Below are positions 1 to 64,000 of a stretch of DNA of 64,000 nucleotides, piece after piece. Both the position numbers and the translations under genes were made by a program. The notes beneath the pieces were generated by a model. It saw only the letters and a list, made by a program, of their open reading frames with translations, made no database searches and was not told the DNA's origin. The stretch is from Aureimonas sp. OT7 (GTDB lineage: Bacteria > Pseudomonadota > Alphaproteobacteria > Rhizobiales > Rhizobiaceae), in NCBI RefSeq assembly GCF_014844055.1, contig NZ_CP062167.1:1937501-2001500 (forward strand), given 5' to 3'. Position 1 is the stretch's first letter. Each line of letters starts with the position of its first letter.

Positions 1-39
1 GACGCGGTCGAAATCGTGTCTCCGATGCAGGGAGGCTGA
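1..39 (+). CDS. thiS: ThiS sulfur carrier protein, C-terminal end only
   Basis: Only the last 12 codons are in the window. They read [12 protein letters not shown] followed by TGA. The terminal Gly-Gly after a [12 protein letters not shown] stretch is the hallmark of ThiS, which is adenylated and thiocarboxylated at that glycine and delivers sulfur to ThiG. The stop lies five bases before thiG, as expected for a thiOSGE-type operon. The N-terminal part is outside the window. Confidence 0.85.
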
Positions 40-44
40 GGCCG

Positions 45-812
45 ATGCGCATCTACGGAACCGAGTTCGCATCCCGGATGATGTTGGGCACGGCGGCTTA
101 TCCGTCCCCGGCGGTCATGGTCGAGGCCCTCGAGGCCGCGCAACCGGCGATGGTGACGGTGAGCCTTCGGCGCGAGGCAGCCGGGGGCAAGGCCGGCGCG
201 GCCTTCTGGGCCCTTGTGCGGGAGGCGGGGTTTCCCGTCCTGCCCAATACGGCGGGGTGCTTCGGCGTGCGGGAGGCGGTCACCACCGCGCAGATGGCGC
301 GCGAGGTTTTCGCCACCGACCTCGTCAAGCTGGAGGTGATCTGTGATGCGCAGACATTGCAGCCCGATGTGTTCGGACTGGTGGAGGCTGCGCGAATCCT
401 GGTTTCGGAGGGCTTCAAGGTGCTGCCCTACACCACCGAAGATCTCGGTGTCTGCGACAGGCTGGCCGCGGCCGGGTGCGAGGTGTTGATGCCGTGGGGC
501 GCGCCGATCGGCTCCGGGCTGGGATTGAACAATCTGCACGGCCTGCGCAGCCTGCGGGCACATTTTCCAGACCATTGCCTGATCGTGGATGCCGGGCTGG
601 GTGTCCCCTCGCATGCGGCGCAGGCAATGGAGATCGGCTATGACGGGGTGCTGCTCAACTCTGCGGTTGCGCGGGCACGGGAGCCGGCCGCCATGGCGCG
701 CGCCTTCGCCAGGGCTGTCGAGGCCGGGCGCCTGGCCTTCGAGGCCGGCGCGATGGAGCCCCAAGACATCGGAGTGCCGTCGACACCGGTATTGGGAAGG
801 GCTTTTTCATGA
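45..812 (+). CDS. thiG: Thiazole synthase ThiG
   Basis: This 255-residue protein matches ThiG over its full length. The enzyme condenses 1-deoxy-D-xylulose 5-phosphate, dehydroglycine and the ThiS thiocarboxylate to form the thiazole phosphate of thiamine. The Schiff-base lysine is seen in LVKLEVI (Lys95). The phosphate-binding segments PWGAPIGSG and [12 protein letters not shown] are also present, typical of this TIM-barrel family. The length is normal for ThiG (about 255-260). It follows thiS by five bases and overlaps thiE by four bases (ATGA), so translation is probably coupled. Confidence 0.95.
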
Positions 813-1417
813 TCCGGTTGCCGCGTTTCTACCTGATCGTCGATAGCGCCGACTGGTGCGAGCGCCTGGTGCCGCACGGGCTCGAGCTCGTGCAACTGCG
901 CATCAAGGACATGGACGAGCAGGCGTTGCGGGCCGAGGCGCGCCGCGCGCGGGACGTCTGTGCCCGCCACGGAACGATACTCGTCATCAACGACTATTGG
1001 CGGATCGCGATGGATGAGGGCTGCGACTTCGTCCACCTCGGGCAGGAGGATCTGGCTGAGGCCGACATACCGGCAATCCGGCGCGCCGGCATGCGGCTCG
1101 GCATTTCCACGCATGACCGGGCCGAGCTCGAGGCGGCGCTGGCCGCCCGGCCGGATTACGTGGCGCTGGGCCCGATCTGGCCGACGATCCTCAAGGCCAT
1201 GACGTGGAATCCCCAGACCCCGCAGCGCCTGCGCGACTGGAAGAATGCGATCGGAGGACTACCATTGGTAGCAATCGGTGGCCTGACGGTCGAACGCGCC
1301 GATGCGGTCTTCGACAATGGTGCGGATTGCGCAGCAGTCGTGACGGACGTGCTGCGGGCGGCAAGCCCCGAAGCGCGCCTGGCGCAATGGCTGCAGAAAA
1401 CGCATACGCCTCAATAA
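809..1417 (+). CDS. thiE: Thiamine-phosphate synthase ThiE
   Basis: A 202-residue TIM-barrel protein of the ThiE/TenI family. ThiE joins the thiazole phosphate to hydroxymethylpyrimidine pyrophosphate to give thiamine phosphate. Visible motifs are LVQLRIKD near the N terminus (pyrophosphate/substrate site), [25 protein letters not shown] and the C-terminal VAIGGL phosphate-binding segment. The start overlaps the thiG stop by four bases. It is the last gene of the thiamine operon seen here. A TenI-like role cannot be wholly excluded, but the motifs and the position after thiG favour ThiE. Confidence 0.92.
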
Positions 1418-1510
1418 AAAATACGATAAAAGATAGGTGTATCCCAGCTTTCGCGTCGCAGCGGCGCGGACAGGGCGGCGCGCGCATCGACGGTTGTATA
1501 GACTGCCAAT

Positions 1511-1567
1511 TCATAGCTATGACTATTGTCAACATACAATTAGACGTTGATTTTCTAACCTATAGGT
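1511..1567. promoter_or_regulatory. Two perfect palindromes upstream of the GntR-type gene
   Basis: In the AT-rich 193-base gap between thiE and the regulator are two perfect palindromes. TCATAGCTATGA is at 1511-1522 and ACCTATAGGT at 1558-1567. Their centres are 46 bases apart, and the second ends 43 bases before the chosen start codon. HutC-type GntR regulators bind short palindromes with an A/T centre and are often autoregulated, so these are candidate operators. This is inference from position and symmetry only. Confidence 0.35.
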
Positions 1568-1610
1568 ATATTCTTGGTCGCATTCAGAGTGATTGAGAGG
1601 GAAAGAGGCG

Positions 1611-2330
1611 ATGCCCGCACTTAAGCAATTCAACGTCAAGCCGCTGTACCAGCAGGTGGCGGACGAGTTCATTTCGCGGATCGTGTCGCGCCAGTGGGTG
1701 CCGGGGCAGATTATTGAAAACGAATCCGACATAGCACGTTCTCTTGGTATCAGCATCGGCACCGTGCGCAAGGCATTCGATGTGCTGGCCGATTATGCCG
1801 TTCTGGAGCGCCAGCAGGGTCGTGGGACGATCGTTGCCGACCTGAGTTCGGAGAGCATGCAGTCCAAGTTCTGCAATGTCGTGACGGCCGATGGAGAGCG
1901 CATTCTTTTTGCAAGCGAGGTTTCGGAGCCGGAGATCGTCAAGGTCGAAGGCGAGGTGGCCGCGGCGCTCGAGGTTCCTGAACAGAGCAGCGCGCTGCGC
2001 TTCCGTCGCATGCGCAGCCATGAAGGCAGGCCCGTCCTGTCCGAAATCGTCTATATGCGTTACGAGCAGGGCAAGAAGGCCCTGTCGGAGGACAAGCTGA
2101 TGGCCCTCGCCGAAGTGGGGTGGACGGCAACCGGCCTGGCGACCCGCAAGCGCGAGCGCGTGTCTTCGGGCAAGGCGACGGCGGACGATGCCAAGCGGCT
2201 CAAGATTTCCGCCGGCACCCCTGTCCTGATGCTGGAGCGGGTCATCTACTCTTACGAGAACACGCCGCTGGAGCTGCGTTACGCCGTATGCCATCTCGGC
2301 GACGACCTGATCTACTCCGCCAGCGTGTAA
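1611..2330 (+). CDS. GntR-family (HutC/UTRA) transcriptional regulator
   Basis: A 239-residue protein with an N-terminal winged helix-turn-helix of GntR type (about residues 10-75, with PLYQQVADEF, PGQIIENESDIARSLGIS and TVRKAFDVL). A C-terminal UTRA ligand-binding domain follows (about 85-235, with SALRFRRMR, RPVLSEIVYM and LRYAVCHLGDDL). Such proteins are effector-responsive repressors of nearby or metabolic operons. The ATG at 1611 was chosen because GAGAGGGAAAGAGG lies just upstream; an in-frame TTG at 1593 is a weaker choice. The gene ends four bases from the convergent hydrolase gene. The ligand is unknown, and neither neighbour is an obvious target. Confidence 0.88.
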   Translation: MPALKQFNVKPLYQQVADEFISRIVSRQWVPGQIIENESDIARSLGISIGTVRKAFDVLADYAVLERQQGRGTIVADLSSESMQSKFCNVVTADGERILFASEVSEPEIVKVEGEVAAALEVPEQSSALRFRRMRSHEGRPVLSEIVYMRYEQGKKALSEDKLMALAEVGWTATGLATRKRERVSSGKATADDAKRLKISAGTPVLMLERVIYSYENTPLELRYAVCHLGDDLIYSASV

Positions 2331-2334
2331 CGGC

Positions 2335-3282
2335 TTATCGGCGGGGCTCGACGTCGATGATGGCGTCGAGCCAGGATAGAAGGGCGGCCATGGCCGGGGC
2401 GCGGTAGGGCCCGGTTTCGTTCAGCGTTTCGTGTCGTGCGCCGTCGATGATCGACAGGGTCGCATTGCGGCGGCCTGAACGCCCGATCCTGTCGTGCAAC
2501 GCGGCAAGCGCTTTGCCGCCCCTTGTGGCCGGGTCGGCAGAGCCGGCAAGAAGATGAACCGGCATCTGTTTGGGCCAGGCAGACAGCGCAGATGGCGCGC
2601 AGGCGCTGCGGATCAGGTCCAGAATATCGACGGCCATGGAATTTGTCGGTGTCCAGCCGCAGAGCGGGTCGGCGCAATAGGCGTCCACGACCGCCGGATC
2701 GTGCGTCAGCCAGTCGAAATCCGTTCGCCTGTCCGGAACCGACCGTTTCCAGACGTCGAATGTCGCGCGACGGAAGGCCATGCTGGCCGTGTCGGAGCCC
2801 TTGAGCGCCCGTTCCGCTTTCAAAAGAATACGCCCCGTCGCAAGACGCAGATCGTCGACAAGATCGCTGTTCCAGATTGCGACGCCCGCGAAAGCGTGCT
2901 CCCGGCGCGCTGCCAGATTGGCCGCGACCAACCCACCCATCGAGTGGCCGAAAACCACTTGCGGTAACGGCCCGAAACGCGCGCGCGCCCATTGCCCGAC
3001 GAACGCGCTGTCCGCGACGACGCAGGCCGCGCCCTTCCGGGCGGCAAAGCGGCGCGGCGGCGCATCCGGTGCCGTCGTTGCGCCGTGGCCCCGGTGATCG
3101 TGGGCTACGACATGGAGGCCCCGCGCCGCCAGCTCCACGGCGAACCGGCCATATCGGCCGGAGTGCTCCGCAAGCCCGTGCTGTATCAGAAGGATGCCGC
3201 GCGGGCGGCCCGATGCTTCCAGGCTGCGGATCGCCAGATGTGCGCCGCTTGGGCTCTTCGTCGTCTCGATGTCGTCGAACAT
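2335..3282 (-). CDS. Alpha/beta hydrolase, lysophospholipase/monoacylglycerol lipase-like
   Basis: A 315-residue alpha/beta hydrolase of the serine aminopeptidase S33 / PldB type. HGLAEHSGRY (residues 35-44) is the oxyanion-hole motif typical of monoacylglycerol lipases and lysophospholipases. GHSMGG carries the nucleophile Ser114. An Asp follows in AGSADPATRGG, and the catalytic His is in DGARHETLNE. No signal peptide is seen, so it is probably cytoplasmic or peripheral. The start at 3282 is favoured by GGAGAG seven bases upstream; the frame stays open further upstream but would run into the divergent RNase gene. The real substrate cannot be read from sequence. Confidence 0.85.
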   Translation of the reverse strand: MFDDIETTKSPSGAHLAIRSLEASGRPRGILLIQHGLAEHSGRYGRFAVELAARGLHVVAHDHRGHGATTAPDAPPRRFAARKGAACVVADSAFVGQWARARFGPLPQVVFGHSMGGLVAANLAARREHAFAGVAIWNSDLVDDLRLATGRILLKAERALKGSDTASMAFRRATFDVWKRSVPDRRTDFDWLTHDPAVVDAYCADPLCGWTPTNSMAVDILDLIRSACAPSALSAWPKQMPVHLLAGSADPATRGGKALAALHDRIGRSGRRNATLSIIDGARHETLNETGPYRAPAMAALLSWLDAIIDVEPRR

Positions 3283-3334
3283 CGCCGCTCTCCAGGTATG
3301 GCGGCGTCCGGCGCGGTCGCCTATGATCTGCGCC

Positions 3335-4318
3335 ATGCGTATCACAGGACTTGCCATCGCCATCTGGATAATTGCGCTTGCCGGCGCCTCGGCGCAGCAG
3401 CCGATGACGGGCAGCTTCCGGGCGGAGGCCACATGCGCCGCGCCCCCCTCGATCCGCACGCCGGACGACAATCCGGGCAATGTCCGGGTGGTTGCGGGAG
3501 AAAGCTACGAACTTCTCGGGCGCAATGCGACGCCGGGCAGCCATTACCTGATCCGCGTTCCCGGCGCGGTGCCCGAGCGTCGATGGGTCGCCTATGGCTG
3601 CGGGCGGGTCGGCGACTCTGCGCAGCAGGTGGCCGACGCGGGCGGCGGCTCCGCGCGGCAGGAGGCGGACGCGGTCGAAGGCTATGTGCTCGCGGCAAGC
3701 TGGCCCTCCGCCTTCTGCGAAGAGCAGCCGAATGCGCGGGAATGCCGTGCCGGCCGCTCTTTCAGCCGGTTCGCCCTGCATGGCCTGTGGCCGCAGACCG
3801 CAGACGGGCGGGCCTATTGCGACCTGCCGCGCGCGGCGGCCGACCGGATGGAAGAGACACGCTGGCGCGACCTGCCGGCGATCCCGGTCGGCAACCGGAC
3901 CGAAAGCGAACTGGCGCGCGTCATGCCGGGGGTTCAGTCGGGCCTCGACCGGCACCAGTGGGCCAAGCACGGGACGTGCTCGGGCATGGCCGCCGACGCC
4001 TATTTCAGCGAGGCTGTCCGGCTGATCGACGCGCTCAACGCATCGCCGGTCCGACGCCTGTTTGCCGGCGCGATCGGGGACGATCTTTCAGCCGCGCTGA
4101 TCCGCGACACCTTCGACGAGGCGTTCGGGGCGGGGGCGGGGCAGCGCGTGCTGGTGGACTGTAACGAGGTGCGCGGCCGCAGGCTCATACGCGAATTGCG
4201 TATATCCCTGGGGCCACTGTCCGATGAGCCGCTGGAGCGGTTGATCGCTAAGGGCGAGCGCCAGCCGCCGGGCTGCCGCGGCGGCGCTGTGGACGCACCC
4301 GGCCCCGAGCGCGACTGA
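3335..4318 (+). CDS. Secreted ribonuclease T2 family protein
   Basis: A 327-residue protein. It begins with a cleavable signal peptide (MRITGLAIAIWIIALAGASA, then QQ), so it acts in the periplasm or outside. Both active-site signatures of RNase T2 are present: CAS I as FALHGLWPQ (His149) and CAS II as HQWAKHGTC (His207, His212). RNase T2 enzymes cleave RNA through 2',3'-cyclic phosphates. The usual CAS II glutamate (HEW in many members) is a glutamine here (Gln208). About 110 residues before CAS I carry an extra region (about 20-110) not needed by minimal T2 enzymes. The start was chosen for the signal peptide. The gene is divergent from the hydrolase (52 bases). Confidence 0.88.
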   Translation: MRITGLAIAIWIIALAGASAQQPMTGSFRAEATCAAPPSIRTPDDNPGNVRVVAGESYELLGRNATPGSHYLIRVPGAVPERRWVAYGCGRVGDSAQQVADAGGGSARQEADAVEGYVLAASWPSAFCEEQPNARECRAGRSFSRFALHGLWPQTADGRAYCDLPRAAADRMEETRWRDLPAIPVGNRTESELARVMPGVQSGLDRHQWAKHGTCSGMAADAYFSEAVRLIDALNASPVRRLFAGAIGDDLSAALIRDTFDEAFGAGAGQRVLVDCNEVRGRRLIRELRISLGPLSDEPLERLIAKGERQPPGCRGGAVDAPGPERD

Positions 4319-4323
4319 AACGG

Positions 4324-4608
4324 TCAGGCTTCGAAATCGGCAGAGTAGCGAATGTCGCGCAGGGGGCGCACGGTCCGGGTCGATTCGGCGTAGATCGGGT
4401 CGGCCTTGTACGCGGCAAGGGCCTCTGCATCGTCGAACTCGGCATAGACGATGACGTCCACATCATTGCCCATCGGGTCGACCTTGCCGTTCAGGCGCAC
4501 CTCGAAATGGCGGGAATGGGGGATGTCTCCCAGTTTGCTCAAGCCGGATACGATGGCCGGTATGTCGGCCTTGTCCCGGGCACTGAAGAAGACGATGTGA
4601 CGTATCAT
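4324..4608 (-). CDS. Dabb (stress-responsive alpha/beta barrel) domain protein
   Basis: A 94-residue protein that is essentially one Dabb domain. It begins MIRHIVFFSARD, the usual first strand of this ferredoxin-like dimeric barrel, and later has DVIVYAEFDDAEALAAYKADPIY, a pattern typical of the family. Dabb proteins form small dimeric barrels, and most are of unknown function. It converges on the RNase T2 gene with five bases between stops and is divergent from ettA. Confidence 0.8.
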   Translation of the reverse strand: MIRHIVFFSARDKADIPAIVSGLSKLGDIPHSRHFEVRLNGKVDPMGNDVDVIVYAEFDDAEALAAYKADPIYAESTRTVRPLRDIRYSADFEA

Positions 4609-4744
4609 TCAACCATTCCGCTTCGAACTGTCATGCATCAAGGGCCTCGTGTAGCGCCCGACACGCAGCTTTTGCAATCCGCCGCGGGCTCCTCCATATA
4701 GGGCGCAACCCAACGAACCGATTTTCAGGATTGCGGAACGGCCC

Positions 4745-6394
<1,650 letters not shown>

Positions 6395-6402
6395 TGGGCC
6401 TG

Positions 6403-6425
6403 GGCCCGGCCGTATGGACCGGGCC
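6403..6425 (+). terminator. Hairpin after ettA, weak terminator candidate
   Basis: GGCCCGG (6403-6409) pairs with CCGGGCC (6419-6425) across a nine-base loop, beginning nine bases after the ettA stop. No T-tract follows, so intrinsic termination here is uncertain. Confidence 0.35.
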
Positions 6426-6495
6426 ATGCAACCTGTACGTGCGGCGGGGGGCCGAGTGTCGGCCACCCCCTTGACGGTGCCCGGAATATCGCATC

Positions 6496-6526
6496 CCTTC
6501 ATGTGAAATCATATTCACTATGAAGG
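6496..6526 (+). promoter_or_regulatory. Hairpin covering the ribosome-binding site of the first GT41 gene
   Basis: CCTTCATGTGAA (6496-6507) pairs with TTCAC (6514-6518) and ATGAAGG (6520-6526). This gives 12 base pairs with one bulged T and a six-base loop. The 3' arm contains AAGGAA, the Shine-Dalgarno of the gene that starts at 6536. If it forms in the mRNA it would mask the ribosome site. A dyad-binding repressor site is the other reading. Confidence 0.4.
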
Positions 6527-6535
6527 AATATTGTC

Positions 6536-8797
6536 ATGTCATCAGAATATAATCCTATTGCGCCGGCCGGTTTTGCGGACGATGCCGGGCATCTCGCCGC
6601 CGCGGCGGATGCCGCGGCCCGGTCGGGCGACTGGCGCGCCGCCGCGCGCCTGTACGAAAGATCGTTCAGGGCCGACCGACGCCTCGAGACCGCGGCGATA
6701 TCCGCGTGCCGATGCTCCATGCGCGACGGGGACGCGCCATCCGCGATCTCCATCCTGTCGGAGCTTCTGGCCGCCGCGCCCCGGCACTACATGGCACTGA
6801 TGGAGCGCGGCCGGCTGTATGCGGCAGCGGGCCGGCAGCAGGATGCCCTGATCGATTTCCGCAACGCCGGCGCCGCAGCATCGTACAAATTCGAGCCGAT
6901 GCTGGAACTCGGCCTGTTGCTGGAGGACATGCAGGACGATGAGGGGCCGGCTGCGCTGCGCACGGCTGTCGCCCAGGCCGGCCGGCAGAGCGCGGCAGCC
7001 CTGTCGGAGGTGCTTCGCCTCGTCGCGACACGCAGGCTGGCGCGGCGTGACGGTGCCGGCGCGCTCGAGGCATCGGACATGGGCCTTCAACACGCCACGA
7101 CGATCAGGTCCGACGAGAACGAGATCTGCCGATGGTTGATCCGGCGGGGCGAGGCGCTTCTGATGCTCGGTCGCTCCGAAGAGGCGTGGAGCGCGTTCTC
7201 GGCCGCTTCGGCCGCCACCGCGCAGGATGTCCTCGCCCGGCTTGGGGACGTGTCCTACCAGCACGGCCTGATGGAAGAAGCGGAAGAGGTGTTCCGCCGG
7301 GCCTGGCTTCTGCATCCGGACAGCGCGCATGCGGCCTTCAATCTCGGCAAGATCCTGTCCACGCGGTGGAAGGTGGTGGAGGCCCAGGCGGCACTCGACC
7401 GCGCGGAGCAACTTTACCGGGCTGCCGGCAATCAGCCGATGCTGGCCGAGATCGGAATCACGAAGGCGGCGATGCACTGGCGAAGCGGCAACGCCGACGC
7501 GGCCTTCAACGCATACTCGGCACTGCGCAAGGGGCTCGTCGGCCACGCGGAGGTACCGGCAAGCATTGCAATGACCAGCCTCTACCGCGACCGGCTGTCG
7601 GCGGCCGAAATCCGTGACACCCACAAGGTGCTGTTCGCCGAGATGGGAAGCGGCGCCCGCAAGGCCGGCTCGTTCGTCCGTCCGCCACTGGATGGCCGGC
7701 GGCTGAGGGTGGGCATGCTCGGCGCCGACATGAAGCGCTTCCACCCCGTCAACATTTTCATGCAACCGGTTCTGCGGGAACTCGACCGGAGCCGGATCGA
7801 GGTGTTCTTCTATCATTGCAGTACAGGCTACGACGACCAGACGCATCTGGCCCGCCAGCGTGTCGAGCACTGGCTCGAAGTGGCCGAATGGTCCGACGAA
7901 CGGCTTGCCGTGCAGATGGACAGGGACGGACTGGACCTCTTGATCGACCTCGTTGGTCACACCAGCACAAACCGCGCCCAGGTGCTGGCCCGGCGCGCCG
8001 CCCCGGTGCAGGCGATGTATCTGGGCTATCCCGGCACCACCGGGCTTCCCAATATCGACTGGATCATCGGTGACGATGTCGTCACGCCGCCGGAACTGGA
8101 GCACCTCTATACCGAACGGGTGTTCCGTCTTCCGGGAACGGTCTTCTGCTTCGCGCCGGAGACCGATTTTCCTCCGCTTCCCGCCGGCAAGCGTACGGGG
8201 CCGATCGTGTTCGGCTCGATCAACAACGCGCCGAAACTGAACACCCGGACCCTCAAATGCTACGCGGGCGTGCTTTCGGCCGTTCCGCAGTCCAGGCTTT
8301 CGCTCCGCGCGCCCAGTTTCGTCGACGCGGCCGCGGTCGATCATTTCCGCGCCGGCCTGCGGGCGGCCGGGGCCGATCTCGACCGGGTCGAGTTTCATCC
8401 GCCGCTGCCTCTGCCGGACATGATGGCCGCCTTTGCCGACATCGACATCGTCCTGGATTCGGTGCCCTATTGCGGCGGCACGACGACACATCAGGCATTG
8501 TGGATGGGCGTGCCGGTGGTCAGCATGATGGGTGAGGGCTTCGCCGCCCGAATGGGGGCGAGCTTCCTTTCGGCCGCCGGCCTATCGGACCTTATCGCAC
8601 GCGACGACGCCGAATATCGGGCCGTGGCCGAAACCCTGGCCAAGGATCGCACCCGCCTTGCCGAACTTCGGCGGAACCTGCGCTCACGGCTGATCGGGCA
8701 CGATGCATGGAACGCGGTTCGACATACGCGCGCCCTCGAGGGCGCGATGTTCGCCATGGCGCAGGGCGGAGCACATCGCGATGCCAACGATCAATAA
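6536..8797 (+). CDS. TPR protein with O-GlcNAc-transferase-like (GT41/SPINDLY) domain, copy 1
   Basis: A 753-residue protein. The N-terminal half (about 20-345) is helical with degenerate TPR repeats. The C-terminal half (about 380-730) is a GT41 domain. Landmarks are RLRVGMLGADMKRFHPVNIF with His403, LIDLVGHT, YLGYPGTTGLPNIDWIIGD, LPGTVFCF, GSINNAPKLN with Lys567 (aligning by context with the nucleotide-binding lysine of OGT), and GGTTTHQALWMGVPVVSM near 645. No signal peptide or membrane segment is present, so it should be a cytoplasmic glycosyltransferase acting on protein or peptide. The acceptor and donor are unknown. A close paralogue follows at 8906. An AAGGAA ribosome site precedes the ATG within a hairpin. 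Confidence 0.85.
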   Translation: MSSEYNPIAPAGFADDAGHLAAAADAAARSGDWRAAARLYERSFRADRRLETAAISACRCSMRDGDAPSAISILSELLAAAPRHYMALMERGRLYAAAGRQQDALIDFRNAGAAASYKFEPMLELGLLLEDMQDDEGPAALRTAVAQAGRQSAAALSEVLRLVATRRLARRDGAGALEASDMGLQHATTIRSDENEICRWLIRRGEALLMLGRSEEAWSAFSAASAATAQDVLARLGDVSYQHGLMEEAEEVFRRAWLLHPDSAHAAFNLGKILSTRWKVVEAQAALDRAEQLYRAAGNQPMLAEIGITKAAMHWRSGNADAAFNAYSALRKGLVGHAEVPASIAMTSLYRDRLSAAEIRDTHKVLFAEMGSGARKAGSFVRPPLDGRRLRVGMLGADMKRFHPVNIFMQPVLRELDRSRIEVFFYHCSTGYDDQTHLARQRVEHWLEVAEWSDERLAVQMDRDGLDLLIDLVGHTSTNRAQVLARRAAPVQAMYLGYPGTTGLPNIDWIIGDDVVTPPELEHLYTERVFRLPGTVFCFAPETDFPPLPAGKRTGPIVFGSINNAPKLNTRTLKCYAGVLSAVPQSRLSLRAPSFVDAAAVDHFRAGLRAAGADLDRVEFHPPLPLPDMMAAFADIDIVLDSVPYCGGTTTHQALWMGVPVVSMMGEGFAARMGASFLSAAGLSDLIARDDAEYRAVAETLAKDRTRLAELRRNLRSRLIGHDAWNAVRHTRALEGAMFAMAQGGAHRDANDQ

Positions 8798-8810
8798 CTC
8801 CAGGGTTACT

Positions 8811-8900
8811 ATGTCGGATAAAATGCAATCAGAGATAGCGGGACAGAAAAGTCATGGATACTGTAACCTGCATCGTATGTTTAATGTGACGGTACGATAA
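8811..8900 (+). CDS. Possible 29-residue leader ORF between the two GT41 genes
   Basis: An ATG at 8811 preceded by AGGG at a five-base distance opens a 29-codon frame. It ends TAA five bases before the second GT41 start. The encoded peptide (starting MSDKMQSEIAG) has no recognised motif. The second GT41 gene itself has no clear Shine-Dalgarno, so translation coupled through this small frame is conceivable. It may equally be chance. Confidence 0.22.
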   Translation: MSDKMQSEIAGQKSHGYCNLHRMFNVTVR

Positions 8901-8905
8901 TCATT

Positions 8906-11131
8906 ATGTCGCAGAGTTCAGAAGCCGGACAGGAAATCGCGGCACGCTTCAACGGCGCGAACGCGGCCTTCAGGGAGGGTCGATGGGCCGTTGCCCTCGA
9001 AGGGTTCGAAGCGGCGCTCGTCCTGGACGAGCAACTCGAGCCGGCCGGCATCCAGGCTGCCCGCTGTCATGCCAATCTCGGAAACTGGGCTGCGGCGCGC
9101 GATGCCTTCGCGCGTGTGCTCATGATCAACCCGGCAAGCTACACCGCGTGGCTGGAAAGCGGCCACGCCTGCCGCCGCCTGGGCCTGTTCGACGACGCGG
9201 AATCGGCGTATCGCCGTGCGGCCGGGCTGGCGCCGAACCGGCACGAGGCGTTCGTTTCGCTTGCGCGTCTGCAGGAAGAGTTCGGGCATTTCGACGCATC
9301 CGACGAAACGCTCGCCAAGGCGCTGGAATCGGCCCGTGCGACATCCATGCAAACCGTTGCGCTTGTGCATCGGATGATGGCCCGATACCGGATCGAGCAG
9401 AAGATGCCCGAGCGGGCGCTCGCCTCCCTGGAGGTGGGTATCCGCATCGCCGCCGACGCTGGCGCCGATGTCAACGAATTGTGCGAATGGCAGCTCGACC
9501 GCGGTAACGCGCTCATGCTGATGGGCGATAAGGAACGCGCCTACAAGGCTTTCGGTGCGGCGTCGGCCTCGACCGCGGAAGCGACATTGCAGCGTCTTGC
9601 CCAGGTATCCTACGCGCATAATCTGTGGGTCGAGGCGGGCGACGTCCTGCGGCGCAGCGCCGAGCTCAACCCGACCAGTTCGCACTCGCTGCTGGCGCTT
9701 GCCAAGCATCTGGCCGAGTGCTGGAACATAACCGAGGCCGAGCAACTGCTGGACAAGGTCGATACGTTCGGTCCCAACGCGGAATCCGCAGGTATCCGGG
9801 CCAACATGGATATCCGCCGGGGGGATGCGGAAGCCGCCGTCAAGATCCTGATCGAGGAGGCAAAGGCACATCATACGGGTGGGCGCGAGTGCTCGCGTGT
9901 CGCGATGACGTCCCTTTATTGCGACACCTACGACGCCAAGGGCATTCTCGATCTGCACCAATGGCTTTTCGAGCCGCTTGCCGCACAGGCCCGCGACCGT
10001 TCGTCGCTGCGCCGAAAGCCGTTGAAGGGGCGTCGCATACGCCTGGGCTTCATTGCCGCCGACCTTCATTACCAGCATCCCGTCAACATCTTCATGCAGC
10101 CGATCCTGCGCGAGCTCGATCGTGAAAAGTTCGAGTGCTTCGTCTATGCGTGCGGCGGTCTCTTCGACGACCAGACACGGCTGGCGCGCGAGCGGGCCGA
10201 ACACTGGCTCGAGGTCGAGGCCTGGTCCGACACCCAGCTTGCCGCCCGTATCGAGCAGGATCAGATCGACATACTGGTCGATCTTCTGGGCCATACCGCC
10301 CATTCTCGCGGGGCGATGCTGGCACGCCGGGCTGCGCCCTATCAGGTCAACTATCTCGGCTATCCCGGCACCACGGGCTTGCCGAACATGGACTGGCTCA
10401 TCAGCGACGGCGTCGTCACGCCGGATGGCGCCGAAGAGTTCTACTCCGAAAAGATCGCGCGACTGCCCGGAACGGTGTTCTGCTACGCGCCCGAGGAAGA
10501 GTATCCGCTTCCCACCTTCAATTCCGAAATGGAATCCCGGCAGCTCACGTTCGGCGCCGTCAACAACGCCGCGAAGTTCAGCCGCAAGACGCTGGCGCTG
10601 TATGCGCGCGTGCTGGAGGCGGTACCCGGTTCCCGGATGGTCATCCGGGCTCCGAGCTTCGGCGACAAGCAGGCTGTCGCCCTGTTCCGGCAGCGTTTCG
10701 AGGAGTTGGGAACCGACCTTTCGCGGCTGACCTTCCTGCCGCCCGTCGCCATGCCGGAGATGATGGCCGCTTACGCCGATATCGATATCGTCCTGGACCC
10801 GCATCCATACAATGGCGGCACCACCACCATGCAGGCGCTGTGGATGGGCGTGCCCGTCATTACCCTGGAGGGCCGCCAGTTCGTGTCGCGGATGGGCGCC
10901 AGCTTCGTCCGCGCCGCCGGCCTGGAAGATTGGGTGGCAGCCAATGAAGATGCCTATGTGGCGATTGCCGTTGCCAAGACAAAGAACCGCAAGCAGTTGC
11001 TGAATCTCAAGAAGGGCATGCGCAAGAAGCTTCAGGCTCGCCCTGCCTGGGATCCCGTTGCGCACACGCGCAATTTCGAGAAGGCGCTTATCGACATCAT
11101 CGCCAGCGAAAACGTGATCCCCGCCGAATAA
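8906..11131 (+). CDS. TPR protein with O-GlcNAc-transferase-like (GT41/SPINDLY) domain, copy 2
   Basis: A 741-residue paralogue of the preceding gene with the same layout. TPR-like helices run from about 15 to 340 (for example WAAARDAFARVLMINPASYTAW). A GT41 domain runs from about 370 to 725. Matching landmarks are RIRLGFIAADLHYQHPVNIF (His391), ILVDLLGHT, YLGYPGTTGLPNMDWLISD, LPGTVFCYAPEEEYPLP, GAVNNAAKFSRKTL (Lys557) and NGGTTTMQALWMGVPVITLEG. It should be a soluble glycosyltransferase. The two copies are clearly related but well diverged, so this is not a recent duplication. A strong terminator follows, so the pair probably forms one transcription unit. Confidence 0.85.
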   Translation: MSQSSEAGQEIAARFNGANAAFREGRWAVALEGFEAALVLDEQLEPAGIQAARCHANLGNWAAARDAFARVLMINPASYTAWLESGHACRRLGLFDDAESAYRRAAGLAPNRHEAFVSLARLQEEFGHFDASDETLAKALESARATSMQTVALVHRMMARYRIEQKMPERALASLEVGIRIAADAGADVNELCEWQLDRGNALMLMGDKERAYKAFGAASASTAEATLQRLAQVSYAHNLWVEAGDVLRRSAELNPTSSHSLLALAKHLAECWNITEAEQLLDKVDTFGPNAESAGIRANMDIRRGDAEAAVKILIEEAKAHHTGGRECSRVAMTSLYCDTYDAKGILDLHQWLFEPLAAQARDRSSLRRKPLKGRRIRLGFIAADLHYQHPVNIFMQPILRELDREKFECFVYACGGLFDDQTRLARERAEHWLEVEAWSDTQLAARIEQDQIDILVDLLGHTAHSRGAMLARRAAPYQVNYLGYPGTTGLPNMDWLISDGVVTPDGAEEFYSEKIARLPGTVFCYAPEEEYPLPTFNSEMESRQLTFGAVNNAAKFSRKTLALYARVLEAVPGSRMVIRAPSFGDKQAVALFRQRFEELGTDLSRLTFLPPVAMPEMMAAYADIDIVLDPHPYNGGTTTMQALWMGVPVITLEGRQFVSRMGASFVRAAGLEDWVAANEDAYVAIAVAKTKNRKQLLNLKKGMRKKLQARPAWDPVAHTRNFEKALIDIIASENVIPAE

Positions 11132-11163
11132 CAGGCGTTCCCACGTCTTTCATCCACTGATCC

Positions 11164-11199
11164 AAAAGGGCCGACCGGCCTTGTCCGGTTGGCCCTTTT
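11164..11199 (+). terminator. Rho-independent terminator after the GT41 pair
   Basis: AAAAGGGCCGACCGG (11164-11178) pairs with CCGGTTGGCCCTTTT (11185-11199) over a six-base loop, with one G-T pair. The 3' arm ends in a T run. It lies 33 bases after the stop of the second GT41 gene. Confidence 0.85.
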
Positions 11200-11307
11200 C
11201 CTGTCCGGAAGGGCGATCTCGCCCCCTGGATGCCGGAAGGCGGTTTCAACTCGTGCCGCATTGCACTACAGGCTGCAACTCCAAACAACGCGTGGCGAGG
11301 AAGATCC

Positions 11308-11931
11308 GTGGACGAGTTCGTCAAAAGCCTGATGGAAAATTACGGGGCCTTCGGTATCGGACTGCTCATGTTCCTGGAGAACATCTTTCCGCCCATACCC
11401 TCGGAAATCATCATGCCGCTGGCAGGCTATCAGGCCGCCCAGGGGCAGATGTCCATCTACACGGTCATCCTGTCCGGCACGATCGGCACGGTGCTCGGCA
11501 TCATGCCCTGGTACTATCTCGGCTATTTCTTCGGCGAGCATCGTATCATCCGCCTGTCGGAGCGCTTCGGCCGCTGGATGACACTGGCACCGTCCGATGT
11601 CCGTGCCGCCGACCGCTGGTTCCGCAAATACGGTTACCTCGCCGTGTTCCTTGGCCGTCTGGTGCCCACCGTGCGCACGCTGATCTCCATTCCGGCTGGC
11701 CTTGCGGAAATGCCGCTCCCGGCCTTCCTGCTGTTTTCCACGATCGGCAGCCTGATCTGGACTTCGTTCCTGGCGCTGTCGGGATATCTCCTGGGACAGA
11801 GCTACGAACTGATAGACCAGTATGTCGGCCCGGTGTCGAACCTCATCGTCCTCTCGATCGTGGTCCTTTATGTCTACCGCGTCATCACCTTCAAGCCGGA
11901 AAGCCGGCGGACATCGTCACGCTCCGAGTGA
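11308..11931 (+). CDS. DedA/SNARE-associated family membrane protein
   Basis: A 207-residue integral membrane protein of the DedA (VTT) family. Family features are ENIFPPIPSEIIMPLAGY near residue 23, a second re-entrant and membrane region, GRLVPTVRTLISIPAGLAEM, and a C-terminal TM. These proteins are implicated in phospholipid flipping, such as undecaprenyl phosphate or phosphatidylethanolamine recycling. The GTG at 11308 was chosen because GAGGAAG lies just upstream and the protein then begins VDEFVKSLMENYG, normal for the family. An ATG at 11230 would add 26 residues of no family character. The 3' end overlaps the convergent downstream gene by 15 bases. Confidence 0.88.
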   Translation: MDEFVKSLMENYGAFGIGLLMFLENIFPPIPSEIIMPLAGYQAAQGQMSIYTVILSGTIGTVLGIMPWYYLGYFFGEHRIIRLSERFGRWMTLAPSDVRAADRWFRKYGYLAVFLGRLVPTVRTLISIPAGLAEMPLPAFLLFSTIGSLIWTSFLALSGYLLGQSYELIDQYVGPVSNLIVLSIVVLYVYRVITFKPESRRTSSRSE

Positions 11932-12270
11932 CCGGACGGAAGGCTGCGGCGCGCCGTCTTCGGACTCCGCCTCCGGGTAGGAGTCCAGCCTGCGGGTGGA
12001 GCCCCAGCGGTCGAGCACGTCGTTGATGGCATCCAGTATGAAGTACAACGCCGCATCGCGGTCGTAGCCTTCATCGCGAAGCTGGTCGTAATCGGTGTAG
12101 CTGTGGCGGATATGGGCGATGGCCGCCAGCCAGAACGCCTGGTCCGGCCCGACGGTGCGCAGGTGCCGCGAGCGCGCGGCGGAGCGGACCGTCTCGGCAT
12201 CCAGATAGGGAATGCGCGGTGTCGTCGCCCGCATGGCCCTGTCGATCGCCCGCTGACGTTCCGTCGCCAT
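11917..12270 (-). CDS. DUF2293-like small protein
   Basis: A 117-residue soluble protein. The central segment FWLAAIAHIRHSYTDYDQLRDEGYDRDAALYFILDAIN resembles the DUF2293 family found in rhizobia and other bacteria; function unknown. The ATG at 12270 is preceded by GGAGAG at five bases; a GTG four codons earlier is possible. Its 3' end overlaps the dedA stop in convergent orientation. The assignment to DUF2293 is from memory of the motif and is moderately sure. Confidence 0.65.
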   Translation of the reverse strand: MATERQRAIDRAMRATTPRIPYLDAETVRSAARSRHLRTVGPDQAFWLAAIAHIRHSYTDYDQLRDEGYDRDAALYFILDAINDVLDRWGSTRRLDSYPEAESEDGAPQPSVRSLGA

Positions 12271-12354
12271 ATCGCTCTCCACCGCTCGAGTTCTTCAGGC
12301 ATGATGGCACGGGGCCGGGGCTGCTTGAAACAGGCTTGCGCGTTCACGACAGGA

Positions 12355-12376
12355 GATATAAGGATTTCCTTATATC
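12355..12376. promoter_or_regulatory. Perfect inverted repeat, candidate operator of the ArsR-methyltransferase gene
   Basis: GATATAAGGA (12355-12364) and TCCTTATATC (12367-12376) are perfect inverted arms separated by TT. The site lies 19 bases before the GTG start of an ArsR-family gene. ArsR proteins bind such dyads, and the position suits autorepression of the arsR-metF unit. It resembles sites described for SAH-responsive ArsR regulators of methionine genes, although that match is from memory. Confidence 0.7.
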
Positions 12377-12395
12377 ATAATGCAACGGAGATGTC

Positions 12396-13391
12396 GTGGC
12401 ATCCTCACTGCCATTCGACGAAACGGTCAGCATGCTGAAGGCGGTCGCCGAGCCGACCCGGCTGCGGCTTGCCCTTCTGTTGCTGCAGGGTGACCTGACG
12501 GTCAGCGATCTGGTGACGATCCTGGGGCAATCGCAGCCCCGCATCTCCCGTCATCTCAAGCTGATGGTGGATGCCGGCGTCGTCTCGCGCTACCAGGAAG
12601 GGGCCTGGGCCTATTTCCGGCTGAGCGGAGACGACAGTGCCGAGCTCGTGCGGCGGATGCTGCCGCTGGTCGGCGCAGCGGATGGCCCTCCCGCCCATGA
12701 CAGGGACAGGCTGGCCCTCGTACGTGCGCGGCGCGCCGAAAGGGCGGCGGCCTACTTTGCCGACAACGCCGCCGAATGGGACCGTATCCGCGCCCTGCAT
12801 GTACCCGATGCCCTTATGGAAGCGGCGTTGCTGGAGGTTCTGGGCGACGATCCGGTGGACAGGTTTCTGGATATCGGCACGGGCACCGGCCGGATGCTCG
12901 AGCTTATCGGCCCGCGCGCCCGTCAGGCAGTCGGTGTCGACGCCTCGCGCGAGATGCTGGCCATCGCCAGAGCCAAGCTGGATGGGGCGGCGCTATCCCA
13001 TGTCTCGGTCCGGCTGGGTGATGCCTATAATCTGCCGGTCGAGCCGCTCAGCCACGATCTGATCGTCCTGCATCATGTGTTGCACTTCCTGGACGAGCCG
13101 GCCGCGGCGTTGCAGGAAGCGGCCAAGGCATTGCGCCCCGGCGGCCGCCTGGTCGTTGTGGATTTCGACGCGCATGACTGTGAATTCCTGCGTGAGGACC
13201 ATGCCCACGCGCGGCTGGGCTTCAGCCAGACGATGCTGGCCGGCTACTTCGAAGCGGCCGGCCTGGAGGCGACGGACGTCCGGGCGCTGCATCCCGGAGA
13301 GCGCGGACAGCTGACCGTACTGATATCCACCGCCTGCAAACCCGCCCGCTCCAACCAGGTCGACGCGGCGCTGCCGGCTCGATTCGCATGA
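12396..13391 (+). CDS. ArsR-family regulator fused to a SAM-dependent methyltransferase
   Basis: A 331-residue two-domain protein. Residues about 5-95 form an ArsR winged helix (LKAVAEPTRLRLALLLLQGDLTVSDL, QSQPRISRHLKLMVDAGVV). Residues about 105-310 form a class I methyltransferase with motif I FLDIGTGTGRMLEL, VGVDASREML, and [13 protein letters not shown]. This architecture is common next to metF in alphaproteobacteria, where it is thought to sense SAM or SAH and control methionine/one-carbon genes. The start is GTG, with GGAG upstream. The stop overlaps metF by four bases, and a perfect palindrome lies in the promoter region. Whether the domain methylates anything is unknown; it may act only as the ligand sensor. 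Confidence 0.9.
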   Translation: MASSLPFDETVSMLKAVAEPTRLRLALLLLQGDLTVSDLVTILGQSQPRISRHLKLMVDAGVVSRYQEGAWAYFRLSGDDSAELVRRMLPLVGAADGPPAHDRDRLALVRARRAERAAAYFADNAAEWDRIRALHVPDALMEAALLEVLGDDPVDRFLDIGTGTGRMLELIGPRARQAVGVDASREMLAIARAKLDGAALSHVSVRLGDAYNLPVEPLSHDLIVLHHVLHFLDEPAAALQEAAKALRPGGRLVVVDFDAHDCEFLREDHAHARLGFSQTMLAGYFEAAGLEATDVRALHPGERGQLTVLISTACKPARSNQVDAALPARFA

Positions 13392-14320
13392 CAGGAACGA
13401 ACCTCATGTCCGCTACGTCATCGGCCCAACGGTCGAACCTTCGTGTTTCCTTCGAGTTCTTTCCGCCGAAGACTCCGGCGATGGAGGAGACGCTCTGGTC
13501 TTCCGTCCAGCGCCTTGCGCCGCTGGAGCCGAGCTTCGTTTCCGTCACCTATGGTGCGGGAGGATCGACCCGCGAGCGCACCCACCAGACGGTGAAGCGC
13601 ATCCTGGAAGAGACCCATCTCGCGCCGGCCGCGCACCTGACCTGCGTGGACGCCTCGAAGGACGAGGTGGACGAGGTCGTCCGACAGTACCGGAATACCG
13701 GCGTGCGCCACTTCGTGGCGCTGCGGGGCGACAGCCAGGCAGGGGCGGGGGCCGCATTCGTGGCGCGCCCGGATGGCTACCGGAATGGCGCGGAGCTGAC
13801 GGCGGGCCTCAAGGCGATCGACCCCTCTTTCGAGATATCGGTTTCCGCCTACCCGGAGAAGCACCCCGAAAGCCCGGATTTCGCAACCGACATCGACCTG
13901 TTGAAGCGCAAGGTCGACAATGGAGCCAGCCGGGCCATCACGCAGTTCTTCTTCGATAACGATACCTATGAGCGGTACGTCGAGCGCGTGCGCCGGGCCG
14001 GCATATACGTTCCCATCGTGCCGGGGATCGTCCCCATCCACGACTTCACCAAGATCCGGCGTTTCTGTTCCGCCATCGGGGCCAGCATTCCGACCTGGCT
14101 TGCCGAGCGGTTCGAAGGGCTCGAAAACGATCCGCAGACACGGGCGCACGTCGCCGCGGCCGTGTGCGCCGAACAGGTGCTCGACCTGACGCGGCGGGGC
14201 ATTTCGGATTTCCACTTCTACACGATGAACCGCGCCGACCTCGTCTACTCGATCTGCCATATCCTCGGCATGCGCCCCAGATCGGAAGCCGCGCCGGCGT
14301 CGGGCGAAGCTGCGGCCTGA
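13388..14320 (+). CDS. metF: 5,10-methylenetetrahydrofolate reductase MetF
   Basis: A 310-residue FAD-dependent TIM-barrel enzyme. It reduces methylene-THF to methyl-THF, the methyl donor for methionine synthesis. The N-terminal SFEFFPPKT motif carries the conserved active-site glutamate. FVSVTYGAGGS, HLTCVD, FVALRGD, SVSAYPEKHPES and ITQFFFDNDTY are all typical of bacterial MetF. It overlaps the ArsR-methyltransferase gene by ATGA, so the two are translated together. The ATG at 13388 is used; a second ATG six codons later is possible. A terminator follows. Confidence 0.95.
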   Translation: MTGTNLMSATSSAQRSNLRVSFEFFPPKTPAMEETLWSSVQRLAPLEPSFVSVTYGAGGSTRERTHQTVKRILEETHLAPAAHLTCVDASKDEVDEVVRQYRNTGVRHFVALRGDSQAGAGAAFVARPDGYRNGAELTAGLKAIDPSFEISVSAYPEKHPESPDFATDIDLLKRKVDNGASRAITQFFFDNDTYERYVERVRRAGIYVPIVPGIVPIHDFTKIRRFCSAIGASIPTWLAERFEGLENDPQTRAHVAAAVCAEQVLDLTRRGISDFHFYTMNRADLVYSICHILGMRPRSEAAPASGEAAA

Positions 14321-14354
14321 CGGGCAAGGACCCGGAAGCCATCCGGGCATCAAA

Positions 14355-14383
14355 AAACCGGGGCCAGTACATGACCCCGGTTT
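14355..14383 (+). terminator. Rho-independent terminator after metF
   Basis: AAACCGGGG (14355-14363) pairs with CCCCGGTTT (14375-14383) over an 11-base loop. The hairpin sits between metF and the antisense small ORF, and with A and T flanks it may serve both strands. Confidence 0.75.
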
Positions 14384-14428
14384 CTCATCGTTAATCGTCA
14401 GGAGCAGCGGCAATAGCCGAAAGGGGTA

Positions 14429-14515
14429 TCAGGAGATGACCCCGGTGACCAACGCACCGATAAAAATGAATGCGGCCCCAATCATAACCATATTGAGCGA
14501 TCGCGTGATTTCCAT
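14429..14515 (-). CDS. 28-residue single-pass membrane peptide
   Basis: On the minus strand an ATG at 14515 opens a 28-codon frame starting MEITRSLNMVMIGAAF and ending with TGA. The first eight residues are polar; the remaining 20 are nearly all hydrophobic with glycines, a clear transmembrane helix. GGAG lies about nine bases before the ATG. The metF terminator lies just downstream and could end its message as well. It is too short for most gene callers. The gap to the decarboxylase gene (14516-14788) holds nothing else I can identify. No function is known to me; small membrane peptides often modify membrane complexes. Confidence 0.6.
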   Translation of the reverse strand: MEITRSLNMVMIGAAFIFIGALVTGVIS

Positions 14516-14788
14516 CGGATGTAACTCCCTTCTCACGGTGTGTTACAGTGTTAATCAATCCTGAATGACGGTAAAGGGCAAAACGTTGCGGCAGGGCGGC
14601 ATCGATGGGCGCAAATGTCGCAATAGCCTAATTTAAAACGATAATATCGGACGATATTTTTCCGTGACCGACATGGGTGGACGGCGTGTTTTGCGGTGCG
14701 AAAGCACTGCGTCGGTCACGCAATCGGCTTCATCATGTCGCAGTATGCATCATCTAGGGTGACAGGATTCGCATGAGAGAGGGTCGCG

Positions 14789-16009
14789 TTGCAGAAGTTC
14801 GATACAGCCATCGAGGCCGTCCACACCTTGCGTCCGGACGTACCCGTCTACTGCTTTAGGCCAGAGGTCCTGGCGCAGGATGCCCGCTCGTTCCTGGAGG
14901 CGTTCCCCGGCGAAACGGCCTATGCGGTGAAAACCAACGGCGAACCGATGGTTCTGGAGACGCTGGCGAAGGCGGGCGTAAAGCTGTTCGACGTCGCTTC
15001 GCCGGGAGAGTTTGCCGCGGTGCGTGCCGTGGCCCCCGATGCCGGCATGCTATACATGCACCCCATCAAGGCGCAGTCCGACATCAGGCTGGCGCTGGAG
15101 ACCTATGGTATCCGGGTCATGTCCCTCGACCATGAGGACGAGGTGGCGAAGATACTGCGCGTCGTGCGCGCGCTGGACATGGATCCCGGAACGATCACCC
15201 TGTTCGTCAGGCTACAGACGAAGGGTCATGCCGCCTACGAACTGTCGAAAAAATTTGGCGCCGCGCCCGCCCACGCGGTCGAGCTGCTGCAACGTTGCCA
15301 CCGGATCGGCTTTCGAACCGGCTTGTGCTTTCATGTCGGCTCGCAGATCGAAGACCCTGAGACCTACGAGCGCGCTCTCGCCTCGGCCGACTGGGTGCGC
15401 AACCGGGCCGATGTGCCCTTGGCCGGGCTGGATGTCGGTGGCGGCTTCCCGGCCGAGTATGGATACGATCCGAAGAGGCGCAAGCCGGACATGCCGGGCT
15501 TTCCGGAGATCATGGCGCGGTTGCGTGCCGACCTCGACGAATGGGGATTTGCGGATGTCCCCCTGGTGGCGGAACCGGGAAGGGTCATCGTTGCCAGGGC
15601 CTTTTCGCTGATCGTGCGCGTGCTGCTGCGCAAGGGGCGCCGGCTCTACATCAACGACGGCATCTGGGCGTCGCTGTCGGATTCCTGGACGGGCAAGATC
15701 ACCCTGCCGGCGCGCTTCATCCCCGATCCGGCGCGCAAGAGGCGCAATGGCGATCCGGGCAACATCGCCGCCTTCAAGGTATGCGGGGCAACCTGCGATA
15801 GCGTCGATATCCTGTCCCGGCCGTTCTGGCTGCCCGAGACGGTGGACACCGGCGACTGGATCGAGATCGGCCACATCGGCGCCTATTCGCTGTCGCTGCG
15901 CACACGCTTCAACGGCTTCTATCCCGATACGTTCGTCCATGTGACGACGCCGTTCGGTGCGGGCGATGCCGCCGAAGGCTATGCCAGCCTGGAGACGATG
16001 GCTGATTGA
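14789..16009 (+). CDS. Type III PLP-dependent ornithine/lysine decarboxylase
   Basis: A 406-residue alanine-racemase-fold decarboxylase of the ornithine/lysine/diaminopimelate group. The PLP lysine lies in AYAVKTN. CFHVGSQ, LDVGGGFPAEY (phosphate-binding glycines), AEPGR and the C-terminal catalytic CGATCDSVDIL (the CGPTCDS motif with Pro to Ala) are visible. Such enzymes make putrescine or cadaverine for polyamine synthesis; the substrate cannot be fixed from sequence. The start is TTG at 14789 preceded by GAGAGAGGG; no in-frame ATG fits. The 3' end is part of a 153-bp tandem repeat, of which this gene holds the first copy intact. Confidence 0.88.
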   Translation: MQKFDTAIEAVHTLRPDVPVYCFRPEVLAQDARSFLEAFPGETAYAVKTNGEPMVLETLAKAGVKLFDVASPGEFAAVRAVAPDAGMLYMHPIKAQSDIRLALETYGIRVMSLDHEDEVAKILRVVRALDMDPGTITLFVRLQTKGHAAYELSKKFGAAPAHAVELLQRCHRIGFRTGLCFHVGSQIEDPETYERALASADWVRNRADVPLAGLDVGGGFPAEYGYDPKRRKPDMPGFPEIMARLRADLDEWGFADVPLVAEPGRVIVARAFSLIVRVLLRKGRRLYINDGIWASLSDSWTGKITLPARFIPDPARKRRNGDPGNIAAFKVCGATCDSVDILSRPFWLPETVDTGDWIEIGHIGAYSLSLRTRFNGFYPDTFVHVTTPFGAGDAAEGYASLETMAD

Positions 16010-16592
16010 GCGTCAGCGCCGGACGTCGCCATCGTCCAGGCCATGGTGATCCAGGATGATCTGGATATTGCGGCGATGCGCCTTGAAGTAGACGTCGAAT
16101 GCATCGCCCACGAAGGGGACCGCGCCGAAGGCGATGCCGGCCTGGAGACGATGGCTGATTGAGCGTCAGCGCCGGACGTCGCCATCGTCCAGGCCATGGT
16201 GATCCAGGATGATCTGGATATTGCGGCGATGCGCCTTGAAGTAGACGTCGAATGCATCGCCCACGAAGGGGACCGCGCCGAAGGCTATGCCAGCCTGGAG
16301 ACGACGGCCGATTGAGCGTCAGCGCCGGACGTCGCCATCGTCCAGGCCATGGTGATCCAGGATGATCTGGATATTGCGGCGATGCGCCTTGAAGTAGACG
16401 TCGAATGCATCGCCCACGAGGGGGACCGCGCCGAAGGCTATGCCAGCCTGGAGCCGATGGCCGATTGAGCGTCAGCGCCGGACGTCGCCATCGTCCAGGC
16501 CATGGTGATCCAGGATGATCTGGATATTGCGGCGATGCGCCTTGAAGTAGACGTCGAATGCATCGCCCACGAGGGGGACCGCGCCGAAGGCG
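15970..16592. repeat. Fourfold 153-bp tandem repeat of a convergent gene junction
   Basis: Four copies begin at 15971, 16124, 16277 and 16430, with an exact 153-base period. Each holds the last 12 codons and stop of the decarboxylase, three bases, then the 3' end (stop plus about 108 bases) of the minus-strand DUF4112 gene. The decarboxylase uses copy 1 and the DUF4112 gene uses copy 4, so both stay intact. CGCCGAAGGC occurs in the decarboxylase (15970-15979) and in DUF4112 (16582-16591), exactly 612 bases apart, marking the likely recombination points. The copies differ by a few substitutions (GCTGAT in 1-2 versus GCCGAT in 3-4; CACGAAGGGG versus CACGAGGGGG). There is no transposase and no spacer structure. 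The 462 bases between the two functional stops are entirely repeat. Confidence 0.95.
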
Positions 16593-16882
16593 GTGTCCAC
16601 GCCGATATTGTACAGCATGGACATCAGCTTGCGCTTCGGCAGGCCAAGCTGCCGCGCCTCGTTGACGATCAGCAGGCCGACAAGGGCGCCTGCGGCGTCG
16701 CCGAAAATCGGCACCATGCCCATCAGCGCATCCGCGCCAAAACGGATGTTGGTGCCAGGCAGGCGCAACGCTGTGTCCATGACGCGCGCCAGCATCGCCA
16801 GGCGGCGGATGCGACGCAGCTTCTCGTCACGGCTCATGCCGCGGACGGCTTCACCCGGAAGAATATATTCGACAGTGGCCAT
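16472..16882 (-). CDS. DUF4112 domain membrane protein
   Basis: A 136-residue protein of the DUF4112 family. Typical features are the basic helix RDEKLRRIRRLAMLARVMDTALRLPG, then IRFGADALMGMVPIFGDAAGALVGLLIV and VDTAFGAVPLVGDAFDVYFKAHRRN. The two IFGDA/PLVGDAFD hydrophobic hairpins suggest membrane insertion. Function is unknown. It converges on the decarboxylase gene, and its last 36 codons lie in copy 4 of the 153-bp repeat, with three further copies beyond its stop. A start at 16882 gives the normal length for the family. Confidence 0.82.
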   Translation of the reverse strand: MATVEYILPGEAVRGMSRDEKLRRIRRLAMLARVMDTALRLPGTNIRFGADALMGMVPIFGDAAGALVGLLIVNEARQLGLPKRKLMSMLYNIGVDTAFGAVPLVGDAFDVYFKAHRRNIQIILDHHGLDDGDVRR

Positions 16883-16943
16883 TCGGCGCTCCCATCCTCA
16901 ACTGGACGTCGAAGATGTGGGCATTGCAACCAGGGGTAAAAAG

Positions 16944-16975
16944 GGGGCGGCGACCGGATTTCGGTTCCGGTCGCC
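16944..16975 (-). terminator. Terminator of the MltB-like gene
   Basis: GGCGACCGG (16949-16957) pairs with CCGGTCGCC (16967-16975) over nine bases. Read on the minus strand, the stem is followed by GCCCCCTTTTT, so it should end the transcript of the transglycosylase gene whose stop is at 16990. Confidence 0.75.
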
Positions 16976-16989
16976 GGTCGGGCCTCATC

Positions 16990-18183
16990 TCAGAGTGCGG
17001 ACAGCAACTGGCGCGTCGGCCAGCCATCGGCCGGCATGCCCAGCCGGATCTGCTCCTGCCGTATGGCGGCGCGCGTGTTGGCGCCGAGGATGCCATCCAC
17101 CTTGCCGACATCGTACCCGCGCGCCACCAGGCGCTGCTGAAGCTGCTTCATCTGGTCGCCGTCCAGGCCCGGCTGGGGGTTGCCCTCATGCACGGCGGGC
17201 GCCCCGGCAAGGCGTGTGCCGAAATAGCCGGCCGTCAGGGCATAGACGAGCGAGTTGTTCCACGTCAGGTAAACGTCGAAATTGGGGAAGGCCAGGAAGG
17301 CCGGCCCGCCGCGTCCCTGCGGCAGCACAATGGAGGCGGGGACGTTGTCGCGCTCCAGCGGCGTACCGTCCGCCTTGGTGACGCCCAGTGCCGCGAAATT
17401 GCTGCGTGGCTCCTTGGAGACAAGGGCGGCCCGGTCGAAGGGGAAGTCGGCGGGCAGGCGCACTTCCTCCAGCCAGGGCTGGCCCCGCTGCCAGCCCAGA
17501 TGCTGGATGAACTTGCCGGTCGTCATCAACACATCCGGCACGTCGGTCAGCAGGTTGATACGGCCGTTGCCGTCGGCATCGGTTCCGAAGGCCAGGTAAT
17601 CCTCCGGAAGCATCTGCGTCTGCCCGAGCTCTCCTGCCCAGGCGCCGCGCATCTCCGAAGGCCGCAGATAGCCGCGGTCAACCAGCGCGATCGCGCCCAT
17701 CAGGTGCGGACGGAACAGGTCCGGCCGGCGGCAATCGTGCGACAGGGTGGCCAGCGCGTTCAGCGTGTCGAAATCGCCCAGCACTGCGCCGTAATCTGTT
17801 TCAAGGCCCCAGAAACTGGTGATGACGGCCGCGGGAACGCCGGTCTGCGCCTCCACCTCGCGGAAGACGGAGGCATATTGCTGCATGCGCTGCTTGCCGT
17901 TGGCCAGACGGTTCTTGTTCACCATGCGGCCCTGAAACTGCAGCCACGCCTGCTGGAACACGCCCTGGGCCCTGTCCCGCTGCAGGACCTTGGGGTCCTG
18001 CCGCACCGAAGCCAGCGCCCTGTCGACACCCGCCTCTGAAAGCCCGCGGCCGATGGCCTCGCTGCGCACACCCTGGATAAAGGCGCTGAAGTCGCCGCCG
18101 CACGCGGCGCCCTGCGCCATGGCGATCGAGGAACTGGCCCCAAGAAGTAGAAGCGCGGCGCCGAGCCGCTTGACGGTGTTCAT
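16990..18183 (-). CDS. Lytic murein transglycosylase, MltB-type, with peptidoglycan-binding domain
   Basis: A 397-residue exported enzyme. An N-terminal signal peptide (KRLGAALLLLGASSSIAMAQ) is followed by an SLT_2/MltB catalytic domain (about 30-315). The catalytic Glu128 lies in SFWGLETDYG, and WAGELGQTQMLP with ARG-type segments follow. The last 60 residues (GLDGDQMKQLQQRLVARGYDVGKVDGILGANTRAAI) form a PG_binding_1 domain. It cleaves the glycan strand to 1,6-anhydroMurNAc ends. The ATG at 18183 was chosen for GGAACGGAAATC directly upstream; another ATG lies six codons earlier. It is not a lipoprotein, unlike E. coli MltB. The downstream terminator is at 16944-16975. Confidence 0.92.
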   Translation of the reverse strand: MNTVKRLGAALLLLGASSSIAMAQGAACGGDFSAFIQGVRSEAIGRGLSEAGVDRALASVRQDPKVLQRDRAQGVFQQAWLQFQGRMVNKNRLANGKQRMQQYASVFREVEAQTGVPAAVITSFWGLETDYGAVLGDFDTLNALATLSHDCRRPDLFRPHLMGAIALVDRGYLRPSEMRGAWAGELGQTQMLPEDYLAFGTDADGNGRINLLTDVPDVLMTTGKFIQHLGWQRGQPWLEEVRLPADFPFDRAALVSKEPRSNFAALGVTKADGTPLERDNVPASIVLPQGRGGPAFLAFPNFDVYLTWNNSLVYALTAGYFGTRLAGAPAVHEGNPQPGLDGDQMKQLQQRLVARGYDVGKVDGILGANTRAAIRQEQIRLGMPADGWPTRQLLSAL

Positions 18184-18270
18184 GATTTCCGTTCCCGACA
18201 TGTCGAATTCACCCGCCTGAACGCCGCGATCATGGCCGTTTGAAGATGGCCATTGGATTGCCGGCCCGGT

Positions 18271-19041
18271 TTATCGCCTTGTGTGTGACGACAGCCACTT
18301 CTGCCATTCCTGGCGCGATCCGGAAAATGCATTGCGGTCGACGTCTCCGTCGATACCGGCCACGGTGCCAGTTGCCGTATACTGCCAGAAGTGGAAATCA
18401 CGCGCTTCGTAGACGTTGTCCGGGTGGTCTGCCACGGCCCGCAGCCAGAAGCGGTGATTGGGATAGGTCCCCACCAGCCGATCGCGATGGATATCGATCG
18501 GCGCGTAGATAATGGGGCGCATTCCGTAATGGCGCTCCAGCGCGTCCATGAAGGCGCTCATTTCACGCAGCATTTCGGCCCTGTCGGGCCTGCGGGTGCA
18601 GGTGGGCGAATGGGGCGTCCACTCCACGTCGAGGACCGGCGGCAGGGACAGCGCGTCCTGCGGCACGTTCTTTATGAACCACCGCGCCTGTTCGATGCCC
18701 GGCCGGCACCAGTAGAAGAAATGGTACGCGCCATGCGGAATACCGGCGTCGCGTGCGCCACGCCAGTTTTCATGGAAGCGCTCGTCGAGGCGGTCGCCGC
18801 CTTCGGTGGCCTTTATATAGACGAACTCGACGCCGCCGGCCTTTGCGGCACGCCAGTCCACGGTGCCCTGGTATTTGGAGATGTCGATACCGTGGACGGG
18901 GTAGTGATCCGGCCGCTCTCCGGCGATGCGGGTAAGGCCCAGCTCGACCGGGTCGAGGCTCGCCGTGCGGCATCCCGTGATGCCGAGCGCGCCCACCAGA
19001 GCCAGGATTGCGAAGGCGATGACGCGCCGGTTGAGTGTCAT
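18271..19041 (-). CDS. GH25-family lysozyme, predicted lipoprotein
   Basis: A 256-residue protein with a lipoprotein signal (ALGITGC, Cys24). A glycoside hydrolase family 25 domain follows from about residue 48 to 250. The catalytic acids typical of GH25 are visible: Asp53 in GIDISKYQG, and Asp138 and Glu140 in PVLDVEW. YIKATEG and AYHFF are also typical. The enzyme should cut the MurNAc-GlcNAc bond of peptidoglycan in the periplasm while anchored to a membrane. The mltB-like gene follows 87 bases downstream on the same strand, so they may be co-transcribed. Confidence 0.9.
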   Translation of the reverse strand: MTLNRRVIAFAILALVGALGITGCRTASLDPVELGLTRIAGERPDHYPVHGIDISKYQGTVDWRAAKAGGVEFVYIKATEGGDRLDERFHENWRGARDAGIPHGAYHFFYWCRPGIEQARWFIKNVPQDALSLPPVLDVEWTPHSPTCTRRPDRAEMLREMSAFMDALERHYGMRPIIYAPIDIHRDRLVGTYPNHRFWLRAVADHPDNVYEARDFHFWQYTATGTVAGIDGDVDRNAFSGSRQEWQKWLSSHTRR

Positions 19042-19231
19042 GCGGTATCCCGATCCTGCCCGATACCCCGGAAAATGGCCAAGCAGCCTTTCGTCAGCCT
19101 TGAGCCGATTTTGCGGCCTCCGCGATCACGATTGTAAGATTGTGCAACATGCTTTGATCTATGGGCTGCAACTTGAGCCTGTCCGCCGCGGTTCTGTTGC
19201 TGAAGGACGAACTGAACAGGACAAGAAAATC

Positions 19232-19459
19232 ATGAGGACACCCCTTATCGCTCTTGGCGCAGCTGCGCTGCTTGGCCTTGCAGCGTGCTCCGACAACAAT
19301 TCGGCTGAGCAGCCCGCACCGCCCGCCGGCGGCACGACTCCCCCCGCGGCGACGACGACCACCCCGCCAGCCACGACGGCTCCGCCTGCGGCCGAGCCGG
19401 CGCCGGGCGGGACGACCGGTGGCACCATGGGTGGGTCCACCGGCACGACCAACCAGTAA
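19232..19459 (+). CDS. Small Thr/Pro/Ala-rich lipoprotein
   Basis: A 75-residue protein starting MRTPLIALGAAALLGLAACS, a clear lipoprotein signal with the lipidated Cys19. The mature part is low in complexity: Pro, Thr, Ala and Gly with TTTTPPATTAPP and a GGTTGGTMGG tail, probably an extended flexible chain. No enzymatic motif is seen. It is divergent from the GH25 gene with 190 bases between them. AGGACAAG precedes the ATG, and a strong terminator follows, supporting an independent transcript. Such small lipoproteins are common in rhizobia but not characterised. Confidence 0.75.
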   Translation: MRTPLIALGAAALLGLAACSDNNSAEQPAPPAGGTTPPAATTTTPPATTAPPAAEPAPGGTTGGTMGGSTGTTNQ

Positions 19460-19483
19460 TCGAATCCGTCTGCACACGTAATG

Positions 19484-19514
19484 GAACCGGCAGCGGCATC
19501 GCTGCCGGTTCTTT
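19484..19514 (+). terminator. Rho-independent terminator after the small lipoprotein
   Basis: GAACCGGCAGCG (19484-19495) pairs perfectly with CGCTGCCGGTTC (19500-19511) over a four-base loop, followed by TTT. Confidence 0.85.
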
Positions 19515-19612
19515 GCTATCGGTGGTAGGTTTCAATCCAAGGCGCCAACCGTTTATGATGGGCCTCGACGATTCCGGGCCGGCCTATCCGGCGTAAGGGT
19601 GCAAACTGCCGC

Positions 19613-20332
19613 ATGTCGATACTGTCCACTCTTGGCGCCCTGATGCGGGATATTGCCATTCAGGGTCTGTCGGCGCTGGAGGCAATTTTCGAACGGCTGC
19701 GCGCTTTGTACGAGCGCGACGCGGAAACGCGCCGCCGCGTGGCCTTCTCGGTTGCGATGATCGCCCTTGCCGCCAAGATGGCCAAGGCGGATGGCGTCGT
19801 CACCCAGAACGAGATTTCCGCCTTTCGCCGTATCTTTGCGATACCCGCCGAGGAAGAGCGGAACGTCTTCCGGCTCTACGATCTTGCGAGGCAGGATACG
19901 GCGGGCTTCGAGCTTTATGCCGCCAAGCTTCGCGGCCTTTGCAGCAATTCCTGCGACGGCGAGTGCGCCATGCTGACGGATGTCCTGGACGGGCTCTTCT
20001 TCATCGCCGGCTCCGACGGGATCGTGCACGAGCGGGAGCTGGCGTTTCTGGAGCGGGTCGCCCAGATCTTCGGCCTGAGCGAGGCGGAGTTTGCCCGCAT
20101 CAAGGCGTTGCATGTCCATGAGGGCGAGGGCAGCTCCTATGCGGTGCTGGGCGTTTCCCCCACCGACCCGATGCCCGTGATCCGCCGCCGCTATCTCGAA
20201 CTGGTGCGCGAGAACCACCCGGACAGACTGGCGGGCAGGGGTGTGCCGCAGGAGTTTATGGCCATCGCAGTGGAGCGGATGAAAGCCATCAACGCCGCAT
20301 GGGACAGCATCTCGCGGGTGCCGGCCGCGTGA
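19613..20332 (+). CDS. DjlA-like TerB/J-domain co-chaperone
   Basis: A 239-residue protein. Residues about 40-155 form a TerB-like helical domain (VAMIALAAKMAKADGVVTQNEISAF, and later LFFIAGSDGIVHERELAFL), each half with the acidic loop typical of TerB. The C terminus (about 168-236) is a J domain with the HPD signature in VRENHPDRLAG, which stimulates the ATPase of an Hsp70 (DnaK). DjlA of E. coli has an N-terminal membrane helix, which is not obvious here. Four cysteine residues (CSNSCDGEC plus others) in the TerB part are notable. It overlaps the following amidase gene by four bases. Confidence 0.85.
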   Translation: MSILSTLGALMRDIAIQGLSALEAIFERLRALYERDAETRRRVAFSVAMIALAAKMAKADGVVTQNEISAFRRIFAIPAEEERNVFRLYDLARQDTAGFELYAAKLRGLCSNSCDGECAMLTDVLDGLFFIAGSDGIVHERELAFLERVAQIFGLSEAEFARIKALHVHEGEGSSYAVLGVSPTDPMPVIRRRYLELVRENHPDRLAGRGVPQEFMAIAVERMKAINAAWDSISRVPAA

Positions 20333-21111
20333 TCTTTGCAAGCGACAGCGCGCATGTCGACCGGGTCGTGCCGTCTCCCAATCACGGGGAGCGTCGCGGG
20401 GGCCAAAAGCCCGATATCCTGGTGCTGCATTACACCGGCATGCGGCCGGACGATCCTCCCTTGGACCGCCTGACCGACCCGCGAAGCGAGGTATCGGCCC
20501 ATTACCTGGTGATGGAGGATGGCGAGATCGTCCAGATGGTGCCGGAGGCGCGCCGGGCCTGGCACGCGGGGGAGAGCTTCTGGCGCGGCGAGCGTGACGT
20601 CAATTCCAGGTCCATCGGAATCGAGATCGTCAATCCGGGCCATAATCATGGCCTGCGGCCGTTTCCCGCGGTGCAGATCGACCGCCTGATCGAATTGTGC
20701 AGGGATTGTGTCGCCAAATGGGCGATCCCTGCCGCAAACGTGGTGGGGCATTCCGACATCGCCCCCTCCCGCAAGGAAGATCCGGGCGAATTGTTCCCCT
20801 GGGATCAACTCTCGGCAGCCGGTATCGGCATGACCGTGGAGCCCGTTCCGATATCCGGCGGGCGGTTCCTTTCGCCCGGTGACAAGGGAGACCCCGTCGC
20901 CGCCTGGCAGGCCATGCTGGCCGCCTACGGTTTCGATGTGACGGCAGACGGAAACTACTGCGATACAACGCGTCTGGCTACATTGGCCTTCCAGCGCCAT
21001 CATCGCCCGTCGCTGCTGGACGGCATCGCCGATACGAGCACGGTGGGCACCATGCACCGGCTTTTGTCGCGGCGGATTTCGGAAGAACAGGGCCGTCACC
21101 TCGCGCCGTAA
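20329..21111 (+). CDS. N-acetylmuramoyl-L-alanine amidase (AmpD/AmiD type) with peptidoglycan-binding domain
   Basis: A 260-residue Amidase_2 protein. The zinc site is seen as ILVLHYTGM (His) and VVGHSDIAPSRKEDPGELF (His and Asp). SAHYLVMEDGEIVQMV and RRAWHAGESFWRG complete the family pattern. The C-terminal 70 residues (DPVAAWQAMLAAYGFDVTADGNYCDTT) look like a peptidoglycan-binding domain. It cleaves between MurNAc and L-Ala. No signal peptide is visible, suggesting a cytoplasmic recycling role like AmpD; an AmiD-like role is the alternative. GTG at 20329 overlaps the djlA-like stop as GTGA; an ATG at 20299 would add ten residues. Confidence 0.88.
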   Translation: MIFASDSAHVDRVVPSPNHGERRGGQKPDILVLHYTGMRPDDPPLDRLTDPRSEVSAHYLVMEDGEIVQMVPEARRAWHAGESFWRGERDVNSRSIGIEIVNPGHNHGLRPFPAVQIDRLIELCRDCVAKWAIPAANVVGHSDIAPSRKEDPGELFPWDQLSAAGIGMTVEPVPISGGRFLSPGDKGDPVAAWQAMLAAYGFDVTADGNYCDTTRLATLAFQRHHRPSLLDGIADTSTVGTMHRLLSRRISEEQGRHLAP

Positions 21112-21192
21112 CTGTAACAGGCATTAATATTCCGTGAACGCGCCGACACATTGCCGTTTCTTTTCCTGACGAGAAACTGCCCTAACGGCACC

Positions 21193-21230
21193 GGCGTCGC
21201 CTGCGACGCCGATGCCGCTCGGCGTCGCAG
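21193..21230 (+). promoter_or_regulatory. Mutually exclusive hairpins upstream of the SLT gene
   Basis: Three related arms occur in order: GGCGTCGC (21193-21200), CTGCGACGCC (21201-21210) and GGCGTCGCAG (21221-21230). Arm 2 can pair with arm 1 (8 bp, 2-base loop) or with arm 3 (10 bp, 10-base loop), but not both. CGTTTCTT follows arm 3, so the second hairpin could act as a terminator of the amidase transcript. An attenuator is possible but unproven. Confidence 0.45.
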
Positions 21231-21305
21231 CGTTTCTTGCCGCCGCAACAACCAGTGTGCCGGCATAATGCGTGTTCTGCAGCCGGCGATATCGACAGGA
21301 CGATG

Positions 21306-21824
21306 ATGAACAGACTGCCCCTTTTGGCTGGGGTCGTGATGATGTCGCTTGCCCTCATCCCAGCCGCTCGTGCCGATACCGCCTCTTCCACGTCCACCGC
21401 ACCGGTGGAAACCGGAAAGCCGGAAAGAACCGTGGAAACCCCCTTCACCGACATGCCCTATGCGGAACTGATCGCCACCGAGGCCGAACGTGCCGGCGTG
21501 CGACTGGAACTGGCCCATGCGGTGATCTTCGTGGAAAGCAATTACCGGCCCGACGTGACCGGTTCCGCCGGCGAAGTCGGCCTGATGCAGATCAAGCTCG
21601 CCACTGCCCGCGACATGGGCTTCAAGGGCACCCGCAAGCAATTGTACGATCCGGCAACCAACCTTCGCTACGGCATGCGCTATCTGGCGGGTGCGAAGGA
21701 AAAGGGCGGGGGCACGCTGTGCGGCACGATCCTGAAATACAATGCCGGGCACTATGCGAAGCGTTCCAACCCGACCTCCCGCCAGTACTGCCGCAAGGTG
21801 CAGGTGCAGATGGCAAGCTATTGA
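21306..21824 (+). CDS. Soluble lytic transglycosylase-like protein (SLT domain)
   Basis: A 172-residue exported protein. The signal peptide ends near RAD (PAARA/D). After a Ser/Thr-rich linker, an SLT domain runs from about residue 55 to the end. The catalytic Glu77 is in VIFVESNYRPDVTG; GEVGLMQIKLATARDMG, DPATNLRYGMRYLA and KYNAGH are the usual SLT motifs. It should cleave the glycan backbone in the periplasm. The ATG at 21306 has AGGA five bases upstream; the adjacent ATG at 21303 is too close. The gene ends 48 bases before RNase P RNA. Confidence 0.9.
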   Translation: MNRLPLLAGVVMMSLALIPAARADTASSTSTAPVETGKPERTVETPFTDMPYAELIATEAERAGVRLELAHAVIFVESNYRPDVTGSAGEVGLMQIKLATARDMGFKGTRKQLYDPATNLRYGMRYLAGAKEKGGGTLCGTILKYNAGHYAKRSNPTSRQYCRKVQVQMASY

Positions 21825-21872
21825 GCGTCCCGCTCGCTTGACATTGAAGGCGCGCGGGCACAGGTTCCGCGC

Positions 21873-22263
21873 GCCAGCCGGCCGGGCGACCGCTGCCGCA
21901 AGGGCCGAAAGGCCGCGGGAGAGGAAAGTCCGGGCTTCACGGAGAAACGGTGCCGGGTAACGCCCGGCGAGGGTGACCTCAGGGAAAGTGCCACAGAAAG
22001 CAAACCGCCGGCGCGCCGCATGGCAGGCCGGTAAGGGTGAAAGGGTGGGGTAAGAGCCCACCGCGCGCCTGGCAACAGGCGTGGCTAGGTAAACCCCACC
22101 GGAAGCAAAACCGAATAGGAACGACACGGCGTTCGCGCCAGCCTTCTCCGGGCCCGTCGTTCGGGTAGGTTGCTTGAGGCGCGGTGCGAGCCGCGTCCCA
22201 GATGAATGGTCGCCGCCCGGCCGCAGGGCCGGTGCACAGAACCCGGCTTACAGGCCGGCTGGC
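21873..22263 (+). ncRNA. rnpB: RNase P RNA (bacterial type A)
   Basis: The outer helix P1 is formed by GCCAGCCGGCC (21873-21883) and GGCCGGCTGGC (22253-22263). The conserved core GAGGAAAGTCCGGGC lies at about 21921-21935, the ACAGAAA element near 21990, and the 3' conserved ACAGAACCCGGCTTAC near 22237-22252. The length is about 391 bases, normal for alphaproteobacterial RNase P RNA. It is the catalytic subunit that trims tRNA 5' ends. The exact ends are inferred from P1. Its place directly before mraZ is the usual one in rhizobia. Confidence 0.95.
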
Positions 22264-22737
22264 TCCTCGACCCCCAATTCCCGGTCCGTCCGTCACCATG
22301 CGGCCCACGCTCAAGGTGGGCGGCCATGGGACGGCTGCAGCCGCCAGCCCCAGGCACATGAAATATTTCAGTTTTTTACAATGTCCGGAATGCAGCCAAG
22401 CGTGCGCGCGATCCTGACGTTCGCCGCCTATCAGTAGTTTTAAGTATCTGTTTTTACGGCATTTACCTTGGATTGAACGGTGATCCTGATCCGTGGACAC
22501 ACCGGTTTGTGGGGGCAAATCCCATTGACGCCCACGTGATCCCATGGTAAACCAAATGACAATTCGGGGTGCCTGCTTTGGCGGGCAAATATCAGTTCGA
22601 AATTTCGGCATTCGGGCGCGGACGGCGCGGGGTGCGGTGCGTTCATGCGTGCCGCTGCCGGAGGTGCTTTGCCGGATTTTCGCTGAAGCGGGGGTGGCAT
22701 GAGATGCAACCGGTCGGAAAGGCAAGTGTGACGCTTG
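22264..22737 (+). promoter_or_regulatory. Gene-free region between rnpB and mraZ
   Basis: These 474 bases hold no supported gene. An AT-richer stretch at about 22360-22560 contains a candidate promoter: TTGACG (22525-22530), 17 bases, then TAAACC (22548-22553), a weak match at -10. The MraZ-type boxes overlap it. GGAAAGG at about 22716 is the only purine-rich stretch before mraZ. The rest shows nothing I can name. Confidence 0.5.
22510..22544 (+). promoter_or_regulatory. MraZ-type boxes upstream of the dcw cluster
   Basis: Three boxes TCCCA (22520), GCCCA (22530) and TCCCA (22540), read on the minus strand as TGGGA, TGGGC and TGGGA, are separated by exactly five bases. A fourth TGGGG on the plus strand starts at 22510, keeping the ten-base step. 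MraZ proteins bind TGGGN repeats with five-base spacers and repress the dcw promoter in E. coli. The minus-strand orientation here is a point to note. Confidence 0.7.
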
Positions 22738-23181
22738 ATGAACCGGTTTCTCTCCAATGCGGTCAACAACATCGACTCCAAGGGGCGGGTCTCCGTGCCG
22801 GCGATGTTCCGCCAGGTTCTGGCGGCAAAGGGCTTTTCCGATCTCTATGCGCTGCAGTCCATTGCCCATCCCGCCATCGACGTCGGGGGCATGGACCTTC
22901 TGGAGCGCTACGAATCCAGGATGGCCCGGGAGGACCCCTTCGGCGAAACCTTCGCCGACATGTCGCTCTTCGCTTATGGCGACGGGGCGTTTCTGAAATT
23001 CGATGCCGAGGGGCGGATCACGGTGACGGACTTCATTCGCGCCCATACGGGGATAACGGACAAGGTCGTCTTCGTTGGGCGCAACGATTTCTTCCAGCTC
23101 TGGGAGCCGGAGCGGTTCGAGGCGCATCGCTCCGAGGCGCGTCGGCGCCTGCAGGCCCTGCGGCCGGGGGCTGCGCAATGA
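22738..23181 (+). CDS. mraZ: Transcriptional regulator MraZ
   Basis: A 147-residue protein of the AbrB-like MraZ family with two swapped-hairpin repeats: [27 protein letters not shown] (about 1-27) and [27 protein letters not shown] (about 78-104). MraZ forms ring oligomers, binds TGGGN repeats and represses the cluster it heads; it also antagonises RsmH in some bacteria. The ATG at 22738 is directly preceded by TTG, which is a possible alternative start. The stop overlaps rsmH by ATGA. Confidence 0.95.
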
Positions 23182-24170
23182 GCGGGCCCCGCCATCTCCC
23201 CGTATTGCTGAACGAGGTGCGTGCGGCCGTGGCCGCGGCGCCCGGCGACGTCATCGTAGACGGAACATTCGGGGCCGGCGGCTACAGCCGGGCCCTTCTG
23301 GATGCCGGCGCGACGGTGATCGGCATCGACCGCGACCCGACCGCCATAGCCGCCGCCAGCGCCATGCGCGCGGAATTCGGCGCCCGCCTGCGACTGGTGG
23401 AGGGACGCTTCTCCCGCATGGGAGAGTATGTCGAGGGGCCCGTCGACGGCGTCGTGCTGGATATCGGCGTCTCTTCGATGCAGATCGATACGGCCGAGCG
23501 TGGCTTCTCCTTCCAGAAGGACGGCCCGCTGGACATGCGGATGGAAACGGCCGGCCCCTCCGCGGCCGATGTCGTCAACCGTCTCAAGCCGGGCGACCTT
23601 GCCCGGGTGCTGTCCTTTCTGGGCGAAGAGCGTCAGGCCGGTCGCATCGCCCGCGCCATCGAGGCGCGCCGCGCCGAGCGACCCTTCGAGACCACCGCGG
23701 ACCTCGCCGGGCTGGTGGGCAAGGTGCTGGGCCGCCGCCCGCAGGACAAGATCGATCCGGCCACCCGGACGTTTCAGGCGCTGCGCATCTACGTCAACGA
23801 CGAGCTGGGAGAGTTGATGAACGCGCTGGTTGCTGCCGAGGCCATCCTGAAGCCGGGCGGGCGACTTGTGGTCGTGACCTTCCATTCGCTGGAAGACAGG
23901 ATCGTAAAGCGGTTTCTGCGCGATCGCTCGCAAGCTGCTTCACAGTCAAGGCATTTACCCGATCTTAGCCATGAGGATGCGACATTCGCGACGCGCAACA
24001 AGGCTGAAGGCGGCACGGCGGAAGAGATCGCGGAAAACCCGCGTGCCCGCTCCGCCAAGCTTCGTTCCGCGGTGCGCACCTCCGTGCCGGCGCGGCAGGG
24101 GCCGCATGCCTACCGGTTTTTCGATCTACCCGCGCTGGCGGCACTGCCGCAATCCGGAGCACAACGCTGA
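23178..24170 (+). CDS. rsmH: 16S rRNA (cytosine1402-N4)-methyltransferase RsmH
   Basis: A 330-residue methyltransferase, formerly MraW. It opens with HLPVLLNEV, then the SAM motif [16 protein letters not shown] and [10 protein letters not shown]. Later come [33 protein letters not shown] and [22 protein letters not shown], all characteristic of RsmH. It methylates N4 of C1402 in the ribosomal P site. The start overlaps mraZ by four bases, and the stop overlaps the ftsL ATG by one base. The long frame upstream of 23178 is not part of the protein. Confidence 0.96.
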
Positions 24171-24526
24171 TGCTGAAGACGCTCGATATCATCCTCGTCG
24201 CCATCATGCTCTGCGCGGCCACATGGACGTTCAGCGTCAAGCACGAGGCGGAATCCATCGAGGAGCGTTTGCGCAAGGTCGATGCCGAGATCGCCATGGA
24301 GCGCGAGACCATCTCCCTGCTGGAGGCCGACTGGAGCCTGCTCAACCAGCCCTACCGGCTGCAGCGGCTGGCCGACGTCTTCGCCGCCGACCTGAACCTG
24401 AAGACCATTTCGCCGACGCAGATCGTCGGTCCTGAAGATCTGCCGTCCGAGCCGGTGCCGGCAGCCCTGGAGCCGAGCGCCCTGGAAGGCGGCCTGGCGG
24501 CCAATCAGCGAGGTGTCCTTCGATGA
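24170..24526 (+). CDS. ftsL: Cell division protein FtsL
   Basis: A 118-residue bitopic membrane protein. It has a short cytoplasmic start, a TM segment (about 4-22, LDIILVAIMLCAATWTF) and a periplasmic coiled coil with leucine periodicity (about 27-72, ESIEERLRKVDAEIAMERETISLL). DWSLLNQPYRLQRLA is typical of alphaproteobacterial FtsL. FtsL joins FtsB and FtsQ to activate FtsWI. It is placed between rsmH and ftsI as in other dcw clusters, with one-base and four-base overlaps. Confidence 0.88.
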   Translation: MLKTLDIILVAIMLCAATWTFSVKHEAESIEERLRKVDAEIAMERETISLLEADWSLLNQPYRLQRLADVFAADLNLKTISPTQIVGPEDLPSEPVPAALEPSALEGGLAANQRGVLR

Positions 24527-26169
24527 AGCTGCGGCGCCGCCTTCGCGATGAGCCACCGTTGAACAAGTCGCGGCTCGCCATTGCCATGATCGTCTTCTGC
24601 GGCGTCTACGCGGTGATCGGCGGGCGGCTGATGGCATGGGGCACGATGCCGGAGGCCGAGGCGTCGGCACAGAGCCGGACGGAGCCGGCACCGCGTCCGA
24701 ACCTTCTGGATCGCAACGGCGAAGTGCTGGCAACCGATATCCGCAGCGCATCGGTCTTCGCGGAGCCGAGCCGCATACGCGACATGGACGTGGCAACCGA
24801 GCGCCTTGCCGCCGTGTTGCCCGGTCTGGACGGAGAAGCCGTGCGCAAGCGGCTGTCCGAGGGCGGCGGCATTGCGTGGATCAAGCGGAACGTGACCCCG
24901 GCGGAAGCACAGGCCGTGTCGAAGCTGGGCCTCGCCGGCATCGGCCTTCGAACGGAAAAGCGACGCTACTACCCCGGCGGCAGCACGGCATCCCATGTGG
25001 TCGGCCACGTCGATGCCGACAATCGCGGCGTCGCGGGCATGGAAAAGTTCGTCGACCTGGAGGCCCGCAAGGGGCGGCGCACGAATGCAGCCGGCCAGCC
25101 GGAACCGGTGCGCCTGTCGGTCGACCTGCGGGTGCAGCATGTCCTGCGCGACGAACTCGCCTCCGCGATGAAGAAATACCAGGCCACGGCCGCCGGTGGT
25201 GTCGTCCTCGATGTCGAGACGGGAGAGGTCGTCGCCATGGCTTCGCTGCCGGACTACGATCCGAACAACCCGGACGGCGCCATGGCCGACGGCGGCATCA
25301 ACCGCATGTCGGCGGCGACCTACGAGATGGGGTCCACCTTCAAGACGTTCACCACGGCGATGGCGCTGGAAAGCGGCAAGGTGGACCTGACCGATACGTT
25401 CGACGCACGCGCGCCGATCCGTATCGACGGCTTCACCATTTCCGACACGGGCGGACAGAAGCGTTCGCTGACCGTGCCCGAGATCTTCATGTACTCGTCC
25501 AATATCGGTGCCGCGCGCGAGGCCGAGGCCGTCGGCGTCGCGGGGCATCGTGCCTTCCTGTCGCGCATCGGCCTCCTGGCGCGCCTGGAAACGGAACTGC
25601 CCGAGACGGCGACGCCCGTGCAGCCGCGCCAGTGGCAGGCGGTCCATTCGATCACCGCCTCCTTCGGGCATGGCGTGGCCACGACCCCGCTGCAGACCGC
25701 GGCGGCCGGTGCCGCGCTGATGAATGGCGGCTATCTGGTCCGACCGACCTTCCTGGCCCGCTCCCGGGCGGAGGCGGAAGCCGTCCGCGTTCCCGTGGTC
25801 AGCAGCCGGACATCCGACGAAATGCGCTATCTGTTCCGGCTCAATGGCGAGCAGGGCTCCGGCAAGTCGGCCCGGGTGGAGGGTTTCGACGTCGGCGGCA
25901 AGACCGGAACGGCCGAGAAGATGATCGATGGACGCTATCGCGCGGACAAGCGGTTGAACGCCTACATGGCCGCATTCCCGATGGCGAGCCCGCGCTACGT
26001 CGTCTTCGTCATGATCGACGAGCCGCAGCGCGCCGCAGGAGATCCCTACGCCACGGCCGGCTGGAACGCCGCGCCGACGACGGCCAATATCATTCGCCGT
26101 GCCGCCGCCTTTCTGGATATCCGTCCCGATTTCGGCAATGCCGGACGACAGCTTCTGGTGAGCTACTGA
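24523..26169 (+). CDS. ftsI: Septal peptidoglycan transpeptidase FtsI (PBP3)
   Basis: A 548-residue class B penicillin-binding protein. A cytoplasmic Arg-rich start precedes one TM (about 17-36) and a pedestal domain beginning PRPNLLDRNGEVLATDI. The transpeptidase domain contains STFK (Ser271 nucleophile, Lys274), SSN in MYSSN and KTGT (Lys460). It crosslinks septal peptidoglycan and works with FtsW. It overlaps ftsL by four bases, with a 74-base gap to murE. Length is normal for rhizobial FtsI. Confidence 0.95.
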   Translation: MKLRRRLRDEPPLNKSRLAIAMIVFCGVYAVIGGRLMAWGTMPEAEASAQSRTEPAPRPNLLDRNGEVLATDIRSASVFAEPSRIRDMDVATERLAAVLPGLDGEAVRKRLSEGGGIAWIKRNVTPAEAQAVSKLGLAGIGLRTEKRRYYPGGSTASHVVGHVDADNRGVAGMEKFVDLEARKGRRTNAAGQPEPVRLSVDLRVQHVLRDELASAMKKYQATAAGGVVLDVETGEVVAMASLPDYDPNNPDGAMADGGINRMSAATYEMGSTFKTFTTAMALESGKVDLTDTFDARAPIRIDGFTISDTGGQKRSLTVPEIFMYSSNIGAAREAEAVGVAGHRAFLSRIGLLARLETELPETATPVQPRQWQAVHSITASFGHGVATTPLQTAAAGAALMNGGYLVRPTFLARSRAEAEAVRVPVVSSRTSDEMRYLFRLNGEQGSGKSARVEGFDVGGKTGTAEKMIDGRYRADKRLNAYMAAFPMASPRYVVFVMIDEPQRAAGDPYATAGWNAAPTTANIIRRAAAFLDIRPDFGNAGRQLLVSY

Positions 26170-26243
26170 TTCTATGCTATCGGGCGAATCGTTTGCCGGC
26201 AGCCGCATGTCGGAGCCCGGCATGAGAGAAGAGAACGCCCGAG

Positions 26244-27704
26244 ATGCCAGACATGACGCTATCTGACCTCGCTCAAGGCCTCGCCGATCTGCCGCCGGAT
26301 GCCGGGGGCATCGCGGTGGCCGGGATCTCGGCCGATTCGCGCAAGGTAGAGCCGGGTTTCCTGTTTGCGGCCTTGTCCGGAACGCGCCTCGACGGCTCGG
26401 TCTTTGTTGCCGAGGCGCGGCGCAAGGGCGCCGTGGCGGTGCTGGTGGATGCCGATGTGCACGTGGCCGAGGGGCTGCCGGTGCTGCGGTCGGCGGATGC
26501 GCGCCACGCGCTGGCCGTCATGGCTGCCCGCTTCCATCGGCGCCAGCCCGCCACCCTTGTCGCCGTGACCGGCACGAGCGGCAAGACGTCCATCGCCGCT
26601 TTTACCCGGCAGATCTGGGCGCGCTGCGGACAGGCCGCCGCCTCGATCGGGACGACGGGGGTCGTCAGCCCGACGCGGGACGAATACGGAACCTTGACGA
26701 CGCCCGACCCGGTCGATCTGGCTAGGCTTCTTGCGGAACTGGCCGACGAAGGCGTCACGCATGCCGCCATGGAGGCATCCAGCCATGGGCTGACCCAGCG
26801 TCGGCTGGACGGCGTGCGGCTGTCCGCCGGCGGTTTCAGCAACCTCGGCCGCGACCACATGGATTACCACCCGACGGTCGAGCATTACTTCCAGTCCAAG
26901 ATGCGGCTTTTCGATACGCTGCTGCCCCGGGGTGCCCCCGCCGTGATCTTCGCCGACGACGCCTTCTCCGAGCCGGCGACGCGGGCAGCGCGCGAGGCCG
27001 GGCTGACGGTGCATCTGGTGGGACGCGGCGGAGACCTCCTCCGCCTGAAGCGGCTGGAGCTCGAGCGCGCACGGCAGATCGCCGAGATCGATGCCGGCGG
27101 CGCCATCCATCGGGTCGTGCTGCCGCTGGCCGGCGAGTTCCAGATGTCGAATGCCCTCGTGGCCGCGGGGCTTGCCATCGCGACCGGGACGCCGATCGGC
27201 CAGGCGCTGGCCGCACTGGAGCATATCCAGGGTGCGCCGGGCCGCCTCGATCTTGCCGGCACCAAGCCGGGCGGCATCCCGATCTTCGTCGACTATGCGC
27301 ACAAGCCGGAGGCGCTCGAGAACGTCCTTTCGTCGGTGCGCCCCTTCACAACCGGCAAGGTCATCGTGGTGTTCGGCTGCGGGGGCGACCGGGACAGGCT
27401 GAAGCGGCCCATCATGGGCGAGATCGCCACGCGTCTGGCCGATACGGTCATCGTCACCGACGACAATCCACGATCCGAACATGCCGATGCCATACGGGCC
27501 GAGATACTGGCCGCCGCACCGGGCGCCATCGAGATCGGCGACCGCAGGGCCGCCATCGGGGAAGCGGTGCGGCTGGCGGTACCCGGCGATACGGTCGTCG
27601 TTGCCGGCAAGGGGCACGAGGTGGGGCAGACGGTTGGCGAAACGACCCACCATTTCAGCGACCACGAGGAAGTGGCGCGGGCTATTGCGGAGAACAGCCG
27701 ATGA
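26244..27704 (+). CDS. murE: UDP-MurNAc-tripeptide ligase MurE (meso-diaminopimelate-adding)
   Basis: A 486-residue Mur ligase in three domains. The N-terminal SxxV-like domain has [12 protein letters not shown]. The central ATPase has GTSGKTS (P-loop, about 110-116), TTPDPVDL and EASSHGL. The C-terminal domain has DNPR (407-410), the motif that selects meso-diaminopimelate rather than lysine. It adds the third residue of the stem peptide. An ATG three codons later (MTLSDLA) is an alternative start. Its stop overlaps the murF ATG. Confidence 0.96.
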
Positions 27705-29161
27705 CGGAGCCGCTCTGGACAGGCGAGGCGCTGCTGGCGGCCACGGGTGGCCGCCCCATCGGCAGCCTGCCGCCCTCGGTAACGGGCATTTCCATCGATT
27801 CGCGCAGCGTCGGGCCGGGCGAAGCCTTCTTCGCGATCAAGGGCGACCGCTTCGACGGCCATGATTTCCTGAGTTCGGCCGCGGCCGCCGGGGCGAGCCT
27901 GCTCGTCGTGTCCGAGCGCAAGCTGCCGGCCCTGCAGCGGCTGACGACCCCGCTGCTGGTGGTGGACGACGTGTTGAAGGCGCTGGAGCGGCTTGCCGCT
28001 GTCGCGCGGATGCGCGCGACAGGGCAGGTGATCGCCGTAACCGGCAGCGTCGGAAAGACGACGACAAAGGAGGCGCTGCGCCATGCGCTGGGGGCCTGCG
28101 GCACGGTGCATGCCTCCGCCGCCTCGTTCAACAATCATTGGGGCGTGCCGCTGTCGCTGGCGCGGCTGCCGCAGGATACCGACTATGCCGTCTTCGAGAT
28201 CGGCATGAACCATCCCGGCGAAATCCGCCCGCTGGTCAAGCTCGTGCAGCCGCACGTGGCCATCGTGACGCTGATCGCGCCGGCGCATCTTGGCCATTTC
28301 CGCGACCTCGAAGAGATTGCCGACGCCAAGGGCGAGATCTTCGAAGGCGTCGTGCCGGGCGGCAGTGCGATCATCAATGCGGACGACCCTTATGGGCCGC
28401 ATCTGGCCGACCTGGCCCGGACGGCGGGCGTGACGCGGATCGCCCGGTTCGGCGAGGCCGGCACCGCCGATTTCCGCCTGGTCCGCTTCCAGAAGCTGGA
28501 TGACGGAGCCAACATGGAGGCGCGGATCGACGGCACCAATGTCGATGTGCGCATCGCCTCGTCCGGGCGCCATATCGCGCAGAACATGCTGGCCGTGCTG
28601 GGCGCGGTCGACCTTGTGGGGGCCGATCTCGGCAAGGCGGCCGAGGCGCTGTCGGGCTGGCGCACGGGCAAGGGGCGCGGCGCGCGCCACGACGTGCCGG
28701 CCGGTAGCGGCATCATCCGCGTCATCGATGAAAGCTACAACGCCAATCCCGCCTCCATGCGCGCGGCGATCGCCGTCCTGGCGGGGGCGGAACCGCGCGC
28801 CGACGGACGGCGCGTCGCGGTCCTTGGCGACATGCTGGAGCTGGGTGGCGAAAGCGCGCGCCTGCACGCAGAGCTGGCGGAGCCGCTGCTGGCGGCGGCG
28901 GTGGATGCTGTCTTTCTGACGGGGCCTGAGATCCGCCCGCTGCTGGATACCATCGCGGGCCAGGCCGACGCGCAATGGCTGCCCGACCTGGATGCGCTGG
29001 GCAGGGCGCTGGCCGTCTACCTGCGCCCCGGCGACGTGGTGATGTTCAAGGCATCCAACGGCATCGGCCTTTCCAGGCTGGTCGACGCGATGGTAGAGCC
29101 CCGGACCGATAGTTCGAAAAGACAGGAAGCGGCGCCGCGCGTGTCCGCGCCGGAGGCCTGA
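27701..29161 (+). CDS. murF: UDP-MurNAc-tripeptide D-Ala-D-Ala ligase MurF
   Basis: A 486-residue Mur ligase. [18 protein letters not shown] in the N-terminal domain, [13 protein letters not shown] (P-loop, about 115), [38 protein letters not shown] and LGDMLELG are all MurF hallmarks. It adds D-Ala-D-Ala to complete the pentapeptide. The start overlaps murE by ATGA; mraY begins two bases after the stop. The last 20 residues are a charged tail of low conservation. Confidence 0.96.
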
Positions 29162-29163
29162 GC

Positions 29164-30246
29164 GTGCTGACATACCTTGCCCATTTTGCGGAAGACGCGC
29201 AGATCTTCAACGTCTTCCGCTACATCACCTTCCGCACCGGCGCGGCGATGATCACCTCGTTCATCGTCGTCTTCCTGTTCGGCCCGTCCATCATCGCCAC
29301 GCTGCGCATCAGGCAGGGGCGGGGGCAGCCGATCCGCGCCGACGGTCCGCAGACACATTTCAAGAAGGCCGGCACCCCCACCATGGGCGGGCTGATGATC
29401 CTGTCGGGCGTGATCGCGGCAACGCTGATCTGGGCCGACCTGCGCAACCTCTATGTCTGGGCGGTGCTGCTGGTGACGGTCGGCTTCGGGGCGATCGGCT
29501 TCTACGACGATTATCTCAAGGTGACCAAGCAGAGCCACAAAGGCTTTTCGGGCAAGGCGCGCCTGGCGCTCGAATTCCTGATCGCGGGCATCGCCTCGGC
29601 CATCATCGTCTATGCCGGGTCCGATGATCTGGCGACGTCCATTCCGGTGCCCTTCTTCAAGCAGTTCCTGCTGGATATCGGCATCTTCTACATCGGTTTC
29701 GCCGCCTTCGTGATGGTCGGCGCGGGCAATGCCGTCAACCTGACGGACGGGCTGGACGGGTTGGCCATCGTGCCGATCATGATCGCCGCCGCCGCGCTGG
29801 GCCTGATCGCCTACCTGGCCGGGAACGTCAATTTCGCCAACTATCTGCAGATCCACTTCGTGCTCGGCACGGGCGAGCTGGCCGTGCTCTGCGGCGCGGT
29901 CCTGGGCGCCGGGCTTGGCTTCCTGTGGTTCAACGCGCCGCCGGCCGCCATCTTCATGGGCGATACGGGCTCGCTGGCGCTCGGCGGGCTGACCGGCGCC
30001 GTCGCCGTCGCCACCAAGCACGAGCTGGTGCTGGCCATCATCGGCGGCCTGTTCGTCATCGAGGCGCTATCGGTCATCATCCAGGTCGCCAGCTTCAAGC
30101 TGACGGGCAAGCGCGTCTTCCTGATGGCGCCGATCCACCATCATTTCGAAAAGCTCGGCTGGACGGAAAGCCAGGTCGTGGTGCGGTTCTGGATCATCGC
30201 CTTCATGCTGGCCTTCGTCGGCCTGTCCACGCTCAAGCTGCGGTGA
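29164..30246 (+). CDS. mraY: Phospho-MurNAc-pentapeptide translocase MraY
   Basis: A 360-residue polytopic membrane enzyme with about ten TM segments. It transfers phospho-MurNAc-pentapeptide to undecaprenyl phosphate to form lipid I. Motifs are [31 protein letters not shown] (catalytic Asp pair), [36 protein letters not shown] and the C-terminal [17 protein letters not shown]. The start is GTG, two bases after the murF stop. Confidence 0.96.
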
Positions 30247-30253
30247 GGCGGGT

Positions 30254-31639
30254 ATGATCGCGGCACACAGCTTCAAGGACCGCACCATCGCCCTGTTCGG
30301 CCTCGGCGGCTCCGGCATCGCCACGGCGCGTGCGCTGGCAGAAGGGGGCGCGCTGCTGACCGCCTTCGACGACAATCCCGCGGCGGTGGCCGCCGCCGAG
30401 ACTGCCGGCCTGCCGGTCGGCGACCTGCACGACCTGGACTGGAACAGGATCGACGCGCTGGTTCTGGCGCCGGGCGTGCCGCTGACGCATCCGCGCCCGC
30501 ACTGGAGCGCGGAGCTTGCCCATAAGGCGGGTGTCGAGATCATTGGCGACGTGGAAATCTTCTCGCGCGAGCGGGCCGCCATGGCCCCCGAAGCCCCCTT
30601 CATCGCCATCACCGGCACGAACGGCAAGTCCACGACCACGGCGCTGATCGCCCACTGCGTGGCGGCCAGCGGCCGGGATGCGCAGCTCGGCGGCAATATC
30701 GGCGTGCCGGTGCTGACGCTTGCCCCGCCGGAAGGCGGCCGGTGCTACGTGGTCGAATGCTCGTCGTACCAGATCGACCTTGCGCCTTCGCTGCGCCCGA
30801 CCGTGGGCATCCTCATCAACCTGTCGCCCGATCATCTGGACAGACACGGGACGATGGAAAACTACGGGGCCATCAAGGAACGGCTTGTCGCGGGCGCGCA
30901 GACCGCCGTCATCGGCATCGACGACCCCTATTGCGCCGCCATCGCCGACAGGCTTGAGGCTGCCGGCCATGCCGTGCTGCGCATTTCGCGCGATCTTGCG
31001 CCGGCCGATGGATACGGCTTCGACGGAACCGATGTCGTGCGCCGGAGCGGCGGCGCAGAATCGGGGCGTTTCCGCATTGCCGGCATCGGCTCGCTGCGCG
31101 GGCGCCACAATGGGCAGAACGCCGCCGCCGCCATTGCCGCGTTGTCGGCCATCGGCCTTTCGGACGCGGAAATCGCCGCCGGGCTGGCCGGCTTTCCGGG
31201 GCTTGCCCACCGGATGGAACAGGTGGGCCATGTCGGGCAGGTGCTATTCATCAACGATTCGAAGGCAACCAATGCCGATGCCGCAGCGCCGGCTCTTGCC
31301 AGCTTCGACAGGATCCACTGGATCGCCGGAGGCCTGCCTAAAGAGGGCGGTATCGGTCCGCTGGAGCCGCTCTTCGATCATGTGGCGAAGGCCTACCTGA
31401 TCGGCGAGGCGGCTCCGGCCTTCGCCGCCACTCTTGGTAAACGAATTCCTTACGAAATATCCGGTACGCTGGATCAAGCGGTGGCAAGCGCCGCGCGTGA
31501 TGCGTCGGGCACGGGCGGGGAGGAAGTCGTTCTTCTGTCTCCGGCCTGTGCGAGTTTCGATCAGTTCCGCAATTTCGAGGTTCGTGGCGCGGCCTTTCGC
31601 GATGCGGTTTCCGCATTGCCGGGTTTTCGGCCCATCTGA
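30254..31639 (+). CDS. murD: UDP-MurNAc-L-alanine:D-glutamate ligase MurD
   Basis: A 461-residue Mur ligase. It begins with a Rossmann-like domain ([17 protein letters not shown]), then [14 protein letters not shown] (P-loop about 121-127), [29 protein letters not shown] and NDSKATN. The C-terminal part has [19 protein letters not shown], the MurD signature. It adds D-Glu to UDP-MurNAc-L-Ala. GAGGCGG precedes the ATG, which is seven bases after mraY. Confidence 0.96.
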
Positions 31640-31658
31640 CACGACAAGGGGGTGTGGC

Positions 31659-32828
31659 ATGGCCGTGAGCCGCGCGAAAAAAGGCCTGATTGCCGATTGG
31701 TGGTGGTCCATCGACCGCTGGCTTCTGGCCGCCTTCCTGATCCTGATGCTGGGCGGCATGATGCTGTCCTTCGCGGCCAGCCCACCCGTTGCGGAACGAA
31801 TCGGGCTGGAGCCGTTCCACTTCGTCAAACGGCATGCCCTGTTCCTCTTCCCCTCGATCGCGGTGATGCTGGCCACGTCGCTTCTGACGCCGCACGGCAT
31901 CCGCCGCATGTCGCTCATCATGCTGTGCGTGGCGCTGGTGACGATGGTGCTGGCATTGTTCTTCGGCATGGAGGTCAAGGGCGCCCGGCGCTGGATGTCG
32001 TTCGGCCCGTTCAGCGTCCAGCCGTCCGAATTCATGAAGCCGGCCTTCGTGATCGTCTGCGCCTGGCTGTTCGCCGAGCGTGCGCGGCGGCCCGACGTGC
32101 CGGGAAACCTCTTGTCCCTGATGCTGCTGATCGTCGTGGCGGCGCTGCTGGTGGCGCAACCGGATCTTGGCCAGACGATCCTCACGGCGGGCGCCTGGGG
32201 TGGCCTTTTCTTCATGGCGGGCATGCCGTGGCTGTGGATCATGGTGCTGGGCGGTATCGGCGGGGTCGGCTTCTTCGGAGCCTATGTCGCATTTCCGCAC
32301 GTCGCCAGCCGCATCGACCGCTTCCTGACGGGAGAGGGCGACACCTTCCAGACCGACACCGCGCGCGAGGCGATCATGCGCGGCGGCTGGCTTGGGCAAG
32401 GCCCGGGCGAGGGAACCGTCAAGCGCATCCTGCCTGACAGCCATACTGACTTCGCCTTTTCCGTCATCGCGGAAGAATTCGGCATCATCACCTGCATGCT
32501 TCTGGCGGCGGTGTTCTGCTTCGTCGTCATCCGCGGCCTGCAGGTGGCCTTCCAGCAGCGCGACACCTTCGCCAGGCTGGCCATATCCGGCCTCGTCATG
32601 CTGTTCGGCATGCAGTCGATCATCAACATGGCGGTGAACCTGCAATTGATGCCCGCCAAGGGCATGACGCTGCCCTTCATTTCCTATGGCGGCTCGTCGA
32701 TGCTGGCGGTGGCCATCTCGGCCGGCTTCGTTCTGGCGCTGACGCGCAAGCGCGCCGAAAACTCATCGCAGATCGACAGGCTGATGACACGCACGCTGGC
32801 CCTCGGCGCCACGTTGCAGCCGCGTTGA
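31659..32828 (+). CDS. ftsW: Septal peptidoglycan polymerase FtsW
   Basis: A 389-residue SEDS-family membrane protein with about ten TM helices. Conserved segments are KGARRWMSFGPFSVQPSEFMKPAF, LLVAQPDLGQTIL (the catalytic Asp region), GPGEGTVKRILPDSHTDFAFSVIAEEFG and LPFISYGGSSML. With FtsI it polymerises septal glycan. The ATG at 31659 gives MAVSRAKKGL and has AAGGGGG upstream; the frame is open further upstream inside murD but without family character. Confidence 0.95.
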   Translation: MAVSRAKKGLIADWWWSIDRWLLAAFLILMLGGMMLSFAASPPVAERIGLEPFHFVKRHALFLFPSIAVMLATSLLTPHGIRRMSLIMLCVALVTMVLALFFGMEVKGARRWMSFGPFSVQPSEFMKPAFVIVCAWLFAERARRPDVPGNLLSLMLLIVVAALLVAQPDLGQTILTAGAWGGLFFMAGMPWLWIMVLGGIGGVGFFGAYVAFPHVASRIDRFLTGEGDTFQTDTAREAIMRGGWLGQGPGEGTVKRILPDSHTDFAFSVIAEEFGIITCMLLAAVFCFVVIRGLQVAFQQRDTFARLAISGLVMLFGMQSIINMAVNLQLMPAKGMTLPFISYGGSSMLAVAISAGFVLALTRKRAENSSQIDRLMTRTLALGATLQPR

Positions 32829-32842
32829 CTACAGGCTCGTCC

Positions 32843-33946
32843 ATGACAAAACGCATCCTTCTGGCCGCTGGGGGAACCGGCGGCCATCTCTTCCCCGCGG
32901 AGGCGCTGGCGCACGAACTGGCCCGGCGTGGACACGAGGTGCATCTGGCGACGGACGAACGCGCCGGGCGGTTTTCCGGCCGTTTTCCGGCAGCGGAAAC
33001 ACATGTCGTACCCTCGGCCACCTTCGGATCGCGCAATCCCCTGGCCGTCGCGCGCTCGCTGCTGAAGCTGTGGACGGGCCTGCGTACGGCCAGCGCCCTG
33101 CTGCGCCGACTGAAGCCGGATGTAACGATCGGCTTCGGCGGATATCCGTCCGTTCCGCCCGTGCTTGCCGCCACGCAGGCCGGATGGCCGAGCATGATCC
33201 ACGAGCAGAACGCCGTGATGGGCCGTGCCAACCGCTTCCTGGCCCGGCGGGTGGGGCGCATCGCCGCCGGTATCCCGCAGGACGAGGCGCCGCAGGACCT
33301 GCGCGACAAGATCGTCGTAACCGGCAACCCGGTGCGACCGGCCGTGCTGGAGGCAGCAAAAACACCATACCGGCCAAGCGGTTCGGGTGAAGCGTTCAAC
33401 CTCGTCGTGTTTGGTGGAAGCCAGGGCGCCGCGTTCTTCTCACAAATTCTGCCGGAGGCGATCTCGCTTCTCGAACCGTCCGTGCGCGAGCGCCTGCGGG
33501 TGACGCAGCAGGCGCGCACCGACGACGAAGCGCGCGTACGGACGTATTATGCCGACGCCGGTATCCCGGCGGAGGTCTCGCCTTTCTTTGCCGATATGGC
33601 CGACCGGTTGGCCGCCGCCCACCTCGTCATCAGCCGCTCCGGGGCGTCCACCGTCTCGGAACTGGCCGTCATCGGCCGCCCGTCCATCCTGGTGCCGTAT
33701 CCCTATGCGCTCGATCATGACCAGGCCGCCAACGCGGCACGGCTGGAATCGCAGGGCGGCACCATCGTCGCGCGGCAGGTCGACCTTACGGCCGAGCGGC
33801 TGGCCACGATGCTGGCGCGGTTGGCCGAAGCGCCGGACGAGGCCGCCCGCATGGCCGAGGCGGCACGCGCGACCGGCATTCCCAATGCGGCGGAGTTGCT
33901 CGCCGATCTCGTAGAAGCTATGCCGCCGCGAACTGCCCGCACATAG
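32843..33946 (+). CDS. murG: UDP-GlcNAc:lipid I GlcNAc transferase MurG
   Basis: A 367-residue GT28 glycosyltransferase of GT-B fold. The N-terminal [16 protein letters not shown] loop binds lipid [79 protein letters not shown] are present. It makes lipid II at the inner face of the membrane. The ATG at 32843 gives the standard [11 protein letters not shown] start; a TTG at 32825 overlapping the ftsW stop would add six residues. Confidence 0.96.
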
Positions 33947-33972
33947 ATCGAACGCTTGGAAAGGAAATTCCC

Positions 33973-35388
33973 ATGAAGATGCCGCGCAATATCGGCCCGG
34001 TGCATTTCATCGGCATTGGCGGCATCGGCATGAGCGGCATTGCCGAGGTGCTGGTAAATCTCGGCTATACGGTGCAGGGATCGGACCAGAGCGAAAACGC
34101 CAATGTGCAGCGTTTGCGCGCCAAGGGCGTGACCGTGCATGTCGGCCACGACGCGGCCAATCTCGGCCAGGCGGAAGTTGTGGTCGTGTCGACGGCGATC
34201 CGCCGCGACAACCCGGAATTGGCCGCCGCGCGCGAGCGCCTCCTGCCCATCGTCCGCCGTGCCGAGATGCTGGCCGAGCTGATGCGCTTCCGGCAGGCCA
34301 TCGCCATCGGCGGTACGCATGGCAAGACGACCACGACATCGCTGGTCGCGACGCTGCTGGATGCCGGCGGAATGGACCCGACCGTCGTCAATGGCGGCAT
34401 CATCAATGCCTATGGCACCAACGCCCGCATGGGTGGCGGCGACTGGATGGTGGTGGAAGCCGATGAATCGGACGGCACCTTCCTGAAGCTGCCCGCGGAC
34501 GTGGCCGTCGTCACCAATATCGACCCGGAGCATCTCGATCACTACGGCACCTTCGACAAGGTACGCGAAGCCTTCCGCGCCTTTGTCGAGAACGTGCCCT
34601 TCTACGGTTTCGCCGTCATGTGCCTCGACCATCCGGAGGTGCAGAAGCTGGTGGCCCAGATCGAGGACCGGCGCGTCATCACCTACGGTGAGAACCTGCA
34701 GGCGGATGCGCGTTTTCACAATGTCCGTGCCTCCGGGGCGCGCTCGACCTTCGATGTCGTCATCCGCGACCGCATCACCGGCGAGGCCATCGAGATGCGC
34801 GATCTGGTGCTGCCGATGCCGGGCCGGCACAACGTGTCCAATGCCACCGCCGCCATCGTGACGGCGCATCGCATCGGCATGTCGGAGGCCGATATCCGCA
34901 GGGGCCTCGGGCAGTTCGGTGGCGTCAAGCGCCGCTTCACCCACACCGGGACGGCCAACGGCATCGAGGTGTTCGACGATTACGGGCACCATCCGGTCGA
35001 GATCCGCGCCGTGCTGTCGGCCGCGCGTTCGGCGGCCAAGGGGCGGGTGATCGCGGTCATGCAGCCGCACCGCTTTTCACGCCTGCAGAGCCTGTTCGAC
35101 GATTTCGCCGCATGCTTCAACGATGCCGATACGGTCCTCCTCGCACCGGTTTACGCCGCAGGCGAGGAGCCGATCCCCGGTGTGGATTCGCGCGCGCTGC
35201 TGGAAACGCTGAAACTCGGCGGCCACCGCGACGCACGGCTGATCGACGGTCCGGCCGAGTTGGCGCCCCTCGTGGCCAGCATCGCGACGCCGGGCGATAT
35301 GGTCGTCTTCCTCGGTGCCGGCTCCGTCACGCAATGGGCCTATGCGCTTCCGAAGGAACTTGAGGCGCTGGCTTCGGAACCGGCCTGA
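33973..35388 (+). CDS. murC: UDP-MurNAc:L-alanine ligase MurC
   Basis: A 471-residue Mur ligase, the first of the pathway. [18 protein letters not shown] forms the UDP-binding Rossmann fold. [13 protein letters not shown] (P-loop about 114), [25 protein letters not shown] and [13 protein letters not shown] are the typical MurC motifs. AAAGGAAA precedes the ATG. The stop TGA overlaps the murB ATG by one base. Confidence 0.96.
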
Positions 35389-36335
35389 TGGATGGCGCCA
35401 GCCTCGAGGCGCGCCTGCGCCTGCCGCCGCCTCGCGGGCGGCTGACGCCGGACGCATCCATGGAAAAGGTCACGTGGTTCCGGACGGGCGGTCCGGCCGA
35501 GCTCCTGTTCCAGCCCGCCGACGAAGAGGATCTGGCGCAATTTCTGGCGCTCGTCCCGGTCGACATTCCCGTCACCGTGGTCGGCATCGGCTCCAATCTC
35601 ATGGTCCGGGATGGCGGCATCGGCGGCGTCGTGATCCGCCTGCCGCCGAAGGGGTTCGGAAAGGTCGAGGCCGCCGGTGAAGGCCGGCTGCGGGCCGGTG
35701 CCGGCGCATCCGACAAGCGGGTTGCCGCCGTTGCGCTGGACCTGGGGCTTGGCGGCTTTCACTTTCTGCACGGCATACCCGGCTCCATCGGCGGCGCCTT
35801 GCGCATGAATGCGGGGGCCAACGGCGTCGAGACATCCGAGCGGTTCGTTTCCGCAACCGCCGTCGACAGGCGGGGGCGGCTGGTGGACCTGTCGCCGGGC
35901 GACATGGCGTTCCGCTACCGGCATTCCGGCGCGGATGATGGGCTGATCTTTACCTCGGCTCTTCTGGCGGGTCCGTCCGACGGGGCCGATTCCATCCGCG
36001 CGGCGATGGAGGCGGTCCAGCATCACCGCGAGACGACCCAGCCCGTACGGGAAAAGACGGGAGGCTCCACCTTCAAGAACCCGCCGGGCACCTCGGCCTG
36101 GAAGGAGATCGACCGGGCCGGATGCCGGGGGCTGCGGATCGGCGATGCGCAGATGTCCGAGATGCACTGCAACTTCATGATCAATGCCGGCTCGGCAACC
36201 GCCCACGACCTGGAGCTTCTGGGAGAAACGGTGCGCCGCCGGGTATTCGAAACGTCCGGCATCCTGCTGGAATGGGAAATCCAGCGCGTCGGCCTGTTTC
36301 GGCCGGGGCAAGAGGTTACACCGTTCGAGCCTTGA
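35388..36335 (+). CDS. murB: UDP-N-acetylenolpyruvoylglucosamine reductase MurB
   Basis: A 315-residue flavoenzyme that makes UDP-MurNAc from the MurA product. [34 protein letters not shown] and [21 protein letters not shown] form the FAD domain. [10 protein letters not shown] carries the catalytic Ser227, and [19 protein letters not shown] closes the active site. It starts one base into the murC stop. The gap to ddl (137 bases) contains the CtrA-type site, so the mur transcript may partly end here. Confidence 0.96.
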
Positions 36336-36400
36336 GCGACGCGCACGGCCGGCGCTTCCACGCAATTGGCTTACGATTTTATTGCCGACGCCGCGCCGGA

Positions 36401-36415
36401 TTAACCACCGCTTAA
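36401..36415. promoter_or_regulatory. CtrA-type site upstream of ddl-ftsQAZ
   Basis: TTAA (36401-36404), CCACCGC and TTAA (36412-36415) give a perfect TTAA-N7-TTAA. The master cell-cycle regulator CtrA of alphaproteobacteria binds this motif. It sits 57 bases before the ddl ATG, within the only sizeable gap between murB and ftsQ. A GAGTC (GANTC, CcrM methylation site) lies at about 36468-36472, immediately before the ATG. Cell-cycle control of ftsQAZ is the natural reading, by inference. Confidence 0.75.
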
Positions 36416-36472
36416 CCATCCGCACAGCATGAATGGGGGTGCGTAACCTTCTGTTGATGGAGTGCGGAGTCG

Positions 36473-37396
36473 ATGCAGCGGCACGTGGCGGTTCTGATGG
36501 GCGGCCTTTCCAGTGAAAGACCCGTCAGCCTTTCCTCTGGCAAGGCATGTGCCGATGCCCTCGAGGCAGAGGGCTACCGTGTCACGCGCATCGATGTCGG
36601 GCGCGATGTCGCTTCCGTCCTGTCCGAGCTGCGTCCTGACGTCGCCTTCAACGCGCTGCACGGCCCGTTCGGCGAGGACGGCACCATACAGGGCATCCTC
36701 GAATATCTGGAAATTCCCTATACGCATTCTGGCGTTCTCGCCTCGGCCCTTGCGATGAACAAGGAGAAGGCGAAGGCAGTCGTGGCGGGCTTCGGCGTCA
36801 AGGTGGCCGCGTCCATCCTTGTCGATCGAATGGAGATCGCCAGGCAGCATGCGATGCCCACGCCCTACGTGGTGAAGCCGGTGGCGGAGGGCTCCAGCTT
36901 CGGTGTCGTCATCGTGCGCGAGGGCGAGGCCCATCCGCCGCAGCATCTGTCGGCCGTGGACTGGACCTTCGGCGATACGGTGATGGTGGAGCGCTACGTG
37001 CCAGGCCGGGAGCTGACCTGCGCCGTCATGGGCGACGAGGTTCTCGGCGTCTGCGAGATCGTCTCCAATGACCATGCCTTCTACGATTTCGACGCCAAAT
37101 ATGCGCCGGGCGGCTCTTCCCACATCGTGCCGGCCGAGCTGCCGGACGAAATCACCGCGACGGTGGCCGAATTTTCCCTTGCCGCGCACCGCGCCGTCGG
37201 CTGCCGGGGCGTTTCGCGATCCGACTTCCGTTACGACGACCGCAACGGTGCGGCGGGCGAAGTCGTGTGGCTGGAGGTGAATACCCAGCCCGGCATGACG
37301 CCGACATCGCTGGTGCCCGATATCGCCCGCGCCCGCGGCCTCGAATTCGGAAAGCTGCTCGACTGGATGGTGAGGGACGCGTCATGCCGCCGGTAA
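36473..37396 (+). CDS. ddl: D-alanine--D-alanine ligase
   Basis: A 307-residue ATP-grasp enzyme that makes the D-Ala-D-Ala dipeptide used by Mur[21 protein letters not shown] is the N-terminal D-Ala site. [35 protein letters not shown] and the C-terminal [17 protein letters not shown] (metal and D-Ala site) are diagnostic. Its place before ftsQ is that of ddlB. The end overlaps ftsQ by 13 bases. This is probably the first gene of a CtrA-controlled division operon. Confidence 0.95.
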
Positions 37397-38292
37397 GACA
37401 GCGCCCCGACCATTCCGACATGCGGCCCGCCGGCCGCATCGCGATGCGCGTCCAGATCGCGCTGCGCCGGGTTTCCGGCTATGCGCGCCGCCTGCAGGCG
37501 CTGCCGCTGCCGAGCTTTTCCGTGCTGGCAACCGTGGTGCTGGGCTCCAGCGCGCTTTACGGCATGTCGAGTGGCGGGCACACGACCAAGGTTATCGACA
37601 CGCTGGCCGAGCCCGTCGGCTTCGCCATCGACAGGGTCGATGTGACCGGCGCGTCGGAAACCTCGCAGATCGACATATTGCAGACCGTGTACGGCGTGGG
37701 CGCCCAGACGCTGCCGGCGCTCGACGTGGATGCAGCCCGCACCGCGCTGGAAGCGATGCCGTGGATCGAGACGGCATCCATTTCCAAGGTGTATCCCGGG
37801 CAATTGCGGGTCGAGGTGGTCGAGAAGCAGCCTTTCGCCATCTGGCAGCGCGGGCAGGACCTGACCATCATCGACCGCCATGGCGTGCCGATCGTGCCGT
37901 TTGCAACGACGCGCTACACCGAATTGCCGCTGGTCGTTGGCGCCGGGGCGGATACCGCCGCGGCCGACCTTCTGGACGAGATCGAGCTGGTGCCGGAATT
38001 GAAGCCGCGTATCCGCGCCTATGTCCGCATCGGCGAGCGGCGCTGGGACCTTCGGCTCGACAATGGCGTCACCGTGCGCCTGCCGGAAGACCATCCCGTG
38101 GAGGCGGCCGCCGAAGTGGTGCGCATGGACCGCAGCTACGGGCTTCTTGCCCGTGATATCGCGGCGGTCGATATGCGTCTTCCCGACCGCATCACCATCA
38201 AGCTGACGCCGGAGGCGAAGCAGCGGCGCGACGACGCGGCCGCCGAGCGCGCAAAGCTCGCACGCCAGGCCAAGAGGGGGAATCCGGCATGA
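37384..38292 (+). CDS. ftsQ: Cell division protein FtsQ
   Basis: A 302-residue bitopic division protein. A basic cytoplasmic N terminus (about 1-40) is followed by a hydrophobic segment near [20 protein letters not shown] and a periplasmic POTRA domain (about 77-145, [23 protein letters not shown]). The FtsQ domain then has [30 protein letters not shown]. It scaffolds FtsB and FtsL and recruits later division proteins. The chosen ATG at 37384 lies inside the end of ddl. The C terminus is rich in Lys and Arg. Confidence 0.9.
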
Positions 38293-39617
38293 GCCTGTTT
38301 TTGGGCGGAAAGGGTGCGCTGCCGCGCATCGAAAAGCTTTCGCAGCGGCGGACGCACCTGTTCTCCATCCTCGACGTCGGATCGTCGAAGGTTACCTGTC
38401 TCATTGCGCGGTTGCGTCCACGGCCCGAAAGCGAAGTCCTGCCGAACCGTACGCATGTGGCCGAGGTCATCGGCATCGGGCATCAGCGCTCGCGCGGGAT
38501 CAAGTCCGGCGTCGTGGTGGACATTGCAGCGGCGGAACAGTCCATTCGCGCCTGCGTCGATACGGCGGAGCGCCAGGCCGGCCTGACCATCGAAAGCCTG
38601 ATCGTGTCGGTAACCGCGGGCCGGCTCAAGAGTCTGCGCGGCAAAGCCGAGCTGACCGTAGCGGGAGCCGAGGTCAGCCCGGCCGATCTGCGCCGCGTTC
38701 TCAACCAGGCGGCGCGCACGCAGATGTCGCAGGGCCGCGTCGCCCTGCACTCCGTGCCTTTCGATCTTTCGCTCGACGGCGAGGGTGGACTGGACGATCC
38801 CATCGGCATGGTGGGCGAGGTACTGGGCGCCGAGCTGCATGTGCTGACGGCGGAAGAAACGCCCCTGCGCAATCTGGAGGCCGCCATCAACCGCGCCCAT
38901 CTGGTGGTCGAGGCCTTCGTGGCCGCTCCCTATGCCTCGGGCCTTGCGACCCTGGTGGACGATGAGGCGCGGATGGGATCGGCATGCATCGACATGGGTG
39001 CCGGCACCACCACCATCTCCATCTTCCAGAACGGGCACTTCGCCTATGCCGACGCCATCGCCATGGGCGGCCAGCATATCACCATGGATCTGGCGCGCGG
39101 CCTGTCGATCCGTCCCGAGCAGGCCGAGCGGCTGAAGGTGATGCACGGTAACGCGCTGACCCAGCTGATGGACGATGGCGAGCCGGTCACGGTGGAGCCG
39201 CTGGCCGAGGATGACGGCGAGGGGGAGGTGCATGTGTCGCGGTCTCTCATCGCCCGCATCGTCCGTCCGCGCGTGGAAGAAACGCTCGAACTGATCCGGG
39301 ACCGCATGGCCAGCTCCGGCCTCGGCCACGTCATCGGCAAGCGCGTCGTCCTGACCGGTGGGGCCAGCCAGTTGGCGGGCATGGCCGGTGCCGCCCACGA
39401 CATCTTGCAGCGGAACGTGCGGTTGGGGCGCCCCGTCGGGGTGGCCGGGCTGAGCACTACCAACAAGAGCCCGATCTTCGCAGCGTCGGTCGGGCTGCTG
39501 ATCTACCCTCAGATCGCGTGGCAGGAATATGTCGCCGAATCGTCCCCGCTGGATTTCGCCTTTGACGAAACCACGCGGGTCGGTCGGATCGGCTCCTGGC
39601 TCCGGCGCAGTTTTTGA
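38289..39617 (+). CDS. ftsA: Cell division protein FtsA
   Basis: A 442-residue actin-like protein that tethers FtsZ to the membrane. FSILDVGSSKVTCLIARL is the first nucleotide-binding phosphate loop. GIGHQRSRGIKSGVVVDI, the 1C domain (SVTAGRLKSLRG), GSACIDMGAGTTTISIFQNG and VVLTGGASQLAGM follow in order. The C terminus ends with the amphipathic helix GRIGSWLRRSF, the membrane-targeting sequence. It overlaps ftsQ by four bases. Confidence 0.96.
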   Translation: MSLFLGGKGALPRIEKLSQRRTHLFSILDVGSSKVTCLIARLRPRPESEVLPNRTHVAEVIGIGHQRSRGIKSGVVVDIAAAEQSIRACVDTAERQAGLTIESLIVSVTAGRLKSLRGKAELTVAGAEVSPADLRRVLNQAARTQMSQGRVALHSVPFDLSLDGEGGLDDPIGMVGEVLGAELHVLTAEETPLRNLEAAINRAHLVVEAFVAAPYASGLATLVDDEARMGSACIDMGAGTTTISIFQNGHFAYADAIAMGGQHITMDLARGLSIRPEQAERLKVMHGNALTQLMDDGEPVTVEPLAEDDGEGEVHVSRSLIARIVRPRVEETLELIRDRMASSGLGHVIGKRVVLTGGASQLAGMAGAAHDILQRNVRLGRPVGVAGLSTTNKSPIFAASVGLLIYPQIAWQEYVAESSPLDFAFDETTRVGRIGSWLRRSF

Positions 39618-39748
39618 GGCTCGCGTAACCGGTCCGCAAGTTTCAGGCGGGCCACCGATTGTACGGTGCACCCATACGCACTGGCAAAACTTTGAAACGA
39701 ACTGAGGCGCGCGCCGAGGCGGCCAACTGCGAAAAGGAAACCTTTGAC

Positions 39749-41278
39749 ATGAGCATCAACCTGCAGAAGCCGGACATCACGGAACTCAAGCCCCGCATCA
39801 CCGTGTTCGGCGTTGGCGGCGGTGGCTGCAATGCCGTCAACAACATGATCAACGCCGGCCTCGAAGGCGTCGAGTTCGTCATTGCAAACACCGATGCGCA
39901 GGCGCTGCGCTCGTCGCGCGCCGAGCGCGTGATCCAGATGGGCGTCGCCGTCACCGAGGGACTTGGCGCGGGTTCGCAGCCGGAAGTCGGTCGCGCCGCA
40001 GCGGAAGAATCCCTCGACGAGATCTGCGATCACCTGCTTGGCTCTCACATGTGCTTCGTGACGGCCGGCATGGGTGGCGGCACCGGCACCGGCGCCGCGC
40101 CGGTGGTCGCCAGGGCCGCGCGTGAAAAAGGAATCCTCACCGTCGGCGTCGTGACCAAGCCCTTCCACTTCGAAGGCCAGCGCCGCCTGCGCATCGCCGA
40201 GCTGGGCATCGAGGAACTGCAGAAGAACGTCGATACGCTGATCGTCATTCCGAACCAGAACCTGTTCCGCATCGCCAACGACAAGACCACCTTCGCCGAT
40301 GCCTTCGGCATGGCCGACCAGGTGCTCTACTCGGGCGTCGCCTGCATCACCGACCTGATGGTCAAGGAAGGCCTCATCAACCTCGACTTCGCGGACGTGC
40401 GCTCCGTCATGCGCGAGATGGGCAAGGCCATGATGGGCACCGGCGAAGCCTCGGGCGAAGGCCGTGCCATGGCTGCCGCCGAGGCGGCCATCGCCAACCC
40501 GCTCCTGGACGAGACGTCCATGAAGGGCGCCAAGGGCCTGCTCATCTCCATCACCGGTGGCCGTGACCTGACCCTCTTCGAAGTGGACGAGGCGGCAACC
40601 CGCATCCGCGAAGAAGTCGACCAGGACGCCAACATCATCCTGGGCGCGACCTTCGACGAAAGCCTGGAAGGCGTCATCCGCGTGTCGGTCGTGGCGACCG
40701 GCATCGACAAGACGGCAGCCGAAGCTTTCGACCGTCAGCCGGAAACGCGTCCGGCCGCCGTCGCCCGCCAGGCCGCGGCAGCCGCGGCCCCGGCCGCTCG
40801 CCCGACGCAGGAGGCTCCGGCCTACCCGCAGCCGGCCGCCCCGGCGCCGCAGCCCGCTGCGTCCAACTTCGACCTGGACGATGATTTCAGCCGCATGCTG
40901 ACCGAGGAGATCTCGGAAGTCGCACCGCAGGTCCCGGCCCGTCAGGCCGTTCCGCAGCAGACCCGCATGCCTCGCGTGGACGAGTTCCCGCCGGTCGTGC
41001 AGTCGGAGATGGACCGTCGCGGCGGCCACGATCACGATAATGCGGAAGAGCGCGGTGCACTCGGCCTCATCCGCAAGCTGACCAGCGGCCTTTCCCGCCG
41101 CGAGGTGGAAGATGTGGAAGCCCATCACGGCGAGCGTCGTCAGCAGCCGGAACACAGCCCCTATGCGCCGCGGCGCGTTGCGGCGGACTCGGCCGCGCGC
41201 CCCGTCAGCCAGGTGCGGCCGCAGTCGGAAGACGAACAACTGGAGATTCCGGCTTTCCTGCGCCGTCAATCGAGCTGA
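39749..41278 (+). CDS. ftsZ: Cell division GTPase FtsZ
   Basis: A 509-residue tubulin homologue that forms the division ring. [15 protein letters not shown] and the tubulin signature [10 protein letters not shown] (about 110-119) bind [11 protein letters not shown] and [21 protein letters not shown] complete the catalytic T7 region. A long Pro/Ala/Gln-rich linker (about 330-495) leads to the conserved C-terminal tail [13 protein letters not shown], which binds FtsA. The ATG at 39749 has AAGGAAA upstream. The linker is long, as in other alphaproteobacteria. The message ends at a strong terminator. Confidence 0.97.
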
Positions 41279-41320
41279 GGTTTTTCAGCGGTCTTCACAA
41301 AATAGTCGCATGAGATGACC

Positions 41321-41354
41321 GGGTCCGCCCTGAAAGGGGCGGGCCCTTTCTTTT
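41321..41354 (+). terminator. Rho-independent terminator after ftsZ
   Basis: GGGTCCGCCC (41321-41330) pairs with GGGCGGGCCC (41337-41346), one G-T pair, over a six-base loop. TTTCTTTT follows at 41347-41354. It closes the dcw cluster. Confidence 0.88.
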
Positions 41355-41552
41355 AACGGTTTGAAAATATTGGATTTTACACTCGGTTAAGCTTGTCGCC
41401 GGTAACATGGGGAAAAGAAGCGTGATTTGGCCCGAAAGGCCGTAACTCCTAGTTTCCCGGCAACAAATCGGTTTCGGCTGCGCGTATATGGCGGCCGGCG
41501 CCCGGGCCACAGCCCGACATGCTTTTCACTAAATGCATGCCATTGGCGGACC

Positions 41553-42521
41553 ATGGGCGATTTCAAGGATACGAGTGTGGCGAAGCAGCAGCAAACGATT
41601 GGAGCCAGCATCGGTTTTCGCGGTGTCGGCGTTCACTCCGGTTCAGCCGTGGAAATGACGCTTCATCCGGCCGATGCCAATACGGGTATCGTCTTCCATC
41701 TCGGCAACGGGTCTGGGCGCGTTCGTGAGATCGCCGCCGTTTCCGCCAACGTTTCCTCTACCGACCTCGCCACCGTGGTCGGAGAGCCGGGCGGACCGCA
41801 CGTCGCCACGATCGAGCATCTTATGGCCGCGCTGTACGCCATGGATGTCGACAACGTCATCGTCGAGATGGATGGCGGCGAAATTCCCATCATGGACGGC
41901 TGTTCGACAGCTTTCGTGGAAGCCATCGACGAGGCGGGCCTCGTGTCCCAACTGGCGGCGCGGCGTCATATCCGCGTGCTGAAACCCGTTCGGGTCGAGA
42001 TGGGCGGCGCCTTCGGCGAGTATCGGCCGCATGACGGCACGCGATTCGAAATCGATATCGATTTTGCTTCCGGCGCCATCGGGCGGCAGAGCTTCGCGGG
42101 CGACCTGACCCCTTCGCTGTTCCGCGACGAAATCTCCCGGGCGCGCACCTTCGGTTTCATGAAGGACGTCGAGCGCCTGTGGGCATCGGGCTATGCGCTC
42201 GGCTCCTCGCTCGAGAACTCGGTCGTCATCGGCGACGACGACAAGGTCATCAATCCGGGCGGACTGCGTTACGTCGACGAGTTCGTGCGCCACAAGACGC
42301 TGGACGCGATCGGCGACCAGGCGCTTGCCGGTGCCCGTATCCTGGGGTGCTACCGGTCCTATCGGGGTGGCCACCGCCTCAACGCCATGGCGCTGCAGGC
42401 GCTCCTGTCCGATCCGGCGGCGTTCGAGATCGTCGAGGTGCCGGTGCGCTCCGGCGGCCGCACCCGCGCGGAGCCGGCCGTGGCCGTCGCCGTGCCGGCT
42501 TTCGAAGCCCAGAAAATCTAG
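41553..42521 (+). CDS. lpxC: UDP-3-O-acyl-GlcNAc deacetylase LpxC
   Basis: A 322-residue zinc deacetylase, the committed step of lipid A synthesis. The first zinc His lies in ATIEHLMAALYAM. GEIPIMDGCSTAFVEAI and RARTFGFMKDVERL are conserved. HKTLDAIGD supplies the second His and Asp zinc ligands, and YRGGHRLN holds the catalytic His. The protein starts MGDFKDTSVAKQQQTIG; a GTG eight codons further in would give a shorter form. It has its own promoter region (about 200 bases after the ftsZ terminator). Confidence 0.95.
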   Translation: MGDFKDTSVAKQQQTIGASIGFRGVGVHSGSAVEMTLHPADANTGIVFHLGNGSGRVREIAAVSANVSSTDLATVVGEPGGPHVATIEHLMAALYAMDVDNVIVEMDGGEIPIMDGCSTAFVEAIDEAGLVSQLAARRHIRVLKPVRVEMGGAFGEYRPHDGTRFEIDIDFASGAIGRQSFAGDLTPSLFRDEISRARTFGFMKDVERLWASGYALGSSLENSVVIGDDDKVINPGGLRYVDEFVRHKTLDAIGDQALAGARILGCYRSYRGGHRLNAMALQALLSDPAAFEIVEVPVRSGGRTRAEPAVAVAVPAFEAQKI

Positions 42522-42662
42522 TCCTCTCATGGATGGCTATGGGGGCCGCCTCAAAAAAGGCGCGTTGAACGGCCTTGAAACATTGTCGGCTCCCTTCGCT
42601 GCAAGTAGAAGGGCGTCAGGGCGGGCGATCCGCCGCCGGGGATGCAGCAGGGGAACGTTCTA

Positions 42663-43568
42663 ATGCGCCAATTCTTGCCCACAATCGGCCGGTCGAGCAT
42701 CGTCAGGCCGCTCGCCGTCGTTCTACTGGCGGGCGCCGTGTCCGGACTCGCCGGCTGCATGTCCGGCAAGGACAACGACATCGACGCGCTGGCCCTCGCT
42801 TCGCAGACCGAGCCGGCCGACGTCCTCTACAATCAGGGGCTTGCCAATCTGGAAGCCGGACGCCTGGGCGAGGCTGCCGCCAAGTTCGAGGCGATCGACC
42901 GTCAGCACCCCTATTCGGAGTGGGCGCGCAAGGCGCTGGTGATGCGCGCCTTCACCTCCTACCGCAACGGCGACTACGACGAGGCCGTGTCCTCGGCGCG
43001 GCGGTATCTGTCGCTCTATCCCGGTTCGGAGGAAGCGGCCTACGCCCAGTACATCATCGGCCTTTCCTACTTCCGCCAGATGCCCGAGGTCACGCGCGAC
43101 CAGACCGATACCGCCCGTGCGGCGCTGGCCATGCAGGAGGTGGTCGACCGCTACCCCGATTCCGAGTACGCCGAAGATGCGCGCACCAAGCTGCGTCAGG
43201 CGCGCGACCAGCTTGCCGGCAAGGAAATGCAGGTCGGCCGCTATTACCTGGAGCGGCGCAACTACATCGGCGCGGTGAACCGCTTCAAGAACGTCGTCGA
43301 CAACTACAGCCAGACACGTCACGTCGAAGAGGCGCTCTACCGCCTGGTAGAGGCAAACCTGGCCATGGGCATCCGTCCGGAAGCGCAGGCCGCGGCGTCC
43401 GTGCTGGGCCAGAACTTCCCCGAATCCGAATGGTACAAGGATGCCTATGCCCTGCTGCAGCGTGACGGCCTCTCGCCGCAGGCGGGTAGCGCCGGCTCCT
43501 GGTTCAGCAACGCCTCGCGCCGGCTCGTCGGCGGTGGTGCACAGGCCCCGGCCGCGCCACAGGGCTGA
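42663..43568 (+). CDS. bamD: Outer membrane assembly lipoprotein BamD
   Basis: A 301-residue lipoprotein (ComL family). The signal peptide ends GLAGC with lipidated Cys32. TPR repeats follow ([71 protein letters not shown]). [37 protein letters not shown] is strongly BamD-like. It works with BamA to insert beta-barrel proteins. GGGGAA precedes the chosen ATG; another ATG lies seven codons earlier. The extended C terminus is Ala/Gly-rich. Confidence 0.93.
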
Positions 43569-43593
43569 CGGTTCGGCGGGCATGGCGCGATAG

Positions 43594-47419
<3,826 letters not shown>

Positions 47420-47423
47420 GGGG

Positions 47424-48113
47424 ATGCTGGACACCCGTGAATTGCGTGCGGCGCTCCGCGACGTGGCGCCCGTGCTGGTGCCCATGCTGCCCTTCGGGGC
47501 GCTGTACGGCACGCTGGCCATGGATGGCGGCTTCACCGCGGCAGAGGCCATCGGCATGTCGGCCTTCGTTTATGCAGGCGCCTCGCAACTCGTGGCACTG
47601 CAACTGCTGGCGATCGAATCCCCGCTTTGGGCGGTGGTCCTGTCGATGTTCATCCTCAATTTTCGCCATGTGCTGTATTCGGCGTCCATCGGCCGGCACC
47701 TTGGCGCCTTCGGTCCGATCCAGAAGACGATCGGCTTTTTCTTTCTGGTCGATCCGTCCTATGCGTCAGCGGAGGCCCGCGCCCTGCGCGGCCGGCTCAC
47801 GAAAACCTATTATTTCGGCTATGCGCTGGCGCTCTATGTCGTGTGGCAATTGTCCACCGCCATCGGCGTCGTCTTTGGCGGATTGATCGAAGATCCGCGC
47901 GTCTTCGCACTGGATTTCGTGCTGCCGGTCTACTTCCTGGCGCAAACCATGGCCTTCCAGAAGCGGGATGGCTTCTTTCCGGTGGCCGGAGCAAGCTTCG
48001 CTGCCTCCGCACTTGTCTATATGACGCTGGGCGCGCCCTGGCATGTGACGCTGGGCGGGCTGGCAGGCCTGGTCGTGGCGGCGGTCCGGCCCCTGCCGGG
48101 AGACCGGGAATGA
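47424..48113 (+). CDS. azlC: AzlC-family branched-chain amino acid exporter subunit
   Basis: A 229-residue membrane protein of the AzlC family with about five to six TM segments. LRDVAPVLVPMLPFGALYGTLAMDGG, AEAIGMSAFVYAGASQLVALQLL and FILNFRHVLYSASIGRHL are the typical family motifs. With AzlD it exports branched-chain amino acids or analogues. GAGGGG precedes the ATG, four bases after the ligA stop. It overlaps azlD by four bases. Confidence 0.9.
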   Translation: MLDTRELRAALRDVAPVLVPMLPFGALYGTLAMDGGFTAAEAIGMSAFVYAGASQLVALQLLAIESPLWAVVLSMFILNFRHVLYSASIGRHLGAFGPIQKTIGFFFLVDPSYASAEARALRGRLTKTYYFGYALALYVVWQLSTAIGVVFGGLIEDPRVFALDFVLPVYFLAQTMAFQKRDGFFPVAGASFAASALVYMTLGAPWHVTLGGLAGLVVAAVRPLPGDRE

Positions 48114-48406
48114 GCGAGATCTGGCTTCTGGTGATACTGGCGGCGGTGACGACCTACGCGACGCGCGTGGGCGGCTATCTCGTGCTGCAGCGGATGGGGC
48201 GCATATCGCCGCGCCTCGACGCCGTGCTGAACGCCGTTCCGGCAGCGGTACTGCCCACCATCTTCGTACCGGCTTTCGTGGATGGCGGGTGGCTGGAGCG
48301 CAGCGTGCTCATCCTGTGCGGCGTGCTGGCGCTTCGCCTGTCGCTTCTGTCCACCGTCGCCATCGGAACCGCCATCGTGATCGTCGCGCGGCTCGCCGGG
48401 ATATGA
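48110..48406 (+). CDS. azlD: AzlD-family transport subunit
   Basis: A 98-residue membrane protein with about three to four TM helices. YATRVGGYLVLQRM and LNAVPAAVLPTIFVPAFVDGG match AzlD, the small partner of AzlC. It begins at ATGA overlapping azlC, so the two are translated as a pair. A strong bidirectional terminator follows between it and the convergent Tim44-like gene. Confidence 0.88.
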   Translation: MSEIWLLVILAAVTTYATRVGGYLVLQRMGRISPRLDAVLNAVPAAVLPTIFVPAFVDGGWLERSVLILCGVLALRLSLLSTVAIGTAIVIVARLAGI

Positions 48407-48410
48407 GAAA

Positions 48411-48436
48411 AGGGCCGGTCGATGGCGACCGGCCCT
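48411..48436. terminator. Bidirectional terminator between azlD and the Tim44-like gene
   Basis: AGGGCCGGTCG (48411-48421) pairs perfectly with CGACCGGCCCT (48426-48436) over ATGG. The minus-strand reading is followed by TTTCTC and is the better terminator; the plus-strand side has TCTG. Confidence 0.82.
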
Positions 48437-48461
48437 TCTGTCTCAAGCGTCCGGATGAGCC

Positions 48462-49475
48462 TCAGGCTTCCTGGATCGCGGTCAACTTCCATTCGTCGTG
48501 GTGGTCGCGCAGGAACGTCCAGACTTCCGTCGATTCCACCGGCTCGCTGTCCGAGCCCTCGACGATGCTGCCGCTCTGCCTGTCCCGCAGGAACTGGATC
48601 ATCGAATAGCGCATCGCGACGGTGGCGAACTCGCGCGAGCCTTCCTTCCAGCTTTCGGCGATGTCGCCCTGCAGAAGCTTGACGTCGCGTACCTCGCTTT
48701 TCACACCGCGCGTGGCGTTCTGCGACAGCTCTTCCGACAGATAGGACATGATCTCCGGCGTCGTGATTTCCCGGATCGCGGCATAGTCTTCGCGGCCGAA
48801 GGCATCCTGCAACTGGTACAGGCGCTGCTCGAAGATGCCGAGATCGTCCGGGGTGATGCCAAGCTCGTCCGGGTTGCCGCCGCGCGCCGCCGCCTGTGCT
48901 GCCGCGCCGGTAGCCGCTGCGCCGCCGCCGCCGCCGAGGCCCGCACCGAGATGACGGAAATCGCGCCCGCCGCCGGCAGCGGGATCCTGCCCCTGATAGT
49001 TCATCCTGGAGGCGGCGCGCTGGTTGCCGGCCGCCGCTGTCTGCGGCCGCGAGCGGAACAGACGCATCGCCAGCCAGATGACGCCGGCGATCAGTGCGAT
49101 CTGGACCAGAAGCGCCATGAAGCCGCCAAAGCCGCCGAAACCGGCGCCCATCAGGAGGCCGAAGAGGCCACCCAGCATCAGGCCGCGCATCAGCGGGCTG
49201 CCGAGCAGGCCGCGATTGGCCGCGGCGCCGGCGGCGGCACCGGTGGCAGCGCGGCCGGCATTGGGCTGCGCCGCGGTGCCGGGCGTGATCGAGCGCTGCA
49301 CGGGTGCGGCCGAAGGCGCCGTATTGGTGGCGGGCGCCGACTGGAACGTCCGTGCCCCACGGCTACCGAAGCTCCCGCCCCGGCGTGCCTCCGCATAGTC
49401 CACCGCCACGACCGAAAAGACGAGCGTGAAGATCGCGAGCAAGGCTCCGAAACGATATTTGTGCAGTGCAGCCAT
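48462..49475 (-). CDS. Tim44-like domain membrane protein
   Basis: A 337-residue protein. It has a signal-like N-terminal hydrophobic segment (about 10-27) and a Gly/Ala-rich low-complexity stretch. A TM pair follows near 95-137 (LMRGLMLGGLFGLLMGAGFGG, LLVQIALIAGVIWLAM). The C-terminal Tim44-like domain (about 205-335) has DLGIFEQRLYQLQDAFGREDYAAIREIT and ESTEVWTFLRDHHDEWKLTAIQ. Bacterial Tim44-like proteins resemble the peripheral Tim44 of mitochondrial import. Their role is not settled. It ends at the shared terminator with azlD. Confidence 0.85.
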   Translation of the reverse strand: MAALHKYRFGALLAIFTLVFSVVAVDYAEARRGGSFGSRGARTFQSAPATNTAPSAAPVQRSITPGTAAQPNAGRAATGAAAGAAANRGLLGSPLMRGLMLGGLFGLLMGAGFGGFGGFMALLVQIALIAGVIWLAMRLFRSRPQTAAAGNQRAASRMNYQGQDPAAGGGRDFRHLGAGLGGGGGAAATGAAAQAAARGGNPDELGITPDDLGIFEQRLYQLQDAFGREDYAAIREITTPEIMSYLSEELSQNATRGVKSEVRDVKLLQGDIAESWKEGSREFATVAMRYSMIQFLRDRQSGSIVEGSDSEPVESTEVWTFLRDHHDEWKLTAIQEA

Positions 49476-49727
49476 GCTGCGGCCTCCGATTCTTGTAACT
49501 GCTTGTCGGGATATAGGATCGAGCCGGCCTCCACTTGAAGGGCCGGGGGGAAAGTTCCGGGGCGATGGCGATCAATTTATCGCTAGCCGAGATCCATTTG
49601 GCCGCTGGCGCGTTAACCAGCATCGGGATCTGCGTCGGTGCCTCTTGGCGGGTCCGGTGTCCGCATTCAGCGGCCATTCAGGTGACGGATGGTTAATAGG
49701 GGCGAACGATCTCCAAGGAGACACGCC

Positions 49728-50249
49728 ATGTCATTGGTTAAGAAGTTGAGTGGAAAAGCCCTGATCGTCGCGGTGGCCATGGCGATGTTGCCGGCCAGCG
49801 TGGCCGTGCCGCAAAACGTCAACGGCGCGATGGGCAACGTCGTCGCCAGCCTGTTCGGGGCGACCGAGGCCAAGGCCGATCCCTGGCGGCATCGCCACTG
49901 GGACCGTGGCGGCTATCGTGGCGGCGGATATTATGGGCGTCGCGACTGGCGCGATTCCCGTCGCTGGGATCGTGGCCCGCGCTACTATCGCCGCGACCGT
50001 GGCAACGCCGCAGGCGCCGCGATCATCGGCGGTATCGTCGGGCTTGGGGTGGGCGCGGCAATCGCCAGCGCCAACCAACCGCGCTATGTGGAGCCGGCGC
50101 CGCGCCGATATGTGGAGCCGGGATATTCCTATGCGCCGCAGCCCTGGACGCGCGAGTGGTATCAATACTGTTCGCAGCGCTACCGGAGCTTCGATCCCGG
50201 CAGCGGGACGTTCCAGCCATATAACGGGCCGCGCCGCATGTGCCGCTAA
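49728..50249 (+). CDS. BA14K-family exported protein
   Basis: A 173-residue protein. It has a signal peptide (about 1-30) and a mature part rich in Arg, Gly and Tyr (HWDRGGYRGGGYYGRRDWRDSRRWDRGP). A central glycine-zipper TM (AAGAAIIGGIVGLGVGAAIASA) follows. The C-terminal BA14K motif is WYQYCSQRYRSFDPGSGTF and GPRRMC. The family is typical of Brucella and other rhizobia, where BA14K is an immunoreactive surface protein with lectin-like activity. AAGGAG precedes the ATG. Its cysteines at both ends of the motif could form a disulfide. Confidence 0.85.
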   Translation: MSLVKKLSGKALIVAVAMAMLPASVAVPQNVNGAMGNVVASLFGATEAKADPWRHRHWDRGGYRGGGYYGRRDWRDSRRWDRGPRYYRRDRGNAAGAAIIGGIVGLGVGAAIASANQPRYVEPAPRRYVEPGYSYAPQPWTREWYQYCSQRYRSFDPGSGTFQPYNGPRRMCR

Positions 50250-50264
50250 CACCCGGGTACAGTG

Positions 50265-50302
50265 AAAGAGGCCCGCCGTCCGGACAGGACGGCGGGTCTT
50301 TT
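50265..50302. terminator. Bidirectional terminator between the BA14K gene and the aminopeptidase
   Basis: CCCGCCGTCC (50272-50281) pairs with GGACGGCGGG (50287-50296) over GGACA. The plus-strand side is followed by TCTTTT, and the left flank AAAGAG gives the reverse strand a CTCTTT. Confidence 0.85.
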
Positions 50303-50306
50303 CGTG

Positions 50307-52136
50307 TCAACTGCCCAGCGGCGCCGTCGCGCCGGCCAGCCATGCGCGGTCGGCCTCGTCCGGCAGCAGCGGAGCCAGCCTGCCACGCACCTCGGTGTGA
50401 TAGTGGTCGAGCCAGGCCCGCTCATGCTCGTCCAGCAGATCGGCCATGACCAGCCGACGGTCGATCGGGGCGAAGGTCAGCGTCTCGAAGCCATGCATGG
50501 GCATGTCACCGCCTTCGATCGGGGCCGGCGGCGTTACGAGAATCAGATTCTCGATCCGGATGCCGAAATGCCCCTCGCGGTAATAGCCTGGCTCGTTCGA
50601 AAGGATCATGCCGCTTTCGAGCACGCTCGCGCCGCGCTTGGATATGGATTGCGGCCCCTCGTGAACGGCGAGATACGAGCCGATCCCGTGCCCCGTGCCA
50701 TGCGCATAATCGCAACCGGCCTTCCACAGGGCCACGCGGGCAAGCGGATCGAGGTCCATGCCTCGCGTACCGACCGGAAAGCGGATCGTCGATATGGCGA
50801 TCATGCCCTTGAGGACCAGGGTGAACTTGCGGCGGCGCTCCGCATCGACCGAGCCGATGGCGACGGTGCGGGTAATGTCCGTGGTTCCGTCCCGGTACTG
50901 CGCCCCGGAATCGATCAGGAACAGTTCGCCATCGCCAAGTGTCCGGTTGGACCGCGTATTGACCCGGTAGTGCGGCAGCGCGGCGTTGGGCCCGGCCCCG
51001 GCGATGCTGTCGAAGGAGATGTCCAGCAGCGGCATGCCGTCGTTGGCCGCCGTCTCCGCGCGGAACGCTTCCAGGCGCCGGGCCGCGTCGATTTCGGTGA
51101 CGGTGCCGCCGGGCTGAAGGTCGAGCCAATGCAGGAAGCGCACCATGGCCGCGCCGTCCCGCAGATGCGCCGCGCGGCTGCCGGCAATCTCGATGTCGTT
51201 CTTGCGGGCCCGGGGCAGGCGTGCCGGGTCGGGCTTCAGCACGACGCTCGCGCCGCCTTCCTCGATCAGTTCGACGATGCGTTCGGCCGCAAGGGCAGGG
51301 TCCACGAGAACCCTTTCGCCGGCCCGGAAGCCGCGCAATGCCGCCTCGAAGGCTTCCGGTGCGGCAAGGTCGGCAAGGGCGGAAAGATAATCCCTGACCG
51401 AGCCGTCGAGCTTGTCCGCATCGATGAACAGGGTTGGCCTGCCATCGCTCTTGAGAAGCGCGAAGGACAGGGGCAGCGGCGTGTGCGGCACGTCCTGGCC
51501 ACGAATGTTGAACACCCAGGCGATCGAGGACGGGTCCGTCAGGACTGCCGCCGTGCCGCCGGCCGCGCGCATGGTTTCTGCCATCTCTTCCAGCTTGGCG
51601 GCGGCGCTTCGACCGGCGAGCGTTTCGGGGTGCTGCACCACCTTGCCCTTCGGCGGCAGCGGCCGGTCCTGCCAGATGCGGTCGATGGGGTTGTGCGGCA
51701 GGGGCACCAGCTTGAAACCGGTTTCCTCGGCCGCCTTGCGCAGCGCCGCCGCCTCCGCCTGCGTATGCAGCCAGGGGTCGAAGCCGATCGTCAGTCCGGC
51801 AGCGACGCCGGACAGGTATTTGGCCAGCGGCGTATCGATGGAACTGGCAGTCCGCACCACCGCGGGGTCCACCTGATCGCGCGCCTGCGTCGTGTATCGG
51901 CCATCCACGAACAGCGTGGCCGAATCGGGCAGGACCACGGCGTAGCCCGCCGAACCCGAAAATCCTGTCAGCCATGCAAGGCGTGCCGCCGCATCCGGGA
52001 TGTATTCGCCCTGATGTTCGTCGGCGCGCGGAACGATGAAACCGTCGACGCCAAGATGGGAAAGCTCTGCGCGGAGAAGTTCGAGGCGGTTGGCGCTGGC
52101 GGCCGAGCTTGCGCTCTCTTCGAAGGACTGGAACAC
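50307..52136 (-). CDS. Xaa-Pro aminopeptidase (M24B, aminopeptidase P)
   Basis: A 609-residue M24 metallopeptidase that removes N-terminal residues before proline. Two creatinase-like N-terminal domains (about 15-300) precede the pita-bread domain. Metal ligands lie in LFLIDSGAQYRDGTTDITRT (two Asp), HGTGHGIG (His), SNEPGYY (Glu) and GIRIENLILV (Glu). The length of about 600 matches the large eukaryote-like AMPP form found in rhizobia. The GTG at 52136 gives VFQSFEESA, as in rhizobial homologues, and has AAAGG upstream. It is cytoplasmic by absence of a signal. Confidence 0.92.
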   Translation of the reverse strand: MFQSFEESASSAASANRLELLRAELSHLGVDGFIVPRADEHQGEYIPDAAARLAWLTGFSGSAGYAVVLPDSATLFVDGRYTTQARDQVDPAVVRTASSIDTPLAKYLSGVAAGLTIGFDPWLHTQAEAAALRKAAEETGFKLVPLPHNPIDRIWQDRPLPPKGKVVQHPETLAGRSAAAKLEEMAETMRAAGGTAAVLTDPSSIAWVFNIRGQDVPHTPLPLSFALLKSDGRPTLFIDADKLDGSVRDYLSALADLAAPEAFEAALRGFRAGERVLVDPALAAERIVELIEEGGASVVLKPDPARLPRARKNDIEIAGSRAAHLRDGAAMVRFLHWLDLQPGGTVTEIDAARRLEAFRAETAANDGMPLLDISFDSIAGAGPNAALPHYRVNTRSNRTLGDGELFLIDSGAQYRDGTTDITRTVAIGSVDAERRRKFTLVLKGMIAISTIRFPVGTRGMDLDPLARVALWKAGCDYAHGTGHGIGSYLAVHEGPQSISKRGASVLESGMILSNEPGYYREGHFGIRIENLILVTPPAPIEGGDMPMHGFETLTFAPIDRRLVMADLLDEHERAWLDHYHTEVRGRLAPLLPDEADRAWLAGATAPLGS

Positions 52137-52303
52137 CGCTGATGGCCTTTCGAAATTTATGAACAATTGATGAAGACGATGCGAGAATCGCCTTGCGGTT
52201 TGCGAAACGGACCTATGCAACGGGTGATATAGCTCAATCCGGCGCGATGACGCATATAGGGTGCATGAGAGGTTACGAAGACCTTTCCGCAGAGGCTTCA
52301 GAC

Positions 52304-52507
52304 ATGTTGACGACCCAGACCCACCGCCCCACGCCCGTTTCCCCGCGCCTTGTCTTCACGTCGCGTCGGATCGCCAGCGCGGAAGGCCGCCGGATCCCGT
52401 CTCGTCTGCAGGTTACCGGCGGACGCGGCCTCCAGATGGACGAAATGGTGAGTCTTCTGGGCCGCCGCGGTTCCTTCTTCGAGGTTGCCGCTCCCGAACG
52501 GCACTAG
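52304..52507 (+). CDS. Small hypothetical protein (67 residues)
   Basis: An ATG at 52304 preceded by AGAGG opens a 67-codon frame. The protein is basic and begins MLTTQTHRPTPVSPRLVFTSRR. A more ordered-looking end follows, with LQMDEMVSLLGRRGSFFEVA. No motif is recognised. Support is the ribosome site, the lack of another gene in the 445 bases between the aminopeptidase start and prmA, and a terminator just downstream on the same strand. The frame is open up to 52193, so a longer form is possible. Confidence 0.45.
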   Translation: MLTTQTHRPTPVSPRLVFTSRRIASAEGRRIPSRLQVTGGRGLQMDEMVSLLGRRGSFFEVAAPERH

Positions 52508-52543
52508 CCCTCAGGGGCCACCGTATCGAGCCGAATCGATTTC

Positions 52544-52581
52544 GCGCCGCGTCGCCCCGTGCAACGCGGCGCCTTTCGTTT
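52544..52581 (+). terminator. Terminator between the small ORF and prmA
   Basis: GCGCCGCGT (52544-52552) pairs with ACGCGGCGC (52564-52572) over 11 bases, then CTTTCGTTT. The T-rich side is on the plus strand, so it should end a plus-strand transcript such as that of the 67-codon frame. Confidence 0.7.
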
Positions 52582-53459
52582 CAGCGGCTAAGGTGCAGCG
52601 TCACCCAATCACCGATGCGGATCGTGCGCCGGTGATAGAGCGCCTGGTCCCGGTAGGCGGCCAGCACGGCCTGGCGCTGCCGGGCGAGTATGCCCGACAG
52701 GACGATATCGCCGCCCCGCTCCAGCCGCCGCTCCATGGCAGGGGCCAGCCGCATCAGCGGGCCGGCAAGTATGTTGGCGACGATCAGGTCGAAACGCGTT
52801 CCATCGGCAAACGCCGGACCGTTGAAACCGATCGCAACGGCGGTTCGTACGAGCGCCGAAACGCCGTTGGCCCGCACATTGCCGCGCGCCACATCCACGG
52901 CCACGGGGTCGATGTCCGTCGCCAGCACGGGAATGCGCGCAAGGCGCGCCACCGCGATGGCGAGCACGGCACTGCCGGTTCCAAGGTCCAGCGCATTGCG
53001 CGGCGCCTTGCGGCGCAGGATATCGCCGATCATCGTCAGGCATCCGGCCGTGGTGCCGTGATGGCCGGTTCCGAAAGCCTGCCCCGCCTCGATCAGGATG
53101 CCGATATCGTTGGCCCCGACGCGCGCCCGGTCATGCGCGCCATGCACGAGAAAGCGGCCGGCCCGCACCGGCTTGAGGTCGGCCAGCACGCTCTGCATCC
53201 AGTCGATGGAGGCGTCGATATGCTCCGTCTCCGGCGACAAGGGCTCGAAAAGCGCGAGGACGTCCGCCGCCTGGGCCGGCGCCTCCTCGAAGTAGATCGA
53301 CACTTCGAAGATCTGTTCTTCTTCGTCGGCCTCGTAGATGGAGACCGGCGCACCGAACGCCTCGAAAGCGGCGTCCAGCCGGGCATAGGCCGCTTCGGCG
53401 GCTGCACGCGGGCCGCGCGCGAAATATCGTAACTGGCTCAAGCGCCGCTCCGCATTCAA
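52581..53459 (-). CDS. prmA: Ribosomal protein L11 methyltransferase PrmA
   Basis: A 292-residue SAM methyltransferase. The substrate-recognition domain is N-terminal (about 1-95). Then come [36 protein letters not shown] (SAM motif I), [17 protein letters not shown] and [18 protein letters not shown], all characteristic of PrmA. It trimethylates L11. The L11-binding half is less conserved, as in other alphaproteobacteria. The Sco1-like gene is four bases upstream on the same strand. Confidence 0.93.
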
Positions 53460-53463
53460 ATCG

Positions 53464-54090
53464 TTAAAGGGTCGTCAGGCGGTCCAGCTTCTGGAGCGCC
53501 GTTTCAGGGTTCTCCTGATAGGCGATGGTGCCGACGAACTGGCCTTGCGTTCCCAGCATGATGACGCTGGCCGTGTGGTCCATCGTGTAGGTGCTGCCGC
53601 TTTCGACCCTGGCATGGTGAATTCCCCAGCCGTCGAGCATCGCGTTCACCGCCGCCGGATCGCCGGTTACGCCGGTTATGTCGGCGTCCATCGCTTCCAC
53701 GTAGCGCTTCAAGACGTCCGGCGTGTCGCGCTCCGGGTCGACGGTCACGAAGACGACCTTCAGCTCCTTGCCTTCGTCGGCCAGCTGGCGCTGATAGCCC
53801 GCCAGCTCGTACAGCGTGGTCGGACACACGTCAGGACAGTGCGTGAATCCGAAGAAGACAGCGGTGGCGCTGCCCTTCAGGATGCTTTCGGTAACGGGCT
53901 GCCCGTCCTGATCGATAAGCTGGAACGGCGTTCCGTAGGGTTCCGCCGCCTGCTCGGCGGTGGAAAACTGGCGTATTCCGACCGCCCAGACAAGGACCAG
54001 CAGGGCGGCGACGAGGCCGACCAGAACCCAGAGGCCCATGCGCAGGGCGGCCATACGGCGCGGGCGGGGCCTGGGCGGATCTTGGGACAT
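53464..54090 (-). CDS. SCO1/SenC family copper chaperone
   Basis: A 208-residue thioredoxin-fold protein anchored by one N-terminal TM (about 20-38). [15 protein letters not shown] carries Cys85 and Cys89, and YTMDHTASV carries His172, the copper ligands of Sco1. [20 protein letters not shown] is typical of the family. It should deliver copper to, or keep reduced, the CuA site of cytochrome oxidase. No cytochrome oxidase genes are in the window. GGAG lies eight bases before the ATG. Confidence 0.92.
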
Positions 54091-54150
54091 GAGGCTTCTC
54101 CAATCTTGTCCATCGCGATACATGAAGCCAGCGCGGACGGGAAGGCGGGC

Positions 54151-54813
54151 ATGACGAAAACGGAATGGGACGCGACGGATATCCGCTTCCGCTCGGAGAC
54201 GGCGCGGATCCACGGCAGCGCCGAGGTAAAGCAATGCACCATCGGGCGCTATTGCGAGATCGGTCCGCGCTGTGTGCTGCGCGAAACGGCACTTGGGGAT
54301 TTCAGCTATTTCGAGCGCGGCGGCGAAGCCATCTATGCCCGTATCGGGCGTTTCTCGTCCATTGCCGCGAACGTGCGGATCAACGCGCTGGACCATCCGA
54401 TGGAGCGCCTGACGACCCACAAGATCAGCTATCGCCCGAACGAATATTTCCGCTTCCTGCCCGTGGACGGCGCATTCCGCGAGCGTCGGCGCGGCCGCGC
54501 CGTCATCGTGGGGCACGATGTCTGGATCGGGCACGGTGCCGTCATCATGCCGGGCGTCACCATCGGCAACGGCGCGGTCGTCGGCGCCAACGCGGTCGTG
54601 ACACGGGATGTGGCCGCCTACACCATCGTAGCGGGCGTGCCGGCCAAGGTCCTGCGGCGGCGCTTCCAGCAGCCGGTAGCGGCCCGCATCGAGGCGCTCG
54701 GCTGGTGGGACTGGCCGCCGGAGCGCCTGTTCGAGGCGATCCCGGATATGCAGGATCTGCCGATCGAATCCTTTCTCGACAAGTGGGAGGCGGCCGCCGC
54801 CGCAACGCGCTGA
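54151..54813 (+). CDS. Hexapeptide-repeat acyltransferase, phosphonate-locus type
   Basis: A 220-residue left-handed beta-helix acyltransferase. Hexapeptide turns run through [95 protein letters not shown] and [16 protein letters not shown]. The order of these segments and the [15 protein letters not shown] tail resemble the transferase found in phosphonate (phn) loci. No phn gene is near, so the substrate is open. GGGAAGGCGGGC precedes the ATG. It converges on the MFS gene ten bases away. Confidence 0.8.
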
Positions 54814-54823
54814 CCGGCCCCGG

Positions 54824-56002
54824 TCAGCGGCTGTGTTTCTCGGTCATTACGAAAGCCAGCGCCGTTGCGGGAAAGGCCGCTCCCATCAGGGCGACGGCCG
54901 GCCAGCCGAAGGCCTCCAGCACCGGGCTGGTGAGCGCCGACCCGACAGCGCCCCCCAGAAAGAAGATCGCCATGTAGACGGCGTTCAGCCGGCTTCGGAT
55001 ACTGTCGTCGAGCGCGAAGATCTCGCGCTGTCCGATGACCAGATTGGCCTGCACGCCAAGATCGACGAGGATACCCGCCAGGATGAACAGCGCCATGGAG
55101 CCGCTGGCCACCGAGGCTGCCAGCAGCGCGGCGACGGCCAGCGACATGGCTGCGATGGTGCCGGTACGGATATATCCGCGGTCGGCGAGGCGGCCGGCAA
55201 CCGGTGCGGCACACACGCCGAATACGCCGCTGAGAGTGAACAGCGCTACGGCGTGGCCGCTGTAGTTGTAAGGCGGGCTCATCAGGACGATGGGCGCGCC
55301 CGTCCAGAAGATCGCGAAGGATGCAAACATCGCCGCATGGTACAGGGCGCGCCGCCGCAGCACGGGCTGGCTGCGGAACAGATGCCCGAGAGACCGGATA
55401 AGCGCGGGATAGGACTGCCGCGCCGGAGGCACGCGGCGCGGCAACGCCAGCGCACAGAGGATGGCGAGAGCCAGCATGAGGCCGGCGGAAACGAGGAACA
55501 CCCCGCGCCAACCGAGATATTCGGCGGCGAGGCTGGAAACGGGCCGCGCCAGAAGGATGCCGCCGAGCAGGCCGGCCATGACGTTGCCGACGACGGCGCC
55601 GCGCCGCTCCGGCGGAGCCAGGTGGGCGGCCAGGGGTACGATCATCTGGGCGGCACAGGCCGTGACGCCGACGACGGCCATGGACAGGAACAGGGTCGGC
55701 AAAGACCCGGCTGCCAGGAGGCCGAAGCAGCCGATGACACAACAACCCATCGTGGTCAGGATAAGCCGTCGATTCTCCACGACATCGCCCAGCGGGACGA
55801 GCAGGACGAGGCCGAGCGCGTAGCCGAGCTGCGATGCCGTGACCACGCCGCTTTCCAGGGCGGGCGGCATGGAGACATCGGCGCCGATCAGCGACAGCAC
55901 GGGCTGCGCATAATAGAGGTTGGCGACTAGGACCCCGCAGGTCACCGCCATCAGGATGGTCAAGGCACGGCTGATGCCGACGGTGGTGGACAAGTCGATC
56001 AC
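54824..56002 (-). CDS. MFS transporter
   Basis: A 392-residue, 12-TM major facilitator. The loop motif A is seen as PLGDVVENRRLIL between TM2 and TM3, with a second version AGRLADRGYIRTG in the C half. LYYAQPVLSLIG near the N terminus and RRGAVVGNVMAGLLGGILLARPVS in TM5 point to the DHA1 drug-efflux-type group. The substrate is unknown. It is divergent from phzF (84 bases). Confidence 0.85.
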   Translation of the reverse strand: MIDLSTTVGISRALTILMAVTCGVLVANLYYAQPVLSLIGADVSMPPALESGVVTASQLGYALGLVLLVPLGDVVENRRLILTTMGCCVIGCFGLLAAGSLPTLFLSMAVVGVTACAAQMIVPLAAHLAPPERRGAVVGNVMAGLLGGILLARPVSSLAAEYLGWRGVFLVSAGLMLALAILCALALPRRVPPARQSYPALIRSLGHLFRSQPVLRRRALYHAAMFASFAIFWTGAPIVLMSPPYNYSGHAVALFTLSGVFGVCAAPVAGRLADRGYIRTGTIAAMSLAVAALLAASVASGSMALFILAGILVDLGVQANLVIGQREIFALDDSIRSRLNAVYMAIFFLGGAVGSALTSPVLEAFGWPAVALMGAAFPATALAFVMTEKHSR

Positions 56003-56086
56003 GGCCTATGTTGCGTCGCGCGATGCTTACTGGATCTCGGTCCGGAAGACGATAGGCGCCTGGCAGGCAGAGAGGGAAACGACGGC

Positions 56087-56890
56087 ATGGCCGAATTTCG
56101 GATGTTTCAGGTGGACGCCTTCACGCGAACCCGGTTCGCCGGCAATCCGGCGGCTGTCGTCCTTCTGGATTCATGGCTGCCCGATTCCGTTCTGACGGCG
56201 ATCGCCGCCGAGAACAACCTTGCCGAGACGGCCTTCCTGGTTTCCGCGGCCGAAGACGGGCACGAGCTTCGCTGGTTCACGCCGACGACCGAGGTTCCGC
56301 TGTGCGGCCATGCAACGCTTGCCAGTGCGCTCGTGCTGGCGGACGAGATCGGACTTTCCCCGCCCTTCCGGTTCCACACCCGCAAATCGGGCACGCTGCG
56401 GGTGGACCGTTCGGAGGCGGGGTTCTCCATGCGTCTGCCGCGTCGCAGGGTGGATCCCGGCGGCGATCCGGCCGAAATCGCCGCGGTACTTGGCATACCG
56501 GTTCTGGAAACGCGTTTCGTGCCGGTGGATGGCGACGATACGGTGCTGGCACTGGTTGCCGACGAAGGCGCCCTGATGACCATGCGGCCGGATATCCGCG
56601 CCATCGCGGCACTGGATGCGCGCAGCCTGCTGGTGACGGCGAAGGGCGATAGCGTGGACTTCGTATCGCGCTATTTCGCGCCGCGCTTCGGGATAGACGA
56701 AGACCCTGTCACCGGTTCGGCGCATTGTGCGCTTGCCCCGTTCTGGGCGGCGAAACTGGGCGGGACGACGTTCACCGCGCGCCAGCTGTCCCGACGCGGT
56801 GGCAGCCTGACCTGCCGGCTCGAAGACGATGCCGTCATCATCGGCGGTCAGGCCGTGCTTTATCTGCGCGGTACGATCATCGTCGAATAG
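56087..56890 (+). CDS. PhzF-family isomerase
   Basis: A 267-residue protein of the PhzF/diaminopimelate-epimerase fold. The N-terminal QVDAFTRTRFAGNPAAVVLLD, NLAETAFL with the catalytic Glu47, RWFTPTTEVPLCGHATLASA and DEDPVTGSAHCALAPFWA match the family closely. PhzF isomerises trans-2,3-dihydro-3-hydroxyanthranilate in phenazine synthesis, but most homologues have other, unknown substrates. No phenazine genes are present. Its last 35 codons form copy 1 of a tandem repeat. Confidence 0.9.
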   Translation: MAEFRMFQVDAFTRTRFAGNPAAVVLLDSWLPDSVLTAIAAENNLAETAFLVSAAEDGHELRWFTPTTEVPLCGHATLASALVLADEIGLSPPFRFHTRKSGTLRVDRSEAGFSMRLPRRRVDPGGDPAEIAAVLGIPVLETRFVPVDGDDTVLALVADEGALMTMRPDIRAIAALDARSLLVTAKGDSVDFVSRYFAPRFGIDEDPVTGSAHCALAPFWAAKLGGTTFTARQLSRRGGSLTCRLEDDAVIIGGQAVLYLRGTIIVE

Positions 56891-57539
56891 GGCAGGCGGC
56901 TCCCGCCTCAGACCGGTTGAACGAAGCCGTCCAGCACCCGCTTCTGGCCGGCTTTGTCGAAATCGATGGTCAGCTTGTTGCCTTCGACCGAAGCCACCGT
57001 CCCGTTGCCGAACTTCATATGGAAGACCCGGTCGCCGGTTGTCCCGACGTGGCGGCAGCCTGACCTGCCGGCTCGAAGACGATGCCGTCATCTTCGGCGG
57101 TCAGGCCGTGCTTTATCTGCGCGGTACGATCATCGTCGAATAGGGCAGGCGGCTCCCGCCTCAGACCGGTTGAACGAAGCCGTCCAGCACCCGCTTCTGG
57201 CCGGCTTTGTCGAAATCGATGGTCAGCTTGTTGCCTTCGACCGAAGCCACCGTCCCGTTGCCGAACTTCATATGGAAGACCCGGTCGCCGGTTGTCCCGA
57301 CGTGGCGGCAGCCTGACCTGCCGGCTCGAAGACGATGCCGTCATCATCGGCGGTCAGGCCGTGCTTTATCTGCGCGGTACGATCATCGTCGAATAGGGCG
57401 GCGGCCCGCCTCAGACCGGTTGAACGAAGCCGTCCAGCACCCGCTTCTGGCCGGCTTTGTCGAAATCGATGGTCAGCTTGTTGCCTTCGACCGAAGCCAC
57501 CGTCCCGTTGCCGAACTTCATGTGGAAGACCCGGTCGCC
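56780..57539. repeat. Threefold 253-bp tandem repeat of the phzF-uvrD convergent junction
   Basis: Copies begin at 56780, 57033 and 57286; the third is 250 bases long. Each holds the last 37 codons of phzF, a hairpin in the gap, then about 126 bases of the 3' end of the minus-strand helicase. phzF uses copy 1 and the helicase uses copy 3, so both are intact. CGCC at 56780 in phzF and at 57536 in the helicase marks the joined ends; the 25 bases after each junction match phzF except for four transitions. Copies 1 and 2 have AGGCGG-CTC-CCGCCT in the gap, whereas copy 3 has a form three bases shorter. Copy 2 has ATCTTCGG where 1 and 3 have ATCATCGG. The 520 bases between the functional stops are all repeat. 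Confidence 0.95.
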
Positions 57540-59999
57540 GGCCGCAAAGGCGCTTGCCACCTCGGCCACCGATTTGGCCACCAGTTCTCCCGAGATTTCC
57601 CGGGGGCCGCCGTCGCGGGCGGACGAGTACAGGCCCGCGCCCTTGCGCGGCGGCTGGTTGGAGCCGCGCGACGGGCGCATGGAATGGGCCTCCGTCATGC
57701 GGCCGGCAAAACCGGGCGTGCCATCGTCACGCAGGGTTCCGTCGCGGTTGATGTAACGGTCGGCCTGCGCGGCGGCACGGTCCTGGGCGCTGGTCGGGCC
57801 CTTGTCGGCATAGGCGATGCCGCCGCCGCGTCCGCCGGAATAGCCACCCGCACCGCCTGCCGCCTGGGCGCGCCGCCAGCCCGGCGTCTGGTAGCTCGTC
57901 GTCGAGAAGCTGGACTGGTCCCATCGGCTGGCGCCGTAGCCGCCATAGGTGGACGGCGCCTCGACGACTTCGACATGCTCTTCCGGCAACTCGTCGAGGA
58001 AGCGCGACGGGATGGTGCTCTGCCACAGGCCGTGAATACGCCGGTTGGAGACGAACCAGATCTTCACGCGTTTCTTGCCGCGCGTGAGGCCGACATAGGC
58101 CAGCCGCCGCTCTTCCTCGAGGCCGGAGCGCCCGCCCTCGTCCAGGGCGCGCTGGTGGGGGAACAAGCCTTCCTCCCAGCCGGGCAGGAATACCGTTTCG
58201 AACTCCAGCCCCTTGGCCGAATGCAGAGTCATGATGGAGATCGCGTCCATCTGCTCGTTCTGCTCGGAATCCATGACGAGCGCGATATGCTCCAGAAAGC
58301 CCGGAAGGCTTTCGTAGTCGTCCATGGAGCGGATCAGCTCCTTCAGATTTTCCAGCCGCCCGGGCGCTTCCGCCGACCTGTCGTTCTGCCACATGGCGGT
58401 ATAGCCGGACTCGTCCAGGATCATCTCGGCCAGGTCGGTATGGCGCATGGTGGCCACGAGGTCGCGCCAGCGATGGAAGTTCGCCACCACCTCGGCCAGC
58501 GCGGCACGGGGGCGCGGCTTCAGTTCGTCGCCTTCCAACAGCTCCGCGGCGGCGGCAAGAAGCGGCACCTGCTTGGCGCGCGCATATTCGTGGATCAGCC
58601 GGATCGCAGCTTCGCCGAGGCCGCGCTTCGGCGTGTTGACGATGCGCTCGAAGGCAAGGTCGTCGGCCGGCTGCACGGTGGCGCGAAAATAGGCCAGCGC
58701 ATCCCGGATCTCCAGCCGCTCGTAGAAGCGCGGGCCGCCGATGACGCGATAATTGACGCCGAGTGTCACGAACCGGTCTTCGAACTCGCGCATCTGGAAC
58801 GAGGCGCGTACAAGGATCGCCATGTCGTTCAGCGCATGGCCCTTGCGCTGCAACTGCTCGACTTCCTCGCCGACGGCGCGCGCCTCCTCTTCCGAATCCC
58901 AGCCGGCGTTGACGCTGACGAGTTCGTCCTCGGGGTCGGCCCGCTCGGTGAAGAGGGTCTTGCCGAGCCTGTCCTCATTATGGGCGATCAGGTGGCCGGC
59001 CGCTCCCAGAATATGGGCCGTGGAGCGGTAGTTGCGCTCCAGCCGGATCACGACCGCGCCCGGAAAATCTTTCTCGAAGCGCAGGATGTTATCCACTTCG
59101 GCGCCGCGCCAGCCATAGATGGACTGGTCGTCGTCGCCCACGCAGCACACGTTGCGCGCGCCGTCCTGCCCGGTGCGCTGGGCCAGCAGGCGCAGCCACA
59201 GATACTGGGCGACATTGGTATCCTGGTATTCGTCGACGAGGATGTAGCGAAAGCGCCGGTGATACTCGTCCAGCACGCTCGCATTGTTCTTGAAGATCTC
59301 GATCGGGTGCATCAGCAGGTCGCCGAAATCCGCCGCATTCAACTGGCGGAGCCGCTCCTGGTAGGCCTGGTAGAGCAGGCGCCCCTTGCCATCGCCGAAG
59401 GCGCGGGCGTCACCCTCGGGTATCCGGTCCGGCGTCAGTGCCTTGTTCTTCCAGCCATCCATGAGGTTGGCGAAGGTGCGCGCCGGCCAGCGCTTGTCGT
59501 CGAGGTTTTCGGCCTGGATGAGCTGCTTGATCAGCCGGACCTGGTCGTCCGTATCGAGGATGGTGAAATTCGGCTTCAACCCCACAAGCTCGGCGTGGCG
59601 GCGCAGAATGCGTACGCCAATGGAGTGGAAGGTGCCCAGCCACGGCATGCCTTCGACTTCTTCGCCGACGAGCAGGCCGATGCGCGTCTTCATCTCGCGC
59701 GCGGCCTTGTTGGTGAAGGTGACGGCCAGGATCTGCGAGGGGTAGGCGCGCCCGGTCGCCAGGATATGGGCGATCCGCGTCGTCAGCACGCGCGTCTTGC
59801 CGGTTCCGGCGCCGGCCAGCACCAGAACGGGGCCTTCCGTCGTTTCCACGGCTGCGCGCTGCTCGGGATTGAGCCCGGCCATATAGGCCGCTTCCTGCGC
59901 GGCGGGCGTGCGCGAGCGCATGCCGGCAAGGGCCCGCGCGGCGATCCCCGCCTTGGGTGATGCGGGCGGCGCGCCCGGATTGTCTGAGGAATCGGTCAT
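57411..59999 (-). CDS. uvrD: UvrD/PcrA-type DNA helicase
   Basis: An 862-residue superfamily I helicase. LNPEQRAAVETTEGPVLVLAGAGTGKT has the Q motif and Walker A (62-69). LAVTFTNKAAREMKTRI, TFHSIGVRILRRH, ILVDEYQDTN, VGDDDQSIYGWRGAEV, LERNYRS, IMTLHSAKGLEF and LAYVGLTRGKKRV are helicase motifs Ia to VI in order. The C terminus ends with the Tudor-like PcrA domain (FHMKFGNGTVASVEGNKLTIDF). It acts in mismatch and excision repair. The ATG at 59999 gives MTDSSDNPG; the ribosome site is weak. Copy 3 of the 253-bp repeat holds its 3' end. Confidence 0.94.
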   Translation of the reverse strand: MTDSSDNPGAPPASPKAGIAARALAGMRSRTPAAQEAAYMAGLNPEQRAAVETTEGPVLVLAGAGTGKTRVLTTRIAHILATGRAYPSQILAVTFTNKAAREMKTRIGLLVGEEVEGMPWLGTFHSIGVRILRRHAELVGLKPNFTILDTDDQVRLIKQLIQAENLDDKRWPARTFANLMDGWKNKALTPDRIPEGDARAFGDGKGRLLYQAYQERLRQLNAADFGDLLMHPIEIFKNNASVLDEYHRRFRYILVDEYQDTNVAQYLWLRLLAQRTGQDGARNVCCVGDDDQSIYGWRGAEVDNILRFEKDFPGAVVIRLERNYRSTAHILGAAGHLIAHNEDRLGKTLFTERADPEDELVSVNAGWDSEEEARAVGEEVEQLQRKGHALNDMAILVRASFQMREFEDRFVTLGVNYRVIGGPRFYERLEIRDALAYFRATVQPADDLAFERIVNTPKRGLGEAAIRLIHEYARAKQVPLLAAAAELLEGDELKPRPRAALAEVVANFHRWRDLVATMRHTDLAEMILDESGYTAMWQNDRSAEAPGRLENLKELIRSMDDYESLPGFLEHIALVMDSEQNEQMDAISIMTLHSAKGLEFETVFLPGWEEGLFPHQRALDEGGRSGLEEERRLAYVGLTRGKKRVKIWFVSNRRIHGLWQSTIPSRFLDELPEEHVEVVEAPSTYGGYGASRWDQSSFSTTSYQTPGWRRAQAAGGAGGYSGGRGGGIAYADKGPTSAQDRAAAQADRYINRDGTLRDDGTPGFAGRMTEAHSMRPSRGSNQPPRKGAGLYSSARDGGPREISGELVAKSVAEVASAFAAGDRVFHMKFGNGTVASVEGNKLTIDFDKAGQKRVLDGFVQPV

Positions 60000-60139
60000 C
60001 GCACCATATCTAATGAAATTTGCCGCCAACACTAGGTGAGAACACGGGGAAAGCCCTTTGGCGACCCTCGACAATGTCGCATTCTCGTGGCCTATCTGCC
60101 TTCTGCCGGCAACGCCAAGAGGGAAGGAGGCTGCAAGGG

Positions 60140-63100
60140 GTGCGACTGTTCATCGCCATAGGCGGCCTCGTCGTCGCACTGCTGATCGCGGCCCTCGTCG
60201 CACCGCTGTTCATCGACTGGACATCGTGGCGCACCTCCTTCGAGGCGGAGGCCAGCCGCCTCCTCGGGCAGAAGGTGGAGGTTCGGGGCGAAGCCCATGC
60301 ACGCCTGCTGCCGTTTCCCAGCCTGACATTCACCGATGTGACGGTGGGCGAGCCGGGTCGCGGCGAAGCGTCGATGACGCTCGACAGCTTCCGGATGGAT
60401 GCGGAACTGGCGCCCTATATTTCGGGCGAGATCCGCATCTTCCAGATGGAGCTCGGGCGGCCGCATCTGACGGTGCCCTACGGAGCGGGCTCGCGGCCGC
60501 CGCGCCTGGCCGAGGGGCTTGGCGCCGGCGGGGCGAACGTCGTTCTGGAAAACGTCGTGATCACGGATGGCACGTTGAGCCTCAACAATGGCAGCAACGG
60601 CCAGCGGCGCGAATTCGGCGATATCGATGCAAGCTTTTCGGCGCGCACGCTGCGCGGTCCCTTCCGTGGCGGCGGCACGCTGACCAACCGGGGCGAGCGG
60701 CTGGAGTTCACCCTCAGCTCCGGCGCCATCGAGGATGGCGGCCACTGGCCCTTCCGGATCGCCATCCTGTCGCAGCGGCTGGCAAGCTCCTTTACCCTGG
60801 ATGGCGCGACGCAACTGGGCGACGGCGTCGCCGATTTTGCCGGCGCCGTCGAGATCGCCTCTCCGGCGCAGGGGTTGGAGCCGGTGGCCGACATGCCGGT
60901 TCTGCGTGCGACGGGCCAGGTCACGTCGCAGAACGGCGGTGCGGCATTCCAGAAGATCCGGGTGGAAGTGGGGGAAGGCGAAGCCCCGTATGTTCTGACC
61001 GGCGAAGGCACGCTCGCCTCCGGCCCCATTCCGCATTTCAGCCTGAAGCTCGCCGGCGAGCAGATCGATATGGACCGGCTGACGCAGGAAACCCTGGAAA
61101 AATCCGGTGGATTGACACTGGCGGACCGCGTGGAGGCGGTACGGCGCACGCTCCGTGCGGTGCCCGTCCTGCCGGTGGCTGGCGAGCTGGAACTGAACCT
61201 TCCGGTCTTCACCGTCGGCGATACGACCGTGCGCGGCCTGTCCCTGACGGCATCGCCCAGTACGGATGGCTGGGCGCTGCGCCGCCTGAACGCGGAATTG
61301 CCCGGGCGCACGCTGGTGGAGGCCTCGGGGCTGGTCACCGTCGGCGATACGCTGGCCTTCCGTGGGCCGCTCCTGTTCGCCTCGCGGCAACCCGCCGGGC
61401 TGGTCGCATGGCTCGGGGGTGAAGGCGGACAAAGCCTCGCGCAGATCCAGCGCGCCGGTTTCTCGGCCGACGTCCAGCTTTCGCCGACGCGCCAGGTCTT
61501 CGAAAATCTGGAAGCGGACGTCGCCGGGCAGAGCCTGCGCGGGCGGCTCGAACGCGCCACGGCGGGCGACGGGGTCGCCGTGTCCGCCGACCTGGCCGGC
61601 GATGCCGTCAACCTCGACAATTTCTCCGCTTTCGCGGAGCTGCTTGCCGGCGAGGACGTGTTCGCCTCCGGTGTCGACAGCATCGATCTGCGACTTTCTG
61701 CCGGGCCTTTGCAGCTATCCGGTCTCGCCGCCGAAACGGGCGAGGTGGACCTGACCTATTCCGGTAACGTGCTCGACCTGCGCAACCTGTCGCTTGGCGG
61801 CTTTGCCGGCGGCAACCTTGAGGCTAGGGGCACCATCGGCCGCCCGGACAGTGGCCTCGTGCCCGACCTCGCCTATGAAGTGGCTTTGAGCGATCCTGCG
61901 CGGCTGGCAGCCATCGTCCGCACCAACCGGGCGATGGTCGCCCCGCGTCTGGGTGGCGCCCTTGCCGACTTTCTCGCGCGGTCCGGCCAGGTGACGGGCA
62001 GCGGGCGCGTGGCTCCCGGCAGCGAAGACGACAGGCTTGCCCTGACGTTCAACGGCACGGCGGGCCCCAGCGAGATAACCGCCAGCGTGGCGCTTCCGGC
62101 ATCGATCGAGGAGGCGCGGGCCGACTGGCCGACCGACGTTTCGCTGCTCCTGGCCAGCGACCGCCCGGTCGAGATGCTCAGCCAACTGGGTGCCGCGGGT
62201 ATCGACCTTGGCGTCACCGCGCCCCTGGAGCTGCGCGCCCGCATGTCGGGCCCGGCGGACAGGGTTGCCACAAGCCTCGGCGCCCACGCACCCGGCCTCG
62301 ACCTGACCGTCGAGGGCACGACGACCTGGAGCGCCGACAGCCTGTCCGGGGCCGATGCGACGGCCACCCTGCAGTCCGGCGATCTTGGCCCCTGGCTCTC
62401 GGCGCTCGGCATTGCCGCGGGGCAGGGCATCGACCGCCTGCCGGCCGATGGCAGGATGCATGTCGCCTGGCGTCCCGATGGCTGGACCGTGGATGAAATG
62501 TCCGGCTCCATCGCCGATACGGCGATCGAGGCGGCGGAATTGACGCGAAGCGGCAATGGCCCCGTCACCGGTGCCGCAACCATCGGCGCGATATCGCTGC
62601 CCTGGCTGGCGACAACCGTCCTCGGCGTTGCGCCGGAGGCTGTCGACGGGGCGGGCGGCTGGCCGGACACGGCCTTTGGCGGCTCCTTCACCGCGCAATT
62701 GCCGCCATTCGAACTGGCGATGACCGTTCCACGTATCGACCTGTTCGACGGGGCGGTTCTGCGCGATACGCGCTTCGGACTGCAGGGAAGTGCGGAGGGC
62801 CTGGCCGCCGACGGGCTGGAAGGCACGATGGGCGATGGATCGCTGACCGGGCGCGCAAGCCTTGCCAATAATGGCGGCTTCGCCCGCGCACAAGTGGACC
62901 TCTCTTTGGATAGGATTTTACTCGATCCTGCCATCGTGCCGCTTCGAGGCAAGGCTGCGGGCCGGCTCGCGGTGGAGGCTGCGGGGCAATCCTGGTCCGA
63001 ACTGTTCGCCTCGGCGGATGGCGGCGGCTCGATGAGCATCATGGACGCCGTGCTTGCCGGCGTTTCCGTCCCAGCCCTCGGCGCGGTCCTCGATGCGGCG

Positions 63101-63820
63101 GACAGCCAAGGGTTCGAGGCGACGTCCGAACAGGTGTCGCTGCTGCTCCGCGACCTGCCTTCGCAACCGTTTCAGGTGGACCGGCTGGATGCGCCCGTGG
63201 ACATTGCACTCGGCTCCATACGGGTCGGCCCCATCACTGCTACTGCGCCCGGCGCCCGCCTGTCCGGGGAGGGCACGTTCAGCCTCGGCTCGCGGCGCGG
63301 AGAGGCGCGGGCCACCATCGTCTATGCGCCGGCGGCGGAAGAGGAGATCAAGGATACGGCTCCTTCGGTGTCCTACGTCGCCGCCTTGCCGGGAAGTGCG
63401 GCGTTCAGCCTTGCAGGCGCCGACCCTTTGACGAGCTATCTGTCGATCCGCGCCTACCGTGCCGAACAGGCGCGCCTGCAGGCCATGCGTGACGACCTTC
63501 AGGAGACGCTGCGCCTGCGCCGCGAGGCGCGTTACTTCAACCACCTGGCGCGGCTGCGCACCGAGCGTGCGCAAGCCGCTGCGGCGGAAGCGGAGCGCCA
63601 GCGGGCCGAGGAAGCGCGTCAACGGCAGGAGGAGGCTGCCCGCGCGGCGGAAGAGGCGCGGCGCACAACCCCCGCACCGGCGCTTCCAATGCCGGATTTG
63701 CGGGTGCCGCCACCGTCGCCCCGGGCTCCGGGAGAGGTCGTACCGCCATTCGAATATGAGCTGGCGCCGGGCCAGGCACCGCTTTCAGACCTGCCGGGCG
63801 TCGATCCCAGCCTCCGCTGA
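60140..63820 (+). CDS. Large AsmA-family envelope protein
   Basis: A 1226-residue protein. The N-terminal TM is RLFIAIGGLVVALLIAALVAPLFIDW; the AsmA motif LLGQKVEVRGEAHARLLPFPSLTFTDVTVG follows. A very long beta-rich periplasmic region then repeats short strands. The AsmA C-terminal part (LAVEAAGQSWSELFASADGGGSM) lies near 950. The last 130 residues are a charged coiled coil (about 1105-1180, RAEQARLQAMRDDLQETLRLRREARY and QRAEEARQRQEEAARAAEEARR) and a Pro-rich end. AsmA proteins form bridge-like grooves for lipid transfer or outer-membrane biogenesis. GTG at 60140 is preceded by AAGGAGG; an ATG at 60074 is possible. Confidence 0.85.
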   Translation: MRLFIAIGGLVVALLIAALVAPLFIDWTSWRTSFEAEASRLLGQKVEVRGEAHARLLPFPSLTFTDVTVGEPGRGEASMTLDSFRMDAELAPYISGEIRIFQMELGRPHLTVPYGAGSRPPRLAEGLGAGGANVVLENVVITDGTLSLNNGSNGQRREFGDIDASFSARTLRGPFRGGGTLTNRGERLEFTLSSGAIEDGGHWPFRIAILSQRLASSFTLDGATQLGDGVADFAGAVEIASPAQGLEPVADMPVLRATGQVTSQNGGAAFQKIRVEVGEGEAPYVLTGEGTLASGPIPHFSLKLAGEQIDMDRLTQETLEKSGGLTLADRVEAVRRTLRAVPVLPVAGELELNLPVFTVGDTTVRGLSLTASPSTDGWALRRLNAELPGRTLVEASGLVTVGDTLAFRGPLLFASRQPAGLVAWLGGEGGQSLAQIQRAGFSADVQLSPTRQVFENLEADVAGQSLRGRLERATAGDGVAVSADLAGDAVNLDNFSAFAELLAGEDVFASGVDSIDLRLSAGPLQLSGLAAETGEVDLTYSGNVLDLRNLSLGGFAGGNLEARGTIGRPDSGLVPDLAYEVALSDPARLAAIVRTNRAMVAPRLGGALADFLARSGQVTGSGRVAPGSEDDRLALTFNGTAGPSEITASVALPASIEEARADWPTDVSLLLASDRPVEMLSQLGAAGIDLGVTAPLELRARMSGPADRVATSLGAHAPGLDLTVEGTTTWSADSLSGADATATLQSGDLGPWLSALGIAAGQGIDRLPADGRMHVAWRPDGWTVDEMSGSIADTAIEAAELTRSGNGPVTGAATIGAISLPWLATTVLGVAPEAVDGAGGWPDTAFGGSFTAQLPPFELAMTVPRIDLFDGAVLRDTRFGLQGSAEGLAADGLEGTMGDGSLTGRASLANNGGFARAQVDLSLDRILLDPAIVPLRGKAAGRLAVEAAGQSWSELFASADGGGSMSIMDAVLAGVSVPALGAVLDAADSQGFEATSEQVSLLLRDLPSQPFQVDRLDAPVDIALGSIRVGPITATAPGARLSGEGTFSLGSRRGEARATIVYAPAAEEEIKDTAPSVSYVAALPGSAAFSLAGADPLTSYLSIRAYRAEQARLQAMRDDLQETLRLRREARYFNHLARLRTERAQAAAAEAERQRAEEARQRQEEAARAAEEARRTTPAPALPMPDLRVPPPSPRAPGEVVPPFEYELAPGQAPLSDLPGVDPSLR

Positions 63821-63841
63821 GACGGCCGGACGAAGACATGT

Positions 63842-64000
63842 TCAGGCCTGGTCGCGGTCCTTGTTCAGGGCATAATCCAGGACCGCAAGGCGCAGGCTGG
63901 AGGACAGGTTCTGCTCCGGCTCCCGCGCCGTGTCGATGTCGGCGACAAGCCGCGCCAATGGCAGGCCGCGGCGCTCGGCCATCTCGCGTAGCAGCGTCCA
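63842..64000 (-). CDS. Ribbon-helix-helix domain protein, C-terminal part
   Basis: Only the last 52 codons are inside the window; the 5' part lies beyond 64000. The residues WTLLREMAERRGLPLARLVADID and NLSSSLRLAVLDYAL resemble the RHH_4 family of small proteins common in rhizobia, with a DNA-binding-like ribbon-helix-helix fold. It converges on the AsmA-family gene, with 21 bases between the stops. Function unknown. Confidence 0.65.
   Translation of the reverse strand, partial: WTLLREMAERRGLPLARLVADIDTAREPEQNLSSSLRLAVLDYALNKDRDQA

What the first reader, a model, noticed from the sequence alone, without database searches (positions are those of the whole stretch)
56780..57539. Threefold 253-bp tandem repeat at the phzF-uvrD convergent junction
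The same kind of event as at 15970: the 3' ends of two converging genes and the hairpin between them are repeated, here as 253, 253 and 250 bases. phzF uses copy 1 and the helicase copy 3. The junctions differ from the original phzF sequence by four transitions, and the gap hairpin differs in copy 3. Extra copies of hairpin terminators between convergent genes might strengthen transcription insulation.
Basis: partly seen in the sequence, partly recalled or inferred. Interest (0 to 1): 0.7.

Follow-up and report, generated by a model that had tools for sequence, protein, structure and literature searches.

The report
Tripled shared tail of facing genes
Where two genes run into each other tail to tail, this bacterium carries three copies of their shared end, and a sample of its genome shows several more such places, nearly all at tail-to-tail gene pairs; the copies look like copying accidents that are kept because both genes stay whole.

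Summary
56780-57541 holds three head-to-tail copies (253, 253, 250 bp) of the shared 3' end of phzF and a uvrD/pcrA-type helicase. phzF ends in copy 1, the helicase in copy 3. The host is an unnamed Aureimonas near A. altamirensis (one 4.18 Mb contig).

The locus is one of a set. In 1.2 Mb of the same genome (60 spaced 20-kb stretches) I found nine more gene-end arrays, about 31 genome-wide by extrapolation. Eight of nine lie at convergent junctions, which are 14.7% of junctions (p about 2e-6). Two complete congeners show none in 0.4 Mb each. Eight of nine arrays tested are single-copy in the closest relative (a draft genome).

Seven of ten arrays have 4-13 bp of microhomology at the junction. 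Most likely they are microhomology-mediated tandem duplications, some then expanded, kept because a duplication across a convergent junction leaves both genes whole.

The insulation idea is not supported: the gap hairpin has no T-run, and hairpins at array junctions are no stronger than at 95 other convergent junctions. Why one lineage collected so many, and whether convergence attracts or merely tolerates them, is open.

The parts
56087..56890 (+). phzF-like gene; its last 111 bp and stop lie in copy 1
   Evidence: PF02567
57411..60074 (-). UvrD/PcrA-type helicase gene; its last 131 bp and stop lie in copy 3 (start codon uncertain, 59921-60074)
   Evidence: PF00580, PF13361
56780..57032 (.). 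copy 1 (253 bp): live phzF end, hairpin, unused helicase end
57033..57285 (.). copy 2 (253 bp): unused ends of both genes around the hairpin
57286..57541 (.). copy 3 (250 bp plus terminal microhomology): unused phzF end, altered hairpin, live helicase end
56780..56785 (+). left breakpoint microhomology CGCC (CGCC[A/G]G), repeated at 57033, 57286 and 57536
56894..56908 (.). gap hairpin of copy 1 (6-bp stem, no T-run); same in copy 2 at 57147-57161; altered in copy 3 near 57400
57039..57143 (+). unused second phzF 3' end (third at 57292-57396)
56908..57018 (-). unused helicase 3' end in copy 1 (another at 57161-57271)
15970..16591 (.). second array of the same kind in the window: 153 bp, four copies, at the convergent end of a PLP-dependent decarboxylase gene (14789-16009, +) and a DUF4112 gene (16472-16882, -); 10-bp microhomology CGCCGAAGGC

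Best explanation
A tandem duplication formed by pairing of a short identical stretch (CGCC, 4 bp exact, 6 with one mismatch) in the 3' ends of phzF and the helicase, most simply by template slippage or switching during replication. A later gain between the now homologous copies made three. It is kept because a duplication across a convergent junction leaves both genes whole: the left gene ends in the first copy, the right gene in the last. The locus is one of roughly 30 such arrays in this genome, of several ages, nearly all at convergent junctions. Shown: the anatomy, the microhomology class, the convergent excess in the sample, single copies at the same junctions in relatives. Inferred: slippage as the step, near-neutral retention as the filter. 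Not explained: why this lineage has so many.
For: Microhomology read from the printed edges of ten arrays is 10, 4, 8, 8, 4, 0, 8, 0, 0-1 and 13 bp; for 21,200 random breakpoint pairs at convergent junctions of this genome the mean is 0.76 and 4 bp or more occurs in 2.5%. The phzF-helicase junction is single-copy in G013 and G014. Of nine arrays tested, eight are single-copy in G013. At the ten convergent arrays the called reading frames run to a stop in the first copy (left gene; at L171 before the array) and in the last copy (right gene). Unused ends carry amino-acid changes, two lost stops and one new stop (38 synonymous, 34 non-synonymous differences in ten arrays), as expected of copies that no gene uses. 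Gap lengths match those of other convergent pairs (median 17 against 19, p 0.76).
Against: Long direct repeats of 150-500 bp are expected (general knowledge, not tested) to be deleted quickly, yet the copies have diverged (first against last copy of nine arrays: 53 of 2292 coding and 16 of 192 intergenic positions), so simple neutrality must explain persistence. Non-synonymous changes in unused ends are about half of what free drift would give by my estimate, and one array (L148 7294, rpoH-like junction) has 13 synonymous to 1 non-synonymous, which suggests conversion between copies or an origin from another strain's allele there. Co-directional junctions with similar gaps should also tolerate such duplications, but only 1 of 11 gene-end arrays is there. 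Three of ten arrays have no clear microhomology. The lineage contrast rests on samples (nine arrays in 1.2 Mb against none in 0.8 Mb of complete congeners, probability 0.01).
Confidence: 0.6

Rival explanations
1. Selected insulation: the extra copies separate two tightly packed converging genes (stops 17 bp apart become 520 bp apart) and add backup termination zones free of ribosomes, lowering antisense read-through into phzF and the helicase.
For: Convergent excess (8 of 9 outside the window) and persistence of diverged copies. In E. coli a terminator 5 bp after a stop codon worked at under 10%, and repression ended beyond 27 nt (PMC4824070: abstract in listing, passages), so later copies could terminate where the first cannot. 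Three of nine array junctions have hairpins in the strongest 13%.
Against: No T-run at this gap; the relative's single hairpin is stronger. Array junctions are neither tighter (p 0.76) nor on the whole richer in hairpin energy (p 0.64) than others. Close relatives manage with one copy.
Confidence: 0.12
2. Orientation-specific formation: converging transcription (positive supercoiling, head-on polymerases) breaks or stalls DNA at gene ends, so duplications form there more often, not only survive there.
For: 10 of 11 gene-end arrays convergent, 1 co-directional, 0 divergent, against 155:744:156 other junctions. Even with tight co-directional junctions left out of the null, 8 of 9 has p 6e-4.
Against: Survivors, not events, are seen, and selection against duplications in operons and promoters would give the same bias. 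Complete congeners have converging genes but showed no such array in the samples.
Confidence: 0.15
3. Recombination with another strain's allele: a homologous fragment joined at one end by homology and at the other by microhomology, so the difference between copies was there from the start and the arrays are young.
For: Three of the four phzF differences at the junction are synonymous, and copies 2 and 3 carry the base of both relatives aligned at 56800. The L148 7294 array has 13 synonymous to 1 non-synonymous differences.
Against: Other arrays have many non-synonymous changes in unused ends (synonymous to non-synonymous 2:8, 3:6, 1:5). Copies 2 and 3 differ from each other too.
Confidence: 0.1
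4. Assembly artefact: unmerged contig ends at hard-to-read hairpins between convergent genes.
For: Period and location fit contig ends at hairpins; reads and sequencing method were not available.
Against: One-contig genome, 100% complete, 0.3% contamination. Three- and four-copy arrays with copy-specific changes, and differences at which the live copy is the derived one, do not fit joining two contig ends.
Confidence: 0.03

Closest known systems
Short-homology tandem duplications of bacterial chromosomes (for example spontaneous rearrangements in Salmonella, PMC3411829; abstract and passages seen)
   Same: Direct duplication with short identity at the junction
   Different: Those are events within a culture, and their verified duplication junctions had 11 bp or more; these are fixed, short (150-500 bp), diverged, mostly with 4-10 bp, and placed at convergent gene ends
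Bacterial VNTR / minisatellite arrays (recalled)
   Same: Head-to-tail copies whose number can change
   Different: Unit is long and is made of the 3' ends of two genes plus their gap; units of different loci show only chance-level matches
Long direct repeats with small toxin genes, LDR type (recalled)
   Same: Tandem repeats of a few hundred bp between genes
   Different: The 253-bp unit holds only two known gene ends; two other arrays seen here (L142, L212/L257) do hold a small ORF per unit
REP/BIME/ERIC-type dispersed repeats (recalled)
   Same: Hairpin between genes
   Different: One place only in the genome

Membership tests
Microhomology-mediated tandem duplication | Direct head-to-tail copies of a contiguous ancestral segment | tested here: met
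   Relatives G013 and G014 have the single segment in the same order
Microhomology-mediated tandem duplication | Short identity between the two breakpoints | tested here: met
   CGCC (4 bp exact) here; 7 of 10 arrays have 4 bp or more against 2.5% expected; 3 of 10 do not
Microhomology-mediated tandem duplication | Formation during replication or repair | not testable with these tools
   needs mutation-accumulation data
Intrinsic terminator array | G+C-rich stem followed by a T-run in each copy | tested here: not met
   Longest T-run near the gap is 2; no terminator call at the gap hairpin
Dispersed intergenic repeat (REP/ERIC type) | Many copies at unrelated loci | tested here: not met
   1 place in the genome; units of 12 arrays unrelated beyond short weak matches
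Type I toxin long direct repeat | Conserved small ORF with ribosome-binding site in each unit | tested here: inconclusive
   Gene calls in the unit are only the two known gene ends; no dedicated small-ORF test was made at this array; small ORFs are found in other arrays
Reverse-transcriptase-made copies | A reverse transcriptase in the genome | tested here: not met
   0 matches of PF00078 in this genome; 6 of 20 genus genomes have a match, 5 over the cut-off

The most novel reading that the evidence does not exclude
Convergent gene ends are an active site of tandem duplication or are selectively padded in this Aureimonas lineage: an orientation-specific process has put 2-4 copies of shared 3' ends at about one in sixteen convergent junctions, lengthening the space between converging transcription units.
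Probability: 0.27. Interest if true: 0.75.

Novelty: new variant of a known kind. Interest (0 to 1): 0.45.

Why it matters
Tandem duplications are known, but a lineage-specific set so concentrated at convergent gene ends would make it possible to ask directly whether converging transcription creates duplications, whether spacing between converging genes is selected, and why long direct repeats persist. If only tolerance is at work, the set is still a natural record of which duplications a compact genome can keep.

Tried and rejected
Reverse transcription of read-through RNA: no reverse-transcriptase match in the genome. Dispersed or mobile element: single place, units unrelated. Preference for tight gaps: none (one search used 20 bp for this array, another the correct 17). 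Preference for strong hairpins: none overall. Plasmid source: no match in the plasmid collection at the 'near' setting. RNA family: in the window, L142, L171 and L148 only RNase P at 21874-22266.

L142 was left out of the gene-end counts because each unit holds a small ORF. The G013 array L212 (convergent junction, 3.9 copies) was left out for the same reason; its first copy also covers the last 26 bp of the left gene, so this one is arguable, and if counted G013 has one in 340 kb. The automatic microhomology lengths are wrong for arrays with indels (L132 331, L132 14501, L151, L166) and read 2 for this array, so I use the edges printed. L171 and L142 were left out of the microhomology list (edges too decayed).

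Rows dropped before counts: TRF rows of period under 150 (L123, L127, L149); self-matches in this genome inside single genes or at 64-77% identity, and L148 11559 at 89% inside one long gene (L123, L138, L159 2073, L168). In the relatives I looked at twelve weaker direct matches again. Ten lie in or between paralogous genes or inside one gene. Two are intergenic repeats at convergent junctions without copies of gene ends: L034, right behind the same helicase gene in Aurantimonas aggregata (103 bp, 87%), and L041 in Phyllobacterium leguminum (114 bp, 81%). Other weak matches in relatives (65-72% identity) were not looked at again. Three junction-adjacent differences are dropped in the adjusted 38:31 ratio.

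Paper searches that listed no report of such arrays: (an open-licence library only; listings read, two papers by passages).

Full report
What is there. The window lies in a one-contig genome of 4,181,223 bp. A GTDB contig holding a close helicase locus is Aureimonas altamirensis A31 (97% identical protein), and an unnamed congener, G013, is closest (98%), so the organism is an Aureimonas near A. altamirensis; its name was not given. Tandem Repeats Finder reports 56780-57541 with period 253 and 3.0 copies. In register the copies are 253, 253 and 250 bp. Each holds the last ~110 bp of phzF, a gap of 17 bp (14 in copy 3) with a small hairpin, and the last ~130 bp of a UvrD/PcrA-type helicase gene on the other strand. 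phzF stops in copy 1, the helicase in copy 3.

Ancestral state. In G013 (L003) and G014 (L005) the two genes meet with one short gap and one copy. The triplication is therefore derived in this genome. The breakpoint joins ...GGTCGCCGG of the helicase to TTGTCCCGACG of phzF through the shared CGCC. The first of the four transitions equals the helicase-side base at the breakpoint. The other three are synonymous in phzF; at 56800 copies 2 and 3 have the base of both relatives aligned and copy 1 is the derived one, and at 57522 copies 1 and 2 are derived and copy 3 ancestral.

Not alone. Besides the two arrays of the window, ten arrays of period 150 or more appear. One, L142, proved to be of another kind (a small ORF in triplicate). 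The other nine repeat gene ends: L122 17780, L132 331 and 14501, L148 1092 and 7294, L151 10099, L159 16099, L166 11433, L171 6947. By a codon-usage gene caller of my own and Pfam the flanking genes include an aldo/keto reductase, YkuD and IalB, a GFO/IDH/MocA oxidoreductase and mnmA, an rpoH-like sigma factor (name from recall) and an FG-GAP protein, cobO and an RDD protein, a trypsin-like protease and a sulfate permease, a fasciclin protein, rpsT and an outer-membrane beta-barrel. The L132 331 array was first miscalled co-directional by the gene caller and was reassigned when the aldo/keto reductase ORF on the minus strand was found. At L171 the unit holds the end of the beta-barrel gene but not that of rpsT.

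Junction type. Eight of these nine are at convergent junctions, one (L122) is co-directional, none divergent. With the window's two it is 10 of 11; counting L142 as a miss, 8 of 10 outside the window and 10 of 12 in all. Among the other junctions called in the sample 155 of 1055 are convergent, 744 co-directional, 156 divergent (a looser call gives 179 of 1140). The one-sided binomial p is 1.7e-6 for 8 of 9 and 7.4e-6 for 8 of 10; with a null that leaves out co-directional pairs closer than about 95 bp it is 6e-4 and 2e-3. Gap lengths of nine convergent arrays match those of other convergent pairs (median 17 against 19, p 0.76), so orientation, not closeness, sets them apart. Extrapolation gives about 31 gene-end arrays in the genome.

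Relatives. No gene-end array was found in two complete congeners, G003 and G006 (400 kb each), 160 kb of G011, 100 kb of G017, or 0.98 Mb of 80 order-level loci around the same helicase (mostly drafts). In 340 kb of G013 there is one array (L212), which I count as another kind because each unit has a small ORF, though its first copy also covers the last 26 bp of the left gene. Twelve weaker direct matches in relatives were looked at again: ten are paralogues or within genes, two (L034, L041) are intergenic repeats at convergent junctions without gene ends. The probability of none in the 0.8 Mb of complete congeners, given the rate here, is 0.01, so lineage specificity is likely but not overwhelming. 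The orthologous junction is single in G013 for 8 of 9 arrays tested; at the ninth (L171) G013 has two decayed copies (L261). L166 and L122 were not tested: for L166 the loci were withheld, for L122 no search was made. G013 is a draft, and a draft can collapse near-identical repeats.

Age and history of the copies. Between first and last copies of nine convergent arrays 53 of 2292 coding and 16 of 192 intergenic positions differ, against 22.5% (371 of 1648) at fourfold sites between this genome and G013 in seven genes. The arrays are thus younger than that split but not fresh. Differences between live and unused ends are 38 synonymous and 34 non-synonymous in ten arrays, or 38:31 without three junction-adjacent ones. 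Free drift of the unused ends with constrained live ends would give roughly 1.5 non-synonymous per synonymous (my estimate from a 75:25 site ratio). The deficit, and the 13:1 ratio at L148 7294, suggest exchange between copies or, there, an allele from another strain.

Mechanism. Microhomology at the junctions read is 10 bp (window 153-bp array), 4 (this array, 6 with a mismatch), then 8, 8, 4, 0, 8, 0, 0-1 and 13 (L132 331, L132 14501, L148 1092, L148 7294, L151, L159, L166, L122). Random breakpoint pairs have a mean of 0.76 and reach 4 bp in 2.5% and 8 bp in 0.03% of 21,200 trials. Breakpoints lie 24-292 bp inside the genes in the nine convergent arrays where both are defined. Short-homology pairing during replication or repair, followed in some by a further gain between copies, is the simplest account; verified spontaneous duplication junctions in a Salmonella culture had 11 bp or more (PMC3411829, passages), longer than most of these. 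A duplication that spans a convergent junction leaves both genes intact, which would let it persist. That filter alone may give the orientation bias, because duplications in operons or promoters change expression; but I cannot separate it from biased formation.

Insulation. A terminator directly behind a stop codon is repressed by the ribosome and one further away is not (PMC4824070, passages), so additional copies could in principle terminate better than the first. At this locus the gap hairpin has no T-run and is not called as a terminator, and the single-copy relative has a stronger hairpin. Copy 3 folds worse than copies 1 and 2 in short windows but better in 60-nt windows. Hairpins at nine array junctions are on the whole not stronger than at 95 other convergent junctions (p 0.64), though three of the nine are in the strongest 13%. 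I therefore keep insulation as a minority reading.

Verdict. A real, derived tandem triplication of a convergent gene end, one of a likely lineage-specific set with a marked orientation bias. The kind of event is known; the set and its bias I did not find in eight searches of an open-licence library.

Noticed in passing
L142:17780-18748 (G000 about 2187780-2188748): Intergenic array of three ~357-bp units, about 84% alike, each with a ribosome-binding-like site and a conserved 29-aa basic ORF (MVLPIVITLHIRK...); no Pfam match for the two copies scanned. Candidate small-protein or toxin-like gene array.
   Followed up: partly
L257:2286-2837 and L212:8602-9808: Shared array at a convergent junction, two copies here and four in G013 (~300-bp units); each unit has a 22-24-aa minus-strand ORF (MFVKLRKVVLRIRVFGW...) behind a GGGGGTG stretch in most copies, and a complementary GGGGGTGATGTT / AACATCACCCCC pair. 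Looks like a multi-copy small-protein locus with changing copy number.
   Followed up: partly
L004:4187-4978: In A. altamirensis A31 (G011) the same phzF-helicase gap holds a Fic-family gene (PF02661) and a 67-aa ORF, a toxin-antitoxin-like insertion at the same convergent junction.
   Followed up: partly
L148:7294-8315: Two 511-bp copies at the rpoH-like sigma factor junction differ by 13 synonymous and 1 non-synonymous coding changes, with a strong hairpin and T-run in each; copy 1 is often the derived one.
   Followed up: partly
L122:17780-18370: The only co-directional gene-end array: squalene/phytoene synthase-like 3' end plus the start of the next gene, 289 bp twice, 13-bp microhomology.
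   Followed up: no
L034:7638-7981 (Aurantimonas aggregata): Intergenic pair of 103-bp palindrome-bearing repeats (87% alike) between the same helicase gene and a converging neighbour; looks like a dispersed-type repeat, not copies of gene ends.
   Followed up: no
L266:2459-2865 (G017): 102-bp palindrome-bearing units, 3.5 copies, between fpg and a ubiE-like gene: a different, divergent-junction repeat.
   Followed up: no
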